Notes under the pieces: generated by a model
What the model was told of the DNA's origin: nothing
What the model saw: only the letters and a program-made list of their open reading frames with translations
Database searches by the model: none
Origin: Caldivirga sp.
GTDB lineage: Archaea > Thermoproteota > Thermoprotei > Thermoproteales > Thermocladiaceae
Reading direction: 5' to 3'
NCBI RefSeq assembly: GCF_023256255.1
Contig: NZ_JAGDXD010000045.1
Location: forward strand, 1 to 60,053
Length of the DNA stretch: 60,053 nucleotides
Part shown: positions 1-60,053 of the stretch, one piece after another
Numbering within the stretch: the stretch's first letter is position 1
Layout: every line of letters begins with the position of its first letter
Program-made: the position numbers and the translations under genes

Positions 1-3
1 AGA

Positions 4-52
4 GTGATTAGGCTTGCAAGGCCTGATTAAGTGATGACCTGGGCTAAGATGA
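4..52 (+). ncRNA. Candidate C/D-box sRNA (weak)
   Basis: The order of boxes fits an archaeal C/D guide RNA: C-like GTGATTA at 4-10, a 12-nt guide at 11-22, D' CTGA at 23-26, a 4-nt spacer, C' GTGATGA at 31-37, an 11-nt guide at 38-48, and a D-like ATGA at 49-52. One D box is non-consensus and the 5' flank is cut by the window edge, so a terminal stem cannot be judged. Such RNAs guide 2'-O-methylation and are abundant in Thermoproteales. No target was identified. Confidence 0.35.
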
Positions 53-121
53 CTTGCCTCAAGTATTTTTACAAACATTGATTGTTTTAATTTAAGTCTT
101 AATTAATCCGTATGATTCAAT

Positions 122-129
122 ACTTAATA
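122..129 (+). promoter_or_regulatory. TATA-like box for the lectin-like gene
   Basis: The sequence ACTTAATA sits about 25 nt before the ATG at 151. This is the spacing expected for a leaderless crenarchaeal transcript. Confidence 0.4.
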
Positions 130-150
130 AGCACCAGTGAAGGATAACAC

Positions 151-1185
151 ATGGTTAGTGAAACCCTTAGGCCTTCTCCAGCAATAGAGGGTAGTGTGGA
201 TTCCCTATTCTACTGTTGGAGGAGGGCCCCATCCACTAGGCCCGGTCTTGAGGAGGAGTTTCAGGCTTGTAGAGCCAGTGAGTATTGGAGGGTTAACTAC
301 GATGAGGTTAAGTACACTGACTTCTCGCAATCTGACTACTTCAAGCCTAAGGGCCTTAATACAGTCTCCATGAGGTCCAGGAGCGTATTCACTTACGGTC
401 ACTTCACGCTAATGGCTAAGCTACCTAAGGCTGAGGATGGGCCAATGCTTTGGTTCGGCTTCGAGACTGATGACTTATTCGCAGGGGGTGCTGTGCACTA
501 CTGCTGGTTCTCAGGTAAGGGTGCATTAACTGCTAATATTGGTGGTATAACTAAGCTCGTCTCAATGGATTTAACCAAGTTCCTACCCCAAGACGTCTCG
601 GAGAAGTACCACTGGTTCAGTATTGTCTACAGGAGGGGGTTGGCCTTATGGTACATTGACGGTAGGCTTAGGGCTCTGGCCTCAATAAGTAATGGTGAAG
701 TTAAGGATGGCGGCGTGGTTTACGATAAGCCACCCTACATTGCATCATGGACCACTGACGCGCCTTCCCCTCAATTAGCCGTGCTCCTTGATATTGATGC
801 TGCACCCCAGGTTGAGTTTCATTGGCGGGGCCTAAACCCATGGGGTTTAAGGGTGTCTAATGGTGATGCTGAGGAGCCTGTGAGGATTAGACTCTATAGG
901 GAGGGTTCAGAGGAGGCTTGGGCTGGCTTAACAGTTAACCCTGGGGTTGAGTTATACTCCCAGCCGTTGCCCGGCATTGGTGAGAAGACGCTCATCATGA
1001 ATGCACCAGGTGGTGAATTAACGGTAGAGTACTTCACTGAGGGTAATTGGGTTGAGGCTAGGAGTCAGGCATTGGGCAGTGGAACCAATGTATTAAGTAT
1101 TAGTGAGGATGCTGCATTAATTAGGTTTAGGTATAGAGCTAGGGAGCCTGGTTCAATAAGGGCAGCATCATTAACCCTGGTTTAA
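151..1185 (+). CDS. Uncharacterised protein, possible concanavalin-like beta-sandwich
   Basis: I do not recognise a named family with confidence. The 344-residue product has no signal peptide or membrane segment. Residues about 70-185 have the alternating strand pattern and wording of GH16/laminarinase-like or lectin beta-sandwiches (SMRSRSVFTYGHFTLMAKL, then MLWFGFE and LALWYIDGRLRAL). The GH16 catalytic ExDxxE motif is not visible, so a carbohydrate-binding role is more likely than hydrolysis, by inference only. The C-terminal 100 residues look like a second beta-rich domain. The ATG at 151 lies about 25 nt after a TATA-like box. The 3' end overlaps the convergent VKOR-like gene by 4 nt. 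Confidence 0.6.
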   Translation: MVSETLRPSPAIEGSVDSLFYCWRRAPSTRPGLEEEFQACRASEYWRVNYDEVKYTDFSQSDYFKPKGLNTVSMRSRSVFTYGHFTLMAKLPKAEDGPMLWFGFETDDLFAGGAVHYCWFSGKGALTANIGGITKLVSMDLTKFLPQDVSEKYHWFSIVYRRGLALWYIDGRLRALASISNGEVKDGGVVYDKPPYIASWTTDAPSPQLAVLLDIDAAPQVEFHWRGLNPWGLRVSNGDAEEPVRIRLYREGSEEAWAGLTVNPGVELYSQPLPGIGEKTLIMNAPGGELTVEYFTEGNWVEARSQALGSGTNVLSISEDAALIRFRYRAREPGSIRAASLTLV

Positions 1186-1685
1186 TCCACCGCCGCCACT
1201 GACTTAGCCTTAGCCCTATGGTTAAAGTAGGCGTAGACCGTTATCACTATGAAGTCCGCTATAATCATTGAGTGCATTATGGTGCAGTATAGGCATAGCG
1301 CATGCAGTATTGCGAATTCAACGTAAAGTAGGTAGGGTATTATTGCTAAGCCAAGGAACCTCCAGTACATTAGAATCCTCAGCAACCTATCAGCCACCCT
1401 CTCCCTACTCCTATCGTAGGCTATGGCCATCACTATGTTTATTATGAACCAGAAGACGGCAAGTACATCAAGGGGTACGTCAGCCACCTCAGCGTAGGGA
1501 CTTGAGAGAACCCTTATACAGTTAACCGTAACACCCGGGAAGGGTGAGGACTCCCCATTCAGTGTACATAATGGGGGTGCGTTATGGAGGTAGTAGTAGG
1601 TATACAGCACCACCCCTGAGGAGAATATGCCAACCACTGAGAAGGCTATGAATAATCCAAGCCACTTAGGCGTTAACCTACCCAT
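1182..1685 (-). CDS. VKOR-family membrane thiol oxidoreductase
   Basis: This 167-residue protein has four to five hydrophobic helices and the cysteine layout of vitamin K epoxide reductase homologues: a loop pair C40 and C56, and a membrane CxxC pair C131-L-Y-C134. Prokaryotic VKOR homologues reoxidise extracytoplasmic thiol oxidases using a quinone, so it probably supports disulfide formation in secreted or surface proteins, of which the window encodes several. No DsbA or thioredoxin partner is adjacent. The length is typical for the membrane domain alone, with no fused thioredoxin domain. The ATG at 1685 begins MGRLTPKW just before the first helix. Confidence 0.85.
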   Translation of the reverse strand: MGRLTPKWLGLFIAFSVVGIFSSGVVLYTYYYLHNAPPLCTLNGESSPFPGVTVNCIRVLSSPYAEVADVPLDVLAVFWFIINIVMAIAYDRSRERVADRLLRILMYWRFLGLAIIPYLLYVEFAILHALCLYCTIMHSMIIADFIVITVYAYFNHRAKAKSVAAVD

Positions 1686-2103
1686 AACCTAAATTTACCT
1701 AAGCCCTATTAAATAAATTTTTCTTAACAGTACACCTAAAACCTCACCCTTCAGGACAGGAAGCCATCAGCCTACTAGAGATGCATTAGGCCCTACAGTA
1801 ATCTCTAAGGCCTCGTATCAGGCTATTAGCGTGTTAACAGTCATTAAGCATGACTAACCTACTTAATTAATGACCAAGTACCCCAATTTCACTTTACTTA
1901 ATACTTATGGTTTTAGTTCATATACATATATCTATTCATAATTTGATTTTCCCTTACTTTTATTTTCCTTATTTTCGATTTTTTATTTTTCATTTATTGT
2001 TATACTGGTTTAGTATTAACCTACCTCCTCATTCGGCTGGGCTAGTGGTTAATGGTTTATTGACTCTAACTAATATTAGTTATCATTGTTGGTTGAATTC
2101 TTT

Positions 2104-2174
2104 TTCTTCGAAGGTGTAATGTGGGTTTTATGGTGCCAGTCCCGGTTTCGAAGAAGCACCCACCAAAAACCCAC
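2104..2174. repeat. Interlocked inverted repeats (pseudoknot-like order)
   Basis: Arm A is TTCTTCGAA at 2104-2112 and its perfect complement TTCGAAGAA is at 2147-2155. Arm B is GTGGGTTTTATGGTG at 2121-2135 and its near-perfect complement CACCAAAAACCCAC is at 2161-2174. The order A-B-A'-B' is that of an H-type pseudoknot if transcribed, or of nested protein-binding palindromes in DNA. It ends 26 nt before the first CRISPR-like repeat. Confidence 0.55.
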
Positions 2175-2182
2175 GAAACAAA

Positions 2183-2192
2183 ACTTAAAAAC
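2183..2192 (+). promoter_or_regulatory. TATA-like box before the mini-CRISPR and mntA
   Basis: ACTTAAAAAC at this site would place a transcription start near 2213, inside the first repeat of the 2201-2280 cassette. It could drive the cassette together with mntA and hepT. A second TATA-like box, TATTAAAATA at 2288-2297, lies 24 nt before a GTG at 2316, which is an alternative start for mntA. Confidence 0.35.
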
Positions 2193-2200
2193 CTACAACA

Positions 2201-2280
2201 GAATCTAAAAAAGAATTGAAAGTGATTGATGATTTACCTGGGAAGTAAAGCACGAGTGGCGTAGAATCTAAAATTGAAAG
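2201..2280 (+). CRISPR. One-spacer mini-CRISPR cassette 1 (repeat, spacer, shortened repeat)
   Basis: Repeat 1 is at 2201-2222: GAATCT, then a run of A, then GAATTGAAAG (22 nt). A 41-nt non-repetitive spacer follows at 2223-2263. The second unit, GAATCTAAAATTGAAAG, is at 2264-2280 (17 nt) and lacks about five central bases. The ATTGAAAG end matches the 3' end (crRNA handle side) of Thermoproteales CRISPR repeats, and the GAATCT start matches the Pyrobaculum type. The spacer length is normal for that order. No cas gene is in the window. The last unit overlaps the TTG start assigned to mntA. A matching 80-nt cassette lies at 3629-3708. Confidence 0.6.
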
Positions 2281-2720
2281 GGATAAGTATTAAAATATGC
2301 GTATTTAATAGCCCCGTGGAGGTTAGTGTAGGTAAAGTCTATAGGGTATCCATAGACGCACTCAGAGACTTTCCCTGGAGCCGCTACGTAAGGTTCGCCT
2401 TCCTATTTGGTTCAGCTGTATTGGGTAGCACTGCAGGTGATGTGGATATAGCCATCTCTAGGGTAAGCCTAGAGACACTGGGTGAACTCCTGGCGGAGCT
2501 CGTTAAGAGTATTCACATACCTGAGGACTACATAGATCTAGTAATCATAACCGAGAGGACGCCTTGCCCCCTCGTCTTGGAGGCCTTCAAGGGGATGCCA
2601 CTCTACGTGGCCGATTGGGATGAGGTCTATAGGTATTTCAATGTATGTCAAGACCAACAGATTGACTCAAGGAAGCTAAGGCTCATCGAAACGGCGGTGG
2701 ATGCGGTATGGCGAAGGTAA
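2274..2720 (+). CDS. mntA: MntA-like minimal nucleotidyltransferase antitoxin
   Basis: The 148-residue product carries the nucleotidyltransferase signature G46-S47 followed by D56-V57-D58, with a third likely metal ligand at D88 in the YIDLVII strand. In MntA proteins these residues adenylylate the partner HEPN toxin. The spacing between GS and DxD is eight residues rather than the commoner ten. The gene overlaps hepT by 13 nt, the usual arrangement for this toxin-antitoxin pair. The start is uncertain: the TTG at 2274 lies inside the shortened CRISPR-like repeat, whereas a GTG at 2316 has a TATA-like box 24 nt upstream and would give a 134-residue protein. Confident about family, not about the start. 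Confidence 0.85.
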   Translation: MKGISIKICVFNSPVEVSVGKVYRVSIDALRDFPWSRYVRFAFLFGSAVLGSTAGDVDIAISRVSLETLGELLAELVKSIHIPEDYIDLVIITERTPCPLVLEAFKGMPLYVADWDEVYRYFNVCQDQQIDSRKLRLIETAVDAVWRR

Positions 2721-3115
2721 ACGTCCTCCTAGGCTACATAGCTAAGTTAACGGCCTACCTAGATAGTATAGTGGAGAGGGGGTACGATTTAAATAATTGG
2801 GATGATCTAATGAGAATATTGCATGCACTACAGCTACAGGCCCAGGCATTAGTGGATGTAGTACAGAGGGTTGCCTCTCTGATGGGTGAACCAGCCCAAA
2901 CGTATATTGAAGCTGGAGAAGCGCTTTTAAGGCTGGGAATCCTCAATGCTGAGGATTTTAGACTCTACCGATCTATAGTTGGTTTCAGGAACGTGGTAGT
3001 CCACGGCTACATTTCAATTAATATTGATCAAGTTGATGAGATACTGAAAAACAGGCTATATAAAAGGGTGCTAGATCTCACCGAAAGGATAGCTAAAAGA
3101 GTGTCGGATCCATAA
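2708..3115 (+). CDS. hepT: HepT-like HEPN-domain toxin
   Basis: This 135-residue, mostly helical protein ends with the HEPN RNase motif of the HepT family, R94-N-V-V-V-H99-G-Y101 (Rx4HxY). In characterised HepT proteins the tyrosine is the residue adenylylated by MntA, and the R/H pair cleaves RNA. All three residues are present, so the toxin appears intact. It is translationally coupled to mntA by a 13-nt overlap. The pair sits between two mini-CRISPR cassettes, an unusual setting discussed in the findings. Confidence 0.85.
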   Translation: MAKVNVLLGYIAKLTAYLDSIVERGYDLNNWDDLMRILHALQLQAQALVDVVQRVASLMGEPAQTYIEAGEALLRLGILNAEDFRLYRSIVGFRNVVVHGYISINIDQVDEILKNRLYKRVLDLTERIAKRVSDP

Positions 3116-3628
3116 TTAGTGCCAACAGAGTTGGCTGTAATAATGATACAAGGATTCGTACAAACCTGCAGTGAATTAAAGCCTTGTCCTTTGGGTTAAT
3201 GATGGGGGAAGTTTTTAATAAAAGATCATGGATAGGGTAAATGGGGTCATTGTGATCCCCATAAATTGATTTGATACTAACACCCCCTGTAATTCAGCTC
3301 ATCATTATTGTATAATACTGATGACACCACGTCCATGTACTTAAGGTCTCGCTGGCGGGAGTACTGGGGCTTATTGATATGTCCTTGGTTATTAGGGAAA
3401 ACGTAAATAGATAAGAAAATGCAGTAGTCACTGCAATCATTATGAATACGATAACCCCTCTCGAGGGAAACTTACCAAAGGCAGCACTTAGAAATACGCC
3501 AGATAAGTCAGGCCTTAAGTACGTTAAGGTAACAGGTGGAATAGGGGGATTATTAATGTATGCGAGCCATTATTCCTAGACATCGCCTTTGCCTCATTGG
3601 TCATAAGCCTTATGTAAGCCTCTAAGTG
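3116..3628. other. Mostly gene-free region after hepT
   Basis: About 510 nt. It contains a hairpin at 3241-3262 (ATGGGG paired with CCCCAT, with an inner TCA/TGA pairing and a one-base bulge) that could mark the end of the hepT transcript, and a possible 45-codon reading frame at 3442-3579. No tRNA, repeat array or longer gene was seen. Confidence 0.5.
3442..3579 (+). CDS. Possible 45-residue small protein
   Basis: ATG at 3442 to TAG at 3577-3579. I recognise no family. The product starts MNTITPLEGNLPKAAL and ends with a short hydrophobic stretch around GGIGGLLMYA. A TATA-like GTAAATAGAT at 3403-3412 lies about 34 nt upstream, leaving a leader of a few bases. It sits between hepT and the second mini-CRISPR cassette. 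It may be a chance frame or a remnant of a larger membrane protein. Listed because small genes beside CreA-type elements are often toxins. Confidence 0.25.
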   Translation: MNTITPLEGNLPKAALRNTPDKSGLKYVKVTGGIGGLLMYASHYS

Positions 3629-3708
3629 GAATCTAAAAAGAATTGAAAGTAGTTACTGATGTGTAATATCATTCTCACTGAACCTGAGCAGGATCTAAAA
3701 ATTGAAAG
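3629..3708 (+). CRISPR. One-spacer mini-CRISPR cassette 2 (repeat, spacer, shortened repeat)
   Basis: Repeat at 3629-3649 (21 nt, GAATCT, A-run, GAATTGAAAG), a 41-nt spacer at 3650-3690, and a shortened unit GGATCTAAAAATTGAAAG at 3691-3708. Total length is 80 nt and spacer length 41 nt, exactly as in the cassette at 2201-2280, while the spacer sequence is different. The second unit again lacks central bases of the repeat. The cassette ends 2 nt before the stop codon of the convergent pth2 gene. I found no further copy of this repeat in the window. Confidence 0.6.
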
Positions 3709-3710
3709 TC

Positions 3711-4073
3711 TCAATCCTTAAGTAGCTTAAGGTTGCCTGTAACCTTGTTTACCAGCTCCTCAGGTCCTGGTCCAATGGCTAGGGCTGTTATGGTGCCGGG
3801 TGGTAGTTCCGTTAAGCCAGCGTCCTCGATGAGGGCTGCGGGTAAGCCTAGGGACTCTGCCTTAGCCTTAAGTCTCATTAATTCATCAGCATTATCCACC
3901 ACTAGGACGATCTTCTTCTGACCCCCTGAAACCCAGGCGTTAACCCAATCCCTCCTACTCACTAAGGCCTCCAATACGGCAGTTACCGCTGCGTGGGCTA
4001 CTTGAACAGCCAACTTCCCCCTACTCATCCTTAAATCCCCCCTAACCACTATGGATTGCTTAAACTCACCCAT
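3711..4073 (-). CDS. pth2: Peptidyl-tRNA hydrolase 2
   Basis: The 120-residue protein has the full-length archaeal/eukaryotic Pth2 fold. It begins with a short strand then [19 protein letters not shown], holding K20 and H27 of the active-site region. D84 in [10 protein letters not shown] and the TxxAIGPGP loop near residues 96-104 are also typical. It releases peptides from prematurely dropped peptidyl-tRNAs in the cytoplasm. A TATA-like ATTTAAATAA about 25 nt before the ATG suggests a leaderless transcript. Its stop codon lies 2 nt from the second mini-CRISPR cassette. Confidence 0.95.
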
Positions 4074-4123
4074 TAATTGAGATAATTCAGTTTAATTATT
4101 TAAATTAAATTACGGTTAACTCA

Positions 4124-5167
4124 TTAATCGCTTAAGGGCTCCCACCTCTTACTCTTAAAGGATCTGTAGGCTGCGTCAATTATCCTATTAACCTCAACAC
4201 CATCATTAAAGTTCTCCCTAGGCATCTCACCCCTCTCGAAGGAGTCTATGAAGTGCCTAAGCTCGTATAAGTAGCCGTATAGCTCAAACTCCCTCCAAAT
4301 TGGGTAGAGCCAACCCTTAGCCACCTCAGCCTTCTCAACCACGTAACCAACCCTCTCCTCCGGGGCTGTTGTGAAGACCCTTATCCCAGTCTCCCTAGTT
4401 ACATCAACGAAAATCGCGCCCTCACTACCGTAGATCTCGTACCTTAAGTCTAAGCCACCGTGGGCTGCCCAACTATTCTCAGCCTGCCCCAATTCCCCAC
4501 CACTATACCTAACCAGGACTATACTGTTATCCTCAGCCTTAGTCTTATCCCTATGAACAAGTAAGTCACCCCAGCCTAAGACCTCACTGGCCTTACCGTT
4601 AATCAACTTCCTAGTGACCTCAATAGAGTGGCACCCCATGTCAAGTAGGCTACCTCCACCGGATAGGTCCTTGTCCCAGAACCATGGGCTATGAGGCCCA
4701 AAGTGGGCCTCCCTACTCCTAACCCAAAAGACCTTACCAATAGCCCCATTCCTAACCATATTCATAACCCTCTCAATCTGAGGTATGAAGACCTGGTTCT
4801 CAGCGTAGGCGTGGAGTACACCATACCTATTAACAGCGTTAAGCATCTCCTTAGCCTCAGCCAGTGTCCTACCCAGGGGCTTCTCAATTATTATGTTCTT
4901 CCTATTCTCAGCGCATATTTGAACAGCCTTAAGGTGGAGGAAATTAGGTAAGATAATGTCAACAACGTCCACCTCCTTATCACTGCACAGCTTCTCAATG
5001 AAGTCATCACCAGTATAGTATCTACCTATCCCCCACTTACCAGCGAACTCCACAGCCCTACTCCTAGACGCAACGGCAACAACCTTAGCATTAGGTATTT
5101 CAGCGTAGGATTGCATGTGGAACTCAGCCGCGAAACCTGAGCCAAGTATCCCTACTTTAACAACCAT
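4124..5167 (-). CDS. Gfo/Idh/MocA-family NAD(P)-dependent oxidoreductase
   Basis: The 347-residue protein has an N-terminal Rossmann fold (GILGSGFAAEFH) and the family signature EKP in IIIEKPLGR, whose lysine is the usual catalytic residue. The C-terminal half is the alpha/beta substrate-binding domain. Family members oxidise or epimerise sugars, inositols or sugar derivatives; the substrate cannot be read from sequence. It is one of four members in the window and stands alone here. A TATA-like GCTTTTAAGC at 5188-5197 lies 25 nt before the ATG. Confidence 0.9.
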   Translation of the reverse strand: MVVKVGILGSGFAAEFHMQSYAEIPNAKVVAVASRSRAVEFAGKWGIGRYYTGDDFIEKLCSDKEVDVVDIILPNFLHLKAVQICAENRKNIIIEKPLGRTLAEAKEMLNAVNRYGVLHAYAENQVFIPQIERVMNMVRNGAIGKVFWVRSREAHFGPHSPWFWDKDLSGGGSLLDMGCHSIEVTRKLINGKASEVLGWGDLLVHRDKTKAEDNSIVLVRYSGGELGQAENSWAAHGGLDLRYEIYGSEGAIFVDVTRETGIRVFTTAPEERVGYVVEKAEVAKGWLYPIWREFELYGYLYELRHFIDSFERGEMPRENFNDGVEVNRIIDAAYRSFKSKRWEPLSD

Positions 5168-5502
5168 GTTAATTACCTGGATTAACTGCTTTTAAGCATT
5201 ATGCACTATAGGTAGTGTGACTACTATAATAATGAACCATGTATTTAAATGAAATAACCCATGAAGCATCCCACTTACCTACTACTTACCCTACCATAGA
5301 GTTGTAACCTACCTACCTTCCCAAGCTCACTCATCGCGATGTACGGTTAGTGCGCTGGGTGACACCTTATTAATGGTTCTAGTGATGGTGGGTTACGGTA
5401 TTTGCTGAACACCTCTATAGTGGATTATAATGCGCTGTGATTAATTTGGTAACAGTAAACTATATGGTAATGCTTAAAAATATTTTTTAAGTCACATAGC
5501 TT
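5168..5502. other. Divergent promoter region, no gene seen
   Basis: 335 nt between the divergent dehydrogenase and GH12-like genes. It holds a TATA-like box for each: 5188-5197 on the minus strand, and CTTAAAAATA at 5473-5482 on the plus strand, 26 nt before ATG 5503. A 10-bp perfect palindrome CATCGCGATG lies at 5332-5341. Nothing else recognised. Confidence 0.5.
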
Positions 5503-6768
5503 ATGCGGACAATAAGTAGGTGGATTATACTTTTGGCTATAGTTATGGTTATGGCCGGTTTACTAGTTACGTATGCTCAACAGGTGGTTTCACTAGTCCC
5601 AGCCTTCAACACGACGTCAAACGTCATCGTGGTTGGTAATACGTCAAGCCAATATGTATCAGCGCCACTTGGCTACGCCTTATTCTTCACTAACCTTTGG
5701 GACATGGGCTCAGGCACGGCGGGTAAGACTATTCTAATGTATAATGCTGCTGAGGGAACAGCCTACTTCATTCAGAATTACACGTTCATTAAGCCAACTT
5801 ACTCATACGATGTTACCCTTGGTTACCCAGCAATATTCTATGGTCATTCACAGTGGGGTGGCTTATATCCTAAAATGAGTCCACTGTTGATGCTTCCTGC
5901 TCAAGTCATATCACTCCCAGGCATTTGGGCATATGTTAACTATAGTGTAGTTAACTTCACGCCCAGTAGTCTTCAATTTGACCTATCCTTACAGGTTTGG
6001 CTTGGTGCAACACCCAATGAGACTAGTGGTCCTCAGCCTGGTGACTTAGAGATAATAATATACTACTACACTCATAATATGGCTCCCGGTGGTTCACAGG
6101 TAGGTACCATAACCGTGCCGACGTTTGTTAACGGTAGTATTGTTAATGAGAATTGGCAAGTCTGGGTTTACTACGGTGGGTCAAGTATGTGGACAATAGT
6201 GTGGTTTGTACCAAGCATTAATCAGCCGAGTGGGTACGTTGGCTTAAATATTACGGGCATGCTTTACGACTTATTCAATATACTTACCACTAATTGGCCG
6301 CTTCAGTGGAACTTCACTGGGCTGTTGAACTTCTATGTATATAACATCCAGTTGGGTAATGACTTTGGTACATCTACGCAGTTAAGCAACGTTTTTGAGA
6401 ATATAACCATATATAGGTATTACCTAGAGTTAACCAAGCCAATAATACCAGTAGTCACTACAACAAGCACGACTACCACAACTACTACTGCCTACGTAAC
6501 AACAACAGTTACCAGTACAACAACCACTACCATAACCTCAACCACAACTTCAGTCAGCACTACCACAGTGACTTCACCAGTAACGAGTACGACAACGTTA
6601 ACAACAACATCCCTCTTAACCACCATCAGCACTGCAACATTAACAAGTACATTGACTAGTACCTTAACTGTAACCAAGGAGGTTATTGGGACAAGCGTAA
6701 TAATAGGCATAGTGGTTATATTGATAATAATTGCAATTATTGCACTATTGCTGGTTAGGAGGAAGTAA
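5503..6768 (+). CDS. Cell-surface GH12-like endoglucanase with Thr-rich stalk and membrane anchor
   Basis: The 421-residue protein has a signal peptide (about 1-25), a GH12-like domain (about 30-310), a Thr/Ser/Val stalk (about 315-385) and a C-terminal transmembrane helix ending in RRK. GH12 landmarks are TNLWDM, GYPAIFYGHSQWG and PGDLEIIIYYY, where E183 fits the family nucleophile. The expected second catalytic Glu (FGTE-type motif) is replaced by Asp: NIQLGND287FG. It may hydrolyse beta-1,4-glucans outside the cell, with altered activity, or only bind them. Many N-x-S/T sequons suggest N-glycosylation, consistent with aglB in the window. The neighbour at 6965 has the same stalk-and-anchor plan. 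The start has a TATA-like box 26 nt upstream. Confidence 0.8.
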   Translation: MRTISRWIILLAIVMVMAGLLVTYAQQVVSLVPAFNTTSNVIVVGNTSSQYVSAPLGYALFFTNLWDMGSGTAGKTILMYNAAEGTAYFIQNYTFIKPTYSYDVTLGYPAIFYGHSQWGGLYPKMSPLLMLPAQVISLPGIWAYVNYSVVNFTPSSLQFDLSLQVWLGATPNETSGPQPGDLEIIIYYYTHNMAPGGSQVGTITVPTFVNGSIVNENWQVWVYYGGSSMWTIVWFVPSINQPSGYVGLNITGMLYDLFNILTTNWPLQWNFTGLLNFYVYNIQLGNDFGTSTQLSNVFENITIYRYYLELTKPIIPVVTTTSTTTTTTTAYVTTTVTSTTTTTITSTTTSVSTTTVTSPVTSTTTLTTTSLLTTISTATLTSTLTSTLTVTKEVIGTSVIIGIVVILIIIAIIALLLVRRK

Positions 6769-6933
6769 GTTAATTAAGCATTAAATACAATTAAAAATAA
6801 TTACCTAATATGTAAATTCACGTCTTATGCTGATTAAAGTTACTAGGTAAAAACTGATTTAAACAAGGCATGAACTTGTATCGCATTCTCCTTAGGTGTA
6901 ATGATACTACTCAAACACTCTTCAGTGAAGTAA

Positions 6934-6942
6934 AGTTAAAAA
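6934..6942 (+). promoter_or_regulatory. TATA-like box that decides the GH42-like start
   Basis: The box AGTTAAAAA is only about 10 nt from the ATG at 6947 but about 27 nt from the in-frame ATG at 6965, so the second ATG is the likelier leaderless start. Confidence 0.4.
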
Positions 6943-6964
6943 CAGCATGATAGTGAACCCAAGC

Positions 6965-9421
6965 ATGCGGACTTCAGAACTACTACTAGTGGGTGTAGTA
7001 TTACTAGTGTTAATTGAATTAACTCCATCTGTTCATGGTGAGTCTCAGTCAATGGTTTGGTCAACACAGGTACCGTACTTGGGTTCTAACGGTAAGCCCC
7101 ATGATTTCGAGTACTTCATGAGCATTAAGGAGTTGGGCTTCAATACCATTTTCCTAACAGTCCCCTGGGGTGCTGTTGAGTATGGGCCTAATGAATACGA
7201 CTTCCATGTGCTTGACCAGTACATGAATTACACTGAGGCCTTGGGTTTAAGGGTTATCCTAGTCTTCTTCTACTCAGTACCAGCAGCAGCCGGTGACCCT
7301 GATGCAACTCCACCTTGGCTCCTTAATAATGGTGAGCTTGAGGTTAATCCACTTGGCCAACCACAGAATCCACCAGCCCTAGCCTGGTGGAATATGACTG
7401 ATAGGCAATACTACTTCAATTTTATTAAAACAGTGGTTTCAAGGTACGTTAACTACAGTAACCTCCTAGGTGTACTAGTTGACTACGGTTGGCTTGATGA
7501 TGACTGGGGCCCTGGCGTTAATGGTTTGCCTGTTGGTTACGCTAAGAGTGATGTAGCCATGTTTAGGCAGTGGCTAAGGCAAACTTACCACGGCAACATT
7601 ACGCTACTTAATGAGCAGTGGGGTACTGATTACAGGAGTTTTAATCAAATAAACCCCTCAACAATACCATTCACTGGTAATTGGCGGTACTTCCAGGAGT
7701 TCAGGGTTTGGAGTATTAATGAGACGTATAGCCAATTATTCAGCATGATTAGAAGCATTATTGGGCCTAATAAAATGCTCCTATTCTACTGGGGTGGGTC
7801 AATTGATGATATTTACAGTTTACAAATGCCTGAAATATATTTTCAATTGGCTAGGAGGTATAACGTAACCATAGTGCTTGATGATGCCGATCATACGCAC
7901 TTTTCAGTGTTCTTCAGTAACATGGCTAGGGCATACCATGTGCACTTAATGATGGAGTGGACACCAGTACCAAGCACCCGCTCCTACTACAGTAAGTACT
8001 TGTCTCATCTAATCCTCGGTTACCCATGGCTAATGGGCGGCGACTACTACGTATTCATAAGGAGCTTAAATTGGTTTTGGCCTACTGTTCAATTAAACGC
8101 GATGGCGACTAAAATATATGAGTTAATTAACGGTACTTACCCAAGCACTAAGGTTGCCTTACTGTACATGACAATGTTCGGGGATACTTACGGCAATTGG
8201 CGTTACCTAGTTAATGAAACAGGCTTAATACCGGGAAGCCTACTTAACGTGAATAACCACTACGCCTACTACCCATTCAACATGATTACGGTTAATGAAT
8301 TAGCCCTAGGCTTAGTTAACTTATCCAACTACAAGTACCTAATTCTAATGGTGCCTGAAAACCTTATCCCAAGTAGCGTACAGGGCATTATTAACCAATG
8401 GAGAAGCAGGGGTGGTGTATTAGTATCATTTAATTCAAGTTGGTTAAGGGATGATTTAGGTAGTGTACTTAGTCACTTGGAGGAACCAGTGTTGGTGGCT
8501 AATGCATCAGTGGAAGCTTTTCCAATAGTTAACAATAACTCCGTCTTCTTGGCCATTAACAATTACGGTAATCCGGTTAACACCCTACATGTTGATGTGA
8601 ATTTAACCGCGTTAGGCTTACGTAACGGTACCTACGTCATCATTAACCTTGATGGAGGTGACCTACTTAATGTAACCAATGGGGGTTCAGTATCATTCAA
8701 CGTGAACCTATATTACACTATGGGTGTGGTTATGGTGGGTATTATGCCTGTTAAACCAATCCACATGATTATTAACATAAGTAGCATTAACGCAAGCTAC
8801 CATTACGAGACAGGGGTCTTCAATATTAAGGTTAATGGTTTAATTTCACCTAAGGGCAATTACGTGGTTACCGCACTAGTCCATACTAACCTAACCCAAG
8901 CTGGTTCCCCATTCACCAGTAACGGCTTAGTGTATGAGTCAGTTAGCGCAGGTGAGGCTACTAGTAATGATGGTTACTTCACCATCAACTTAACGCTACC
9001 TATGTACCAAGTAATGCTTAATAGCTACACCCTAATACTCAACATTTACGTCATAAACAATGGATACGTAGTGAACGGTGAGTCGTACGTACTTAACATG
9101 AACCTGAACTTCACATCAACCCCCTATGGTTGGTTACCCTCAGTGTCCGGAGTTAACGTGACAGGGTATAGCCCATTAATAATAGCTAAGCCAGCCACAG
9201 TAACAGCCACCATTCCAGTCAACTTAACCTCCACGGTAACCACAACAGTAACAACCACTACGACGGTAGTTAGTACTGAGACCAGCATCCTAACCTCAAC
9301 AATCTTGAAGGGCATTATACCTAGACCAGTTACTGTAACGATCACGGTGGGCGTTATTGTGTTAATTTTAATCGTAGCAGTAGCCTTGGTGGCAAGGACT
9401 AGGTTAATGAGGGGTAATTAG
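6965..9421 (+). CDS. Cell-surface GH42/beta-galactosidase-like protein with stalk and anchor
   Basis: I chose ATG 6965 over 6947 because of promoter spacing; the product is 818 residues and begins MRTSELLL, a normal signal peptide. After it comes a TIM-barrel glycosidase domain like GH42 (FNTIFLTVPWGAVEYGP, then YDFHVLDQYM), and a glutamine-amidotransferase-like domain (YKYLILMVPENLIPS). Beta domains, a Thr-rich stalk and a transmembrane helix follow. The GH42 acid/base Asn-Glu is not visible; the matching strand reads GVLVDYGWLDDD. A possible nucleophile is the Glu in HLMMEWTPVP (residue 337 counted from 6947). It probably acts on extracellular polysaccharide or oligosaccharide, but catalysis is not assured. 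It has dense N-glycosylation sequons. It is probably co-regulated with the GH12-like gene, separated by 196 nt. Confidence 0.75.
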   Translation: MRTSELLLVGVVLLVLIELTPSVHGESQSMVWSTQVPYLGSNGKPHDFEYFMSIKELGFNTIFLTVPWGAVEYGPNEYDFHVLDQYMNYTEALGLRVILVFFYSVPAAAGDPDATPPWLLNNGELEVNPLGQPQNPPALAWWNMTDRQYYFNFIKTVVSRYVNYSNLLGVLVDYGWLDDDWGPGVNGLPVGYAKSDVAMFRQWLRQTYHGNITLLNEQWGTDYRSFNQINPSTIPFTGNWRYFQEFRVWSINETYSQLFSMIRSIIGPNKMLLFYWGGSIDDIYSLQMPEIYFQLARRYNVTIVLDDADHTHFSVFFSNMARAYHVHLMMEWTPVPSTRSYYSKYLSHLILGYPWLMGGDYYVFIRSLNWFWPTVQLNAMATKIYELINGTYPSTKVALLYMTMFGDTYGNWRYLVNETGLIPGSLLNVNNHYAYYPFNMITVNELALGLVNLSNYKYLILMVPENLIPSSVQGIINQWRSRGGVLVSFNSSWLRDDLGSVLSHLEEPVLVANASVEAFPIVNNNSVFLAINNYGNPVNTLHVDVNLTALGLRNGTYVIINLDGGDLLNVTNGGSVSFNVNLYYTMGVVMVGIMPVKPIHMIINISSINASYHYETGVFNIKVNGLISPKGNYVVTALVHTNLTQAGSPFTSNGLVYESVSAGEATSNDGYFTINLTLPMYQVMLNSYTLILNIYVINNGYVVNGESYVLNMNLNFTSTPYGWLPSVSGVNVTGYSPLIIAKPATVTATIPVNLTSTVTTTVTTTTTVVSTETSILTSTILKGIIPRPVTVTITVGVIVLILIVAVALVARTRLMRGN

Positions 9422-9539
9422 TAAGGTTGATTTACCACACCCTAGTAAATACACTAACCTATTATTTAACTCAACATGAATGATAAACGGGTAAGGCACT
9501 AGTAAGTAATCCCCCTCTAAAACCTTAAGGTTACTGAAT

Positions 9540-9842
9540 TTAATACGTCATTACATTCCTTTCAAGTTCCTGAAGCTCCCTAAGCGTATACTCAACCCTC
9601 TTACCATTAGGCAGCCTCCTTATTATTATGAAGGGCAGTAACCCCCTCTTAAGCTCCTCAAATGCTATAGCCACTGGGTCGGAGGTCCCTATCTCCTTGG
9701 GGTTAACTAATGGTGGTGCACCATCCATTAATTGCCTAGTCCTCACTGCAATTATCTTTGCGAACTCATACTTAGTTATTCGGGGTGGGTAAGGTAATTT
9801 ACCGTTCCTAATTAAAGAGTATAATTCGTCAATTGTTGACAT
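9540..9842 (-). CDS. rpoK: DNA-directed RNA polymerase subunit K (Rpo6/omega homologue)
   Basis: The core matches archaeal RpoK: ITKYEFAKIIAVRTRQLMDGAPPLV, then DPVAIAFEELKRGLLPFIIIRRLPNGK. This small subunit clamps the largest polymerase subunit during assembly. I place the start at ATG 9842 (MSTIDEL, 100 residues) rather than TTG 9854, because the TATA-like GTTTATAAAGG at 9864-9874 is 27 nt from the ATG and only 15 nt from the TTG. It is not near the other polymerase gene of the window, rpoB. Confidence 0.9.
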   Translation of the reverse strand: MSTIDELYSLIRNGKLPYPPRITKYEFAKIIAVRTRQLMDGAPPLVNPKEIGTSDPVAIAFEELKRGLLPFIIIRRLPNGKRVEYTLRELQELERNVMTY

Positions 9843-9863
9843 GCCTGTCTTCAATAATTAAGC

Positions 9864-9874
9864 CCTTTATAAAC
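9864..9874 (-). promoter_or_regulatory. TATA-like box of rpoK
   Basis: GTTTATAAAGG on the minus strand, centred 27 nt before ATG 9842. It supports a leaderless rpoK transcript. Confidence 0.5.
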
Positions 9875-9971
9875 TTAACTACTCACAATAAGGTGCCTAG
9901 GCTTTAAGCCAAGTCTTGTTCTATAACCTGCCTTTACCTTCATGGGAGTCGTGGTTCATTAATGAGGCATT

Positions 9972-10385
9972 ATGAGGATAACTATTAAAGGGGGGTTACG
10001 CGTCTTTACTGCAATGGAGGATATACGAAAATGCGTATTGCTTGACTCAATCAGGATGCTTGATGGTTCATGCAGTATAGATAAGTTGGCCTTATTAATG
10101 TACATAGTGGATAAGCAGAGTGGATACTCAATATTCACCTGGAGTATTGAGGACTACTTCCCAGTTAGCCAAGACTTCCTGGATACTGTTGAGGAGTTGA
10201 GGAGGAGCGGCTACTTGGCTGTTGATAACGGGAGGGTTAGCGTAACGAAGGCAGTCTTCGACTCATCGGCCTGCAGTAATCACTGGCTCTATGGGAGGTT
10301 AATAAGCTACGTCAGTGATGTGATAGGTAGGTATAAGGGTAAGGATGTTAATGAACTTTTAAGTGAAGTAATGGAAATACCCTAG
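9972..10385 (+). CDS. Uncharacterised protein, possible winged-helix type
   Basis: The 137-residue product is not recognised. Residues about 20-75 (ALLMYIVDKQSGYSIF through DTVEELRRSGYLAVDNGRVSVT) have the helix-helix-wing pattern of winged-helix proteins, with a short beta-hairpin around GYLAVDNGRV. It has no signal peptide and three cysteines. It lies between divergent rpoK and co-directional rps17e, 118 nt from the latter, and probably has its own promoter. A regulatory role is a guess. Confidence 0.6.
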   Translation: MRITIKGGLRVFTAMEDIRKCVLLDSIRMLDGSCSIDKLALLMYIVDKQSGYSIFTWSIEDYFPVSQDFLDTVEELRRSGYLAVDNGRVSVTKAVFDSSACSNHWLYGRLISYVSDVIGRYKGKDVNELLSEVMEIP

Positions 10386-10503
10386 AATAATGGGTTCACT
10401 CACCAACACTCTAAACCTAGAATTGTAATTAAGGCTAGGGATGTTTAGAACTAGTCCTCATGCTAAGAAACGCTTAAAACTACCGACTTAACATCGTTAC
10501 TTA

Positions 10504-10752
10504 ATGGGTAAGGTTAGGCCAGCTTACATTAAGAGGGTTGGTAGGATGCTTATGGAGCAGTACCCAGATAGGTTCAGCGATGACTTTGAGCATAATAAGC
10601 AGGTGGTGGGTCAGTTGGTTGAAGGTGCCTCGAAGAAGGTTAGGAATAGGATAGCAGGCTACATAACATCACAGGTTAAGCGCATTAAGGCAGCGGGTGA
10701 GGAGGAAGAGGGCGGGGAAAGTGTAAAAACCAGCACTGAGGGTGGTTCCTAA
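10504..10752 (+). CDS. rps17e: Small ribosomal subunit protein eS17
   Basis: The 82-residue protein matches archaeal S17e from the start: MGKVRPAYIKRVGRMLMEQYPDRF, then FEHNKQVVGQLVEGASKKVRNRIAGYI. It is a 30S subunit protein shared by archaea and eukaryotes. The acidic C-terminal tail after residue 62 is a lineage feature. Its stop overlaps the FKBP start (TAATG), so rps17e, FKBP and psmB look like one operon. A TATA-like GCTTAAAACT about 30 nt before the ATG fits a short leader. Confidence 0.95.
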   Translation: MGKVRPAYIKRVGRMLMEQYPDRFSDDFEHNKQVVGQLVEGASKKVRNRIAGYITSQVKRIKAAGEEEEGGESVKTSTEGGS

Positions 10753-11534
10753 TGGTTCTGCAGAAGGGCGACTACATACTGTTAGATTACACAATGTTGA
10801 CGAAGGAGGATGGTAAGGTTATTGAGACGACAATTGAGGAGAAGGCTAAGGAGGCCAACATATATGACCCTAACCAGGCCTATGGCCCTAGGTTAATAAT
10901 ACTTGGTGAAACCAAGATCTTTGAACCCCTTGAGGAGGCTTTACTGAAGAGCGATGAGGGTTCCGAGGTGACTGTTGAGGTGCCTCCTGAGAAGGCCTTC
11001 GGCTTAAGGGATCAGAGTAAGGTTAAGGTTGTTTCAATTAGGGAATTCTATAGGGCTGGTAAGGTACCTAAGGTTGGCGACATTGTCGAGTACAATAATC
11101 AGAGGGCTAGGGTTATTTCAGTCTCAAGCGGTAGGGTTATCCTGGACTTTAACCATCCATTAGCGGGGAAGGTGATTGTGGTTAACGCTAAGGTGGTTAA
11201 GAAGCTCACAAGTGACGAGGATAAGGTTAAGGAGATAATTAGGCAGTACTTACCTAGGTTAGACATGGGTAGGGTTGAGGCTAAGCATGAGAATGGCCAG
11301 GTAACAATAAAACTGCCCTCAGAGGTCCTCTTCATTGACGGTATAGGCACTGTTAAGTTCAGGATAGCTGAGGAATTAGCTCAGAGGTTCACGGATGTTA
11401 AGAAGATAATATACGTGGAGGAGCTTGAGGTTTCAAGGGAGGAGCAGCAGGCTCAACAAGCACAGCAGACTACACAGGAGACTCAGCAACAGGCAACCGC
11501 ACAGACTCAGCAGGTTCAAGGTGGTTCAAGTTGA
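10752..11534 (+). CDS. FKBP-type peptidyl-prolyl isomerase (long archaeal SlyD-like form)
   Basis: The 260-residue protein begins with an FKBP domain (GDYILLDYTMLTKEDGKVIETT) interrupted by the insert-in-flap chaperone domain found in SlyD-like FKBPs (about 95-145). An archaea-specific extra domain follows (about 155-225). The last 30 residues are an unusual Gln/Thr/Ala-rich tail (AQQAQQTTQETQQQ) of no known function, probably disordered. It assists folding by proline isomerisation and chaperoning in the cytoplasm. Translational coupling to rps17e (1-nt overlap) and psmB (4-nt overlap) places it in a protein-synthesis and quality-control operon. Confidence 0.9.
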   Translation: MVLQKGDYILLDYTMLTKEDGKVIETTIEEKAKEANIYDPNQAYGPRLIILGETKIFEPLEEALLKSDEGSEVTVEVPPEKAFGLRDQSKVKVVSIREFYRAGKVPKVGDIVEYNNQRARVISVSSGRVILDFNHPLAGKVIVVNAKVVKKLTSDEDKVKEIIRQYLPRLDMGRVEAKHENGQVTIKLPSEVLFIDGIGTVKFRIAEELAQRFTDVKKIIYVEELEVSREEQQAQQAQQTTQETQQQATAQTQQVQGGSS

Positions 11535-12151
11535 GTAGGATGCATGGTGACCCAAAGGTCCTATTAACTGGGACAACAACAGTAGGGGTGGTTACTAAGG
11601 AGGGTGTTGTGTTGGCTACTGATAGGAGGGTTACTGCAGGCTACTACATAGCCCATAGGAAGGGTAGGAAGATATGGAAGATTGATAACCACGTGGCGGC
11701 AACAATGAGTGGGGCAGTTGCCGATGTACAAATGATACTTAATGAATTAACACACTTAGCAATGGACTATAGGATAACACACCAGGTCCCAGTACCAGTT
11801 AAAACGCTCGCCAATTACGCATCAGTAATCATGTTTTACAGTAGGCCAATGATATACATAGCGCACATGATAATTGGAGGAGTGGATAATGAAGAGGGCC
11901 CAGTCCTATATGCAGTTGACTGGTACGGTAGCTTCACTAGGGAGGAGCGCTTCATGTCAACTGGTAGTGGTTCCCCAACAGCCTTCGGTGTTCTTGAGGA
12001 TGGTTATAGGGATGGCATGAGCCTTGATGAGGCGGTTAAGTTAGCCACCAGGGCGGTTAAGGCAGCAATGCTTCATGATCCAGGAAGCGGAGAAGGCGTT
12101 GACGTAATAACTATAACTAAGGAGGCTGGGTATAGGGAAGTCCAGGTTTAA
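11531..12151 (+). CDS. psmB: Proteasome beta subunit, catalytically complete
   Basis: The 206-residue product has a 14-residue propeptide ending in Gly14, with autocatalytic cleavage expected before Thr15 (LTG followed by TTTVGVV). Relative to Thr1 of the mature form, Asp17 is D31 and Lys33 is K47, so the active site is intact. It forms the inner rings of the 20S proteasome. The TTG start at 11531 overlaps the FKBP stop as TTGA; an ATG at 11540 is the alternative. Many crenarchaea have a second, inactive-type beta subunit elsewhere. Confidence 0.95.
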   Translation: MSRMHGDPKVLLTGTTTVGVVTKEGVVLATDRRVTAGYYIAHRKGRKIWKIDNHVAATMSGAVADVQMILNELTHLAMDYRITHQVPVPVKTLANYASVIMFYSRPMIYIAHMIIGGVDNEEGPVLYAVDWYGSFTREERFMSTGSGSPTAFGVLEDGYRDGMSLDEAVKLATRAVKAAMLHDPGSGEGVDVITITKEAGYREVQV

Positions 12152-12203
12152 ATTAAGCTTAATCATAAGTGTACTCCTCATATTCAAACATAGTCAAGTA
12201 CAT

Positions 12204-12683
12204 TCACTTGGAGAGAAGCTCAATGGCCTTATTCACGGTATCCTCAATTATTCTCATGTAGGCTATCATATCATTAGCAGTTAATTTGGATTCATGAAAA
12301 CCCCAAACATGTAATGCATAGGCAGTGGCCCAACCCACGGCTACCCAATCACCCAGCATTAAGGCTAATGTATTACTAACCCTCTGCAGTAAATAAGTGA
12401 ACCACCTACCAGCCTTAATGGCCTCTGAGTACTCAGGTGTATTGTACTTCTCAGCGAGTGCCTTAATAACCTCTTCAACAGCCTTATACGCCTTCTCACT
12501 GGCCTGAACCGCATCATTTCTCTGCAGGTAGTCTTTACTTTCACTTAGGTACTTCTTAGCCAGCTCAATCCTTATCTTAATACCACTTGATGGATCACTT
12601 CTATCAATAGCATTCACTAATATGTCAACAACATCTAAACCCCTCTTTTCAGCTTCCCTAAGAATCTCCACAGGTACCTCCAT
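12204..12683 (-). CDS. PaREP1-family protein
   Basis: The 159-residue helical protein resembles the PaREP1 family, first named as a repeated gene family in Pyrobaculum aerophilum. The characteristic stretch is ASEKAYKAVEEVIKALAEKY (about 62-81), within a helical repeat reminiscent of HEPN or TPR folds. The function of the family is unknown. Its presence is a lineage marker for Thermoproteales. It lies alone between convergent psmB and divergent GH116, with start ATG 12683. Confidence 0.75.
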   Translation of the reverse strand: MEVPVEILREAEKRGLDVVDILVNAIDRSDPSSGIKIRIELAKKYLSESKDYLQRNDAVQASEKAYKAVEEVIKALAEKYNTPEYSEAIKAGRWFTYLLQRVSNTLALMLGDWVAVGWATAYALHVWGFHESKLTANDMIAYMRIIEDTVNKAIELLSK

Positions 12684-12759
12684 GTGATTATTATTAATGC
12701 CTAAAATATATTAATTTCTCTAGAAGGCTTAACCTATTAGTTAACTAAATGTGGTGTAG

Positions 12760-14850
12760 ATGCCCGATAAAGCTTATATGGTTCCTAGGTTTGCTTGGCT
12801 TATGGTTAAGTATACTTGTGGGGATGCTTTAATGGCTGGTGTTCCCCTTGGTGGTATTGGTGCTGGTGGTGTTGAGTTGGATAATAATGGTATGCTTATT
12901 AATGCTAGGTTTGCTAATAATTGGAATAGGCCCATTAGGGTTCTTGAGGGTTTTCACATTATTATTAAACCACGTGGCTTAGAGCCGATTATCATGCATT
13001 GTTCAGCATCATCGCTACCCACATTAAGTAAGTACACCGTTAACTTATCCCTTGAGGGTCGTTGGCCCTTTGCTTGGCTTAGGGCTAGTAGGAATGGTGT
13101 TGATGTTGAGGTTGAGGCCTTCACACCAATAATACCCGGAAACCTAAAGGACTCAACACTACCAGCACTCGCAATAACAGTAAAGGTGAGGGGTAGTGGG
13201 GATGGTTTAGTGGCCGTTTCAATGCCTAATGTGGTTGGTTCAACAACAATAGGTAGGGTTAATGAGGCTGTTCATGGTGGTGTTAGGTTTAGGAACCTTA
13301 AGGCTAACCAATACGACCCATTCAATGGTGAATTAACCTTAATTACTGATAATCCAAGGTATGTGATTACTCAATACAATTTAATTAACATTAGGGATAC
13401 CATTAGGTTGAATAAATTCATTGAGAATGAGGAACCTTGGCAAGCAATTATTAGCAGTAAGGAGTATGGTGGTGATGTAGGTGAGGCCATGGGTGAAGCC
13501 TATAGGCCAGCTGGTCTAGTCGCATCCGAGTATGGCAAAGATAGTGAAGTTAGGTTTGTTGTTTCATGGTTCTTCAATAACCCATGGTTGCACTACCCAT
13601 ATAGGCACTACTACGCTAACCACTTCTCAAGCTCCCTGGAGGTTGCTGAGTATTTCCTCTCTAGTTTCGATAGGCTTAGGTCAAGTACACTTGACTGGCA
13701 GAGTAGGTTGATTGACCCATCACTGCCCGATTGGCTTAAGGACGCTATAATAAATAGTGCATATATACTGTCATCCAGCACTTGGCTTGATGAGAGGGGT
13801 AGGTTCACCCTATTTGAGGCCCCTGAAAACGGACCAATGCTAGGTACGATAGCTGGTGCATGCTATGAGACAGGCTCACTACCAGTAGTCCTAATGTTCC
13901 CGGAGCTCGAAAAATCATTCCTAAAACAGTTAACTAATGCAATTAGGGATGATGGCTATGTTCCACATGATTTAGGCCCATACTACAGTCTCGACATGCC
14001 CTCTGATGGAACCACGGCGCCGCCTAGGTGGAAGGACACTAACCCAACGTACATTCTATTGGTCTACAGGTACTTCGTGAGGACTGGTGATGTTGAATTC
14101 CTGAGGGAAACCTACCCTAAGCTACTTAAGGTTCTTGAGTGGGAACTTAGCCAAGACAAGGATGGAGACGGCGTACCTGAATGCGAGGGTACAGGTGATA
14201 CTGGCTTTGATGTGACACCGATAACCAGCTTATCAAGCTACATTGCCTCGCTTCAAGTCGCATCATTAATGGCTATGGTTAAGATTGCTGAGGTGCTTGG
14301 GGACTCAGCCACGGTCAGCAGGATTAGTGGTATTCTTGAAAGGGCTAGGAGGGTGCTTAACGGGTTATTCAATGGTAAAGTGTTCATACCCTGGACTGGT
14401 GAGCCTAAAGCCGCTAACGCATCCTTCCTAGCCCAGATTTGGGGTGAATGGTGGAGTATGCTGCTTGACCTAGGCCACGTGGCTGATGAGGATAAGGTTA
14501 AGAGGGCTCTTGAATCAATGCTAAGCATTAATGCAAGTGTCTCAGAATGCCACACACCAAACATGGCTGGGGAGCACGGTGAGTGGGAGAAGTATAGTCA
14601 ATTAACCGCATCGTGGCCAAGGCTAGTATTCGCAGTGAGCTCACTGGGCTACGCATTAGGCTACGGTAAGTGGCTTGAGGCGGCTAAGAAGGAGTGGGAT
14701 ACTTTAGTTAAACTAGGCCTAACGTGGAACCAACCATCAAGAATAGAGGCAAGCTGCAAACCAGAACAAGGATACCTGGATCACTACATTGGCAGTGCAT
14801 CACCATGGTCATTCACATATAAGTATGCATTAAGTAAAGTAAGTATGTAA
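12760..14850 (+). CDS. GH116-family glycosidase (bile-acid beta-glucosidase/SSO1353-like)
   Basis: The 696-residue protein matches GH116 by its N-terminal GVPLGGIGAGGVE and the C-terminal alpha/alpha barrel. By hand alignment with human GBA2, FEAPE356 fits the nucleophile Glu, and the acid Asp lies in DGDGVPECEGTGDTGFDV, probably D484. Archaeal homologues hydrolyse beta-glucosides and beta-xylosides. No signal peptide is present, so it acts inside the cell, perhaps on sugars released by the surface enzymes at 5.5-9.4 kb. The first 70 or so codons favour T-ending codons strikingly, with patches of C/A-ending codons later (see findings). It ends 6 nt from the convergent PIG-L gene. Confidence 0.9.
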   Translation: MPDKAYMVPRFAWLMVKYTCGDALMAGVPLGGIGAGGVELDNNGMLINARFANNWNRPIRVLEGFHIIIKPRGLEPIIMHCSASSLPTLSKYTVNLSLEGRWPFAWLRASRNGVDVEVEAFTPIIPGNLKDSTLPALAITVKVRGSGDGLVAVSMPNVVGSTTIGRVNEAVHGGVRFRNLKANQYDPFNGELTLITDNPRYVITQYNLINIRDTIRLNKFIENEEPWQAIISSKEYGGDVGEAMGEAYRPAGLVASEYGKDSEVRFVVSWFFNNPWLHYPYRHYYANHFSSSLEVAEYFLSSFDRLRSSTLDWQSRLIDPSLPDWLKDAIINSAYILSSSTWLDERGRFTLFEAPENGPMLGTIAGACYETGSLPVVLMFPELEKSFLKQLTNAIRDDGYVPHDLGPYYSLDMPSDGTTAPPRWKDTNPTYILLVYRYFVRTGDVEFLRETYPKLLKVLEWELSQDKDGDGVPECEGTGDTGFDVTPITSLSSYIASLQVASLMAMVKIAEVLGDSATVSRISGILERARRVLNGLFNGKVFIPWTGEPKAANASFLAQIWGEWWSMLLDLGHVADEDKVKRALESMLSINASVSECHTPNMAGEHGEWEKYSQLTASWPRLVFAVSSLGYALGYGKWLEAAKKEWDTLVKLGLTWNQPSRIEASCKPEQGYLDHYIGSASPWSFTYKYALSKVSM

Positions 14851-14856
14851 GTGAAG

Positions 14857-15546
14857 TTACTCGGATTCTATGAAGTATGATTCGTAATCAGTGTTGAAGT
14901 ATTTATCTATGTACTCTTTACTAAGGTACCTGTATTGGGATTCATGCTTCCTCATGCATTCATGCTTTACCTGCCTATATTGGGAAATATTAAACGTAAT
15001 CACCCTGCTCTTATCCTTAACTAGCCTATATAGTACTAGTTTAAGTAGTACATCTAGCCTCCTATTCCTCCTAAACCTCTCAAGGTTAGGTTCATAGTTA
15101 AGGTATGAATACTCCTTAACCTTAATGCCCAATTCCTTAAGCGCCCTAATAGTTATAACGCCAGCCGCCCAATGATCCATGTGAACCTCGAAGACTGAGG
15201 GGTGAACAACCTCATCAGGCTTAATCCTACTGATTATGTTAATTATCCTAGGTACCGCCTCATCAATGTGCGAACTTAATTCCCCATCAGGATAGTTCAG
15301 GAAGAATGCGTGATTAGTGGGTATGCCAAGTACCTTTAATGCTTCCTCAGCCTCCATAATTCTCCTCCTAGCAAGTTCCTCGCCCCTCTCCTCAGGCTTA
15401 GGTGACCCTAGCCTTCCATCAGTCATGTAAACCACGTAGACGTTATAACCCTCACTAACCCTCATAGCCAGTAAGCCACCACCATTATCACATTCATCAT
15501 CTGGGTGAGGTGCAATGTACAGTAGCGTTGGCATTACTGAATGCAC
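14857..15546 (-). CDS. PIG-L/LmbE-family zinc deacetylase
   Basis: The 229-residue protein starts with a Rossmann-like strand and the metal motif PHPDDE (residues about 13-18), and has the second ligand region VHMDHWAAG near residue 122. This is the PIG-L family signature. Members remove acetyl groups from N-acetylglucosamine-containing lipids, glycans or thiols. The substrate here is unknown; a role in glycan or N-linked sugar precursor metabolism is plausible. It is convergent with the GH116 gene and divergent from infB. Confidence 0.85.
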   Translation of the reverse strand: MHSVMPTLLYIAPHPDDECDNGGGLLAMRVSEGYNVYVVYMTDGRLGSPKPEERGEELARRRIMEAEEALKVLGIPTNHAFFLNYPDGELSSHIDEAVPRIINIISRIKPDEVVHPSVFEVHMDHWAAGVITIRALKELGIKVKEYSYLNYEPNLERFRRNRRLDVLLKLVLYRLVKDKSRVITFNISQYRQVKHECMRKHESQYRYLSKEYIDKYFNTDYESYFIESE

Positions 15547-15649
15547 TGTACTGTATTATTTAAAGGAATACACTTGGTTACTAGGCTGCTTGATTTATGC
15601 GGGGACAAAAACTTATTAACAGGGCTCATTAACTTACCCTTAGGTAATC

Positions 15650-17434
15650 ATGACTGAGAATTACAGGGCACCAATAGTGGTTGTGGTCGGCCACGTGGAC
15701 GTGGGGAAGACCCTACTGTTGGATAAGATTAGGAACACAATGGTTGCATATAGGGAGCCAGGTATGATTACTCAACACATTGGCTTATCCTACCTGCCTT
15801 GGCCTATTATTGAGAAGTACGCGGCCCCTGTTATTGAGAGGTATAGGTTGAAGGGTAAGGTTTGGGTTAAGGGCTTCCTAATGGTTGACACCCCAGGTCA
15901 CGCCGCCTTCTCAAACCTTAGGCGTAGGGGTGGTTCAGTGGCTGACTTAGCCATACTTGTAATTGACTTAACTAGGGGTTTCGAGGAGCAGACTTATGAG
16001 AGCCTAATACTGCTTAAGAGTAGGAACATACCCTTTGTTGTTGCGGCTAATAAGGTTGATAGGATATATGGGTGGAAGCCCATGCCTAATGCCTCAATAC
16101 TGGATTCCTACAATGCCCAGGATGAGGATACTCAAGGTAGGCTTGAGGAGGCTTTAGTTAGGATCATTGAGGACTTCAATAGGCAGGGTTTCGAGGCTGA
16201 GAGGTTCGATAGGATAACAGACTTCAATAGGCAAGTACCCATAGTGCCAACTAGCGCAGTCACTGGGGAGGGTATACCGGACCTCCTAGTTTTAATGGCT
16301 GGTTTAACCCAAAGGCTGGTTAAGGATAGGTTAAGGCTCATGGGTGGTCCAGGTAAGGGTGTAGTTATGGAGGTTAAGGAGGAGAAGGGGCTTGGCACCA
16401 CCATGGATGTTGTACTGTATGATGGTGTAATGAGGAAGGGGGACACTATAGTTGCAATGGGTCTTAATGGTCCTGTGGTGACTAAGGTCAGGATGATGGT
16501 GATGCCTAAGCCGCTTGATGAAATGAGGGATCCGGAGGATAGGTATATGCATGTTAATGAGGTTGAAGCCGCAGCTGGTGTTAAGGTGGTTGCTGATGGG
16601 TTAGATGAAGTGGTTCCTGGTTCATCAGTGTACGTAGTGCAGGGTGACCCTAAGCCGTACATTGATGAGGTTATTAAAGACGCCGCGTCAATTAGGATTG
16701 AGACGGATCAGGTGGGTGTAATAGCTAAGGCAGATACTTTAGGTACGCTTGAGGCTATGGTGCTTTACCTCAGGTCTCAGGGAATACCCGTTAGGAAGGC
16801 TGATATTGGTTCAGTAACAAGGAGAGACATAATAGATGCCTCAGTGGTTAGGAGGAAGAATCCGCTCTATGGTGTTGTACTGGCTTTTAACGTTAAGGTT
16901 CCTAAGGAGGTTGAGGAGGAGGCTAAGGTCCAGTTAGTTACCGTATTTCAAAACAACATACTGTATAGGCTTGTTGAGGAGTTCACCAGGTGGTTCAATG
17001 AGGAGAAGAGTAGGCTAATTGAAAGTGAGCTAAGTAAGTACGTTAGGCCAGGTAAGATAGCTGTAATACCTGGTTACGTGTTTAGGAGAAGTGACCCAGC
17101 AATAGTGGGTGTTGAAGTGCTGGGTGGTGTAATTAAACCAGGCTATAGGCTAGTTAAGGCTAATGGGAAGGAGGTGGGTGTTATAATGCAGATTCAGGAC
17201 AAGGGTAAGCCAATTCAAGTGGCTAAGAAGGGTATGAGTGTGGCGATTTCAATTGAGGGTAACGTGATTGTTGGTAGGCATATTAAGGAGGGTGACGTAC
17301 TCTACGTTAACGTACCCCTTGAGCACGCTGTCAAATTAATCATGCAGTACAAGGAACACTTAAGCAGTGATGAGGTTGAGGTCCTTGAGGAATTCATGAA
17401 GCTTAGGAGCACTTGGAAAGCATCAGCACAGTAA
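15650..17434 (+). CDS. infB: Translation initiation factor aIF5B
   Basis: The 594-residue protein has the archaeal IF2/eIF5B length without an intein. The GTPase motifs are G1 GHVDVGKT (14-21), G3 DTPGHAAF and G4 NKVD; domains II, III and IV follow. It promotes subunit joining during initiation. The coding sequence is intact. A TATA-like AAACTTATTA lies about 38 nt before the ATG, giving a leader of roughly 10 nt. It is convergent with the ABC ATPase gene with a 10-nt gap. Confidence 0.95.
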   Translation: MTENYRAPIVVVVGHVDVGKTLLLDKIRNTMVAYREPGMITQHIGLSYLPWPIIEKYAAPVIERYRLKGKVWVKGFLMVDTPGHAAFSNLRRRGGSVADLAILVIDLTRGFEEQTYESLILLKSRNIPFVVAANKVDRIYGWKPMPNASILDSYNAQDEDTQGRLEEALVRIIEDFNRQGFEAERFDRITDFNRQVPIVPTSAVTGEGIPDLLVLMAGLTQRLVKDRLRLMGGPGKGVVMEVKEEKGLGTTMDVVLYDGVMRKGDTIVAMGLNGPVVTKVRMMVMPKPLDEMRDPEDRYMHVNEVEAAAGVKVVADGLDEVVPGSSVYVVQGDPKPYIDEVIKDAASIRIETDQVGVIAKADTLGTLEAMVLYLRSQGIPVRKADIGSVTRRDIIDASVVRRKNPLYGVVLAFNVKVPKEVEEEAKVQLVTVFQNNILYRLVEEFTRWFNEEKSRLIESELSKYVRPGKIAVIPGYVFRRSDPAIVGVEVLGGVIKPGYRLVKANGKEVGVIMQIQDKGKPIQVAKKGMSVAISIEGNVIVGRHIKEGDVLYVNVPLEHAVKLIMQYKEHLSSDEVEVLEEFMKLRSTWKASAQ

Positions 17435-17444
17435 GTACCCCCAG

Positions 17445-18452
17445 TCACCTCTTTGCGTATAGCCAGCATGCCACGTATATGCCCTTCTTAACCTCAATCA
17501 TGGGCGGCTCCTCCCTACGGCAAATATCCATTGCGAATGGGCACCTTGGGTGGAATCTACAACCACTAGGTGGATTAACTAGGTTAGGTGGCTCACCTGC
17601 AACAACCTTCCTTTCACTAAACCTATTCTTAGGATCTGGGTCTGGTATTGCTTCAATTAATGCCTGGGTGTAGGGGTGATGCGGCTCCTTTATCACGTCT
17701 CTGTATGGTCCTATTTCAGCCATTTTACCGGCGTACATTACCAGTATCTTATCACTGAAGTACTTGGCTGTGGAAATATCGTGAGTAATGTAGGCAAAGG
17801 CAATCCCATCCCTCACCTGAATACTCTTAAGTATTGTAAGAATCTCTACCCTAACGGAGGCGTCAAGCATTGATACGGGCTCATCAGCAACAATAAAATC
17901 AGGCCTAGTAACAATAGCCCTAGCAATAGAAACCCTCTGCCTCTGGCCGCCGGATAATTGGTGGGGATACTTGTAAAGGTAATCATCAACCGGGGTTAAC
18001 TTAACCTCCTCAAGAGCCTTACGAACCATTTCATCCCTTTCCCCAGAGTCAACACCATTAATTATCAAGGGCTCCTCAACTATGAATTTAACATTATGGT
18101 AAGGGTTAAGGCTTGAGAAGGGGTCTTGGAGGACAATAGCGGTCCTTCTCCTAAACCAAAGCAGGTTGCGGTCATCCTCATGAGTGATGTCCTTACCATC
18201 AAAGATTAATTCACCCCCAGTTGGCTTAAGGAGCCTAATGAGGACTCTACCTAACGTTGTCTTACCACTCCCTGACTCGCCAACTATTGCCATTGTTTCA
18301 CCATGATCAATACTAATGCTTACATCATCAACAGCCTTAACGTATCTGGGTTTTGAGAATAAGCCAGGACGTATGGTGTACCACATTCTCAGTCTATGGG
18401 CTACCACAAGCTGCCTACCATTAATCCACGGTGTATCCGAGAAGTCAGGCAT
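17445..18452 (-). CDS. Peptide-type ABC transporter ATP-binding protein (DppF/OppF-like)
   Basis: The 335-residue ATPase has Walker [10 protein letters not shown], the LSGGQRQR signature, Walker [13 protein letters not shown] and the oligopeptide/dipeptide C-terminal zinc-like region [19 protein letters not shown]. In archaea this family powers import of peptides or oligosaccharides. No permease, binding protein or second ATPase lies beside it, because the next genes on both sides are housekeeping genes on the opposite strand. It must serve a transporter encoded elsewhere or be an orphan. Confidence 0.9.
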
Positions 18453-18879
18453 TGTTTCACCGCGGCGTTAACTTAACCATAATGGGTATTTAAGTATTTA
18501 ACCCCATTAAGAGTACTTAATTCCGATGAGGCTTTATCTTAATTCTTTCCTGGAATTAATTGTATAAAATATTATTTCCAATGGAATTTCCGTCACTAAT
18601 CCTGCTTAAATAACTAATACCCTAAGGATGCGGTTGATTTAGTTATTGCTGAATTTAACCAGCTGGTTTCATGATTACATAATTTAAGTATATTGATGCG
18701 ATTGCGTTCACTAAGTTTTAATCAAAGAAAATGATGCTTAATTCTTGGTTGACTGCTTGGGTTAAATGAAACAAAGGGTTAAAGTGCGATTCTGAGTTAA
18801 GGGAGTATTGGATTTAGCTTTTGCATAACGTTTATAAATACCTTAGGGTAATGAGACATGTCTTGAGGGTGTTGATAGA
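18453..18879. other. Divergent promoter region without a gene
   Basis: 427 nt between dppF-like (minus) and aCPSF1 (plus). TATA-like TTTATAAATA around 18831-18840 lies about 45 nt before the aCPSF1 ATG, leaving a short leader that contains a GAGGGTG-like purine stretch about 20 nt before the ATG. A minus-strand ACTTAAATAC around 18490-18500 may serve the ATPase. No RNA gene recognised. Confidence 0.5.
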
Positions 18880-20790
18880 ATGGCGCTTAGACCTGATATA
18901 GAGGAGAAGATTATTAAGATGCTGCCTGAGGAGGCTAAGGTAACGAGAATTGAGTTCGAGGGTCCTCACGTAACAGTGTATTCCCTTAACCCAGGCTACA
19001 TCATGAATAATAGTGAGTTAATTAAAATGCTTGCGAAGGAGCTTAAGAAGCACATTATAATTAAGGGTGATGAGAAGGCTAGGGCGCCTAAGGATGAGGT
19101 TGAGAAGGTTATTAGGAAAATGATAACTGATGGTGGTAATGAGGTTGATAAAGTCTACTTTAATGATCAATTAGGGGACGTTTACGTGTACCTTAGGAAG
19201 CCTCAAGTCATTAAGGGGCTTGATAAGGCTATATTGTCTCAAACAGGTTGGAGACCAGTGATAGTTTCAACAGCCTTAGATATGTCTAAGGGTTTACCCA
19301 GGGATGATATAGACGCGGTTAATAATGTGGATGTGTTGATGAGTAAGGAGAGGGCCGAGTTCCTGAAGAGCATTGGCTTAAGGATACATAGGTTACCGGT
19401 GTATAAGAACGAGTACGTTAAGGTAACTTGCCTAGGCGCGTGTTTCGAGGTAGGTAGGAGTGCGTTACTTATTGAGACTAGTGAAAGTAGGGTTCTACTT
19501 GATTCAGGTGTTAAACCTAGTAGTGGTATGGATGAGGCACCGTTCTTCGACATTATAGATATTGATAACCTAGATGCAGTGGTTATTTCCCATGCTCACC
19601 TGGACCACATAGGCATGTTACCTTACCTCTACAAGTATGGCTACAAGGGCCCAGTCTACATGACTGAGCCAACCAAGTACCTAATGGAGATACTCCTTAC
19701 GGATTACATAGACTTATCATCTGAACGTGGTTACTCATACTATGGGTTAAGTGAATTAGCCTCAAGCCTATATCACAGTATTACGGTGGATTATGGTGAT
19801 GTTACTGATATTTCACCTGACATTAAGTTAACCCTTTATGATGCTGGGCATGAGATAGGTTCAGCGTTATCTCACCTGCACATTGGTAATGGATTATACA
19901 ACATAGTGTACACGGGTGACTTTAAGTATGGTCCCTCTAGGCTACTTAACCCAGCTCACAGTGTCTTTAAGCGCGTGGAATTGCTCATAATGGAATCAAC
20001 CTATGGGGGTAAGGATGATGTTCAGAAACCCAGGGAGGAGGCTGAGGCTGAATTGATTCAACTGGTTGGTAAGACTCTTGAAAACGGCGGTAAGGTGCTT
20101 ATACCAGTCTTCAGTACCGGTAGGGCTCAGGAAATACTGTTCCTACTCAATGATGCTATACAGACAGGTAAGTTGGCTAAGGCCCCAATATACGTGGATG
20201 GTATGGTTCTTCAGACGCTTAACGTCCACTTAATGTTCCCAGATTACTTGAATAATACTGTTAAGGAATTAATATATGATGGCGTTAACCCATTCATTTC
20301 AGAGTACGTTAAGCCAGTGGAGAGGGCTAGGAATCCTGATAAGAGGCAGGAGCAGGTCATGGATATACTGCAGGGCCCACCATCAATAATACTGGCGCCA
20401 CACGGTATGCTTAGCGGTGGCCCAGCCATGGATTACTTCGTCCACATGGCTGATGACACCAAGAACAGCCTAATATTCGTATCATACCAGGGAGAGGGGA
20501 CTTTGGGTAGGAGGCTTATTCAGGGTGAACGTAAGGTTAACTTAAAGTACTATGACCAAGACATTACAGTTAACGTAAACATGAATGTGTTTCATGAACC
20601 CGGCTTCTCAGGCCACAGTGATAGGAAGCAGTTAATGAATTACGTGGGTAGGATTGAGCCTAAGCCACATAAGGTTATGCTTGTTCATGGTGAGCCAGGT
20701 AAGTTGATGAACCTAGCCTTAAGTATAGAGTTAAAGTACAAGATAGATACAGTCATGCTTAACCACCTTGAGACCATTAGGTTGGTTTAG
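18880..20790 (+). CDS. fttA: Archaeal CPSF-type transcription termination nuclease (aCPSF1/FttA)
   Basis: The 636-residue protein has N-terminal KH-type RNA-binding domains (about 1-150), a metallo-beta-lactamase core with SHAHLDH (HxHxDH), a beta-CASP domain, and the C-terminal GHSD motif in FSGHSDRKQL. This matches aCPSF1, the conserved archaeal endo/exonuclease shown to cleave nascent transcripts after U-rich termini and trigger termination. All metal ligands seen look intact. It is followed after 37 nt by a co-directional gene of unknown function, possibly co-transcribed. Confidence 0.95.
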   Translation: MALRPDIEEKIIKMLPEEAKVTRIEFEGPHVTVYSLNPGYIMNNSELIKMLAKELKKHIIIKGDEKARAPKDEVEKVIRKMITDGGNEVDKVYFNDQLGDVYVYLRKPQVIKGLDKAILSQTGWRPVIVSTALDMSKGLPRDDIDAVNNVDVLMSKERAEFLKSIGLRIHRLPVYKNEYVKVTCLGACFEVGRSALLIETSESRVLLDSGVKPSSGMDEAPFFDIIDIDNLDAVVISHAHLDHIGMLPYLYKYGYKGPVYMTEPTKYLMEILLTDYIDLSSERGYSYYGLSELASSLYHSITVDYGDVTDISPDIKLTLYDAGHEIGSALSHLHIGNGLYNIVYTGDFKYGPSRLLNPAHSVFKRVELLIMESTYGGKDDVQKPREEAEAELIQLVGKTLENGGKVLIPVFSTGRAQEILFLLNDAIQTGKLAKAPIYVDGMVLQTLNVHLMFPDYLNNTVKELIYDGVNPFISEYVKPVERARNPDKRQEQVMDILQGPPSIILAPHGMLSGGPAMDYFVHMADDTKNSLIFVSYQGEGTLGRRLIQGERKVNLKYYDQDITVNVNMNVFHEPGFSGHSDRKQLMNYVGRIEPKPHKVMLVHGEPGKLMNLALSIELKYKIDTVMLNHLETIRLV

Positions 20791-20827
20791 GGAAACGTTA
20801 ATTAACGTTAAGCCGCCTTAAGTATTA

Positions 20828-21541
20828 ATGAATGTATTAGTTGAGGTTAACCCATTAAGGGTTAAGCCGGAGGAGGTTAGTGGGCTTCAGGTCGCCTTAA
20901 ATGTTGTTGACTACATTAAGGGTAATTGGGGTAGGTCATTACCTGAATTAGCCATTGAACTGGAGGAATATGAACCAGTCACGATTAAGGTACCAACGCC
21001 AAGGAAAATTAAGGACTTCATTAGGATAATGGAGCTTGCTAATTACCTCAACTTAAGTGAAGTGATAATAAGACCCCCGAGGGGTAATGTGGATGAGTTC
21101 CTTGATGCGGCTGCTGAGTACAACATTGTGTTGTCATGGTTCATAAACTTTAAAACAAGCATACCCCCCGTTCCTCCACCCCATAGGATTAGCTTAACGG
21201 TTGATGCACCTTCATTTAAAGGTTTAAGGAGGTTACTTGAGTTTCTTCTACCTAACCTAAACATAGTTAGATTCATTTATGCCCATAATATTAAGAATGG
21301 TAAAGGTGGTTACCCATTAATGAATGGTCCCATTGACTACTTAAAGATAATGAGGATACTAACCGCATTAGGTTGGGGTGGGGCTACTGTATTGAGCTAT
21401 AGGGATGAATTCACGGTGAATTATAGGAATGATGTTAATGCATTAAAGGCATTCATTGAAAGTGCTGGGTCAACCGTATTAGATAAGGGGACTATGAGAA
21501 TGCTTAACTCAATAATGAAGAGGCTAATGGGTAATTCTTAG
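20828..21541 (+). CDS. Uncharacterised protein, TIM-barrel-like
   Basis: The 237-residue product is not assigned. It has regularly spaced beta-alpha units (TIKVPTPRKIKDFIRIMELA, LSEVIIRPPRGNVDEFLDAA, RFIYAHN) and resembles xylose-isomerase-like or AP-endonuclease-like barrels, but lacks the full set of metal ligands expected for those enzymes. No signal peptide. It lies 37 nt after fttA in the same direction, so co-transcription is likely. Any link to transcription termination is speculative. Confidence 0.6.
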   Translation: MNVLVEVNPLRVKPEEVSGLQVALNVVDYIKGNWGRSLPELAIELEEYEPVTIKVPTPRKIKDFIRIMELANYLNLSEVIIRPPRGNVDEFLDAAAEYNIVLSWFINFKTSIPPVPPPHRISLTVDAPSFKGLRRLLEFLLPNLNIVRFIYAHNIKNGKGGYPLMNGPIDYLKIMRILTALGWGGATVLSYRDEFTVNYRNDVNALKAFIESAGSTVLDKGTMRMLNSIMKRLMGNS

Positions 21542-21649
21542 GTGCATATGGTTAAGTTGCTTTATTGAACCTATGAAAATTAACTAAGGGCTAGAAACAC
21601 TGTTCTTCATGAATAGGTGTTAGTAATTAAACATTCATGGGACTATGCA

Positions 21650-21982
21650 TTAATGCTGGTCTTTACTCATACCGCTGTTCTTACTGTACTTAAGTAGTTT
21701 ACTTATCAGGTCCCAGTTAGTTAACCCAGCGCTACTTAACCTATAGTATATTCCGTGGCTTGTCTGGATTCTTTCAATTAAATTGTGTGCCTCAAGAATA
21801 TCTAAGTGGTATGTCACTGTCCTGTAATTAACCTTAAGCGCCCTAGCTAATTGACTGGCATTTAATTGACCATTCTGCTTAAGTAAGGTAAGTATCCTAA
21901 GCCTAGTCTCCCCACCCCTGGATGCGTAAAGTAGCCAAACCAATAACCTCCTAACATCCTTATAGTCTCTACTTCTATACAT
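21650..21982 (-). CDS. ArsR-type winged-helix transcription regulator
   Basis: The 110-residue protein has an ArsR/HTH fold: LVWLLYASRGGETRLRILTLLKQ, then LNASQLARALKVNYRTVTYHLDILEAHNLIERI, whose second half is the recognition helix and wing. No metal-binding cysteine pair is visible. The target is unknown. It lies alone, with thiDN downstream on the same strand direction upstream in sequence (thiDN ends 58 nt away on the minus strand). Confidence 0.8.
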   Translation of the reverse strand: MYRSRDYKDVRRLLVWLLYASRGGETRLRILTLLKQNGQLNASQLARALKVNYRTVTYHLDILEAHNLIERIQTSHGIYYRLSSAGLTNWDLISKLLKYSKNSGMSKDQH

Positions 21983-22040
21983 TCACTGGACTTAATCTAC
22001 GGCTTCTGGTTTAATAAATTACTGAGCCATAAGTTTTACT

Positions 22041-23360
22041 TCACCTAGTAACTAATAGAGAATTCACTAACTTACTAGACACAGCTGTTGCCGATTCACC
22101 TACAATTATGAGGTCATTAATACTTGTTAAGTGAATTGCATCAGGTACTTTACCCAGTGACCTTACCGCTTCATTAAGTGCACTATTAATGAGCCTATAC
22201 TCATCTCCACTTGAATCATACTCATATGTAGTTAATGCATTCTTGATTCTACTTATTAAGTTACTTAAACCACTTATAAGTAGTAGTGCCCTTAACCTTG
22301 AGTTACCACTAACCATACCTAGAGCATACTTCACTAGGCGATTACCCCCACTACGCGTAACTACATTGATTGGTAACCCTTCCTCAATATCCCTCCAGGT
22401 TACGGAAATCACATTGCTGGGATTGACGGCGTAGGGTGGTGGTAAGGTAGTTGCAATACCACCATTACCCTGTGGATCAATTAACTCCCTTACTTTACCT
22501 TTAATCATGCTTACAGCATTACCTAAGTCCACTATCGCATCATACCTATAGGCCCTTAACTCAATCCACGACATTGGGTTAACTGGCCCATGCCCATGAC
22601 CTAGGGGTAGGGAGTATTGAATAGCCATTGTTATCAACTCCTTAGCCTGCCTAATGGAATCCCATGCACTCATGCCTTTAGCTAAACCAGCCGCTATGGC
22701 TGCTGAGAAGCTGCACCCAGTGCCATGCGTGTTTCCTGTATTAATCCTAGGCGCCCTCAATTCCCTGAATTCACCACTATCCCTAAAGTAAACCACATCA
22801 ATGCTCTCAGCCCCCGTAAGGTGTCCACCCTTAACTATCACAATCTCAGGGTGAAACTCCTCAGCAATCCTCTTAGCCGCAATCCTAGCATCATCAAGGT
22901 TCCTAATGCTCACTCCAGAGAGGCTCTCAGCTTCAGGGACGTTTGGGGTTACTACCTTAGCTAGGGGAATTACTGCCCTTCTTAAGGTCTCCATAGCGTC
23001 CCGCCGCATTAAGGGGTCACCGCTCTTAGCGTACATTACAGGGTCCACAACTAATGGGAATCCCCACCTCTTAATGACCTTGGCAACGCTCTCCATTATA
23101 GGTGAACTACTCAACATTCCAGTCTTAGCTGCATCAATACCTATATCCTCAGCAACGGCATTCACCTGGGCCTCAATTATACTTGGATCAACCTCTTGAA
23201 CCGCCTTAACACCAAGCGTGTTCTGAGCAGTGACAGCTGTTAATGCAACCATACCGTAAACCCCCATGGCGTGGAAGGTCTTTAAGTCAGCAGTAATCCC
23301 AGCTCCACCACCTGAGTCGAGACCAGCTATTGTTAATGCTTTAGGTAGCTTAACTGCCAT
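22041..23360 (-). CDS. thiD: Bifunctional ThiD-ThiN thiamine biosynthesis protein
   Basis: The 439-residue fusion has an N-terminal HMP/HMP-phosphate kinase (about 1-255, AGLDSGGGAGITADLKTFHAMG and the GTGCSFSAAIAAGLAKG anion-hole motif) joined to a ThiN domain (about 265-439). ThiN is the archaeal replacement for ThiE and couples HMP-PP with the thiazole phosphate to make thiamine phosphate. The fusion is common in archaea. A TATA-like GTTTATTAAG about 25 nt upstream fits a leaderless start; no TPP riboswitch is present. Confidence 0.9.
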   Translation of the reverse strand: MAVKLPKALTIAGLDSGGGAGITADLKTFHAMGVYGMVALTAVTAQNTLGVKAVQEVDPSIIEAQVNAVAEDIGIDAAKTGMLSSSPIMESVAKVIKRWGFPLVVDPVMYAKSGDPLMRRDAMETLRRAVIPLAKVVTPNVPEAESLSGVSIRNLDDARIAAKRIAEEFHPEIVIVKGGHLTGAESIDVVYFRDSGEFRELRAPRINTGNTHGTGCSFSAAIAAGLAKGMSAWDSIRQAKELITMAIQYSLPLGHGHGPVNPMSWIELRAYRYDAIVDLGNAVSMIKGKVRELIDPQGNGGIATTLPPPYAVNPSNVISVTWRDIEEGLPINVVTRSGGNRLVKYALGMVSGNSRLRALLLISGLSNLISRIKNALTTYEYDSSGDEYRLINSALNEAVRSLGKVPDAIHLTSINDLIIVGESATAVSSKLVNSLLVTR

Positions 23361-23838
23361 ACCTCAAAGTAGGTTAATCACCTTAATAAACACTACTATA
23401 GGTAATCCATAACGTGATTATTAATGCACCTTAGATTAATGCAGTGGCCTGGTTAATTAGGGCTGAGTCAGTAGTTCCAGCAGTAATCACTCATCATGCA
23501 AATGCCTCCTCATCACTAACCCTAATCCCAGGCAGCGGTTAATATTGTTAACTCAGTACTAATGTAGCAGTGCATTAAGACTTCCCTTAAACTGGATAAA
23601 GGGTTGCGATCTAATGGTCTCAATAGTGGGATCCTGTAATCAACCAGGGTCATTTCCATTATCCTACTTATTTATGAACTGTCTATATACTCCTTCACTC
23701 ATGATAATTATGCTTTCTAGGTTTGACTAGGGCTAACTTAACTATGTTCATTAATAAATTGGATATATATAGCGGTGGCTAATGGTGGGAAATGTTTAAA
23801 AATAGGTCAGTTTATTGATTAATCGGGCAATTGGAAAA
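23361..23838. other. Intergenic region with candidate sRNA and AdoMetDC promoter
   Basis: About 478 nt. It contains the thiDN promoter, the C/D-box sRNA candidate at 23456-23526 (minus strand, separate entry) and a TATA-like GTTTAAAAAT at 23794-23803 for the AdoMetDC gene. No protein gene or tRNA seen. Confidence 0.5.
23456..23526 (-). ncRNA. Candidate C/D-box guide sRNA with terminal stem
   Basis: Reading the minus strand: ATTAGGG (23526-23520), then C box GTGATGA (23516-23510), a 12-nt guide (23509-23498), D' ATGA (23497-23494), a 3-nt spacer, C' GTGATTA (23490-23484), a second 12-nt guide (23483-23472), D box CTGA (23471-23468), and CCCTAAT (23462-23456). The outer ATTAGGG and CCCTAAT form a perfect 7-bp stem closing the C/D kink-turn. 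Both guides are exactly 12 nt, as is usual for these RNAs. The D' box deviates by one base. rRNA targets were not identified. Confidence 0.55.
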
Positions 23839-24243
23839 ATGTTGCAACAGCAGGAAAGTCCAATCCCCCGATCGGGGGTTGGGGAAGAGGGTGTGGTTGG
23901 TCGCCATGTGTTTGGTGAAGTATGGGGGGTTAACGCTAAGTTGCTTCAGGATGATGAATACTTGAAAAACCTCGTAATTAAAGCAGCGGAGGTTGCTAAC
24001 ATGCACCTAGTTGATGTTAAAGTTTGGCGCTTTGGTGGTGGTGATAAGGGGGGAGTATCAGTGATAGCGTTAGTGTTAGAGTCCCATATAGCAATACACA
24101 CTTGGCCAGCATACAACTACGCCACCATTGATGTATACACCTGTGGCGAGCACTCAAGGCCATGGGATGCCTTTGATTACATAATAAGGCAACTTAACCC
24201 CAGAACCTTCACGAAGACTATAGTTGATAGGAGTAGTAAGTGA
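23839..24243 (+). CDS. S-adenosylmethionine/arginine decarboxylase-family proenzyme
   Basis: The family makes a pyruvoyl group by self-cleavage between Glu and Ser; the site is in VLE-SHIAIHTW, with catalytic His and the Cys of VYTCG following. It provides either decarboxylated AdoMet or, in crenarchaea, agmatine for polyamine synthesis; I cannot tell which. The usual WPEY is WPAYNYA here. I start at ATG 23839 (134 residues), because the TATA-like box at 23794-23803 puts the transcription start near 23824, downstream of the TTG at 23815. Confidence 0.85.
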   Translation: MLQQQESPIPRSGVGEEGVVGRHVFGEVWGVNAKLLQDDEYLKNLVIKAAEVANMHLVDVKVWRFGGGDKGGVSVIALVLESHIAIHTWPAYNYATIDVYTCGEHSRPWDAFDYIIRQLNPRTFTKTIVDRSSK

Positions 24244-24325
24244 GGTTACCATAATTCAAATTATTAAATAAACTAAACACCCTATTTTTCCCCTTTTCCG
24301 CCTCTCTAAAATGTTGATATTAGGG

Positions 24326-26095
24326 TTAAAGTATGAGGTAAGTGGCTATCACTGATAAGACTATTGGGGCTAGGAATAGTAATGATGCAAGTATTGGCGT
24401 TAAACTGACGGCGCTGGAGGCCGCCTTAACCATACCGTAGAATCCATCTATTCCCACTACGCGTATCCTGCTTGAAACCTCAGTGTAACTAACCTTAACC
24501 ACTGGGGCTTCAGGATTATTGACGGCATTTAGTATTAGCCTTATTAATTCACTTTGGTTAACCCAATCACCAACAACATGGTAACCAACTTTACCGAAGA
24601 AGCCGGTGTACTGGTGATTATCAGTGGTTACTACTTCAGCTAAGTAACCCATTTCCCCTAGCCTCCTCCTAATTTCATTAGCTAGGTCCGGTTTAATGTT
24701 ATTGCCATCAATAACCACTAGAACAGATGATGCGCCATTAAATGCCAGTGTCAGTACGAACACTCCATTATCCCCAATCTCCATGAATGAGCCAGGTACC
24801 TTACTCCTAGGTATATGAACAACCCTTAACCTTAATTCACCCTCAACATCAGGAGTGTTAAGTACTCTTCTTAGTCCATTAATTAAGTCCCGTACATCAT
24901 CATCACTCCAGGAATTATCACTACTGAAGCTGTTCTGTGAATCAATGATTATTAATCTATTAACTTCATTACCCAATTCCTCAGCAACCTTATTGTAAAC
25001 GTAGGTTGGTATGTCATCCATTGACTTCCTTAATCGGGATACTAGGACTAGGTTCTTACCATTGGCTATTGGTAAAACTAGTAGCCTGATATCCCCTGAC
25101 TCCACACGCATGATCGGCTTAGCCTTAATTACCTCACTGTGGTTACTGGACCTAAGCTTAACCATTGCCTCCTTAATGCTGTTGACAATGATCATAGTAT
25201 CATCATACGATGCTGGGTCAGCCTCATGACCGCCAACACCATGCAAATACACTAGTCTCGTCCTCATTGACCTAGCTACCTTAACTAGGATAGGTACTAA
25301 GTCAGCTCCACCCACATGGCTTACTGGCCCTGCATGCATGTAAGGTATAACTATGTATGAGTCATTGCCATTATCCCCAGTTACGTGAACCACATGGATC
25401 TTGACTTCAGAATCCTTGGAAGACCTTAGGAGGTGAAACTCCATGAATGACCCATCACCCGTTATCATAGTGTAGATGAATGCCCCAAACATCTTCAAGT
25501 AGTATAATGTTCCTTTAACCTTATGTATGATTATCATGGAGAGCATTATTAGTATAGACACTACGAAGAGTATTGAGTCAAGTAAAAGAACCCTAGGTAT
25601 GCTTATTGAGTCGTGGGTTAACGTACCTATAATTAGGTAAACAGGTAACTGTATGATTATCACTATAGTGAGTAGTAGCGCAAGGTCCGTTAGGTAGCTT
25701 ACTGTTGGTCTTGATCCAACAGGATCCTTAAGTAGGGATACCATTAATGATAATGGCGCCAGTGAGGCTAAGGCACCAGCCATAACAACTAGTTTACCCT
25801 CAATAATACTCATCGCTGAGTCTATTATTATTGACTCAATCATTACTACCAATACTGTCGTATAATGCATCTTAAATGAACCTACCCCAGTCATTCTCAT
25901 TGTTATTAATGCCAATATCAGTGAAGTTAGGATATAAAATAGTGAAACTAGGAAGGAATAGAGGGGGTTCAACCCTATTCTACTGAGGATTAATAGAGGG
26001 GTAATAATCATTAGCACCAGGCCTATTAACCTAATTAGGCCACCAGCATGAATACCGAAGAGTATCCCATAGCCGCGTTCAAATCTCCTACTCAT
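24326..26095 (-). CDS. DUF2070-family archaeal membrane protein
   Basis: The 589-residue protein has a cluster of about six or seven hydrophobic helices in residues 15-205, a large soluble domain (about 215-540), and one C-terminal helix. Motifs such as VIPYMHAGPVSHVGGADL and YLHGVGGHEADPASYDD fit the uncharacterised archaeal DUF2070 family, whose soluble part has conserved His and Asp residues that could bind metal. Function is unknown. A TATA-like CTTTAAATAA at about 26119-26128 lies close to 26 nt before the ATG, implying a leaderless transcript. Confidence 0.75.
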   Translation of the reverse strand: MSRRFERGYGILFGIHAGGLIRLIGLVLMIITPLLILSRIGLNPLYSFLVSLFYILTSLILALITMRMTGVGSFKMHYTTVLVVMIESIIIDSAMSIIEGKLVVMAGALASLAPLSLMVSLLKDPVGSRPTVSYLTDLALLLTIVIIIQLPVYLIIGTLTHDSISIPRVLLLDSILFVVSILIMLSMIIIHKVKGTLYYLKMFGAFIYTMITGDGSFMEFHLLRSSKDSEVKIHVVHVTGDNGNDSYIVIPYMHAGPVSHVGGADLVPILVKVARSMRTRLVYLHGVGGHEADPASYDDTMIIVNSIKEAMVKLRSSNHSEVIKAKPIMRVESGDIRLLVLPIANGKNLVLVSRLRKSMDDIPTYVYNKVAEELGNEVNRLIIIDSQNSFSSDNSWSDDDVRDLINGLRRVLNTPDVEGELRLRVVHIPRSKVPGSFMEIGDNGVFVLTLAFNGASSVLVVIDGNNIKPDLANEIRRRLGEMGYLAEVVTTDNHQYTGFFGKVGYHVVGDWVNQSELIRLILNAVNNPEAPVVKVSYTEVSSRIRVVGIDGFYGMVKAASSAVSLTPILASLLFLAPIVLSVIATYLIL

Positions 26096-26283
26096 TTAAC
26101 GGTTCACGTAACTGTGAATTATTTAAAGGTATTCACATGGAGAATGAGGCTTCATCGAATCCTCAACCATTAAATGGTTAATGCCTACCACTAGTGAGTG
26201 AAAAACACACCTTTCAGTTGTAGAAGGGCCAAGTCTTAATGAGGCGGTAATCCCGGTATCATACCTTTCATTCAGGGGAGAAA

Positions 26284-26293
26284 AATATAAAAA
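26284..26293 (+). promoter_or_regulatory. TATA-like box for the Cys-rich protein and rpoB operon
   Basis: AATATAAAAA lies about 29 nt before ATG 26318. No comparable box lies between that small gene and rpoB, so it probably drives both. Confidence 0.5.
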
Positions 26294-26317
26294 CACTGAA
26301 GTTGAATGTAGAAGTCT

Positions 26318-26476
26318 ATGAATAAGGAATGCATTAGGCACTGCGTGGCTGAGTGCTATGATAATGACGTTAGGGTTAATGAGAGTTGCCTCTCAGATTG
26401 CATAGAGGAATGCTTCGTTACCTTACACTCCAAGCCTGCTCCACTGGAGATGAAAGTTTATAAACCTACTCAGTGA
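26318..26476 (+). CDS. Small Cys-rich protein with twin Cx3Cx3C motifs
   Basis: This 52-residue gene is below the usual ORF cut-off. ATG 26318, TGA 26474-26476. Six cysteines are arranged as two matching blocks, C5-C9-C13 and C24-C28-C32, each C-x3-C-x3-C, separated by a short polar linker. That spacing puts the cysteines on one face of two helices, as in a helical hairpin cross-linked by disulfides or a metal centre. I know no named family. It has a well-placed TATA-like box and ends 12 nt before rpoB, so it is probably expressed with the polymerase. Confidence 0.6.
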   Translation: MNKECIRHCVAECYDNDVRVNESCLSDCIEECFVTLHSKPAPLEMKVYKPTQ

Positions 26477-26488
26477 TGATACTGGCTT

Positions 26489-29400
26489 GTGAGTAGTGTT
26501 AGGAGGGATTCTCAAACATCATTACTGCCATTACCGATACTCCGAGCGGAGGATTCAGGAGGATACATAGCAAGTGAGGATAGGTGGACTCTTGTTGAAT
26601 CCTATGTGAGGAGTTACGGGTTGGTTAGGCATCAGATAGATTCATTCAATGACTTCGTGGATAGGAAGCTTAAGGAGATAGTTCAGGAATTCAACATAGA
26701 CTTAGGCGATGTTAAGGTTAAGTTCATTGATGTTGAGGTAGGTAAGCCAAGGTTCAAGGAACCAACTGGAGTGGAGAACGTAATATACCCAATGGAGGCT
26801 AGGTTAAGGAACATAACGTACGCAGCACCCATGAGGCTTAAGGTCATGCTTTACATAAATGGTGAAGAGTACACTGAGACCGTTCCCTTGGGTGATTTAC
26901 CAATAATGGTTAAGTCAAAGTACTGTAATTTATATGGTTTAAAGCCGCAGGCTATAGTTAAGAAGCTTGAGGATCCAAATGACCCAGGCGGCTACTTCAT
27001 AATAAACGGTAGCGAGAGGGTTGTGGTTTCCCAGGAGGATCTTGCCCTTAATAAGCCAATATACGACTACGACGAGAGGGGGGCTACTAGGGTACCTAGG
27101 GCTAAGATAATATCCATGGGTCCAGGCTATAGAACGACAGTTGTTGTTGAGTATCATAAGGATGGGGTGATTTACGTCCAAATACCCAAGATACCCACTA
27201 GGATGCCCTTCCCAGTGGTTATGAGGGCCCTCGGCCTTGAGAAGGACCAGGACATTGCCCTGGCCGTGAGCGATAATGATGAGATTCAGAGGGAGTTACT
27301 TGCATCATTTGAGATGGCTATTCAAATTGCGCCAACTGTTGATGAGGCTAGGGATTACATAGGTAGGAGGATTGTGCTTGGTCACCCTAGGGAAATAAGG
27401 ATTCAGAGGGCCCTTGAGTACCTTGATAAGTACTTCCTCCCCCACTTAGGCACAGTACCTGATGATAAGGTTAGGTTAAGTAAAGCTATTGAACTTGGCC
27501 AGGCAGTAGCTGGGGTTATTGAACTCTACAAAGGTTGGAGGCAGCCTGATGACAAGGACCACATGTCTAATAAGAGGGTTAGGTTGGTTGGTGACTTATT
27601 AGCCCAATTATTCAGATCCATATTCGCTCAGTTTGTTCAAGACCTCAGGAATCAACTGGAGAAGCAGTATTCAAGAGGTAAGATACCTGAATTAAGAACA
27701 ATAGTTAGGGCTGATATAATTAGTGATAGGCTTAAGCATGCGTTATCAACAGGTAATTGGGTTGGTGGGAAGACTGGGGTTACTCAAATGCTTGATAGGA
27801 CTAACTACGTTTCAACAATAAGCCACCTAAGGAGGGTCGTATCATCACTAAGTAGGACTCAACCGCACTTCGAGGCGAGGGATCTTCACCCAACTCAATG
27901 GGGTAGGTTATGCGCCATAGAGACCCCTGAGGGGCAAAACTGTGGGTTGGTTAAGAACATGGCTCTTATGGCGACGGTAACCGTGGGTGTTGATGAAGCC
28001 AGCGTGGAGGCTATGTTAAGGGAAATGGGTGTTATTAATGTGTTGGACGCCAGGAAGAATGAGATTAAGGGGGCTAACGTACTACTCAATGGTAGGCTAA
28101 TAGGTATTCATAGGGATCCGCAGGCGCTTGTGAATGCGATTAGGGAGGCTAGGAGGAGGGGTGACATTAATGGTGAAGTTAACGTTGGTTACATTGAGAA
28201 GCTTAATGAGGTTAGGGTTAACTGTGATGGGGGTAGGTTAAGGAGACCATTATTGATTATAAGTAATGGTAAGTTAAGGTTAACTAAGGAGCATATTGAG
28301 AAGTTGAAGAGCGGGGAGTGGACTTGGGATGACTTAGTTAAGAACGGCATAGTAGAGTACATTGATGCTGATGAGGAGGAGAACGCCATGGTAACCATAG
28401 GTGATGCCAAGGATATTGACTTAAGCAAGTACACTCACATGGAAATTATACCAAGCATAATGCTGGGTGCCGTAGCCCATATAATACCTTACTCTGAGCA
28501 TAATCAATCACCAAGGAACATTTATGAAGCAGCCATGGCTAAGCAATCCCTTGGATTCCCCTACTCCAACTACAGGTATAGGATTGATAGTAGGGGGCAT
28601 TTACTACTCTACCCGGAGAGGCCCTTAGTCACCACTAGGGGTCTTGAGTTAATAGGCTACAGTATGAGGCCATCCGGCCAGAATGCGGTGCTTGCGTTAG
28701 TGTCATTCATGGGTTACAGTATAGAGGATGCAGTTATGATTAATAAGGCAGCCATAGAGAGGGGCATGTTTAGGAGCGTGTTCTATAGGTCCTACGAGAC
28801 CGAGGCCATGAGGTACCCAATGGGTGAGAACGATAGGATAACCATACCGCCACCCACTGTTAGGGATTACAGGGGTGCTGAGGCCTACGCCCATCTTGAT
28901 GAGGATGGTATAGTGCCTCCGGAGGTCTTTGTTTCAAGCAAGGAGGTTTTAATAGGTAAGATAAGTCCACCAAGGTTCTATAGTGCATTGGCGGAGAGTC
29001 AACTAGCCGGTGAGTGGAAGGATAATTCAATAACGGTCAGGAGGGGTGAGAAGGGCATAGTTGACCAGGTCTTAATAACGGAGAGTAGTGAGGGTTTCAA
29101 GTTAATTAAGGTTAAGGTTAGGGAGCTTAGGATACCTGAACTTGGTGACAAGTTTGCCTCAAGGCATGGGCAAAAAGGTGTAGTAGGCATGATAGTGCCA
29201 ATGGAGGACATGCCATTCACTGAGAATGGTATAACGCCAGATGTGGTTATTAATCCGCATGCCTTACCAAGCAGAATGACCATTGGGCAATTACTTGAGG
29301 CTATAGCAGGTAAGACTGCTGCACTATACGGTACGTTGGTTGATGCAACGCCGTTTGAGGGTGTTCCTGAGAATACCATTAGAAGCATGCTGATGAAGGC

Positions 29401-29884
29401 TGGGTACAGGTGGAGTGGTAGGGAGACCATGTACAGTGGATTAATGGGTACCAGGCTGGATGCGGACATATTCATTGGTGTAGTATATTACCAGAAGCTA
29501 CACCATATGGTTGCCGATAAGATACACGCCAGGGCTACTGGGCCAATGCAGATATTGACTAGGCAGCCGACGGAAGGTAGGTCAAGGGAAGGCGGCTTGA
29601 GGCTTGGTGAAATGGAGAGGGATGTTTTAATAGCCCATGGAGCTGCGGCGCTACTTCACGAGAGGATGGTTGAGTCAAGCGATAGGTACGTAATGTACGT
29701 GTGTGAGGACTGTGGTATGATGGCCTGGTGGGATGACTTTAAGAAAAGGCCAATATGCCCAATACATGGTGATAAGGGGAGGATAGCTAAGGTTATTGTC
29801 CCCTACGCCTTCAAGCTACTGCTGCAGGAGTTAATAAGCTTAGGCATATACCCCAGGCTTAAGCTCTCTGAGCCAATAGGATAA
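26489..29884 (+). CDS. rpoB: DNA-directed RNA polymerase subunit B (Rpo2, unsplit)
   Basis: The 1131-residue protein is the single-chain crenarchaeal form, not split into B' and B''. It has GYSIEDAVMINK and the invariant GDKFASRHGQKG of the active-centre region, followed by DVVINPHALPSRMTIGQLLE. A C-terminal zinc site reads CEDCGMMAWWDDF then CPIHGDKG. No intein or truncation is visible. The GTG start at 26489 gives MSSVRRDSQ; it is 12 nt after the small Cys-rich gene. The stop overlaps the methyltransferase ATG (TAATG). rpoA and rpoH are not in the window. Confidence 0.97.
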   Translation: MSSVRRDSQTSLLPLPILRAEDSGGYIASEDRWTLVESYVRSYGLVRHQIDSFNDFVDRKLKEIVQEFNIDLGDVKVKFIDVEVGKPRFKEPTGVENVIYPMEARLRNITYAAPMRLKVMLYINGEEYTETVPLGDLPIMVKSKYCNLYGLKPQAIVKKLEDPNDPGGYFIINGSERVVVSQEDLALNKPIYDYDERGATRVPRAKIISMGPGYRTTVVVEYHKDGVIYVQIPKIPTRMPFPVVMRALGLEKDQDIALAVSDNDEIQRELLASFEMAIQIAPTVDEARDYIGRRIVLGHPREIRIQRALEYLDKYFLPHLGTVPDDKVRLSKAIELGQAVAGVIELYKGWRQPDDKDHMSNKRVRLVGDLLAQLFRSIFAQFVQDLRNQLEKQYSRGKIPELRTIVRADIISDRLKHALSTGNWVGGKTGVTQMLDRTNYVSTISHLRRVVSSLSRTQPHFEARDLHPTQWGRLCAIETPEGQNCGLVKNMALMATVTVGVDEASVEAMLREMGVINVLDARKNEIKGANVLLNGRLIGIHRDPQALVNAIREARRRGDINGEVNVGYIEKLNEVRVNCDGGRLRRPLLIISNGKLRLTKEHIEKLKSGEWTWDDLVKNGIVEYIDADEEENAMVTIGDAKDIDLSKYTHMEIIPSIMLGAVAHIIPYSEHNQSPRNIYEAAMAKQSLGFPYSNYRYRIDSRGHLLLYPERPLVTTRGLELIGYSMRPSGQNAVLALVSFMGYSIEDAVMINKAAIERGMFRSVFYRSYETEAMRYPMGENDRITIPPPTVRDYRGAEAYAHLDEDGIVPPEVFVSSKEVLIGKISPPRFYSALAESQLAGEWKDNSITVRRGEKGIVDQVLITESSEGFKLIKVKVRELRIPELGDKFASRHGQKGVVGMIVPMEDMPFTENGITPDVVINPHALPSRMTIGQLLEAIAGKTAALYGTLVDATPFEGVPENTIRSMLMKAGYRWSGRETMYSGLMGTRLDADIFIGVVYYQKLHHMVADKIHARATGPMQILTRQPTEGRSREGGLRLGEMERDVLIAHGAAALLHERMVESSDRYVMYVCEDCGMMAWWDDFKKRPICPIHGDKGRIAKVIVPYAFKLLLQELISLGIYPRLKLSEPIG

Positions 29885-30471
29885 TGGGCTACTTCCCAAA
29901 CTTCACCTATAGGCCATCTGATGATACTTATCAAACACTTAACGTCACCTTAACTGTACTTAAATTGAGAAGTGGATATGATTACTTCATTGAGATAGGG
30001 AGTGGTTCAGGTTACATAATAACTAATGTAGCTAAGGAGTTCACCTCATTTAGGAGATTCATAGCTACTGACGTTAACTGCACTGCAGTTAAGGAGACCA
30101 CTAGGTACGCTGAGGATGAGGGTGTGGATGTTGATGCAGTATGCTGTAATCTTGCCGATTGCCTAAGGAACATTAGTAATTCAATAATAGTCTTCAATAC
30201 GCCATATTTAACCTGCAGCAATGGCGAGTTAAGCATCAGTGACCCAGCCTATGTGTCAATCTGCAGAAACTACAGGGGTGATGTTTTAACAGGTGTGGTT
30301 AATATTATTAAGACAGGTTGCTGTGAGTTCATACTCACTGTGGGTAATGATGGGTTAGAGTACTTATTGTCATCAATAAGGGGCATTAGGCCATTATACT
30401 TCATTGACGTATTATTCAATAGCCACATGTTTTTTGAGGATGTTATCACCGTGCATTTAACACGCATTTGA
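29884..30471 (+). CDS. HemK2-like class I methyltransferase
   Basis: The 195-residue protein has the SAM-binding motif IEIGSGSGYI (about 36-45) and an adjacent acidic strand ATDVN. Length and layout match archaeal HemK2/Mtq2-type glutamine methyltransferases, which modify release factor aRF1. The catalytic motif IV, normally NPPY, reads NTPY here. The start overlaps the rpoB stop by one base, so it is translationally coupled to the polymerase subunit. Other protein or RNA substrates cannot be excluded. Confidence 0.75.
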   Translation: MGYFPNFTYRPSDDTYQTLNVTLTVLKLRSGYDYFIEIGSGSGYIITNVAKEFTSFRRFIATDVNCTAVKETTRYAEDEGVDVDAVCCNLADCLRNISNSIIVFNTPYLTCSNGELSISDPAYVSICRNYRGDVLTGVVNIIKTGCCEFILTVGNDGLEYLLSSIRGIRPLYFIDVLFNSHMFFEDVITVHLTRI

Positions 30472-30476
30472 ATTAT

Positions 30477-31526
30477 TTAGGCGACTTCAACAACTATGTT
30501 TAATAGTGCCTCCCCAATATCTGAAATATACTCAAGCATTCTGGCTATACTGTATAGTATTGAGTCAAAGGATGCTATTATTGTTGGTGATGTCTCATAC
30601 TCCCTTAAGCTTCCCTGGAGACCACGAACCTCATGAGCCTTCCCTCTCGCTAAGTCTATTAAGTTATTGATTTCACTAACGTTATTGGTTGCTTGGGATG
30701 AGATTGACCTACTCAGTACCCCTATTAACTCCATTACCTTATCCACGTATTCAATTACCTTATCCCTATGTTCCTTCGGAATACCCATAATGTATTGTTG
30801 ACCCACTTGTATCAGCTCATTAGCTATTTGAACTATGTGATCTGAAAGCCTCTCAAGGGACTTATTTATTAAGGCATAGTCAAGTATTGTCCTTGGATCC
30901 TTAATGCCGGACATTGAGGCGTAGTAACTACTTGTGGTTAACTTCTTAAGTATCCTATTTAGCAGCCAGTAGAATCTATCAACCTCATTATCCCTCTCCA
31001 CTATGTCAACTAGAATGTTCTTATCCACAGTACTTAATGCAACCTTAATGTCATCAAGCATACTCTCAATAACCCTGATTATTTTCAAAACTATGTCACT
31101 TATACTTATGTCACCAGGTATGTTTATGAGGTTCTGGAGAGTTAAGGTGTTCCTACCCTCATCAACTATCTCAACCCCAGTCAGCTTTCTCCTTGCAACA
31201 TCCTTAATATCCTTCTTTAACCCTATAGTGTTTTGAGTGAAGAAAAGCTTAAACACATCGTAGCCGGCTAGGTAATAGCCTAGGGTAACCCTGGTTAACC
31301 TATCACCCTTAGCTAACTCGTCAGTGACCTCAATCTTCGCCTCAGCGTAGGATGGCTTAATAGCCTTCTTAGGAACCAGTAGGAGTGACATGTCCCTCTG
31401 GGGCAGTAGTACAACTTCATCACCTGGTTGAAGGTTTAATTGCCTAGCCCACTCCTTAGGTAATGATACTATTAACGTTGACCCACCCGTTAATTGTATC
31501 CTCCTGGATTCGGACTCAAGTGACAC
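30477..31526 (-). CDS. AbrB-PhoU family regulator
   Basis: The 349-residue protein has an N-terminal AbrB/SpoVT-type DNA-binding domain (about 5-50, RRIQLTGGSTLIVSLPKEWARQLNLQPGDEV) and a longer helical region (about 120-345) like two PhoU repeats. Archaeal proteins of this layout are thought to regulate phosphate uptake. No phosphate transporter is adjacent. It is divergent from the Hsp20 gene, sharing a 181-nt promoter region. It ends 5 nt from the convergent methyltransferase gene. Confidence 0.85.
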   Translation of the reverse strand: MSLESESRRIQLTGGSTLIVSLPKEWARQLNLQPGDEVVLLPQRDMSLLLVPKKAIKPSYAEAKIEVTDELAKGDRLTRVTLGYYLAGYDVFKLFFTQNTIGLKKDIKDVARRKLTGVEIVDEGRNTLTLQNLINIPGDISISDIVLKIIRVIESMLDDIKVALSTVDKNILVDIVERDNEVDRFYWLLNRILKKLTTSSYYASMSGIKDPRTILDYALINKSLERLSDHIVQIANELIQVGQQYIMGIPKEHRDKVIEYVDKVMELIGVLSRSISSQATNNVSEINNLIDLARGKAHEVRGLQGSLREYETSPTIIASFDSILYSIARMLEYISDIGEALLNIVVEVA

Positions 31527-31707
31527 TATAGGTCACATTACTTACTCTACCCACCTATAAATATTTTATGCTTAATACTCAGGATCAATTGCTAACCGAT
31601 AATTAACATTCACTTATAGTAGAAACTTATATCTAAATATTGCACATTATACCACAGCACCCTATTTTAAACGAGGAGGTTATTACCACCACTGGTTAAA
31701 TAATTAT

Positions 31708-32163
31708 ATGGAGGTTCAGATTGTTAAGGAGGAGCAACAGGTAGCTAATAATCCACCTAATATAGGTAGGGAGATTACTGAGCTTGAGAAGGCGTTGAGG
31801 AGGATAATAAGTAGCTTAATGGTTACTGGTAATAAGGATATTGATAGGGAACCACCAATAGATATATATGAGGATGGGGATAAGGTTATGGTGCTGTTCG
31901 ACATGCCTGGTGTACGTAAGGAGCAGATTAAGTTGAGGATTGGTATGAATTACATTGAGGTTAACGCTGAACCCACAGCATACGTAGCGACTGGTAAACC
32001 AGTGCTTCTTGAGAGGTTTAGTAATTATAAATTGCGTAGGAGAGTTGAATTACCATTTAACGTGCGGCTTGATGATGTTAAGGCGTATTATAAGGATGGC
32101 GTACTGCAAGTTCATTTAACTAAACTACCGGGCTATAATACAGCTGAGGTTGCTATTGAATAA
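31708..32163 (+). CDS. hsp20: Small heat-shock protein, Hsp20/alpha-crystallin family
   Basis: The 151-residue protein has a variable N-terminus and an alpha-crystallin domain (about 50-140) with IDIYEDGDKVMVLFDMPGV and the closing YYKDGVLQVHLTKLPG, the family's conserved DGxLxV-type strand. It binds unfolding proteins under heat stress without ATP. A TATA-like ATTTTAAACG at about 31664-31673 lies about 40 nt upstream. Start ATG 31708 begins MEVQIVKEE. Confidence 0.9.
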   Translation: MEVQIVKEEQQVANNPPNIGREITELEKALRRIISSLMVTGNKDIDREPPIDIYEDGDKVMVLFDMPGVRKEQIKLRIGMNYIEVNAEPTAYVATGKPVLLERFSNYKLRRRVELPFNVRLDDVKAYYKDGVLQVHLTKLPGYNTAEVAIE

Positions 32164-32285
32164 TTAATGCAATTATTAGATAAATGCTCAATAATTAAAC
32201 TAGAACTTTAATATCACTAACAGTGACTTATAATGGCGCTTATTTTGCTTAAACCTTTAAAAAGGGTTATAGATTCTGCTAATGA

Positions 32286-32864
32286 ATGCGCATTATAGGA
32301 TTTTCATGGGAGTATCCTAGGATAGGTTCACCGCTGACTGACCTTCAATACCTAGTAGCATCCCTCTCATCAGCACTTAAGGCGCTGGGGCATGAAGTGG
32401 TGATTGTTACGCAGGGGAGTAGCCAAATCCCAGACTTCGACGGTGTTAAGGTTATTAGCGTTAACTTACCGATTAAGGATTACCCAAACGTGGTATCATA
32501 TGGGCTTAGTTCATCGGTACAGGTTATTGCAAACATGAGGTATAGGGTAAACGGTGAGTTTAACAAAATAATCTGCTTCGAGTGGGGTGGTTGCGTAATG
32601 GGGTTGCTTGCTAAGGCGACTCAACCATGCTGTATTAACACTGAAATCAACTGCATAACACTCTCCACAGAGTATGAGCGTGGTGACCCTGACGGTAACA
32701 TTATAAGTTCATCAATAGCAAGCATTGAGGGGTGGGTTTTCAGGCAATGCGATAGGGTTTATGGGCTTAAGCAGAGGACTGTGGACGACCTTAAGAATAA
32801 GTTTAACATAAGCGCTAATTACGTGCCAACAATTGATGAATTAGCCAGGGTGATAGTGGAATGA
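32286..32864 (+). CDS. N-terminal-domain-only glycosyltransferase-like protein
   Basis: The 192-residue protein resembles only the N-terminal Rossmann domain of GT-B glycosyltransferases (starch/glycogen synthase type): MRIIGFSWEYPRIGSPLTDLQYLV compares with the full enzyme next door. It ends before the C-terminal domain that holds the sugar-nucleotide site and Ex7E motif, so it should not be active alone. The reading frame is open, has a TATA-like CCTTTAAAAAG about 28 nt upstream, and overlaps the next gene by 4 nt (ATGA), arguing for a real paired protein, perhaps a partner or regulator. Confidence 0.7.
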   Translation: MRIIGFSWEYPRIGSPLTDLQYLVASLSSALKALGHEVVIVTQGSSQIPDFDGVKVISVNLPIKDYPNVVSYGLSSSVQVIANMRYRVNGEFNKIICFEWGGCVMGLLAKATQPCCINTEINCITLSTEYERGDPDGNIISSSIASIEGWVFRQCDRVYGLKQRTVDDLKNKFNISANYVPTIDELARVIVE

Positions 32865-34024
32865 AGGTTCTGCACCTTTCCTGGGAGTACCCACCGCACA
32901 TAGTTGGTGGTTTAGGTAGGCACGTTTACTACATAACCCATGAATTAATTAAACTAGGCGTTAACATTGATGTGGCCACCGTAGGTTACGAGGACACTCA
33001 CGTTATTGATGAGGGCGTTAACGTGCATTTAATAGATGCCTTCAAGGTTAGGGTACCTGACTTCTCGTCATGGGTACACTCCTTCAACATATTCATGACG
33101 ATGGATCTAAGCCACGTAAGTGAGGTAGATGCAATACACGTGCATGATTGGTTAACTGCACCAGCCGGCATAGTACTTAAGCATAGGTTTAAGGTACCCT
33201 TAATAGCCACAATACACGCTACAGAGTACGGTAGGAGGGGTGGGTTGCATAGTCCTGAGTCTAGGCACATCCATGAGTGGGAATGGTTACTAGCCTATGA
33301 GGCTTGGAAGGTTATAGTCTGCAGTAACTATATGGCTAATGAAGTGAAAAGCGTGTTAGGTGTGCCTGATGATAAGATAGTCACAATACCTAACGGCATA
33401 GATAAAACTCTACTTAACTTTAAGCCTAAGTATGACCGCTCCAGGTATGCGTATCCCTGGGAATTATTAATAGTCTTCTATGGTAGGTTAGTTTACGAGA
33501 AGGGGCCTGATTCCGTAATTAGAGCCTTCGCTAAGTTACTGGGTAGGGTAAGTAATGTTAAGCTCGTAATAATTGGTGATGGGCCAATGAGGGAGTATTT
33601 AGTTAGCCTAGCTAATCAACTTGGATTAGGTAGTAAAGTATACTTTACAGGTAAGGTAAGTGATGACGAGTTATACAGCATCATATCCCATTCAAACCTA
33701 GTTATATTACCAAGTAGGTATGAGCCATTCGGCATAAGCGCACTTGAGGCCATGGCGCTTGGTAAGCCATTAATAGCAACAAATAGGGGTGGGCCAACGG
33801 ACTTCATTAGGCATATGGAGAATGGTGTATTGGTTAATCCAGATAACCCAGATGAAATAGCCTATTACGCTGAAATGCTGCTAAGGGATGAGGGCTTAGC
33901 ACGTAAACTTGCAGGTGAAGCTAAGGGAACCATAATGAAGGGGTATACTTGGGATATAATAGCGAGGAAGACTCATGAACTCTACAGAAGGGTCATTGAA
34001 GAGAGGGCTAAGGTTAACTGGTAG
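32861..34024 (+). CDS. GT-B glycosyltransferase, glycogen synthase/GT4-like
   Basis: The 387-residue enzyme has both GT-B domains: N-terminal LSWEYPPHIVGGLGRHVYYIT with the sugar-donor glycine loop, and a C-terminal part with YEPFGISALEAMALGKP, the Ex7E motif. The length and opening fit archaeal glycogen synthase-like enzymes that build alpha-1,4-glucans from ADP- or UDP-glucose, although GT4 mannosyl or trehalose enzymes look similar. Translation is coupled to the upstream truncated paralogue by ATGA. Confidence 0.85.
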   Translation: MKVLHLSWEYPPHIVGGLGRHVYYITHELIKLGVNIDVATVGYEDTHVIDEGVNVHLIDAFKVRVPDFSSWVHSFNIFMTMDLSHVSEVDAIHVHDWLTAPAGIVLKHRFKVPLIATIHATEYGRRGGLHSPESRHIHEWEWLLAYEAWKVIVCSNYMANEVKSVLGVPDDKIVTIPNGIDKTLLNFKPKYDRSRYAYPWELLIVFYGRLVYEKGPDSVIRAFAKLLGRVSNVKLVIIGDGPMREYLVSLANQLGLGSKVYFTGKVSDDELYSIISHSNLVILPSRYEPFGISALEAMALGKPLIATNRGGPTDFIRHMENGVLVNPDNPDEIAYYAEMLLRDEGLARKLAGEAKGTIMKGYTWDIIARKTHELYRRVIEERAKVNW

Positions 34025-34033
34025 CCCCAATAA

Positions 34034-34672
34034 CTAAAGAAGCTTATCGTAAATCTTTAACGCAATAAGAACATGACCCTTCCTGGTTGGGTGTACAGCA
34101 TCGGGAGCCAATGCCTCCGGTTCAATGTAACTTAACTTTGCTTGAAACTCCTCATGAAGATTAATGAATATTGCCGAGTACTCAATGCTAAGCCTCTCAA
34201 CCCTCTTAACGTATTCAGGCACTAATTGAAGAACCTTCCTCCTGAAGGTGTCTAATTCATTAGCCCTACTTATGTAGAATGGCGCCATAAGTAGTATTAC
34301 TGGGTTAATCCTCTTAATGGTTAAGTCAAGCACCTCACTGTACATCTTGAAGTAGTCATCGGGGGATAGGCCTAAGTCACCTCCCAGGAACCTGTGTGCG
34401 TCATTAATGCCTATTAGTACTGAAACGAGCTTCGGCTTAAGTAGAATCACATCATCCTCCCACCTCTCCCTAAGGTCACGTATAGTGTTACCACTAATAC
34501 CCTTATTAACGATGTTAAGCATTAGTTCAGGATGCTGAGAATCAACAATATCCTTGAAGAAGGCTACGTAACCATTACCTAGAGGAGGAGCAGCATCCCT
34601 CCTCCCGCTATCAGTTATACTATCACCTATGAAAACTAACCTATCACCCGCATTAAAAGTGGGCTTAGCCAT
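34034..34672 (-). CDS. SGNH/GDSL-family hydrolase
   Basis: The 212-residue protein has block I VFIGDSITDSG with the nucleophile Ser, block III IGINDAH, and block V DAVHPTRKGH with the catalytic Asp and His. It lacks a signal peptide, so it works in the cytoplasm. Family members are esterases, often removing acetyl groups from sugars. It is 9 nt from the convergent glycosyltransferase and divergent from the Sir2 gene. Confidence 0.85.
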   Translation of the reverse strand: MAKPTFNAGDRLVFIGDSITDSGRRDAAPPLGNGYVAFFKDIVDSQHPELMLNIVNKGISGNTIRDLRERWEDDVILLKPKLVSVLIGINDAHRFLGGDLGLSPDDYFKMYSEVLDLTIKRINPVILLMAPFYISRANELDTFRRKVLQLVPEYVKRVERLSIEYSAIFINLHEEFQAKLSYIEPEALAPDAVHPTRKGHVLIALKIYDKLL

Positions 34673-34754
34673 GAGCTATAGGAAGCTATGGGATATTAAA
34701 AAGTATTACCTAAATCGTGAAACACTTAAATCAAAGTAATTATTCTTCACAACC

Positions 34755-35525
34755 ATGAGCAGTGAAGAATGCCTAGCAGGCGCTAGGGAAGCTGCATTAA
34801 TACTCACTGGCAGTAGGCATGCAATAGCCTTCACTGGTGCTGGCATTAGTACTGAGAGTGGTATACCTGACTTTAGGGGTCCCCAGGGTCTTTGGAGGAG
34901 GTTTGACCCATCATTAGCATCCATTGACTACCTCAACACTGATCCTAAGGGCTTTTGGGACTTCTACATCAATAGATTCAACACGCTCAATAACGCAAAG
35001 CCCAATAGAGCCCACCTTGCGTTAGCGGAATTAGAGAAACTAGGTGTTATTAAGTATGTGATAACCCAGAACATTGACAACCTTCATAAATCAGCAGGGT
35101 CAATCAACGTTATTGAGCTTCACGGCAACTACACTACAGTATACTGCATGAAGTGTGGAGCCCAGTATCCCTTCACATTAGCCTTAAGGAAATACGAGGA
35201 GGGTGAGAATCCCCCAAGGTGTCCAAGATGTGGAGGGATCCTTAGACCTAACGTGGTTCTCTTCGGTGAGCCGGTTAACGAAATTAATAGAGCTCTTGAG
35301 GTAGCGGCATTAAGTGATGTGGTTCTAGTAGTTGGATCATCATTAACAGTGTACCCAGCAGCCTACGTACCTCTCGTGGTTAAGGAGCATGGTGGTAAAC
35401 TAATTATTATTAACCTAGAACCCACTGACTATGATGACTATGCTGACGTGGTGCTGCACTGCAGTGCATCAGAGGCATTAAGTGCCATACTTAATCATGT
35501 TAAGAACATTATGGCGGATAAATAG
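34755..35525 (+). CDS. Sir2-family NAD-dependent protein deacylase
   Basis: The 256-residue sirtuin has GAGIST and GIPDFRG (27-42), TQNIDNLH (104-111), catalytic H123 in ELHGN, and four zinc cysteines C131, C134, C156 and C159. It removes acyl groups from lysines using NAD; in crenarchaea Alba is a known target. A TATA-like ACTTAAATC about 28 nt before the ATG indicates a near-leaderless transcript. Confidence 0.95.
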   Translation: MSSEECLAGAREAALILTGSRHAIAFTGAGISTESGIPDFRGPQGLWRRFDPSLASIDYLNTDPKGFWDFYINRFNTLNNAKPNRAHLALAELEKLGVIKYVITQNIDNLHKSAGSINVIELHGNYTTVYCMKCGAQYPFTLALRKYEEGENPPRCPRCGGILRPNVVLFGEPVNEINRALEVAALSDVVLVVGSSLTVYPAAYVPLVVKEHGGKLIIINLEPTDYDDYADVVLHCSASEALSAILNHVKNIMADK

Positions 35526-35602
35526 GTACCTTATAACCTTAAAGGATTGGTGTCAATAATGGTGACTATTTAAATATTCTACTGCTAGAGGTAAGAAGGA
35601 TA

Positions 35603-37096
35603 CTAATACGTGTTATTAATGTACTTGCTTTCCAGATAGTTAAGCAGGTGTTCTGGGTTATATCCCTCATTTAGGCTCCTTCTTAGGAGTTCCTTAGGTT
35701 CATAAACCGCACCCCACTTGTGGATCCTATCCCTTAACCAATCCTTAATTGGATCCAAGTGCCCGTGTTCAACTAAGTTCCTTAAATCAAGTTCCTTCTC
35801 AATCCTATTCAGTATTATTGCGGCAATCACGTTGCCGAGGGTGTAGGTTGGGAAGTAGCCTATTGAACCCTGACTCCAGTGTATGTCCTGTAGAACCCCC
35901 TCACTATCATTCCTCGGCCTCACGCCTAGGTAATTCTCCATTAACGTATTCCAGGCCTCAGGTAGGTCATTCACTTCCATGGATCCTTCAATAATCTTCT
36001 TCTCCAACTCATACCTAACGGCAATGTGTAGGTTATATGTCACCTCATCAGCGTCAACCCTTATTAAACTTGGCCTAACAACATTAAAGTAACTGTACAC
36101 GTCATTCTCATTAAACTTCCCAAGTATGCTTAACTTTGACTTAAGGATTGGGTAAATTAACCTAACGAAGTACCTGCTCCTACCTATCACGTTCTCCAGA
36201 AACCTAGACTGTGATTCATGGAATCCGGTTGATGCACCCCTAGCTAGTGGCGTGTACGCTAGGGATTCATCAATTTGAAGCTCATAGAGTGCATGCCCAG
36301 ATTCATGTATGACTGAGAATAAGGTTGCCTTAAAGTCAACCCCCTCATACCTTGTTGTTATCCTAACATCCCCTGGAGCCATACCTATTGTGAATGGGTG
36401 GGCTGAAGTATCTATCCTGAATCTATCCCTAGGCATTCCGAGGACATTGAATGCGACTTCCTCATTAATAATCCTCATTTCATCAACATTATACTTAGCT
36501 TCCTCCAGTTCATGTTTAGTAGGGTATATTTCCCTATCAATCCTACTTAATAATTGCCTAATGCCCCCGACAAGCCTACTGAAGAGTGGGTCCAAGTCAT
36601 TAATGGTTAGATTCTCCTCATAAAGGTCAAGTAACGCATTATACGGGTGACCACTGTAGCCTAACTTATCCGCGACCTGTCTTGTGAGGTCGATTATTTT
36701 ACCTAAGTGGGGTTTAAACATGTTGAAGTCAGCCTTAGCCTTAGCTTCCCTCCAAACCACTGAAGCCTTAGTTGTTGTTTTACTTAACTCCTCTATTAGG
36801 CTTGGTGGAACCTTAGTGTAGAACTTTAACTCATGCTTAAGCACCCTTACAATACCCTTCTCATAATCGTTTAATCCACCCTCATCCGCGCTGCTTACTA
36901 AGCCCTCTAATTCAAGCATCAGCTTCTGCCTCATTAGCATTAATTGCGATGTTGCGAAACCCCTGTATTCAACCCCACTCCTGGGCATGTAGGTTTCAAG
37001 ATCCCAGCCCATTAACCCTAAGGCATGGTCAAGGGCCCAAATAGGCTCGTACCTCTTTAGGATTTCCTTAACCCTTTTATCATTCACATTAAGCAT
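35603..37096 (-). CDS. M32-family metallocarboxypeptidase (Taq type)
   Basis: The 497-residue protein has the zinc motif H264-E265-S-G-H268 and the third ligand E294 in GFHESQSR, which is the M32 signature. The family includes Thermus Taq and Pyrococcus carboxypeptidases that trim C-terminal residues of peptides. The length is typical. No signal peptide, so it is cytosolic. It is divergent from etfB. Confidence 0.93.
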   Translation of the reverse strand: MLNVNDKRVKEILKRYEPIWALDHALGLMGWDLETYMPRSGVEYRGFATSQLMLMRQKLMLELEGLVSSADEGGLNDYEKGIVRVLKHELKFYTKVPPSLIEELSKTTTKASVVWREAKAKADFNMFKPHLGKIIDLTRQVADKLGYSGHPYNALLDLYEENLTINDLDPLFSRLVGGIRQLLSRIDREIYPTKHELEEAKYNVDEMRIINEEVAFNVLGMPRDRFRIDTSAHPFTIGMAPGDVRITTRYEGVDFKATLFSVIHESGHALYELQIDESLAYTPLARGASTGFHESQSRFLENVIGRSRYFVRLIYPILKSKLSILGKFNENDVYSYFNVVRPSLIRVDADEVTYNLHIAVRYELEKKIIEGSMEVNDLPEAWNTLMENYLGVRPRNDSEGVLQDIHWSQGSIGYFPTYTLGNVIAAIILNRIEKELDLRNLVEHGHLDPIKDWLRDRIHKWGAVYEPKELLRRSLNEGYNPEHLLNYLESKYINNTY

Positions 37097-37233
37097 TAGA
37101 GGATCACTGGAACTGGTTAATTAAGTATTGCAGTTAAGGGATATAGTGCAGTATTAGTTAATCAGTCCCTCCTGGAGTGTCTTCAATAAGTGAGGCATAT
37201 TGTTTAAAAAGCACTAAATAGAAGTATATAGTA

Positions 37234-38022
37234 ATGAGGGTTTGGGTGCTGGTTAAGCTATCTTTAGACACGTCCCAACTCAGGTTTAGTGGGGATAGAG
37301 TTCTCATTGAGGAAACACCCCTTAGGATAAATGACATAGATAGGAATGCAGTGGAGGAGGCGGTGAGACTTAAGGAGAGGGGTATTGCGAGAAACGTTAA
37401 CATACTCACCGTACTCAAGTACCCACCCCTCAAGGACAGGGTTAAGGAAGCTGAGGGGTTAATTAGGCAGTTACTGGCTATGGGTGCTGATGAAGCCTAC
37501 ATTATTGCTGACGATGGTTTACTTCTAACAGACCCAATGGCCACATCCCTAGTGGCCTCAGAGGTAATTAAGACTAATGGCTACGACATCATTATTGCCG
37601 GTGAAGCCTCAATCGACGGTTATAGCGGCCAAGTTCCAATAATGGTTGCGGCTAGGTTAGGAATACCGGTGATAACTTACGTTAAGGAGCTTAAGGTTGA
37701 GAATAGTGTCGTAACGGCTAGGAGGGATTTAGATAATGAAACCCAGTTGGTGAGTTCAAGAATACCATTAGTGGTTTCAGTAACTAGGGAGATTAACATG
37801 CCCAGGATACCGACGGTTATTCAAATAAGGTTAGCTATTAAGAAACCCATTAAGTTACTAACTCTTAATGACATTAACGTGAAGGTTAACAGGGTGGTTA
37901 ATGTTAAGGACATTAGGGCAATTCAAGTAAACCGGAAGGGGGTGATTATTGATTCAGGCAGTGTTGAGGAGAAGGCTGATAAACTCATTGACTACTTAAT
38001 AAAGGATAACGCATTGAGGTGA
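37234..38022 (+). CDS. etfB: Electron transfer flavoprotein beta subunit
   Basis: The 262-residue protein matches EtfB/FixA: VWVLVKLSLDTSQLRF near the start and LLAMGADEAYIIADD, with the AMP/FAD-region DIIIAGEASIDGYSGQVPIMVAARLG. It pairs with EtfA to shuttle electrons from dehydrogenases. The start has a TATA-like GTTTAAAAAG about 30 nt upstream. It overlaps etfA by 4 nt. No FixC/FixX quinone reductase is adjacent. Confidence 0.92.
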   Translation: MRVWVLVKLSLDTSQLRFSGDRVLIEETPLRINDIDRNAVEEAVRLKERGIARNVNILTVLKYPPLKDRVKEAEGLIRQLLAMGADEAYIIADDGLLLTDPMATSLVASEVIKTNGYDIIIAGEASIDGYSGQVPIMVAARLGIPVITYVKELKVENSVVTARRDLDNETQLVSSRIPLVVSVTREINMPRIPTVIQIRLAIKKPIKLLTLNDINVKVNRVVNVKDIRAIQVNRKGVIIDSGSVEEKADKLIDYLIKDNALR

Positions 38023-38933
38023 GGACTATGATACTCGTAATCCTTGATAAGGGAACACTGGGTGTTCTTGGCCTTGCCCAGGAAATAATGGAGGCCACTG
38101 GCTTAACCATAAGTGCGGTTCTTCTAGGTGATAGTGAGGGAATTGACCTAGGTAACTATGGCGTATCAAGGGTTTACACAATTGATGTTGCTAGGTTAAT
38201 TGACCCAGCTCCACTAGCTAGATTCATTACCAGTAATTTTAAGGAAGCCAAGTACTTCATAATGCCGGATAGTAAAGCATACAGGTCATTAAGTGGTTAC
38301 TTAAGCGGATTAATGAATATCCCAGTTATCATTAATCCCACTTACGTTAAACCAAACTCACTTAGAATTAATGCGTTAGGAAATAGGGCTATTGCGGATT
38401 TAGAGGTTCAACCACCAGTAATAATAGTGGCTCAGGCGGCTAGATTTAAGCCTAGGCAGTATAGTCAAGGTAGTAAAGCTACCACAGTTAACGTAAGTGT
38501 TGAACAAGGTTCATTAACGCTCATTAGTGTTGAAGGTAAGTCAACAAGTAATGTTAAGATTGAGGAAGCTAATGTGATAGTTGCAGTGGGTAGGGGGTTT
38601 AGGAGTAGGGATGACTTGAAACTAGCCATTGACCTTGCGGAGGCTTTAGGTGCTCAATTAGGTTGCTCAAGGCCATTGGCAGCCGACCTTAAGTGGCTGA
38701 GTGAGGATCACTGGATTGGGTTAAGTGGGCATAGGGTTAGGCCAAGGTTATACGTAGCTATTGGGATAAGTGGACAACCCCAGCACTTAGCCGGTATGAT
38801 GGAGTCCAATATAGTGGTTGTGATTAATAATGATAGGAACGCCCCCTTCTTCAAGTACTGCGACTATGGGGTTGTTGAGGACTTGTACAGGTTCCTCCCA
38901 GTCTTAACTAGGAAAATTAAGGAGAGGAGGTGA
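38019..38933 (+). CDS. etfA: Electron transfer flavoprotein alpha subunit
   Basis: The 304-residue protein carries the C-terminal FAD-binding region typical of EtfA: VAVGRGFRSRDDLKLAIDLAEALGAQLGCSRPLAADLKWL, then GLSGHRVRPRLYVAIGISGQPQHLAGM. The partner EtfB overlaps by 4 nt. Together they accept electrons from acyl-CoA or other dehydrogenases; the donor is not encoded nearby. The fold looks complete. Confidence 0.93.
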   Translation: MRTMILVILDKGTLGVLGLAQEIMEATGLTISAVLLGDSEGIDLGNYGVSRVYTIDVARLIDPAPLARFITSNFKEAKYFIMPDSKAYRSLSGYLSGLMNIPVIINPTYVKPNSLRINALGNRAIADLEVQPPVIIVAQAARFKPRQYSQGSKATTVNVSVEQGSLTLISVEGKSTSNVKIEEANVIVAVGRGFRSRDDLKLAIDLAEALGAQLGCSRPLAADLKWLSEDHWIGLSGHRVRPRLYVAIGISGQPQHLAGMMESNIVVVINNDRNAPFFKYCDYGVVEDLYRFLPVLTRKIKERR

Positions 38934-38991
38934 CAAGCCTCAATTGCATCGTTTGGGAAATCTTTATTAAAATGCGCCGTAGACCGTCCAC

Positions 38992-41487
38992 ATGGTTAAG
39001 GCAGGGGGAGGGAAGAAAGGTAGTGCTGCTAAGTCGCCGACTAAGACTAGGGTAAGCCTTAGTAGTGCTGAGTTAAGGGAATTAAGGTCAACCCAATGGT
39101 TTGGCCTATTAGCCGCATTAGCGGCAGTCTTCACCACTGGACTCTACATTAGGCTTTACCCAGCTTTCCTATGGGGCAACTACATTAATGAATTTGACCC
39201 ATACATTAGGTACTACTTGACGGAGTTCATGCTTAAAATGGGTGCCATTAAGGGTATTGAATGGTGGCTTAGCGGGGGTTTAATAAATGGGCACCTTTAC
39301 ATAAACACCCACTTCTGGTACCCGTGGGGAGTTAATTGGGCAACCACCCTATCCCCAGGCGTATCCTTCACTGGGCTTATACTGTATGATATCTTGGTTA
39401 AGCACCTTCACTTGCACTTAACCCTATTATCTATTGCCGTTTATACTCCAGGGATAGTGAATGCCTTATCAGTCTTATCCATGTATTATTTGGGTTCAAG
39501 GTTCGGAGGCAGGTACGTGGGCCTGTTAACCGCATTAATGACAGCCTTCTCACTCATATTCCTACAGAGGGGTGAGGCAAGCTGGTATGCTGACGCAACA
39601 TTATTTCAATTCATAGCGCCACTTGGCATGGCGCTATTCATTGAGGCCCTTAGGCAAAGAAACTGGATACCATACGCCATCTTGGCGGCCGTGGTTAATG
39701 GTTCACTAGTGTGGTTCTGGGGTTCATTCACATTCGTGCTAAACGCCTATGGTGCATACGCCATACTACTTTCAATATACGTACTCTACAGGTTATATAA
39801 GGGTAGGGTTATTCCACTCCGCGTTACTGATGGTATTTCAGTTGACCCAGTGAACGCCCTGGGTACCTATACATTAACCTACCTGGGTTTTGCAGCCTTC
39901 CTAGCCATGACTCCTAGGTATAGGTTGCATGCAGTGCTTGGCCTCGGTGCCCTTGGTACATTAGCAGTATTACTAGCGGTAGTGGCGATTATAGTTGTTA
40001 TGCTGGAGAGGCTTGGTGCACGTAAATTAGTCACGGCATCTAAGTACGTGATAGCTGCGGCAGTAATATTCCTGGTGGTAGTCATTGCCTTAGCCTTATC
40101 AGGCATATCTGTCCTTGTACACATACCTGGTGGTAAGTACTTAGCAGCCTTATTCCCAACCGCCCGTAGTGCCCTAGTTCAGAGTGTGGCTGAGCATTCC
40201 CCCTCCACTGCCCATCAGTTACTTTCAACAACAGGCTATACTCTCCCCTTTGAGGTTACTGGATTAACGTACGCGTTATCCACGGTGGATGTGGCTGGCT
40301 TACTCTTATCCATTACTGCAGTCTTATCAGTCTACTTCGCCTCCAGTGAGGCTTGGTTAACAATGCTCATGTTCGCGTGGCTCCCCGTGGCGGCCTATGG
40401 CCTCTACTTAATTATTAAGTTCGTGGCTAGGCGTGGCGTTGATGTAATAGGGCTACTGACTGTAGCTGTTGTGACTGCGTTATTTGCCGTATCAGTAATA
40501 GTTATTGCACAGTCAAGTGTACCTATCGCAGCTGCACCACAGCAGATAGTTTCAACAACGGAGCCGGCAATACCCTCCAGTGACTGGCTTGATGCACTCT
40601 ACTGGATCCAATATAATACTCCTCATGATTCAGTCCTAGCCTCCTGGTGGGATTACGGCTACTGGTTAGCAATAATGGGTAATAGGACTAGCCTGGCTGA
40701 TAACTCAACCGTTAATGGTACTCAGATTAAGCTAATAGCAACTGCCTTTACCTCAACTAACGTAACTGAGTCCCTTGAGCTACTACGTAGTGTTGGGGCT
40801 GATTATGTTGTTGTCTTCCTACCCTATTACCCATTCCCCATAACCGTCCCCTCACCAATGTCTGCATTAAGCATCGGTGGTTCATCATCCCAAAGCATGG
40901 TAGCCCTCTGCGCCCTCTACCCGGAGTACCCAACTGGTGGTGATTTCGTTAAGAGTTACTGGATGAGTACAATATCAGGTAACTCCCCGGAGTACACCAA
41001 TACCCACATACTTAGTGCCGCAGAGATAATTAGCAGTACACCCACTGGTGGAACAGCCACGTATAACCTGTACGTACCCTTAGCCAACACTACGCTTTAC
41101 CGCCTCCTCTTTGATCTTGAGGCGCCGGCCTATTCAATTAATGTTGATCAATGCTTAACCCAGATAAGGACAACCACAACTGCAACACCGTTAACGTTAC
41201 CCCTATGGTTATTCAACACTTGGCCAACGTACTCGCAGTCATCATCATCCTCATCCTCAGCGGTGCACTTAGTAATGACCTTCCAGCCAATACTGGGTCA
41301 AAGCCTAATACCGCCTCCGTTCGTCGGCACTAACACAACCCTATTGAATGAGCTTTACTTCACGTGGTTCTATGGTAACTGGTTAACCCCACCACCAGGC
41401 TTCCAGTTGGTTTACGTTTCAAGGCCGAATGGGTGGGTATTAGTGTATAGGATTAACTACTCAGTACTTAACAGTACCTTAAGCTAA
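38992..41487 (+). CDS. aglB: Oligosaccharyltransferase AglB (STT3 family)
   Basis: The 831-residue protein has an N-terminal multi-helix region with the first-loop acidic motif NEFDPYIRYY, further helices to about residue 500, and a C-terminal soluble domain that begins with W552-W553-D-Y-G556, the acceptor-sequon recognition motif. It transfers lipid-linked glycans to Asn in N-x-S/T outside the cell. Likely substrates in the window are the sequon-rich surface proteins at 5503 and 6965. The start has a TATA-like TTTATTAAAA about 27 nt upstream. Confidence 0.93.
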   Translation: MVKAGGGKKGSAAKSPTKTRVSLSSAELRELRSTQWFGLLAALAAVFTTGLYIRLYPAFLWGNYINEFDPYIRYYLTEFMLKMGAIKGIEWWLSGGLINGHLYINTHFWYPWGVNWATTLSPGVSFTGLILYDILVKHLHLHLTLLSIAVYTPGIVNALSVLSMYYLGSRFGGRYVGLLTALMTAFSLIFLQRGEASWYADATLFQFIAPLGMALFIEALRQRNWIPYAILAAVVNGSLVWFWGSFTFVLNAYGAYAILLSIYVLYRLYKGRVIPLRVTDGISVDPVNALGTYTLTYLGFAAFLAMTPRYRLHAVLGLGALGTLAVLLAVVAIIVVMLERLGARKLVTASKYVIAAAVIFLVVVIALALSGISVLVHIPGGKYLAALFPTARSALVQSVAEHSPSTAHQLLSTTGYTLPFEVTGLTYALSTVDVAGLLLSITAVLSVYFASSEAWLTMLMFAWLPVAAYGLYLIIKFVARRGVDVIGLLTVAVVTALFAVSVIVIAQSSVPIAAAPQQIVSTTEPAIPSSDWLDALYWIQYNTPHDSVLASWWDYGYWLAIMGNRTSLADNSTVNGTQIKLIATAFTSTNVTESLELLRSVGADYVVVFLPYYPFPITVPSPMSALSIGGSSSQSMVALCALYPEYPTGGDFVKSYWMSTISGNSPEYTNTHILSAAEIISSTPTGGTATYNLYVPLANTTLYRLLFDLEAPAYSINVDQCLTQIRTTTTATPLTLPLWLFNTWPTYSQSSSSSSSAVHLVMTFQPILGQSLIPPPFVGTNTTLLNELYFTWFYGNWLTPPPGFQLVYVSRPNGWVLVYRINYSVLNSTLS

Positions 41488-41510
41488 TATTAGATTGCAG
41501 AGAGTTTACT

Positions 41511-41966
41511 TTAGGGTTTATTTCTCCTCTTAACATTAACTGTAATGATCCTGATGCCCTTCACGTATTTCCTTAATGCCTTTATGAGACCCACATCATC
41601 AGTCATCACACTAACCTCCACACCCCTGGCTACCATTGAGGAGGCTAAGGCCACTATTGAGGCGTCTGCATTACTTAATTCAGGGTTACGTAGTTTAATT
41701 GAATTAATGGCATTTGGATCTGGGTCAAGTATCTCTATGTTTATTAAATCCAGTAAAGCCTGGGATCTAGCATCCTTAACCTCACCTGCAACTAGACTTG
41801 TTGTGATTAACCTATAGCCTGCATTAGTAATTTCACTTATGACGTAGGCGTTTCTCACGTGGAATAATCCACTTGCATCAATGATTAAGGCCTTAGTAAC
41901 CTTGTCCTCAGCCTCTCGTACATCATTATTCTTCTTAACCTTACTAGCCTCACCTTCTCCGGCCAT
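41511..41966 (-). CDS. PIN-domain nuclease, Nob1-like
   Basis: The 151-residue protein has a PIN domain with the expected acidic residues: IIDASGL, AGEVKD, NADASIVALA and MTDDVGLI. Its closest resemblance is the PIN domain of Nob1, the 16S rRNA 3'-end endonuclease, but there is no C-terminal zinc ribbon. It could be the short crenarchaeal form or a VapC-like nuclease. The gene overlaps the end of the NAD kinase gene by 82 nt out of frame, and no alternative start codon exists before the first catalytic Asp, so the overlap seems real. Confidence 0.75.
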   Translation of the reverse strand: MAGEGEASKVKKNNDVREAEDKVTKALIIDASGLFHVRNAYVISEITNAGYRLITTSLVAGEVKDARSQALLDLINIEILDPDPNAINSIKLRNPELSNADASIVALASSMVARGVEVSVMTDDVGLIKALRKYVKGIRIITVNVKRRNKP

Positions 41967-42682
41967 GGCTCAATCAATAGGTTCATGGTTTTACCCTTTA
42001 TAAACCCATCACAAATAACGTAGGATTCATCCATTGAGGTTACCCTCACCTTAACATCGTAAGGGTGGACTATTGGCACGAGGGTTCTTGAGAAGGGTGC
42101 TATGGGTACTATTAACTTAGACTTAACCCTATAGTCCACAACAGGTCCACCTAACGCTAAACTATATGCTGTTGAGCCTGTTGGTGTGGCTGTTATTAAA
42201 CCATCCATCCTTCCGCTCATTACTTCTTCACCATGCTCCTCAGTAACGCTTATTGTAGCCATGCGTCCAGGGTCCATGCACCTCATCACTATTTCATTTA
42301 ATGCGTAGCACTTTGAATTATTAAATGAGGCTGATAATAAATCCCTTTCATCAATATAATAATCACCCTTAAATACCCTAAGAACACTAGATGGTTCCTC
42401 AGTTACCAGTACTTCACTGAGGAAGTTTACTCTACCAGCCCCAACGTGAAGTATGGGTTTGCTCATTAACTCTGGGTGGGTGTGAATGAACCTCAGCAAT
42501 GATCCATCGCCACCAAATACGATTATCATGTCTGCATCACCTCCCTCTAGGCTACTTAATGCTGCCACTGAATTATCCACAGAGAGCCATTCAACACCCT
42601 GAGTAAGTGAGATAAGCTTGTTTAAGAACTGCATAACAGCATCTACACCGTACGATACCCCAATGTAAACGCCGACTCTCAT
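41885..42682 (-). CDS. nadK: NAD kinase
   Basis: The 265-residue protein has the GGDGSLLRF motif and the later GSTAYSLALGGPVV substrate motif, both diagnostic of NAD kinases. It makes NADP from NAD and ATP or polyphosphate. The length is normal. The last 27 codons overlap the PIN-domain gene in another frame. It is divergent in function from the neighbours but shares direction with the sugar-island genes upstream. Confidence 0.95.
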   Translation of the reverse strand: MRVGVYIGVSYGVDAVMQFLNKLISLTQGVEWLSVDNSVAALSSLEGGDADMIIVFGGDGSLLRFIHTHPELMSKPILHVGAGRVNFLSEVLVTEEPSSVLRVFKGDYYIDERDLLSASFNNSKCYALNEIVMRCMDPGRMATISVTEEHGEEVMSGRMDGLITATPTGSTAYSLALGGPVVDYRVKSKLIVPIAPFSRTLVPIVHPYDVKVRVTSMDESYVICDGFIKGKTMNLLIEPWPEKVRLVRLRRIMMYERLRTRLLRP

Positions 42683-42729
42683 TTAAATCCACGACTGTAA
42701 CCACCTTTAACTTATAAGGATTAAAGTAC

Positions 42730-43530
42730 TTAAGCATTAATTAAGGCCCTTAGGTAGCTTAGGTACTTGGGCAACACTTCATCACCAGGCTCAAGTTCAG
42801 GATGCCACTTCTTCTCCCATTCAACTGATAAGTAGCCGTTGAAGCCTATTCCCCTTAAATAATCAATAACCCTCCTTATTGGCACTAGTCCAGCCGAGTC
42901 ATCAGGCGTAGTGTATCTAATTTTACCGTTCACTAGTTTAAAGTTCTTAACGTGAACATGCTTAACCCTATCTTTAACCAGCTCGAGAACATTATCAAGG
43001 TTCTCTCCAGCAGCAACCACATTTGCGAAGTCAAGTAGGATCCCTATCCTCCCATCAAGGCCATTAAGGAGTTTCCTCAGGTTTACAGCCTTAACCCAGT
43101 CATCATGGGTCTCCATCATTATCACTACACCATTATCCTCAGCGAAGTCAGCAACCCTATTAAGTGAGGTAATTATCCTCTCAGCAGCCTTATCAACATC
43201 ATCAATAACCCTACCCCCATAAACCCTAACACCAGGAGCCTCTAATTCTCGGGCAATTAATATGAGTGTTCTTAAGGTTTCCTCATTCCTAGCCCTCTCC
43301 TGATCATTGGGCATTGCGAAGGAGGCGTAGCCAGCTAGGTTACTTAACCTAACCCCCGAGGATTTAATTAACTCAAGTTCCTGCCTAGGTACTGGGTACA
43401 TAGGCTTCAGGTGTTGTCCATCATCAGCAACCCTTAACTCAAGTCCATCAAACCCAAACCTCCTAGTCCTCTCAAGAACCTCACTTAACGTTAACTCAGG
43501 GTAGGCTAAACTAGTGAAGGCTAGTTTCAT
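42730..43530 (-). CDS. Sugar phosphate isomerase/epimerase-like TIM barrel
   Basis: The 266-residue protein belongs to the xylose isomerase-like/AP endonuclease 2 barrel family: FDGLELRVADD near the start, MMETHDDW, DFANVVAAGE and the metal-site VKHVHVKNF then SVEWEKKWHPELEP. Glu and His residues for a divalent metal appear intact. It overlaps the upstream Gfo/Idh gene by 4 nt, so the two likely act in one pathway on a sugar or inositol derivative. The exact substrate is unknown. Confidence 0.88.
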   Translation of the reverse strand: MKLAFTSLAYPELTLSEVLERTRRFGFDGLELRVADDGQHLKPMYPVPRQELELIKSSGVRLSNLAGYASFAMPNDQERARNEETLRTLILIARELEAPGVRVYGGRVIDDVDKAAERIITSLNRVADFAEDNGVVIMMETHDDWVKAVNLRKLLNGLDGRIGILLDFANVVAAGENLDNVLELVKDRVKHVHVKNFKLVNGKIRYTTPDDSAGLVPIRRVIDYLRGIGFNGYLSVEWEKKWHPELEPGDEVLPKYLSYLRALINA

Positions 43531-44597
43531 ATTATGTACACCTGATTAAGCGGCAGCTTAATGGCTTGCCCAGTGTTTGATGATAAGTATATTGCCTTAA
43601 TTATCTCAAGGCTCCTCATACCCTCATAGCCATTTATCGGGAAGTCCCTGTCCTCACGTAGCGCGTTAAGGAAATCCCTCAGGAGGGTTTTATGGAGGTT
43701 CTCAGTCTGGGTTAACGTATCCCTCTTAGCCTCAGGGTTAATTCTCTGAACCCCACCCTGGTTTGTTGCTAATAATGTGATTAACCTATCGTTAATCTCC
43801 AATTGTCCCTCAGTCCCATACACTCTTATTATCCTGAACTGGAAGTTACTCGGCTGCGTTGACACTGACGCTGCCAATGAACCTAAGGCGCCGTTCCTGT
43901 ACCTTAATGCTGCAACAGCCGTATCCTCCACTGTTATTGATGGGTGTGAGGCGTTTACGTAGAAGCCGACAACATCACTCACGTCACCGCCAAACCAGTA
44001 CATTAAGTCCACAGTGTGTATGCCTTGATTAGTTAAGGCCCCTCCACCCTCTGTTTCCCACATGCCCCTCCAACTCCTGGCTAATTCATCCCTATTGTAG
44101 TAGTTCTTCTCATCCCTCCACCACATCATTTTAGCCTCAACCAGGAACACTTTACCTAATCCTCCACTACTGATTATTGACTTAGCCTTGGCAATATCAG
44201 GGGCGTACCTTTCCTGGAAGATTACACCGAGTTTAACGTGGTTTCTCTCAGCCTTCATAACCATTTCCCTAGCCCCAGCCAGCGTGACGGCCATAGGCTT
44301 CTCAACTATTACATGCTTATGATACTCCATTGCGTACATGGCTTGAGGGGCATGTAAGTATGATGGGGTGGCTATGGTGATTACATCAACATCAGGGTCC
44401 TTCACCAAGTCATCCAATGTGTAGTATGCTTTAGCCCCAAGTTGCTTACCAAGTTCATCGGCCCTAGCCTTAATTTGATCAACAACCGCAGTTAACTTAA
44501 TCCACCCAGTCTCCTGCTCCAACTCCTTAATGGCTCTTGCGTGAACAACCCCAATAGCCCCCAGTCCAACAACACCAACACCCACTTTACCGGGCAT
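43527..44597 (-). CDS. Gfo/Idh/MocA-family oxidoreductase
   Basis: The 356-residue enzyme has GVVGLGAIGVVHARAI for NAD(P) binding and the EKP motif in VIVEKPMAV. The C-terminal domain carries NQGIHTVDLMYW, typical of the family's substrate-side His. It is translationally coupled (ATGA) to the isomerase-like gene at 42730. Its promoter region is shared with the divergent isomerase at 44748. Likely substrate: a sugar, sugar acid or inositol. Confidence 0.9.
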   Translation of the reverse strand: MPGKVGVGVVGLGAIGVVHARAIKELEQETGWIKLTAVVDQIKARADELGKQLGAKAYYTLDDLVKDPDVDVITIATPSYLHAPQAMYAMEYHKHVIVEKPMAVTLAGAREMVMKAERNHVKLGVIFQERYAPDIAKAKSIISSGGLGKVFLVEAKMMWWRDEKNYYNRDELARSWRGMWETEGGGALTNQGIHTVDLMYWFGGDVSDVVGFYVNASHPSITVEDTAVAALRYRNGALGSLAASVSTQPSNFQFRIIRVYGTEGQLEINDRLITLLATNQGGVQRINPEAKRDTLTQTENLHKTLLRDFLNALREDRDFPINGYEGMRSLEIIKAIYLSSNTGQAIKLPLNQVYII

Positions 44598-44747
44598 ACT
44601 AATGATTAGCTTATTCGCTTTAAAGCATTATTCAGTAGATAAAAGTTCACCTAATTCTAATACCTAGCGTTTGTAGCATAGTATTGGTGAAAAGTCGTTA
44701 GATTATATTTATTAAAGCGGGACTGTTATGATTTAAACTGAGGTAGC

Positions 44748-45587
44748 ATGTTTAAAATCGGTGTAATATCTGATGAGGTTTCCCAAGACCTTGAACACGC
44801 TCTTAAGGTTATTTCGGAACTAGGGGCAACCCACGTTGAGATTAGGGATCTTTGGGGACGGAATGTTTCTCAATTATCCGACTCGGAGATTACTGAGGTA
44901 CGTAACCTAGCTAGGAAGTACGGCTTAGAGGTATCTAACTTGGATTCATTCATATTTAAAATATACATTAATGATTCTGAATCCCATAAGAAGCACATTA
45001 ACGTTTTAAGGAGGGTTATTGAACTATCTAAGAGACTTGACTTAAAGTACACTAGGATATTCACGTTCTGGTGGCAGGGGGAATTAGGCAACTACTTGAA
45101 TCAATTAATTGAACTTTTCCAACCAGCAGTGGAGCTGGCGGAGAGGGAGGGTGTTTACCTTGTTGTTGAAAATGAGTACAGTTGCATAGTAGGAACAGGT
45201 AAGGAGGCCTATGAATTCATTAATAGGCTTGGAAGTAGGTACGTAAGGGTGCTTTGGGATCCAGGTAACGCTTTCTTCGCAAGGGAAACCCCATACCCAC
45301 ATGGGTATAGTGCCGTGAAGGACTTAGTAATGCACATTCATGTTAAGGATGCTGCAGTGGAGAATGGGCACTACGCCTGGAAGCCAATAGGGGGTGGTAT
45401 GATTGATTACCGTGGCCAATTCAAGGCACTTCTCGATAACGGGTATGATGGTGTTATCTCCCTAGAAACACACTACGTGCCACCCAGTGGCAGTAAGGAG
45501 GAGGGGACCAGGGAGTCGTTTAACGGTATTGTTAAAATACTGAGAGAACTTGGAGTCGCCGAGAAGGTACTTAACTTTAGGAGGTAA
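44748..45587 (+). CDS. Sugar phosphate isomerase/epimerase-like TIM barrel
   Basis: The 279-residue protein is another xylose isomerase-like barrel: THVEIRDLWGRNVSQL, LVVENEYSCIV, VLWDPGNAF, MHIHVKDA and VISLETHYVPP give the usual Glu/Asp/His/Glu metal site. It faces the Gfo/Idh gene at 43527 across a 150-nt divergent promoter region, so the two directions are probably co-regulated. TATA-like TTTATTAAA near 44707-44715 lies about 36 nt before the ATG. Confidence 0.88.
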   Translation: MFKIGVISDEVSQDLEHALKVISELGATHVEIRDLWGRNVSQLSDSEITEVRNLARKYGLEVSNLDSFIFKIYINDSESHKKHINVLRRVIELSKRLDLKYTRIFTFWWQGELGNYLNQLIELFQPAVELAEREGVYLVVENEYSCIVGTGKEAYEFINRLGSRYVRVLWDPGNAFFARETPYPHGYSAVKDLVMHIHVKDAAVENGHYAWKPIGGGMIDYRGQFKALLDNGYDGVISLETHYVPPSGSKEEGTRESFNGIVKILRELGVAEKVLNFRR

Positions 45588-45626
45588 TGAATGAAGAGGG
45601 TAAGTGTTTTTAAATCAAATTCCCTC

Positions 45627-46412
45627 CTAGCTTACTGTGCTCAGTATGTTTCTTAGGTTCTTTATACTTACCTTAACCGTCTCAATGGGTGGCTTGTATG
45701 GGTATTCTTCATTCTCAATTATAAGCCACTCAGTGCCCCCATACTTCCTTAATGCACTTAGGATTTCTGGCCAGTTTAATTCACCTTCACCAACAGCCAC
45801 ATTATACCCCTTAGCCTTCGAGTAATCCTTAACGTGGACGCTCACTATCCTACCACTATACCTCTTAATCAACTCAACGATATCACTATTACTTAACCCA
45901 GCCCTATATGCGTGGCCTATATCAATTTGGGCAATAACACTGTTATCAGTGTTACTGAAGACTAGGTGGAATGGTAGTTCACCCTCAATTGGTTGGAATT
46001 CAAGCCAGTGATTATGGTAACCAGTCCTCATACCGTAGGACTTCAAAATCCTTGATAAGTCATTAAGCATGCTGGCGAACTTCAACCAACCAGCCCTACC
46101 CCTCCTCCACTCCTCAGGTATACCGGGTATTATTAGGTTCCTATTCCAGAGTAACCTATTGTACTCAATAGTCCTATTAAGCTCATCACCAATGAAACTA
46201 TTAACGCCTAGGTGAGCCCCAGCAACCTCTAAGCCAACCTTATCTAGGAATTCCCTCCACTCCAAGGCAGACTTACTGTAGAAGCCGGCGAACTCAACAC
46301 CATCGAAGCCAGCCTCAGCAACAGCCTTAACTGTGCCGAATGGGTCCTTAGGCATATCATCCCTAAGTGAGTATAATTGAAGCGCAATCCTTAAACCAGC
46401 CACATTCACCAC
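45627..46412 (-). CDS. Sugar phosphate isomerase/epimerase-like TIM barrel
   Basis: The 261-residue barrel has FDGVEFAGFYS, TGYHNHWLEFQ, QIDIGHAYRAG, SVHVKDYS and EWLIIENEEYP, so the metal site appears complete. It overlaps the Gfo/Idh gene at 46406 by 7 nt, repeating the dehydrogenase-isomerase pairing seen at 43527/42730. Similar proteins act as inosose isomerases or dehydratases or as keto-sugar epimerases. Confidence 0.88.
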   Translation of the reverse strand: MVNVAGLRIALQLYSLRDDMPKDPFGTVKAVAEAGFDGVEFAGFYSKSALEWREFLDKVGLEVAGAHLGVNSFIGDELNRTIEYNRLLWNRNLIIPGIPEEWRRGRAGWLKFASMLNDLSRILKSYGMRTGYHNHWLEFQPIEGELPFHLVFSNTDNSVIAQIDIGHAYRAGLSNSDIVELIKRYSGRIVSVHVKDYSKAKGYNVAVGEGELNWPEILSALRKYGGTEWLIIENEEYPYKPPIETVKVSIKNLRNILSTVS

Positions 46413-47533
46413 CCCATGGAGTCAAGTATTGACTGAGGAATACTAATCCTCTCCTCCCTACCACTCTCAGCAGACTTGTAAATAGCCTCAATTATAGCCA
46501 CATCCAGTAACCCCTGCTCACCAGTACAGGCTGGGTAAGGAGCCTTCGAGGCACCCTTAGTTATAGCATCAATGAATGCCCTATCCTCCTGCGCATAAGC
46601 TGACTGCTGTTGCCCTATTAATGGTGTTGATGTTATGAACTCCTCATCAATACTATGAATGTAGCTTAACGACCCACCCTCATAATGTATGCCTCCCTCA
46701 GTACCTATTATTGCTACTTCATGCCTATCCTCCTTAATGTAGGTTGCCCAAGTAGCCTCAATGTACATTGTTAAGTCACCCTCAAACTTAACGAGACCCA
46801 TGGCGAAGTCCTCAACATCCATTGGTGCAGTGTAGGCGAATTGAGAAGTCATTGGTACTGGGTAATTCATCCTCATGTACGCCTTATCAGGGAAGGCTGA
46901 GTAAACCTTACCAACCACTGAAACTGGCTTAGGGAAGTTGGTCATGAACATTGTTGCATCAATAGTGTGCACCCCAATATCCCACATGGGTCCACCACCG
47001 GAGTACTTCCTCTGGAGGAATGTTACAGTGGATGGTATACCCCTCCTCCTAAGGTGAAGAGCCCTAATGTGGTATATTTTACCAAGCCTACCGTTAGTAA
47101 TGAACTTCCTACCCACTTGAACACTCCTCTCAAACCTCATGTGGTGCCCAACCATGAGTACCCTCTGTCTCCTCCTAGCAGTCTCAACCATCCTAACAGC
47201 CTCATCAAGGCTTATTGCCATTGGCTTCTCAGTCAACACGTGAGCCCCATTCTCAAGGGCATCAATGGCTACTGGAGCATGTAGTGCATTTGGTGTTGCT
47301 ATAACGACAGCATCCAAAGCCTCCTTAGCAAGCATCTCCTTATAGTCCGTGTAGAAGTTAAGCTTAAACTTCTCAAGGAATTCAGCAACACGAGCCTTAT
47401 CCACATCAGCACACGCAGCCAATTTAACATTAGGTATTTGAGCCAGGTTAGGCGCGTGAGCGCCCTGAACAATACCACCACAACCCACGAAACCAACCCT
47501 CACAACCTGAGGCGCAACAGACCCGGATGACAT
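46406..47533 (-). CDS. Gfo/Idh/MocA-family oxidoreductase
   Basis: The 375-residue enzyme has GFVGCGGIVQGAHAPNL for cofactor binding, TEKPMAISLDEA with the catalytic Lys, and WDIGVHTIDATMFM in the substrate domain. It is first in a two-gene unit with the isomerase at 45627. It lies divergent from the aldo/keto reductase at 47682 across 148 nt. It is clearly a paralogue of the other three Gfo/Idh proteins here, not a recent copy. Confidence 0.9.
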   Translation of the reverse strand: MSSGSVAPQVVRVGFVGCGGIVQGAHAPNLAQIPNVKLAACADVDKARVAEFLEKFKLNFYTDYKEMLAKEALDAVVIATPNALHAPVAIDALENGAHVLTEKPMAISLDEAVRMVETARRRQRVLMVGHHMRFERSVQVGRKFITNGRLGKIYHIRALHLRRRGIPSTVTFLQRKYSGGGPMWDIGVHTIDATMFMTNFPKPVSVVGKVYSAFPDKAYMRMNYPVPMTSQFAYTAPMDVEDFAMGLVKFEGDLTMYIEATWATYIKEDRHEVAIIGTEGGIHYEGGSLSYIHSIDEEFITSTPLIGQQQSAYAQEDRAFIDAITKGASKAPYPACTGEQGLLDVAIIEAIYKSAESGREERISIPQSILDSMGW

Positions 47534-47681
47534 ATTTATCTGAGGCTTGAACTGGGATGCTGCTTATTAAGTATTACCTCTTATTCTTTAAGGGTAAGGT
47601 ATCATTATTAAATCATTAAGCGTAAACTTATAATGCAGGTAACTTTTATAAATTAGCTTAGTTAACCTCTTCAAGATTAGT

Positions 47682-48662
47682 ATGGAATATGTTAACTTAG
47701 GTAATACTGGTTTGAAAATATCAAGAATATGCCTTGGTGCCATGCAGTTCGGTAATACGGCACCATGGATGGTTGAACTTGAGGATGCTAGGAAGATTTG
47801 GAAGAAGGCTTGGGACCTTGGCATCAACTGTATTGACACGGCTAACGTCTACTCTAGGGGTAGGAGTGAGGAGATTGTTGGTGAGTTGGTTAAGGGTATG
47901 AGGGAGGATGTTGTTATAGCGACTAAGGTTTTTGGGCAGATGGGTAATGGTCCTAATGATAGGGGTTTGTCTAGGAAGCATGTTATGAGGCAGATTAGTG
48001 ATTCTCTTAGGAGGCTTGGTACTGATTATGTTGACTTGTATCAGATTCATAGGTGGGATTATGAGACGCCAATTGAGGAGACACTATCCACACTAACAGA
48101 CCTAGTACACCAAGGAAAAGTAAGATACATTGGAGCATCAAGCATGTGGACATGGCAATTCGCGAAAGCCATATACACAGCCGAAATGAAGGGTTACGAG
48201 AAGTTCGTAAGCATGCAAAACGTCTACAACCTACTTTACAGGGAGGAGGAAAGGGAAATGATACCATTCTGCAAGGCTCATGGAATAGGCATAATACCAT
48301 GGAGCCCAACCGCAGCAGGCATATTATCAGGTAAGTACTATAAGGATGGTAAGATAGTGGTACCGGAGACTGAAACTAGGGTTAGGCCAGGTAGTGGCGA
48401 CTACAGGATTTACGTGGAACCACCTGAGAATGCTGAAATTCTTAAGAGGGTAATTGAGGTCGCTAAGAATAAGGGCGCTACACCAACTCAAATAGCCTAC
48501 GCCTGGCTACTGCATAAGGGTGTTACAGCACCAATAATAGGCACCACTAAGCCTGAGCACGTGGAGGAGGCTGTCGGCGCCATTGGGATAAAGCTTACTG
48601 ATGATGAGATAAAGTACCTTGAGGAACCATATAAACCAAAGCCAGTCTTCGGCCATAGGTAA
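47682..48662 (+). CDS. Aldo/keto reductase
   Basis: The 326-residue protein has the AKR signatures DTANVYSRGRSEEIVG (Asp and Tyr of the tetrad), IATKVF with the Lys, and YQIHRWD with the His. It would reduce sugar aldehydes or ketones with NADPH. The DNA is odd: up to about 48068 codons end mostly in T or G, afterwards mostly in A or C, an abrupt change mid-gene (see findings). A TATA-like CTTTTATAAA at about 47644-47653 lies about 33 nt upstream. Confidence 0.92.
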   Translation: MEYVNLGNTGLKISRICLGAMQFGNTAPWMVELEDARKIWKKAWDLGINCIDTANVYSRGRSEEIVGELVKGMREDVVIATKVFGQMGNGPNDRGLSRKHVMRQISDSLRRLGTDYVDLYQIHRWDYETPIEETLSTLTDLVHQGKVRYIGASSMWTWQFAKAIYTAEMKGYEKFVSMQNVYNLLYREEEREMIPFCKAHGIGIIPWSPTAAGILSGKYYKDGKIVVPETETRVRPGSGDYRIYVEPPENAEILKRVIEVAKNKGATPTQIAYAWLLHKGVTAPIIGTTKPEHVEEAVGAIGIKLTDDEIKYLEEPYKPKPVFGHR

Positions 48663-48762
48663 GTCACTTAGATAAATCCCTATAAAATCTGTTTTTCAAA
48701 CTCAACCCTTCCTGCTAATAATGCATACTTTTCATTAATCTTATGAATTATTAGGGGATTAG

Positions 48763-49317
48763 TCAGTAGCTGAATATTTCATCTTCCTTAAACCAATGGC
48801 TTATCTCCCTCTTAGCCTCCTCAGGGCTGTCACTAGCATGCACAATATTCCTTATAGCCCTCTTCTCCCTATTAGCTAAGTCAGGGCTGTCCACTGAGTA
48901 ATCTCCTCTAATTGTTCCCGGCTCCGCTTTATAGGGTAATGTATTACCTACCAGTTTCCTGACAACCTCAACTGCGTGATTGCCTTCAACAACCATGAGA
49001 ACTATAGGTGACTCAGTCATGTAGTCCACTAGCCATTTCTTAACTAATTTACCGATCTCAACAGGATCATCTGTGCCTAACTCAACCTTCGCATCAATCC
49101 CCATCTCCTTATAACTATTAAGCGTTTTATTGCCAACGCTCCTGAACCAATCAACGTTGCTTGGGTAAAAACCCTCAATCTTCTCCCTACTTGCCCAAGC
49201 CATCTTCATAGCCACTATTTTGAGGCCTACTTTCTCAAGCCTCAAAATAACCTCACCCACTAACCCCCTCCTTACACCATCAGGCTTAACTATGACGAGG
49301 GTCCTCTCAATGGCCAT
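48763..49317 (-). CDS. ndk: Nucleoside diphosphate kinase
   Basis: I start at ATG 49317 (MAIERTLVIVKPDGV, 184 residues) because a TATA-like CTTTAAAG at about 49338-49346 lies 25 nt upstream and family members begin there; an upstream in-frame ATG at 49356 would add 13 residues. K11 and the phosphohistidine H160 in RNIVHASDS are present. The enzyme is longer than the usual 140-150 residues, with an extra segment at about 52-105. It equilibrates NTP pools. It follows the nuo block by 67 nt but has its own promoter. Confidence 0.93.
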   Translation of the reverse strand: MAIERTLVIVKPDGVRRGLVGEVILRLEKVGLKIVAMKMAWASREKIEGFYPSNVDWFRSVGNKTLNSYKEMGIDAKVELGTDDPVEIGKLVKKWLVDYMTESPIVLMVVEGNHAVEVVRKLVGNTLPYKAEPGTIRGDYSVDSPDLANREKRAIRNIVHASDSPEEAKREISHWFKEDEIFSY

Positions 49318-49384
49318 AGGCGTCATTACCCATACCCCTTTAAAGTGTTTCCGCATGTTAGGAGGGATTAGCTTTAAGGTACTG

Positions 49385-50659
49385 TTACCTATCCGCCTCA
49401 GGTGGGAAGTACCCCCATGAACCGTATATTGACGGTAGGTCCATTAGCCTATACCCCCTTAAACTCTCCATGAATGGCCTAAGGTTATACCAAGATGGGG
49501 TAATCATCCTAAGCCTGTAGGGTACATTAGACTTGCCGTCGCTAACTAGAGAGTACAATAATGTTCCTCTGGCTGCTTCAGTAAGCGTAGTTGCCTCCCC
49601 CTCAGGTAGTGTTAAGCCTATCAGTAGCCTGAATAGGTAATTCCTAATGTCCTTAGCCACCTTCTCCCTCTCCTTAGGTGGTACCCTGGCCATCAGCTTA
49701 TTACCTATTACTGGCCCCTCGGGAATGTTCTTAACAGCCTGCCTTATTATATTGAGGCTCTGCCTAATCTCCTCAACCCTCACTAGGAACCTTGAATATG
49801 CATCACCCTCATCAGCCACAGGGATCTCCCACTCTAACTGATCATAAACAGCATATGGCCTCGCCTTCCTACTATCATACTCAACACCACAGGCCCTTAG
49901 GAATGGGCCAACTGCCCCCAGTTTAATGCACTGGTCCTTGGTTAAGACACCCACGTCCTTCATCCTGCTTATTGTGACAGGATTCTTAGTGAATATTGTG
50001 CCTAATTCATCGATCTTCTTCTCAATGAAGAAGGTCATGTTGTAAACGTACCTTAAGGTATCTGGGTGAACATCCCACCTCACGCCACTGGGTATTACAA
50101 AGGATATTGTTATCCTAGCCCCAGTCATCCTGGCTAAGGCATCTGTTATGAATTCCCTTAGGCCAAAGCCCCACATGTAGCCTGTTGAATGGCCAAGGAA
50201 AACGGCTAATATTCCCGTATCGTAAAGGTGATCACCTATCCTGCTTAACTCATCCATAATAACCCTCAGGTACTGGGCTCTTGGGGGTACGTCTAATTGG
50301 CCTAATTCCTCAATGGCCCTAACGTAACCATGATCCATTATTGATGACTCAGCTATTGTAGGGCGCTCCACAAGCGGTATATTATGCACGAAAAGCCTGG
50401 TTTCAGCAAGCTTCTCCACAGCCCTATGTACGTAACCCGGGTCCGGTATTGCCTCAACAATGTAGTCACCCTTTAACCTTAGGATAATCCTCATGTGCCC
50501 ACTACCTGGGTGGGCTGGGCCAATTAAGACGAGGTACTCATCTGACTTATAAGCCTCCTCAACCATGTTCTTGGGAATAGGTAGGAAGAGTGACTTAACC
50601 TCGGTAGGCACTTCTACTGGTACGTCAATTGATACTTCACGCTCAGCCACATTAATCAC
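49385..50659 (-). CDS. nuoD: NADH-quinone oxidoreductase subunit D (49 kDa) homologue
   Basis: The 424-residue protein matches the 49-kDa subunit that, with NuoB, forms the quinone site: GPAHPGSGHMRI at the N-terminus, DPGYVHRAVEKLAE, DELSRIGDHLYDTG and RWDVHPD. The N-terminal motif has an extra residue between the two histidines compared with the bacterial HPSTHG. The start overlaps the nuoBC stop by 4 nt. Electron donor modules (NuoEFG) are absent, as is common in archaea. Confidence 0.9.
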   Translation of the reverse strand: MINVAEREVSIDVPVEVPTEVKSLFLPIPKNMVEEAYKSDEYLVLIGPAHPGSGHMRIILRLKGDYIVEAIPDPGYVHRAVEKLAETRLFVHNIPLVERPTIAESSIMDHGYVRAIEELGQLDVPPRAQYLRVIMDELSRIGDHLYDTGILAVFLGHSTGYMWGFGLREFITDALARMTGARITISFVIPSGVRWDVHPDTLRYVYNMTFFIEKKIDELGTIFTKNPVTISRMKDVGVLTKDQCIKLGAVGPFLRACGVEYDSRKARPYAVYDQLEWEIPVADEGDAYSRFLVRVEEIRQSLNIIRQAVKNIPEGPVIGNKLMARVPPKEREKVAKDIRNYLFRLLIGLTLPEGEATTLTEAARGTLLYSLVSDGKSNVPYRLRMITPSWYNLRPFMESLRGYRLMDLPSIYGSWGYFPPEADR

Positions 50660-51792
50660 CTCTCCACCACAACCCCCTTAAGCGAGGGGATTCTATACTC
50701 CTTCCTAAGTGGATACTTCACAGGTGTATCTGGGTCTAGGATGAAGTTACTCCCCATCCATGGGTTACCGTCAAACCAGACGCCGAATAAGTCATGTAGT
50801 TCCCTTTCCTGGTAATCAGCACCAGGGTAAACGTCAATTATTGAGGGTACCTTAGCCTCATCCCTAGGTACATCGAAGTATAGTGTTAGTAGGACTGATT
50901 GCAGCTCCTTACTTGAGTACGAGCCAAGCACATACTCCATCCTAAAGACCCCGGCGTTAATTAGGTCTATTACGTTAATTGACTTTATGTGATCGAAGCC
51001 CAGTTTAAAGGCTGAGAGTACCGCATCCTTAAGGTGGCTCTGGTTATTCAACATGATGCATAGGTCGTTAATACCCCTTATAGCGGCGTTTTTAACACCA
51101 TCCTTCAATGATTCCTTAAAACCGTCAATTAACTTCTGCCCAAGCTCCCACTTAATGTTGGCTGCTGGTTTGCAGACATTAATGTCCTTAATTAGCTCGA
51201 ACTCAATCCTGTGAGGTGGATTAGGGGGTCTTTGTGGTTTATCGGGCTTCAGTACCTTAGTTAGGTCAATTGGGTTTGGCCTTATATTGGGCTTAGCTTC
51301 CTTACCCTCAATCTTATTCTGAACCATCCTAATGGCCCTAATCACTGCCTCAGGGGTTGGTGGGCAACCCATAACCCAAGCATCAACAGGTATAATCTCA
51401 TTAACCTTAACAACATGGTACGAATTCCAGAAGACGCCCCCCTCCATTGCGCATGAGCCCATGGCTATAACGAACTTAGGGTAAGGCATCTGCTCATAAG
51501 CAGTCTTAACAACCTTAGCCATCTTCCTAGTTACAGTACCCTCTATTACTATTGAGTTCGTTTGCCTAGGCCCAAATATGGGTAGGAACCCCCACCTCTC
51601 AGCGTCATAACCGGGGGCTGAGGTGTGCGCGAACTCCACTCCACAGCATGCTGTCACCAGGTGGGCTGGCCATATTGAGAATTTCGTCCCCCAACTCGCT
51701 AATGAATCCGGTAGTAGTTTAATATCCATTCCAATGGACTTTAACGTTATCTTCAGCGTATTAACAGTTGTATCACCCATAATTATCCACAA
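50656..51792 (-). CDS. nuoB: Fused NADH-quinone oxidoreductase subunits B and C
   Basis: The 378-residue protein joins two complex I subunits. Residues about 1-160 are NuoB, with the cluster N2 cysteines in TACCGVEF, AMGSCAMEGG and VMGCPPTPE. Residues about 220-378 are NuoC (FDVPRDEAKVPSIIDVYPGADYQERELHDLFGVWF and LRKEYRIP). In Escherichia coli C is fused to D; here it is B to C. The linker at about 165-215 is Pro/Lys-rich. It is flanked by nuoA and nuoD in the standard order. Confidence 0.92.
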   Translation of the reverse strand: MWIIMGDTTVNTLKITLKSIGMDIKLLPDSLASWGTKFSIWPAHLVTACCGVEFAHTSAPGYDAERWGFLPIFGPRQTNSIVIEGTVTRKMAKVVKTAYEQMPYPKFVIAMGSCAMEGGVFWNSYHVVKVNEIIPVDAWVMGCPPTPEAVIRAIRMVQNKIEGKEAKPNIRPNPIDLTKVLKPDKPQRPPNPPHRIEFELIKDINVCKPAANIKWELGQKLIDGFKESLKDGVKNAAIRGINDLCIMLNNQSHLKDAVLSAFKLGFDHIKSINVIDLINAGVFRMEYVLGSYSSKELQSVLLTLYFDVPRDEAKVPSIIDVYPGADYQERELHDLFGVWFDGNPWMGSNFILDPDTPVKYPLRKEYRIPSLKGVVVER

Positions 51793-51823
51793 CCTATTGG
51801 ACTTGTTACGTTTTTAAAAATTA

Positions 51824-52234
51824 CTATTCACCGCTTCTGTTTAAAATAACTCTACGGGGGGCCTCATAGGCCATGTACTTTACGTCATTGTAGGCTACGT
51901 ATATTAACGGGGAGTAAGTCACAATGAAGGTTATGAAGAGAAGCACGTAACCCATGTTGAAGGGGCTCGTGAACGCTATTGATAATGCAAGCAGAAGCGC
52001 TGCAATCGGTTCTACCGTCAGAAACATGAGTAGGAAGCCAACGTACTGCATTGGTAGGGTACTCCTTACAGGTCCTACTGGTACATTACCAGCCTCAAAC
52101 CTCATAACCTTAACCGGATTAGTTAACCTAACTTTAATTATCCTCCTAATGAGTAGTATTAACCCATCCACCACCAATCCTATGAATACTAGGAAAAGTA
52201 CAGCCGCTAACGCACCCCAGTAGGCCATATTCAT
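51824..52234 (-). CDS. nuoA: NADH-quinone oxidoreductase subunit A
   Basis: The 136-residue membrane protein has three helices and the NuoA pattern: an N-terminal helix, then RFEAGNVPVGPVRSTLPMQYVGFLLMFLTVEPIAALLLAL. The acidic Glu in the second helix region (TVEP) matches the conserved membrane Glu. It leads the block nuoA-nuoBC-nuoD with a 31-nt gap. The membrane subunits H to N are not in the window. Confidence 0.85.
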   Translation of the reverse strand: MNMAYWGALAAVLFLVFIGLVVDGLILLIRRIIKVRLTNPVKVMRFEAGNVPVGPVRSTLPMQYVGFLLMFLTVEPIAALLLALSIAFTSPFNMGYVLLFITFIVTYSPLIYVAYNDVKYMAYEAPRRVILNRSGE

Positions 52235-52337
52235 GGCCCCTAGGCTTAGTATTTATGCTTTACCCTCCATCTTAAAGGGTGAGGCTCAACTGTAATAGTA
52301 TAAAAATAGTATAAAATAGGTTTGCCTAATTACCCCT

Positions 52338-52889
52338 ATGCGTCAGTATCCAGTAGCCTTAATTCATGGGTCTAAGGATCCTGAGTACATTAGTGATGTT
52401 GACGAGTTCTTTAAGAGACTTGGCATTAGTTACGTTTTCCTTCTAGGCCATGGTGACGGTACTATACCTGGTTCCTTCCCATTCTTCCTAAACTGGGGTA
52501 AGGATTACGAGAATGCATTAAGGGTAGCTGACCATGCGCTTAACCCATTATTAAGTATTGGGGAGTTCATTAATGGTCTTAAGGATTATTTACCAAAAAC
52601 ACTGGTGATGCATGGGTCCAATGAGGCTAAGGCCCTTAAAGGCATTAATGCGCTTAAGGAGGCTGGTTTCGAGGTTAGGCTACTTACCGGTGAACCCAAC
52701 GTGTACTCAATGAATTGCCCAAGTGAAGCCTACTTACTATTCCTCTTCAGGGGAGTTATCGTTAGGAAGGCTACAGACATTATTAAGTCTAGGTGCCCTA
52801 GGACTAGGTTAAGTGGCCCCTTATCCTCAGAGCCTTGGTTCCCAAGCCTTATCCTCAGGATCCTTAAGTCTACTGGGCTCCTAGACTAA
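52338..52889 (+). CDS. Uncharacterised alpha/beta protein
   Basis: The 183-residue product is not recognised. It begins MRQYPVALIHGSKDPEY and has LLGHGDGTIPGSFPFF and KTLVMHGSNEAKALKGINAL, suggesting a Rossmann-like or periplasmic-binding-like fold with possible His/Asp sites. No signal peptide. A TATA-like AGTATAAAAT about 25 nt before the ATG fits a leaderless transcript. Its 3' end overlaps the convergent cdd gene by 20 nt. Confidence 0.6.
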   Translation: MRQYPVALIHGSKDPEYISDVDEFFKRLGISYVFLLGHGDGTIPGSFPFFLNWGKDYENALRVADHALNPLLSIGEFINGLKDYLPKTLVMHGSNEAKALKGINALKEAGFEVRLLTGEPNVYSMNCPSEAYLLFLFRGVIVRKATDIIKSRCPRTRLSGPLSSEPWFPSLILRILKSTGLLD

Positions 52890-53256
52890 AGGGCCTTGGT
52901 AAGAGTTCACTCAGCCTAAACCTCTTAACACCATTCCGTGAATCAACGTAAACCTCCTCAACGTTGAATTCGGCCATAACCTGTAGACAGGCACCACAGG
53001 GGTATGTTTCATCATGGTTCGAGGTCACGACCACTGCCTTAATCCTCCTATAGCCCTCCGTGACTGCCCTAAATATTGCAATCCTCTCAGCGCACACCGT
53101 TAAGCCGTATGATGAATTCTCAACATTAACCCCAGGGTACATTTCACCATTACTCGTAATCGCCACTGCGGCAACCTTAACACCTGAGTAGGGGGAGTAG
53201 GAGTTCCTTAGGTATGACCTAGCTAACTGAACAGCCCTATTAATAACCTCCTCCAT
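52870..53256 (-). CDS. cdd: Cytidine deaminase
   Basis: The 128-residue enzyme has the zinc motif C55-A-E57 and PCGAC with C87 and C90, so the tetrameric bacterial/archaeal CDA family is clear. It converts cytidine and deoxycytidine to uridine forms for pyrimidine salvage. The length is standard. It is convergent with the 52338 gene and lies 44 nt from the end of the transporter gene on the same strand side. Confidence 0.95.
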   Translation of the reverse strand: MEEVINRAVQLARSYLRNSYSPYSGVKVAAVAITSNGEMYPGVNVENSSYGLTVCAERIAIFRAVTEGYRRIKAVVVTSNHDETYPCGACLQVMAEFNVEEVYVDSRNGVKRFRLSELLPRPFSLGAQ

Positions 53257-53300
53257 GGCTTAATTAATGGGGTTGGAGTTTAAAAGAAGTTAGGTTTAGT

Positions 53301-54620
53301 TTAAGTAAGTTCAATTCCCTTAGTCTCCTTAGATAATAAGGCAGAGGCAAATATCATTAACTCACCTATTATTATGAATATGCCCCAATACAGGTAGAAG
53401 GATGGGTTACTTATGGTTGAGATAAGGAGTAGAAGCGCTGTGCTCCAATTACCCACTATGAAGCCACCGTTGAATGAAAAGCCCACTCCAGTGCTCCTAA
53501 CATCAGTGGAGAACTTTTCAGATAAGTAAGCTGGAATTACACCATATACGCCAGTGGTTAGGAAGGCTATTAGACTTGCTAAAGCCATTGTTCCATAAAA
53601 GCCGTAGGCGTGAGTAAGGATAAGGTACGTCACCGGTATTGAAGCAATCACTGCAGCTACTGAGAAGATGATCATGGTTAACCTCCTACCTATCATATCA
53701 CTAATGAAGCCTGACGTCAGGTAACCCAACAATGATATTAATATTGATACTATGACAACGTAGAGGAAGTAGGGGAATTTTAGGAAATTGTGGTATGAGA
53801 GTACTGTTGGGTAGAAGCCCAGCGTTAAGCCGTAAACCCAAGCTATCCCAGTCATAGCCAACACTCCTGTTAATGCTCCGAGCCTATACGCTGGGTTTCT
53901 TAATATGGTTGTGAATGGAGCCTTATTAATGCCCCTCTCCTTACTAACCCTCTCCCACATTGCTGATTCAGGCATTGAAAGCCTAACAATTAAGCCTACT
54001 ATGGCTGGTATTAAGCCTATCCAAAACATCCACCTCCACCCAATCTGCGTGAATGATGAGGATGGTATAATATAGTGAAGGCTGAGGTAAATTAATGCAG
54101 CCAGCGTGTACCCTATTGGGTAACCACTTTGGAGGAATGCACCCCATGCACCCCTCCTCTCCCTATCAACCGACTCAACTAGAATGGCGGCGCTATTCCC
54201 ATACTCACCCCCAGCAAATGTACCTGTTATAATCCTGAAGATGAATAATAGAACTGGTGCCAATACGCCTACTTGATCATAGGTGGGTAGGAAGCCCGTG
54301 GCGAAGACTATTAGGCCTAGTCCAGTTAATGTTATGACCATGGTGTTCCTCCTACCAATCCTATCCCCAAGCCTACCGAAGATTACACCGCCAATTGGCC
54401 TAAAGACGAAGGTAGTAGTGTATATGCTCCATGTACCCACTATGGCTAACCCATACTTGGCTGGGAAGAAGACATCAGCCATAACAGGCACTAGGAGGAA
54501 CATCATGCTTAAGTCGAAGGCATCCATAATCCAGCCAACCAGTGAACCAACGTAAACCCTCCTAGCAATACTAGTCTCCCTAACCCAGGTACTCATGAAG
54601 CTGGAGCAAAGTGAGTTCAC
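53301..54620 (-). CDS. Major facilitator superfamily transporter (metabolite:proton symporter type)
   Basis: The 439-residue protein has twelve predicted helices and the MFS loop 2-3 motif GRLGDRIGRRNTMV, with the second copy GFISDMIGRR after helix 8. RGAWGAFLQSGYPIGY and the overall layout fit the MHS family, which imports organic acids, sugars or aromatic acids with protons. The substrate is unknown. No metabolic gene is coupled to it. Confidence 0.88.
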   Translation of the reverse strand: MNSLCSSFMSTWVRETSIARRVYVGSLVGWIMDAFDLSMMFLLVPVMADVFFPAKYGLAIVGTWSIYTTTFVFRPIGGVIFGRLGDRIGRRNTMVITLTGLGLIVFATGFLPTYDQVGVLAPVLLFIFRIITGTFAGGEYGNSAAILVESVDRERRGAWGAFLQSGYPIGYTLAALIYLSLHYIIPSSSFTQIGWRWMFWIGLIPAIVGLIVRLSMPESAMWERVSKERGINKAPFTTILRNPAYRLGALTGVLAMTGIAWVYGLTLGFYPTVLSYHNFLKFPYFLYVVIVSILISLLGYLTSGFISDMIGRRLTMIIFSVAAVIASIPVTYLILTHAYGFYGTMALASLIAFLTTGVYGVIPAYLSEKFSTDVRSTGVGFSFNGGFIVGNWSTALLLLISTISNPSFYLYWGIFIIIGELMIFASALLSKETKGIELT

Positions 54621-54708
54621 TTTATAAATCCTTTCAAGTGAACGAGGGACTTAGTTATGGGAAATAAATAATGATGAAGTGAACCACCTAACACCCTTAC
54701 TAAGGCGT

Positions 54709-54718
54709 GTTTTTAAAG
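54709..54718 (+). promoter_or_regulatory. TATA-like box of rpiA
   Basis: GTTTTTAAAG, centred about 25 nt before ATG 54739. It excludes the longer frame that opens at 54679. Confidence 0.5.
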
Positions 54719-54738
54719 CCCAATGCCTTCCCCACACT

Positions 54739-55431
54739 ATGGATCCTAAGTTGGCTGCCGCTAAGGCTGCGCTTAAGTACGTTGAAAGCGGGTATGTGGT
54801 TGGTGTTGGTTCAGGTTCCACAGCATTGGTCTTCCTCAATGAGTTAGCTGAGGCTATTAAAGGTGGTTTAATATCAAACGTGAGGCTTGTGGCCACTTCC
54901 ACTGAAACTGAGTATGAGATCGTTAGGTTAGGGCTTGGGGAACTGCTTAGGTACCCCTGGCAGGTTAATGGAATCACCGTCGCAGTGGATGGTGCCGATG
55001 AGGTTGATGAGGGTAAGAACCTTGTGAAGGGTGGGGGTGGGGCTTTAACTAGGGAGAAAATTATTGACTATTGGGCTGATGAGTTCATAGTGATTGTTGA
55101 TGAATCGAAACTGGTGGATAAGGTGCCTAGTAGGCACCCAATACCAATTGAGGTAGTGCCCTACGCCTGGCCCATGGTTAAGGCTAAGCTTGAGAAGGAG
55201 TACGGTGGCTCAGCGGAGTTAAGGTACTCCTCAAGTAAGAGGGGGCCTGTGGTCACTGATAACTGCAATTACGTAATTGACTATAGGCCTAGTTTAAGGA
55301 TTGAGCCAAGTGAAGGTGAGAGGATTATTAAGGGTATTCCAGGCGTTGTTGAGGTTGGCTTATTCAATGGGCTTAAGGTTTCCAGGGTTATTGTAGGTAA
55401 GAGTGATGGTTCGGTTTACGAGTTTAAGTAG
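54739..55431 (+). CDS. rpiA: Ribose-5-phosphate isomerase A
   Basis: I use ATG 54739 (MDPKLAAAKAALKYVESG, 230 residues) because of the promoter spacing and family length. Motifs are GVGSGSTA, DGADEVD and KGGGGALTREKI, the last containing the catalytic region. It interconverts ribose 5-phosphate and ribulose 5-phosphate. In archaea without an oxidative pentose pathway this supports nucleotide synthesis through the ribulose-monophosphate route. It is followed by ubiX after 44 nt. Confidence 0.93.
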   Translation: MDPKLAAAKAALKYVESGYVVGVGSGSTALVFLNELAEAIKGGLISNVRLVATSTETEYEIVRLGLGELLRYPWQVNGITVAVDGADEVDEGKNLVKGGGGALTREKIIDYWADEFIVIVDESKLVDKVPSRHPIPIEVVPYAWPMVKAKLEKEYGGSAELRYSSSKRGPVVTDNCNYVIDYRPSLRIEPSEGERIIKGIPGVVEVGLFNGLKVSRVIVGKSDGSVYEFK

Positions 55432-55475
55432 GCTTCAACCGCATAGTTAAATACTTAAGTAGCCAACGTTAACCA

Positions 55476-56036
55476 ATGAGGAGGGTTGTAGTAGCCGTAA
55501 CGGGGGCCTCAGGTGTAATATATGGCTTAAGACTCCTTGAACACCTTAGGAGGGTTAATGATGTGGAGGTTCACCTAGTTGTTTCCAAGTCAGCTTCTAA
55601 GGTTCTCCAGCATGAGTTGGGTTTAGGCGTAGGTGACTTAGTTAAACTAGCCCATAGGGCCTATGATGATGGGGAACTTGATGCACCAATAGCCAGTGGT
55701 TCATTTAACTTTCAGGCAATGGCAATAGCACCCTGCTCAATGAAGACGCTTGCCGCTATAGCCCATGGTTACGCATCCAACTTAATCACCAGGGCGGCTG
55801 ATGTCGCCCTTAAGGAGAGGAGGAGGTTAATACTGTTGATTAGGGAAGCCCCCTATAGCCTAATTCACATTAGAAACATGGAGCTAGTTACCCAAGCTGG
55901 GGCTATAGTAATGCCCGCTAGCCCACCATTCTACGGTAAGCCAAGGACAATAGATGACTTGGTTAACGCAGTGGTGGGTAGGGTAATTGCCCTTATGGGC
56001 ATTGAGAATAACCTTTACCCCATATGGGGTGGTTAA
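55476..56036 (+). CDS. ubiX: UbiX-family flavin prenyltransferase
   Basis: The 186-residue protein has [19 protein letters not shown] for FMN binding, and [47 protein letters not shown], the family core. It makes the prenylated FMN cofactor used by UbiD decarboxylases. No ubiD is in the window. Its stop codon directly abuts the end of the convergent phosphoribosyltransferase gene. Confidence 0.92.
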
Positions 56037-56612
56037 TCACTTAGTGTTAGTTGGGGTATTATGGACTAGGTTCCTTATCCTAGTCACTATACTATTATTC
56101 CTAGCCTCCCCCAACGCCGCATCAAACCTACTACCCAACTCCCTAATTGTTTCACCAATCTCCCAGGGAAATATTATCCAGGCCGTTGCCTCCCCAGCGT
56201 AGTAGTTGGGCCTAAACCTTGTCCACGGCTTAATCATTAGTGTTGCTGTCCTAATCTCAATAGCCCCCTGCTCCTTCAGGTAATTGTAGGCGACTGATAG
56301 TGTCGTACCTGTATCTGAAACATCATCAACAAGCAGTATTCTCAAACCCTTAACGCTAACCGGCAGTGGTTGAGCTATCCTTGCCTCCTCCCCTCGATCA
56401 TTAATCCCCCTGTAGAGCTTAACCTCTATGGAAGTCATGTTACCTATCCCAAGTATGTCCTCAATTATTTTAGCTATAACAACCCCTCCTCTAGCCACCC
56501 CTACTACTATGTTTGGCTTATAGTTATCTTTCACTATTGATTCAGACACCTTAATGGTTAAATCCATCACATCATCCCACGACAAATACTTAAATTCTAC
56601 CATTAAATTCAT
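56037..56612 (-). CDS. Phosphoribosyltransferase
   Basis: The 191-residue protein has the PRPP loop ILLVDDVSDTGTTL (about 100-113) and GVARGGVVIAK in the pyrophosphate loop region. Archaeal proteins like this are annotated as purine (xanthine/guanine) phosphoribosyltransferases for base salvage; the base specificity is not readable here. With cdd and rpiA nearby it fits a nucleotide-salvage neighbourhood. Confidence 0.85.
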   Translation of the reverse strand: MNLMVEFKYLSWDDVMDLTIKVSESIVKDNYKPNIVVGVARGGVVIAKIIEDILGIGNMTSIEVKLYRGINDRGEEARIAQPLPVSVKGLRILLVDDVSDTGTTLSVAYNYLKEQGAIEIRTATLMIKPWTRFRPNYYAGEATAWIIFPWEIGETIRELGSRFDAALGEARNNSIVTRIRNLVHNTPTNTK

Positions 56613-56698
56613 TTTACTTAACCCCTTATAAACCTTACTCTCCCAATACCCTAATACATATTAAGTTAAGCCTAAGTGAATACCCACGTTTAAAGCGA

Positions 56699-56709
56699 TT
56701 TTATAAAGG
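56699..56709 (+). promoter_or_regulatory. TATA-like box of the DUF309 gene
   Basis: TTTTATAAAGG lies about 25 nt before the GTG at 56728, supporting that GTG as a leaderless start. Confidence 0.45.
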
Positions 56710-56727
56710 CTGCACCGAAACTTACGT

Positions 56728-57261
56728 GTGAGGATCCTGATCCATGCGCGTAATTCAAGGTTATATGAGCCTAAGGACAGGGTTAGGTTAATGAACCTCT
56801 TAAGGAATTTAGGCCTAGGCATAATTAATGTTAGGGTGGCTTCAAGTCACGTTGAAATTGATGTAAATTCTGACGACTTGGATAAGCTAGCCTTAATAGT
56901 AAGTGAGGCTGTTGGACCAGTCTTAAGTATAGTTAACTTAAGTAATGAGAATAAGCCCAATGACCCATTTAGGGCCTTCGTGTTTTTATTCAATGAAGAG
57001 AGGTTTTGGGAAGCCCATGAGGTTCTCGAACCAACCTGGAGGGTAAGTAGGGATGTTAATGTTCAAGGATTAATAGTTGCTGCCGCATCCTTCGTAAAGA
57101 TTCAGGAGAATTACGTTGAGTCTTTCCTTAAGTTAGCTAAGAGAGCCTTAGGCATGATAACAGTTAACCGAATTGACTGCATCGATACCTTAAAATTCAA
57201 GGAGGAGTTAAGGGCATCATTAAGCACCCTTAAGCCCTTTAAGGCTAGGTGCATTGCTTAA
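56728..57261 (+). CDS. DUF309-domain protein
   Basis: The 177-residue product has a C-terminal helical DUF309 domain with the signature FNEERFWEAHEVLEPTWR (about 89-106). The N-terminal 80 residues, MRILIHARNSRLYEPKDR and following, are a separate alpha/beta unit. DUF309 has no established function; its HE-containing motif resembles a metal or small-molecule site. The GTG start has a well-placed TATA-like box. aspS follows and may be partly co-transcribed. Confidence 0.8.
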   Translation: MRILIHARNSRLYEPKDRVRLMNLLRNLGLGIINVRVASSHVEIDVNSDDLDKLALIVSEAVGPVLSIVNLSNENKPNDPFRAFVFLFNEERFWEAHEVLEPTWRVSRDVNVQGLIVAAASFVKIQENYVESFLKLAKRALGMITVNRIDCIDTLKFKEELRASLSTLKPFKARCIA

Positions 57262-57263
57262 AG

Positions 57264-57273
57264 ACTTAAATAC
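57264..57273 (+). promoter_or_regulatory. TATA-like box of aspS
   Basis: ACTTAAATAC, centred 25 nt before the GTG at 57293, places the aspS start after the DUF309 stop instead of at TTG 57254. Confidence 0.45.
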
Positions 57274-57292
57274 GCAGGCAAGTCCACTCAAC

Positions 57293-58585
57293 GTGGCCAT
57301 TTACAGGAAGACTCATTGGACCAGTGAGGTTAAACCTGAACTGGATGGTAAGGAGGTTACCTTATCCGGCTGGGTTTGGGAAATTAGGGATGTGGGTAGG
57401 ATAAAGTTCATAATGCTGAGGGATAGGGAAGGTGTTGTTCAGGTCACGGTTAAGCGTTCATCAGTTAATGATGAAACTTGGGATACCGTTTCTAAGCTTT
57501 CTAAAGAGGACGTAGTAAGCGTTAGGGGCATTGTTAGGGCAAGTAAAGTGGCTAAGACCGGCGTGGAAGTTGAGCCTATTGAAGTTAAGCTACTTAATAA
57601 AGCTAATCCGCTTCCAATAGATATTTGGGGTAATGTTGATGAGACTATGCTTGACCTAAGGCTAAGGTATAGGACAGTTGACCTTAAACGCAGAAGTAAT
57701 GTAGTACTCTTCAAGGCTTTGAGTGAAGTTGTTAGGGCAATGCGCGCAACCCTCTACAGTCACGGCTTCATAGAGGTCTTCACACCCAAGATAATAGCAA
57801 CAAGTACTGAGGGTGGTGCGGAATTGTTCCCTGTCCAGTATTTTGAGCGGACAGCCTACCTGGCTCAAAGCCCCCAGTTGTATAAGGAGGAGTTAACCGC
57901 CAGCCTAGAGAGGGTTTTTGAAATTGGACCAGCCTATAGGGCTGAGAAACATGACACCACCTACCACGTTAACGAGTTCATCTCAGTTGATGCTGAGGCG
58001 GCATTCATGAATTACAGGGATGTTATGGGCATCCTTGAGGATGTTGTTGTGGAGTCTTATAGGGCTACAGTAGGCCTACTGGGTCAAATTGGCCGTGAGG
58101 TGAAGGTTCCATCTAAGCCCTTTAAGGTGATTACCTATGATGATGCGTTAAGCATGCTTGATAAGGAGGGGATTAAGGTTAAGTGGGGTGATGATGTGCC
58201 TAAAGAGGGGCTAGAGGCCTTAAGTAAATTAATTGGGGAACCATTCTTCATAATTCACTTCCCCACCATGCTTAGGGCGTTTTACACGAAGCCTATTGAG
58301 GGTGATGAATCTAGAAGCGAGTCCTTCGACCTAGTCATAGACGGCATGGAGGTTACCTCAGGATCCACCAGGATACATGATAAGAAGGAACTCGAGAACG
58401 CTATGAAGGCCAGGGGCCTTAACCCAGACAATTTCTCAACACACCTGGAGATCTACGGCTGGGGCATGCCTCCGCACGCTGGCTGGGGTCTTGGACTCTA
58501 CAGGCTAATGATGGTTATGGCTGGGGTCAGAAACATTAGGGAAGTGATACTATTCCCAAGGGATAGGTATAGGTTATCGCCTTGA
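57293..58585 (+). CDS. aspS: Aspartyl-tRNA synthetase, archaeal type
   Basis: The enzyme has an N-terminal anticodon-binding OB fold (LSGWVWEIRDVGRIKFIMLRDREG) and class II motifs: motif 2 FEIGPAYRAEKHDTTYHVNEF and motif 3 GWGLGLYRLMMVM. It is the short archaeal/eukaryotic form without the bacterial insertion. I start at GTG 57293 (430 residues, MAIYRKTHW) from the TATA-like box and family alignment; TTG 57254 would overlap DUF309. Whether it also charges tRNA-Asn cannot be judged here. Confidence 0.93.
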   Translation: MAIYRKTHWTSEVKPELDGKEVTLSGWVWEIRDVGRIKFIMLRDREGVVQVTVKRSSVNDETWDTVSKLSKEDVVSVRGIVRASKVAKTGVEVEPIEVKLLNKANPLPIDIWGNVDETMLDLRLRYRTVDLKRRSNVVLFKALSEVVRAMRATLYSHGFIEVFTPKIIATSTEGGAELFPVQYFERTAYLAQSPQLYKEELTASLERVFEIGPAYRAEKHDTTYHVNEFISVDAEAAFMNYRDVMGILEDVVVESYRATVGLLGQIGREVKVPSKPFKVITYDDALSMLDKEGIKVKWGDDVPKEGLEALSKLIGEPFFIIHFPTMLRAFYTKPIEGDESRSESFDLVIDGMEVTSGSTRIHDKKELENAMKARGLNPDNFSTHLEIYGWGMPPHAGWGLGLYRLMMVMAGVRNIREVILFPRDRYRLSP

Positions 58586-58749
58586 CCGTTTGTCTCTGCG
58601 CTTTCATTTTATCATGATTGGGTGTAGGGACTTAGCCCTCAGTATCTTAACTCAATCTATTAATGAAGCAGCTAGGCTTCATTACTGGGGATGCAGAGTG
58701 AATGAAATGGTGATTTAACTGTAAAGTAACTATCTTAGGAGTAGTGCTA
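58586..58749. repeat. Convergent intergenic region with a 9-bp hairpin
   Basis: Between convergent aspS and the Gfo/Idh gene, 58661-58684 forms a perfect inverted repeat: TAATGAAGC, loop AGCTAG, GCTTCATTA. It may act as a bidirectional transcript end or protect 3' ends. No other feature seen. Confidence 0.45.
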
Positions 58750-59826
58750 CTAAACCTCAGGTAACGTAACCCTTACTTCACTGCCTTTGCTTGCTGATTC
58801 GTATACTGCGTCTATTATTGAGTGTATTATTATGCTTTGATAACCTGTAGTTGGTGGTTCCTTATTCTGGGTCACCGACTCTATGAAGGCTTTAACCATT
58901 TCAAGAGCCATATCTACATTACCCAGTATTGGCTTCGTGTCATATAGGAAATTACTGGTTCTACTGTGGAGGCTAATGTCAGTAATTGCCTCATGACCCC
59001 TGCCCTCTAATCCACCTTTATCACCAAGCACTCTATACACTCCTACTTCACCCACATGCGATACGTTTGCCGCCCAACCAACCTCAATAATCATTGAGGC
59101 CCCATTCTCAAACCTAACAAAGCCTACTGCGTAGTCCTCGAGCTCAAACTTACTTGGGTCCCATGAACCCCAGTTGAACTTAACCTCCTCAGGGTTTCTA
59201 CCGAACTTAGTGTAGGTGGCTCCGCTCACTGTAATTGGCTTGGGGAATCCTAATAGGGATAGCAGGTTATCCAGTATGTAGCAGCCTATATCCAGTAAAG
59301 CCCCTTTACCACCTGATAACTCCTTATCAATGAATGTTGGTACACCCGGAATACCCCTCCTCCTAACTAGGTAACCGTAAGCTAAGTAAGGTTCACCAAC
59401 CATACCCAGGTTCATTACCTCGGTCCCGAACTTGAGGGCTTGAGAGAACCTAGACCAGTACCCAACCATAAGTATCTTACCCTTAGCCTTAGCGGTTCTA
59501 ACAACGTCAACAACCTCATTTAAATTAGCCCCAAGTGGCTTATCTACTAGAACGTGAACACCCTTACTTAAAACCTCTTTAGCAATCCTGGCGTGAAGAC
59601 CAGTGGGTGTGACTATACTGACTGCATCAGGGTTCTCCTTCTCAATCATCTCCAAGTAATCAGTATAATACTTAACCTTAAACTCATTACCAACAGCCTC
59701 GGCCCTCTTAGGATTAACATCAGCAATGGCCACGACCTCAACGTTAGGTAACTTAGTGTAGGGGATTAGGTGCCTACCCCTGCCATGACCACCAACACCG
59801 ATGACCCCAACCTTAACTTTCCCCAT
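58750..59826 (-). CDS. Gfo/Idh/MocA-family oxidoreductase
   Basis: The 358-residue enzyme has GVIGVGGHGRGRHLIPY for cofactor binding and VDKPLGANL, where the usual E of EKP is D but the catalytic Lys remains. LDIGCYILDNLLSLLG lies in the substrate domain, with Cys-Tyr where most relatives have an H. It is the most divergent of the four family members in the window. A TATA-like ACTTTAAAATA at about 59847-59857 is 26 nt before the ATG. Confidence 0.9.
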   Translation of the reverse strand: MGKVKVGVIGVGGHGRGRHLIPYTKLPNVEVVAIADVNPKRAEAVGNEFKVKYYTDYLEMIEKENPDAVSIVTPTGLHARIAKEVLSKGVHVLVDKPLGANLNEVVDVVRTAKAKGKILMVGYWSRFSQALKFGTEVMNLGMVGEPYLAYGYLVRRRGIPGVPTFIDKELSGGKGALLDIGCYILDNLLSLLGFPKPITVSGATYTKFGRNPEEVKFNWGSWDPSKFELEDYAVGFVRFENGASMIIEVGWAANVSHVGEVGVYRVLGDKGGLEGRGHEAITDISLHSRTSNFLYDTKPILGNVDMALEMVKAFIESVTQNKEPPTTGYQSIIIHSIIDAVYESASKGSEVRVTLPEV

Positions 59827-59940
59827 GAATATAGAGGAACTGCGTCTATTTTAAAGTATGTTGGCAATGCTGCATGGTTACTCACCCATGTCCTCTCCTG
59901 GTTTTTCACAGAATTTATTGACGCTATGGTAGTAGTAATG

Positions 59941-59969
59941 TTAAATTTCCTGGTTCAGGTGAAATTTAA
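59941..59969. repeat. Long hairpin near the window end
   Basis: TTAAATTTCCTG (59941-59952), loop GTT, then CAGG-TG-AAATTTAA (59956-59969). Twelve base pairs with a two-base bulge. It lies 115 nt upstream of the Gfo/Idh start on its 5' side. The DNA after it (60000-60053) is T-rich, resembling the 1905-2010 tract. Confidence 0.45.
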
Positions 59970-60053
59970 TGAGGAGAGTCTAAGGATTCACAGTTGTTGC
60001 CTATTCTATGTATATTCCTGTTGTTTGTATTTTGTGTTTTATGCTTTCCCTCT

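Follow-up and report, generated by a model that had tools for sequence, protein, structure and literature searches.

Comparative sequence analysis of a 60,053-nt stretch of Caldivirga sp. DNA (contig NZ_JAGDXD010000045.1; hereafter, the window) identifies a forward-strand frame at 26318–26476, immediately upstream of rpoB, as a genuine conserved gene under purifying selection and not a chance frame. Its 52-residue product (MNKECIRHCVAECYDNDVRVNESCLSDCIEECFVTLHSKPAPLEMKVYKPTQ; stop codon TGA at 26474–26476) carries six cysteines, at positions 5, 9 and 13 and at positions 24, 28 and 32. The protein is acidic (pI 5.1, charge −3.4), and no signal peptide is evident on inspection of its N terminus, which begins MNKEC. 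We consider it reasonably probable that this small acidic protein is independently transcribed, that it folds into a helical hairpin held by a disulfide ladder and acts as a docking module, and that its last codons contain the rpoB promoter.

The frame was brought to attention by a first-pass annotation, which described a six-cysteine protein ending 12 nt before rpoB. Both particulars are borne out: the frame is present at full length and is kept in 5/5 Caldivirga genomes, and its TGA precedes the rpoB GTG at 26489 by that distance. Across the six frames of the window the six-cysteine pattern was found once, and none of 60 first-order Markov shuffles contained it. Orthologs were recovered from all five Caldivirga genomes searched, with E values of 1e-21 to 1e-29 and one convincing copy per genome; Caldivirga relatives of the window's assembly that the genome-collection search gave by name are UBA161, MU80 and RSNS23. 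Across the full frame, pairwise dN/dS among the Caldivirga genes is 0.05–0.20, with mostly smaller values in the cysteine core, and variable sites in codons 1–33 are distributed 7/4/19 over codon positions 1/2/3. The sole length change among these copies is 3 nt (one codon), and all six cysteines are invariant (5/5).

A shorter relative is present in a sister genus. Two sister genera enter this analysis, g3 and g4, which we take to be Thermocladium and Vulcanisaeta. All three Thermocladium genomes encode a protein of 37–40 amino acids with identical CX3CX3C-X10-CX3CX3C spacing, so that cysteine conservation, on which the first-pass annotation had staked its proposal, is complete: all six are kept in the Caldivirga and Thermocladium copies. 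An aspartate and a glutamate are also conserved at equivalent sites in the two sets of proteins, and the Thermocladium copies differ from one another mostly at third codon positions. These copies are flanked by a metallo-beta-lactamase-fold gene and an undecaprenyl diphosphate synthase gene and are not near rpoB. Outside the cysteines, 2–3 of 26 residues are identical between the genera, with a BLOSUM score above permutation (p = 0.02). Because the score exceeds permutation but few non-cysteine residues match, we regard homology of the Caldivirga and Thermocladium proteins as likely, not proven.

Profile searches at three taxonomic levels (order, 45 genomes; class, 81; phylum, 398) yielded no further convincing members. 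Vulcanisaeta and the family's remaining genera gave no convincing relative, and none was found among IMG/VR viral contigs or phages. On this sequence evidence, the family is lineage-restricted, comprising the hot-spring archaea Caldivirga and Thermocladium. One Vulcanisaeta-like genome contains a 38-residue twin CX3CX3C frame (MRLLKCQEKCDRKCKTHTEGSEDWWRCYNDCITRCLLG; G023:C9:56088–56201, L069); it is a singleton, with no relative among 25 family genomes, and lies near an apparent tyrosine integrase gene. A distant member of the phylum has a small frame with twin CX3C motifs (YCREKC ... DCIEEC) and no Pfam match (L103; G356:C11, near 24669–24752).

The cysteine core spans residues 5–33 (26330–26416, CX3CX3C-X10-CX3CX3C) and is predicted to form a helical hairpin, as the first-pass annotation had proposed. 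An AlphaFold2 model of a 38-residue core, run on the cysteine core plus three relatives, has helices at residues 3–12 and 22–36 with a mean pLDDT of 82 and a pTM of 0.51, from four close sequences only. In the full-length model, the C-terminal tail is of low confidence (pLDDT 54–57). Foldseek searches of the PDB and of viral structures gave no significant match to the fold and nothing below E 1. In the predicted arrangement, two short antiparallel helices would form the hairpin, each presenting cysteines at i, i+4 and i+8 on one face, and nested pairs C5–C32, C9–C28 and C13–C24 would staple them as a disulfide ladder. By analogy with known hairpins, such stapling is the pairing we favor, at the same reasonable but unproven level as the reading of which it is part.

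Disulfides of this kind are plausible in the cytosol, where the protein probably resides, since a protein disulfide oxidoreductase (PDO) is present, a VKOR-family protein is encoded in the window and many thermophilic archaea form bonds of this type. PDO scores above cut-off in G000, G001, G006 and G007; the VKOR-family disulfide-forming membrane protein lies at 1182–1685 on the reverse strand (PF07884, E 2.8e-23); and intracellular disulfides are common across thermophilic archaea (PMC3177088). A hairpin stapled in this way would be rigid and would probably serve as a module onto which a partner docks. Once reduced, the protein may possibly bind zinc. A broader version of the disulfide reading, which we hold only as a speculative proposal, sees a stand-alone archaeal family of cytosolic disulfide-ladder hairpins acting as redox-switched docking or zinc-exchanging modules, rigid hairpins when oxidized and zinc-bound when reduced, with an essential gene's promoter within the coding sequence. 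If the disulfide ladder is real, the protein would offer a natural, heat-stable scaffold of very small size.

The cysteine arrangement matches a known motif. Plant 6C alpha-hairpinins follow the motif CX3CX3C-X4-20-CX3CX3C, with n = 10 the commonest loop in plants (PMC11591084), and the Caldivirga protein conforms to it exactly (C5 C9 C13 X10 C24 C28 C32). It is small, as are alpha-hairpinins such as Nigellin-1.1 (PDB 2NB2), its predicted helical hairpin would correspond to their helix-loop-helix, and the nested pairing proposed here resembles the C1–C4 and C2–C3 pairs of alpha-hairpinins (PMC7191063). However, plant alpha-hairpinins are defence peptides cut from precursors and are typically positively charged, whereas the archaeal protein is acidic and has no evident signal peptide. 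It gave no sequence match, and the likeness is likely to be convergent. The mitochondrial small Tims (twin CX3C) are likewise helix-loop-helix proteins with nested C1–C4 and C2–C3 disulfides from paired CX3C motifs, and their reduced form binds zinc (PMC3759932), but they have two cysteines per helix instead of three and are eukaryotic intermembrane-space chaperones. The corresponding Pfam family, zf-Tim10_DDP (PF02953), falls far below cut-off (best E 0.98; matched by 2/8 members). The mini-protein would work like alpha-hairpinins and small Tims, by convergence, and archaea and plants have probably evolved the six-cysteine helical hairpin convergently. Haloarchaeal C(P)XCG zinc-finger micro-proteins such as HVO_0758 are also very small, cysteine-containing and archaeal (PMC10716476, PMC11241148); each has a pair of C(P)XCG knuckles, whereas the mini-protein has none and lacks CXXC.

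Two promoters appear to be present at this locus. Upstream, an archaeal TATA/BRE element (AAAAATATAAAAA, 26281–26293, forward strand) places TATAAA at 26286–26291, ~32 nt before the ATG; it is conserved in 5/5 Caldivirga genomes amid otherwise diverged upstream DNA, in agreement with the earlier description of a well-placed promoter. Many starts in the window are preceded, at a distance of about 26–31 nt, by a TATA-like element, as is typical of leaderless transcripts, and we infer that the mini-protein gene is independently transcribed from a promoter of this type. A bacterial sigma-70 scan was uninformative at the locus. At the 3′ end of the gene, the codons of the C-terminal tail EMKVYKPTQ (26447–26473) overlap a second probable promoter. 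A TATA box (TTTATAAA, 26457–26464, with TATAAA at 26459–26464) lies within the tail, centered 27.5 nt before the rpoB GTG, a leaderless spacing like that at other starts.

The 23-nt block around this TATA box (GAGATGAAAGTTTATAAACCTAC) is identical in 5/5 Caldivirga genomes. One of eight degenerate codons varies within the block vs 27 of 42 in the rest of the gene (Fisher p = 0.015), and the tail is missing from the Thermocladium copies, none of which lies before rpoB. In Caldivirga, the silent sites of the tail are frozen as well, and the probable reason is that the tail contains the rpoB TATA box. The simplest reading of these alignments is that EMKVYKPTQ is conserved as promoter DNA, the last codons of the mini-protein gene doubling as the core promoter of rpoB, and rpoB appears to have its own promoter. 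The assignment of the frame to an rpoB operon was not confirmed, given what seems to be a separate TATA box for rpoB within the final codons. This probable TATA box would be a clear example of a core promoter that limits how the end of an adjacent coding sequence can change. It also cautions that a conserved tail need not mean protein function, nor a neighbor a partner.

The position beside rpoB is itself specific to one genus. The mini-protein gene is immediately 5′ of rpoB (26489–29884, forward strand; GTG start, all seven Rpb2 Pfam domains) in 5/5 Caldivirga genomes, and at all five loci the N-terminal part of a divergently oriented gene for a predicted DUF2070 membrane protein lies upstream of it (in the window, 24326–26095, reverse strand; PF09843, E 3.9e-104). 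Conservation upstream of rpoB, proposed earlier as a check, holds in the five Caldivirga genomes but not beyond the genus: at 18 rpoB-start loci of the family's other genera, no six-cysteine frame lies upstream. In Thermocladium and Vulcanisaeta, rpoH is directly 5′ of rpoB. In Caldivirga, rpoH is away from rpoB: it is on another contig in G000 (G000:C51), and in G001 it is far off on the same chromosome, at 1,932,398 (G001:C1:1932398) vs 485,847 for rpoB. Because the adjacency is confined to Caldivirga and rpoH is displaced there, the arrangement is best read, from gene order, as a Caldivirga-specific rearrangement, which carries little information about polymerase function. At the other end of rpoB, a methyltransferase-like frame of 195 amino acids that looks cysteine-rich (29884–30471, forward strand) has an ATG that overlaps the stop codon of rpoB at its final base and is possibly translationally coupled to rpoB.

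Among other explanations, a metal-binding protein is a possible one, if a less probable account than the stapled hairpin. Here, the six thiols would hold zinc (or copper or iron), the hairpin would form round the metal, and the protein would be a metal buffer or a zinc-finger-like adaptor. The six cysteines lie on one face of the predicted hairpin, and reduced small Tims bind one zinc through four cysteines (PMC3759932). The Thermocladium proteins have an odd seventh cysteine beside the first one, which misfits a closed three-disulfide protein and could reflect a metal site or a dimer. Against this account, there are no CXXC or CPXCG knuckles, no metal-handling neighbors were seen, and the cell makes disulfides (PDO, VKOR). 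The first-pass annotation had instead raised as possible a redox- or metal-sensing partner of RNA polymerase, or an assembly factor, co-expressed with rpoB. The sole basis for this was the position immediately 5′ of rpoB in 5/5 Caldivirga genomes, with a 12-nt gap; we reject it as the main reading because that linkage is genus-specific and now think it unlikely. Linkage to polymerase genes does not extend across genera: the Thermocladium copies are elsewhere, none was found in Vulcanisaeta or other genera, the adjacency accompanies the Caldivirga-specific loss of rpoH from the site and rpoB has an apparent promoter of its own.

The same position, together with the conserved tail, could be taken to mark a regulatory leader whose translation through a cysteine-rich frame controls rpoB, the peptide itself being unimportant. 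We reject a leader peptide, giving it hardly any credence, because it is the amino-acid sequence of the cysteine core that is under selection and relatives exist away from rpoB; moreover, a TATA box from which the rpoB mRNA would begin past the frame accounts for the tail. Scarcely more credible is that the gene was drawn from a pool of small cysteine-rich proteins (inhibitors, for example) carried by mobile elements or viruses and was later domesticated. The restriction of the family to one lineage, neighbors that differ between genera and the Vulcanisaeta-like twin CX3CX3C frame near an apparent tyrosine-integrase gene would suit such an origin; however, no IMG/VR viral-contig or phage relative was found, the position is stable inside each genus and the Vulcanisaeta frame is a singleton.

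Neither the gene nor its scaffold is represented in the family libraries searched, but the kind of protein is already known. No match to the mini-protein exceeded the curated cut-off in Pfam, NCBIfam or PHROGs, so that Thermoproteales annotation can now include a family new to all three, and a literature search found no paper describing it. The best Pfam match, TIL, reached E 0.0034 among members and 15.3 bits for the window protein vs a cut-off of 24.5; this match and one to Defensin were set aside as sub-cut-off and cysteine-driven. A PDB hit to the RIG-I zinc domain (E 0.006) weakened with a profile (E 0.05) and was attributed to chance cysteine matching. Weak genome matches in G009:C40, G012:C29, G107, G278, G002:C9 and G057 were rejected as lying within or antisense to other frames or containing stops. 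An order-wide DNA pattern scan gave mostly valine/threonine-rich repeat DNA, with a control pattern about equally frequent; the sensible frames it returned were those of Caldivirga, Thermocladium and the one Vulcanisaeta-like genome only. False matches to cysteine-spacing DNA patterns arise from GTTACTGTTGTT-like repeats, a long example of which lies at G000:C58:5400–5531, with similar loci in other Caldivirga; these repeats probably encode valine/threonine-rich proteins.
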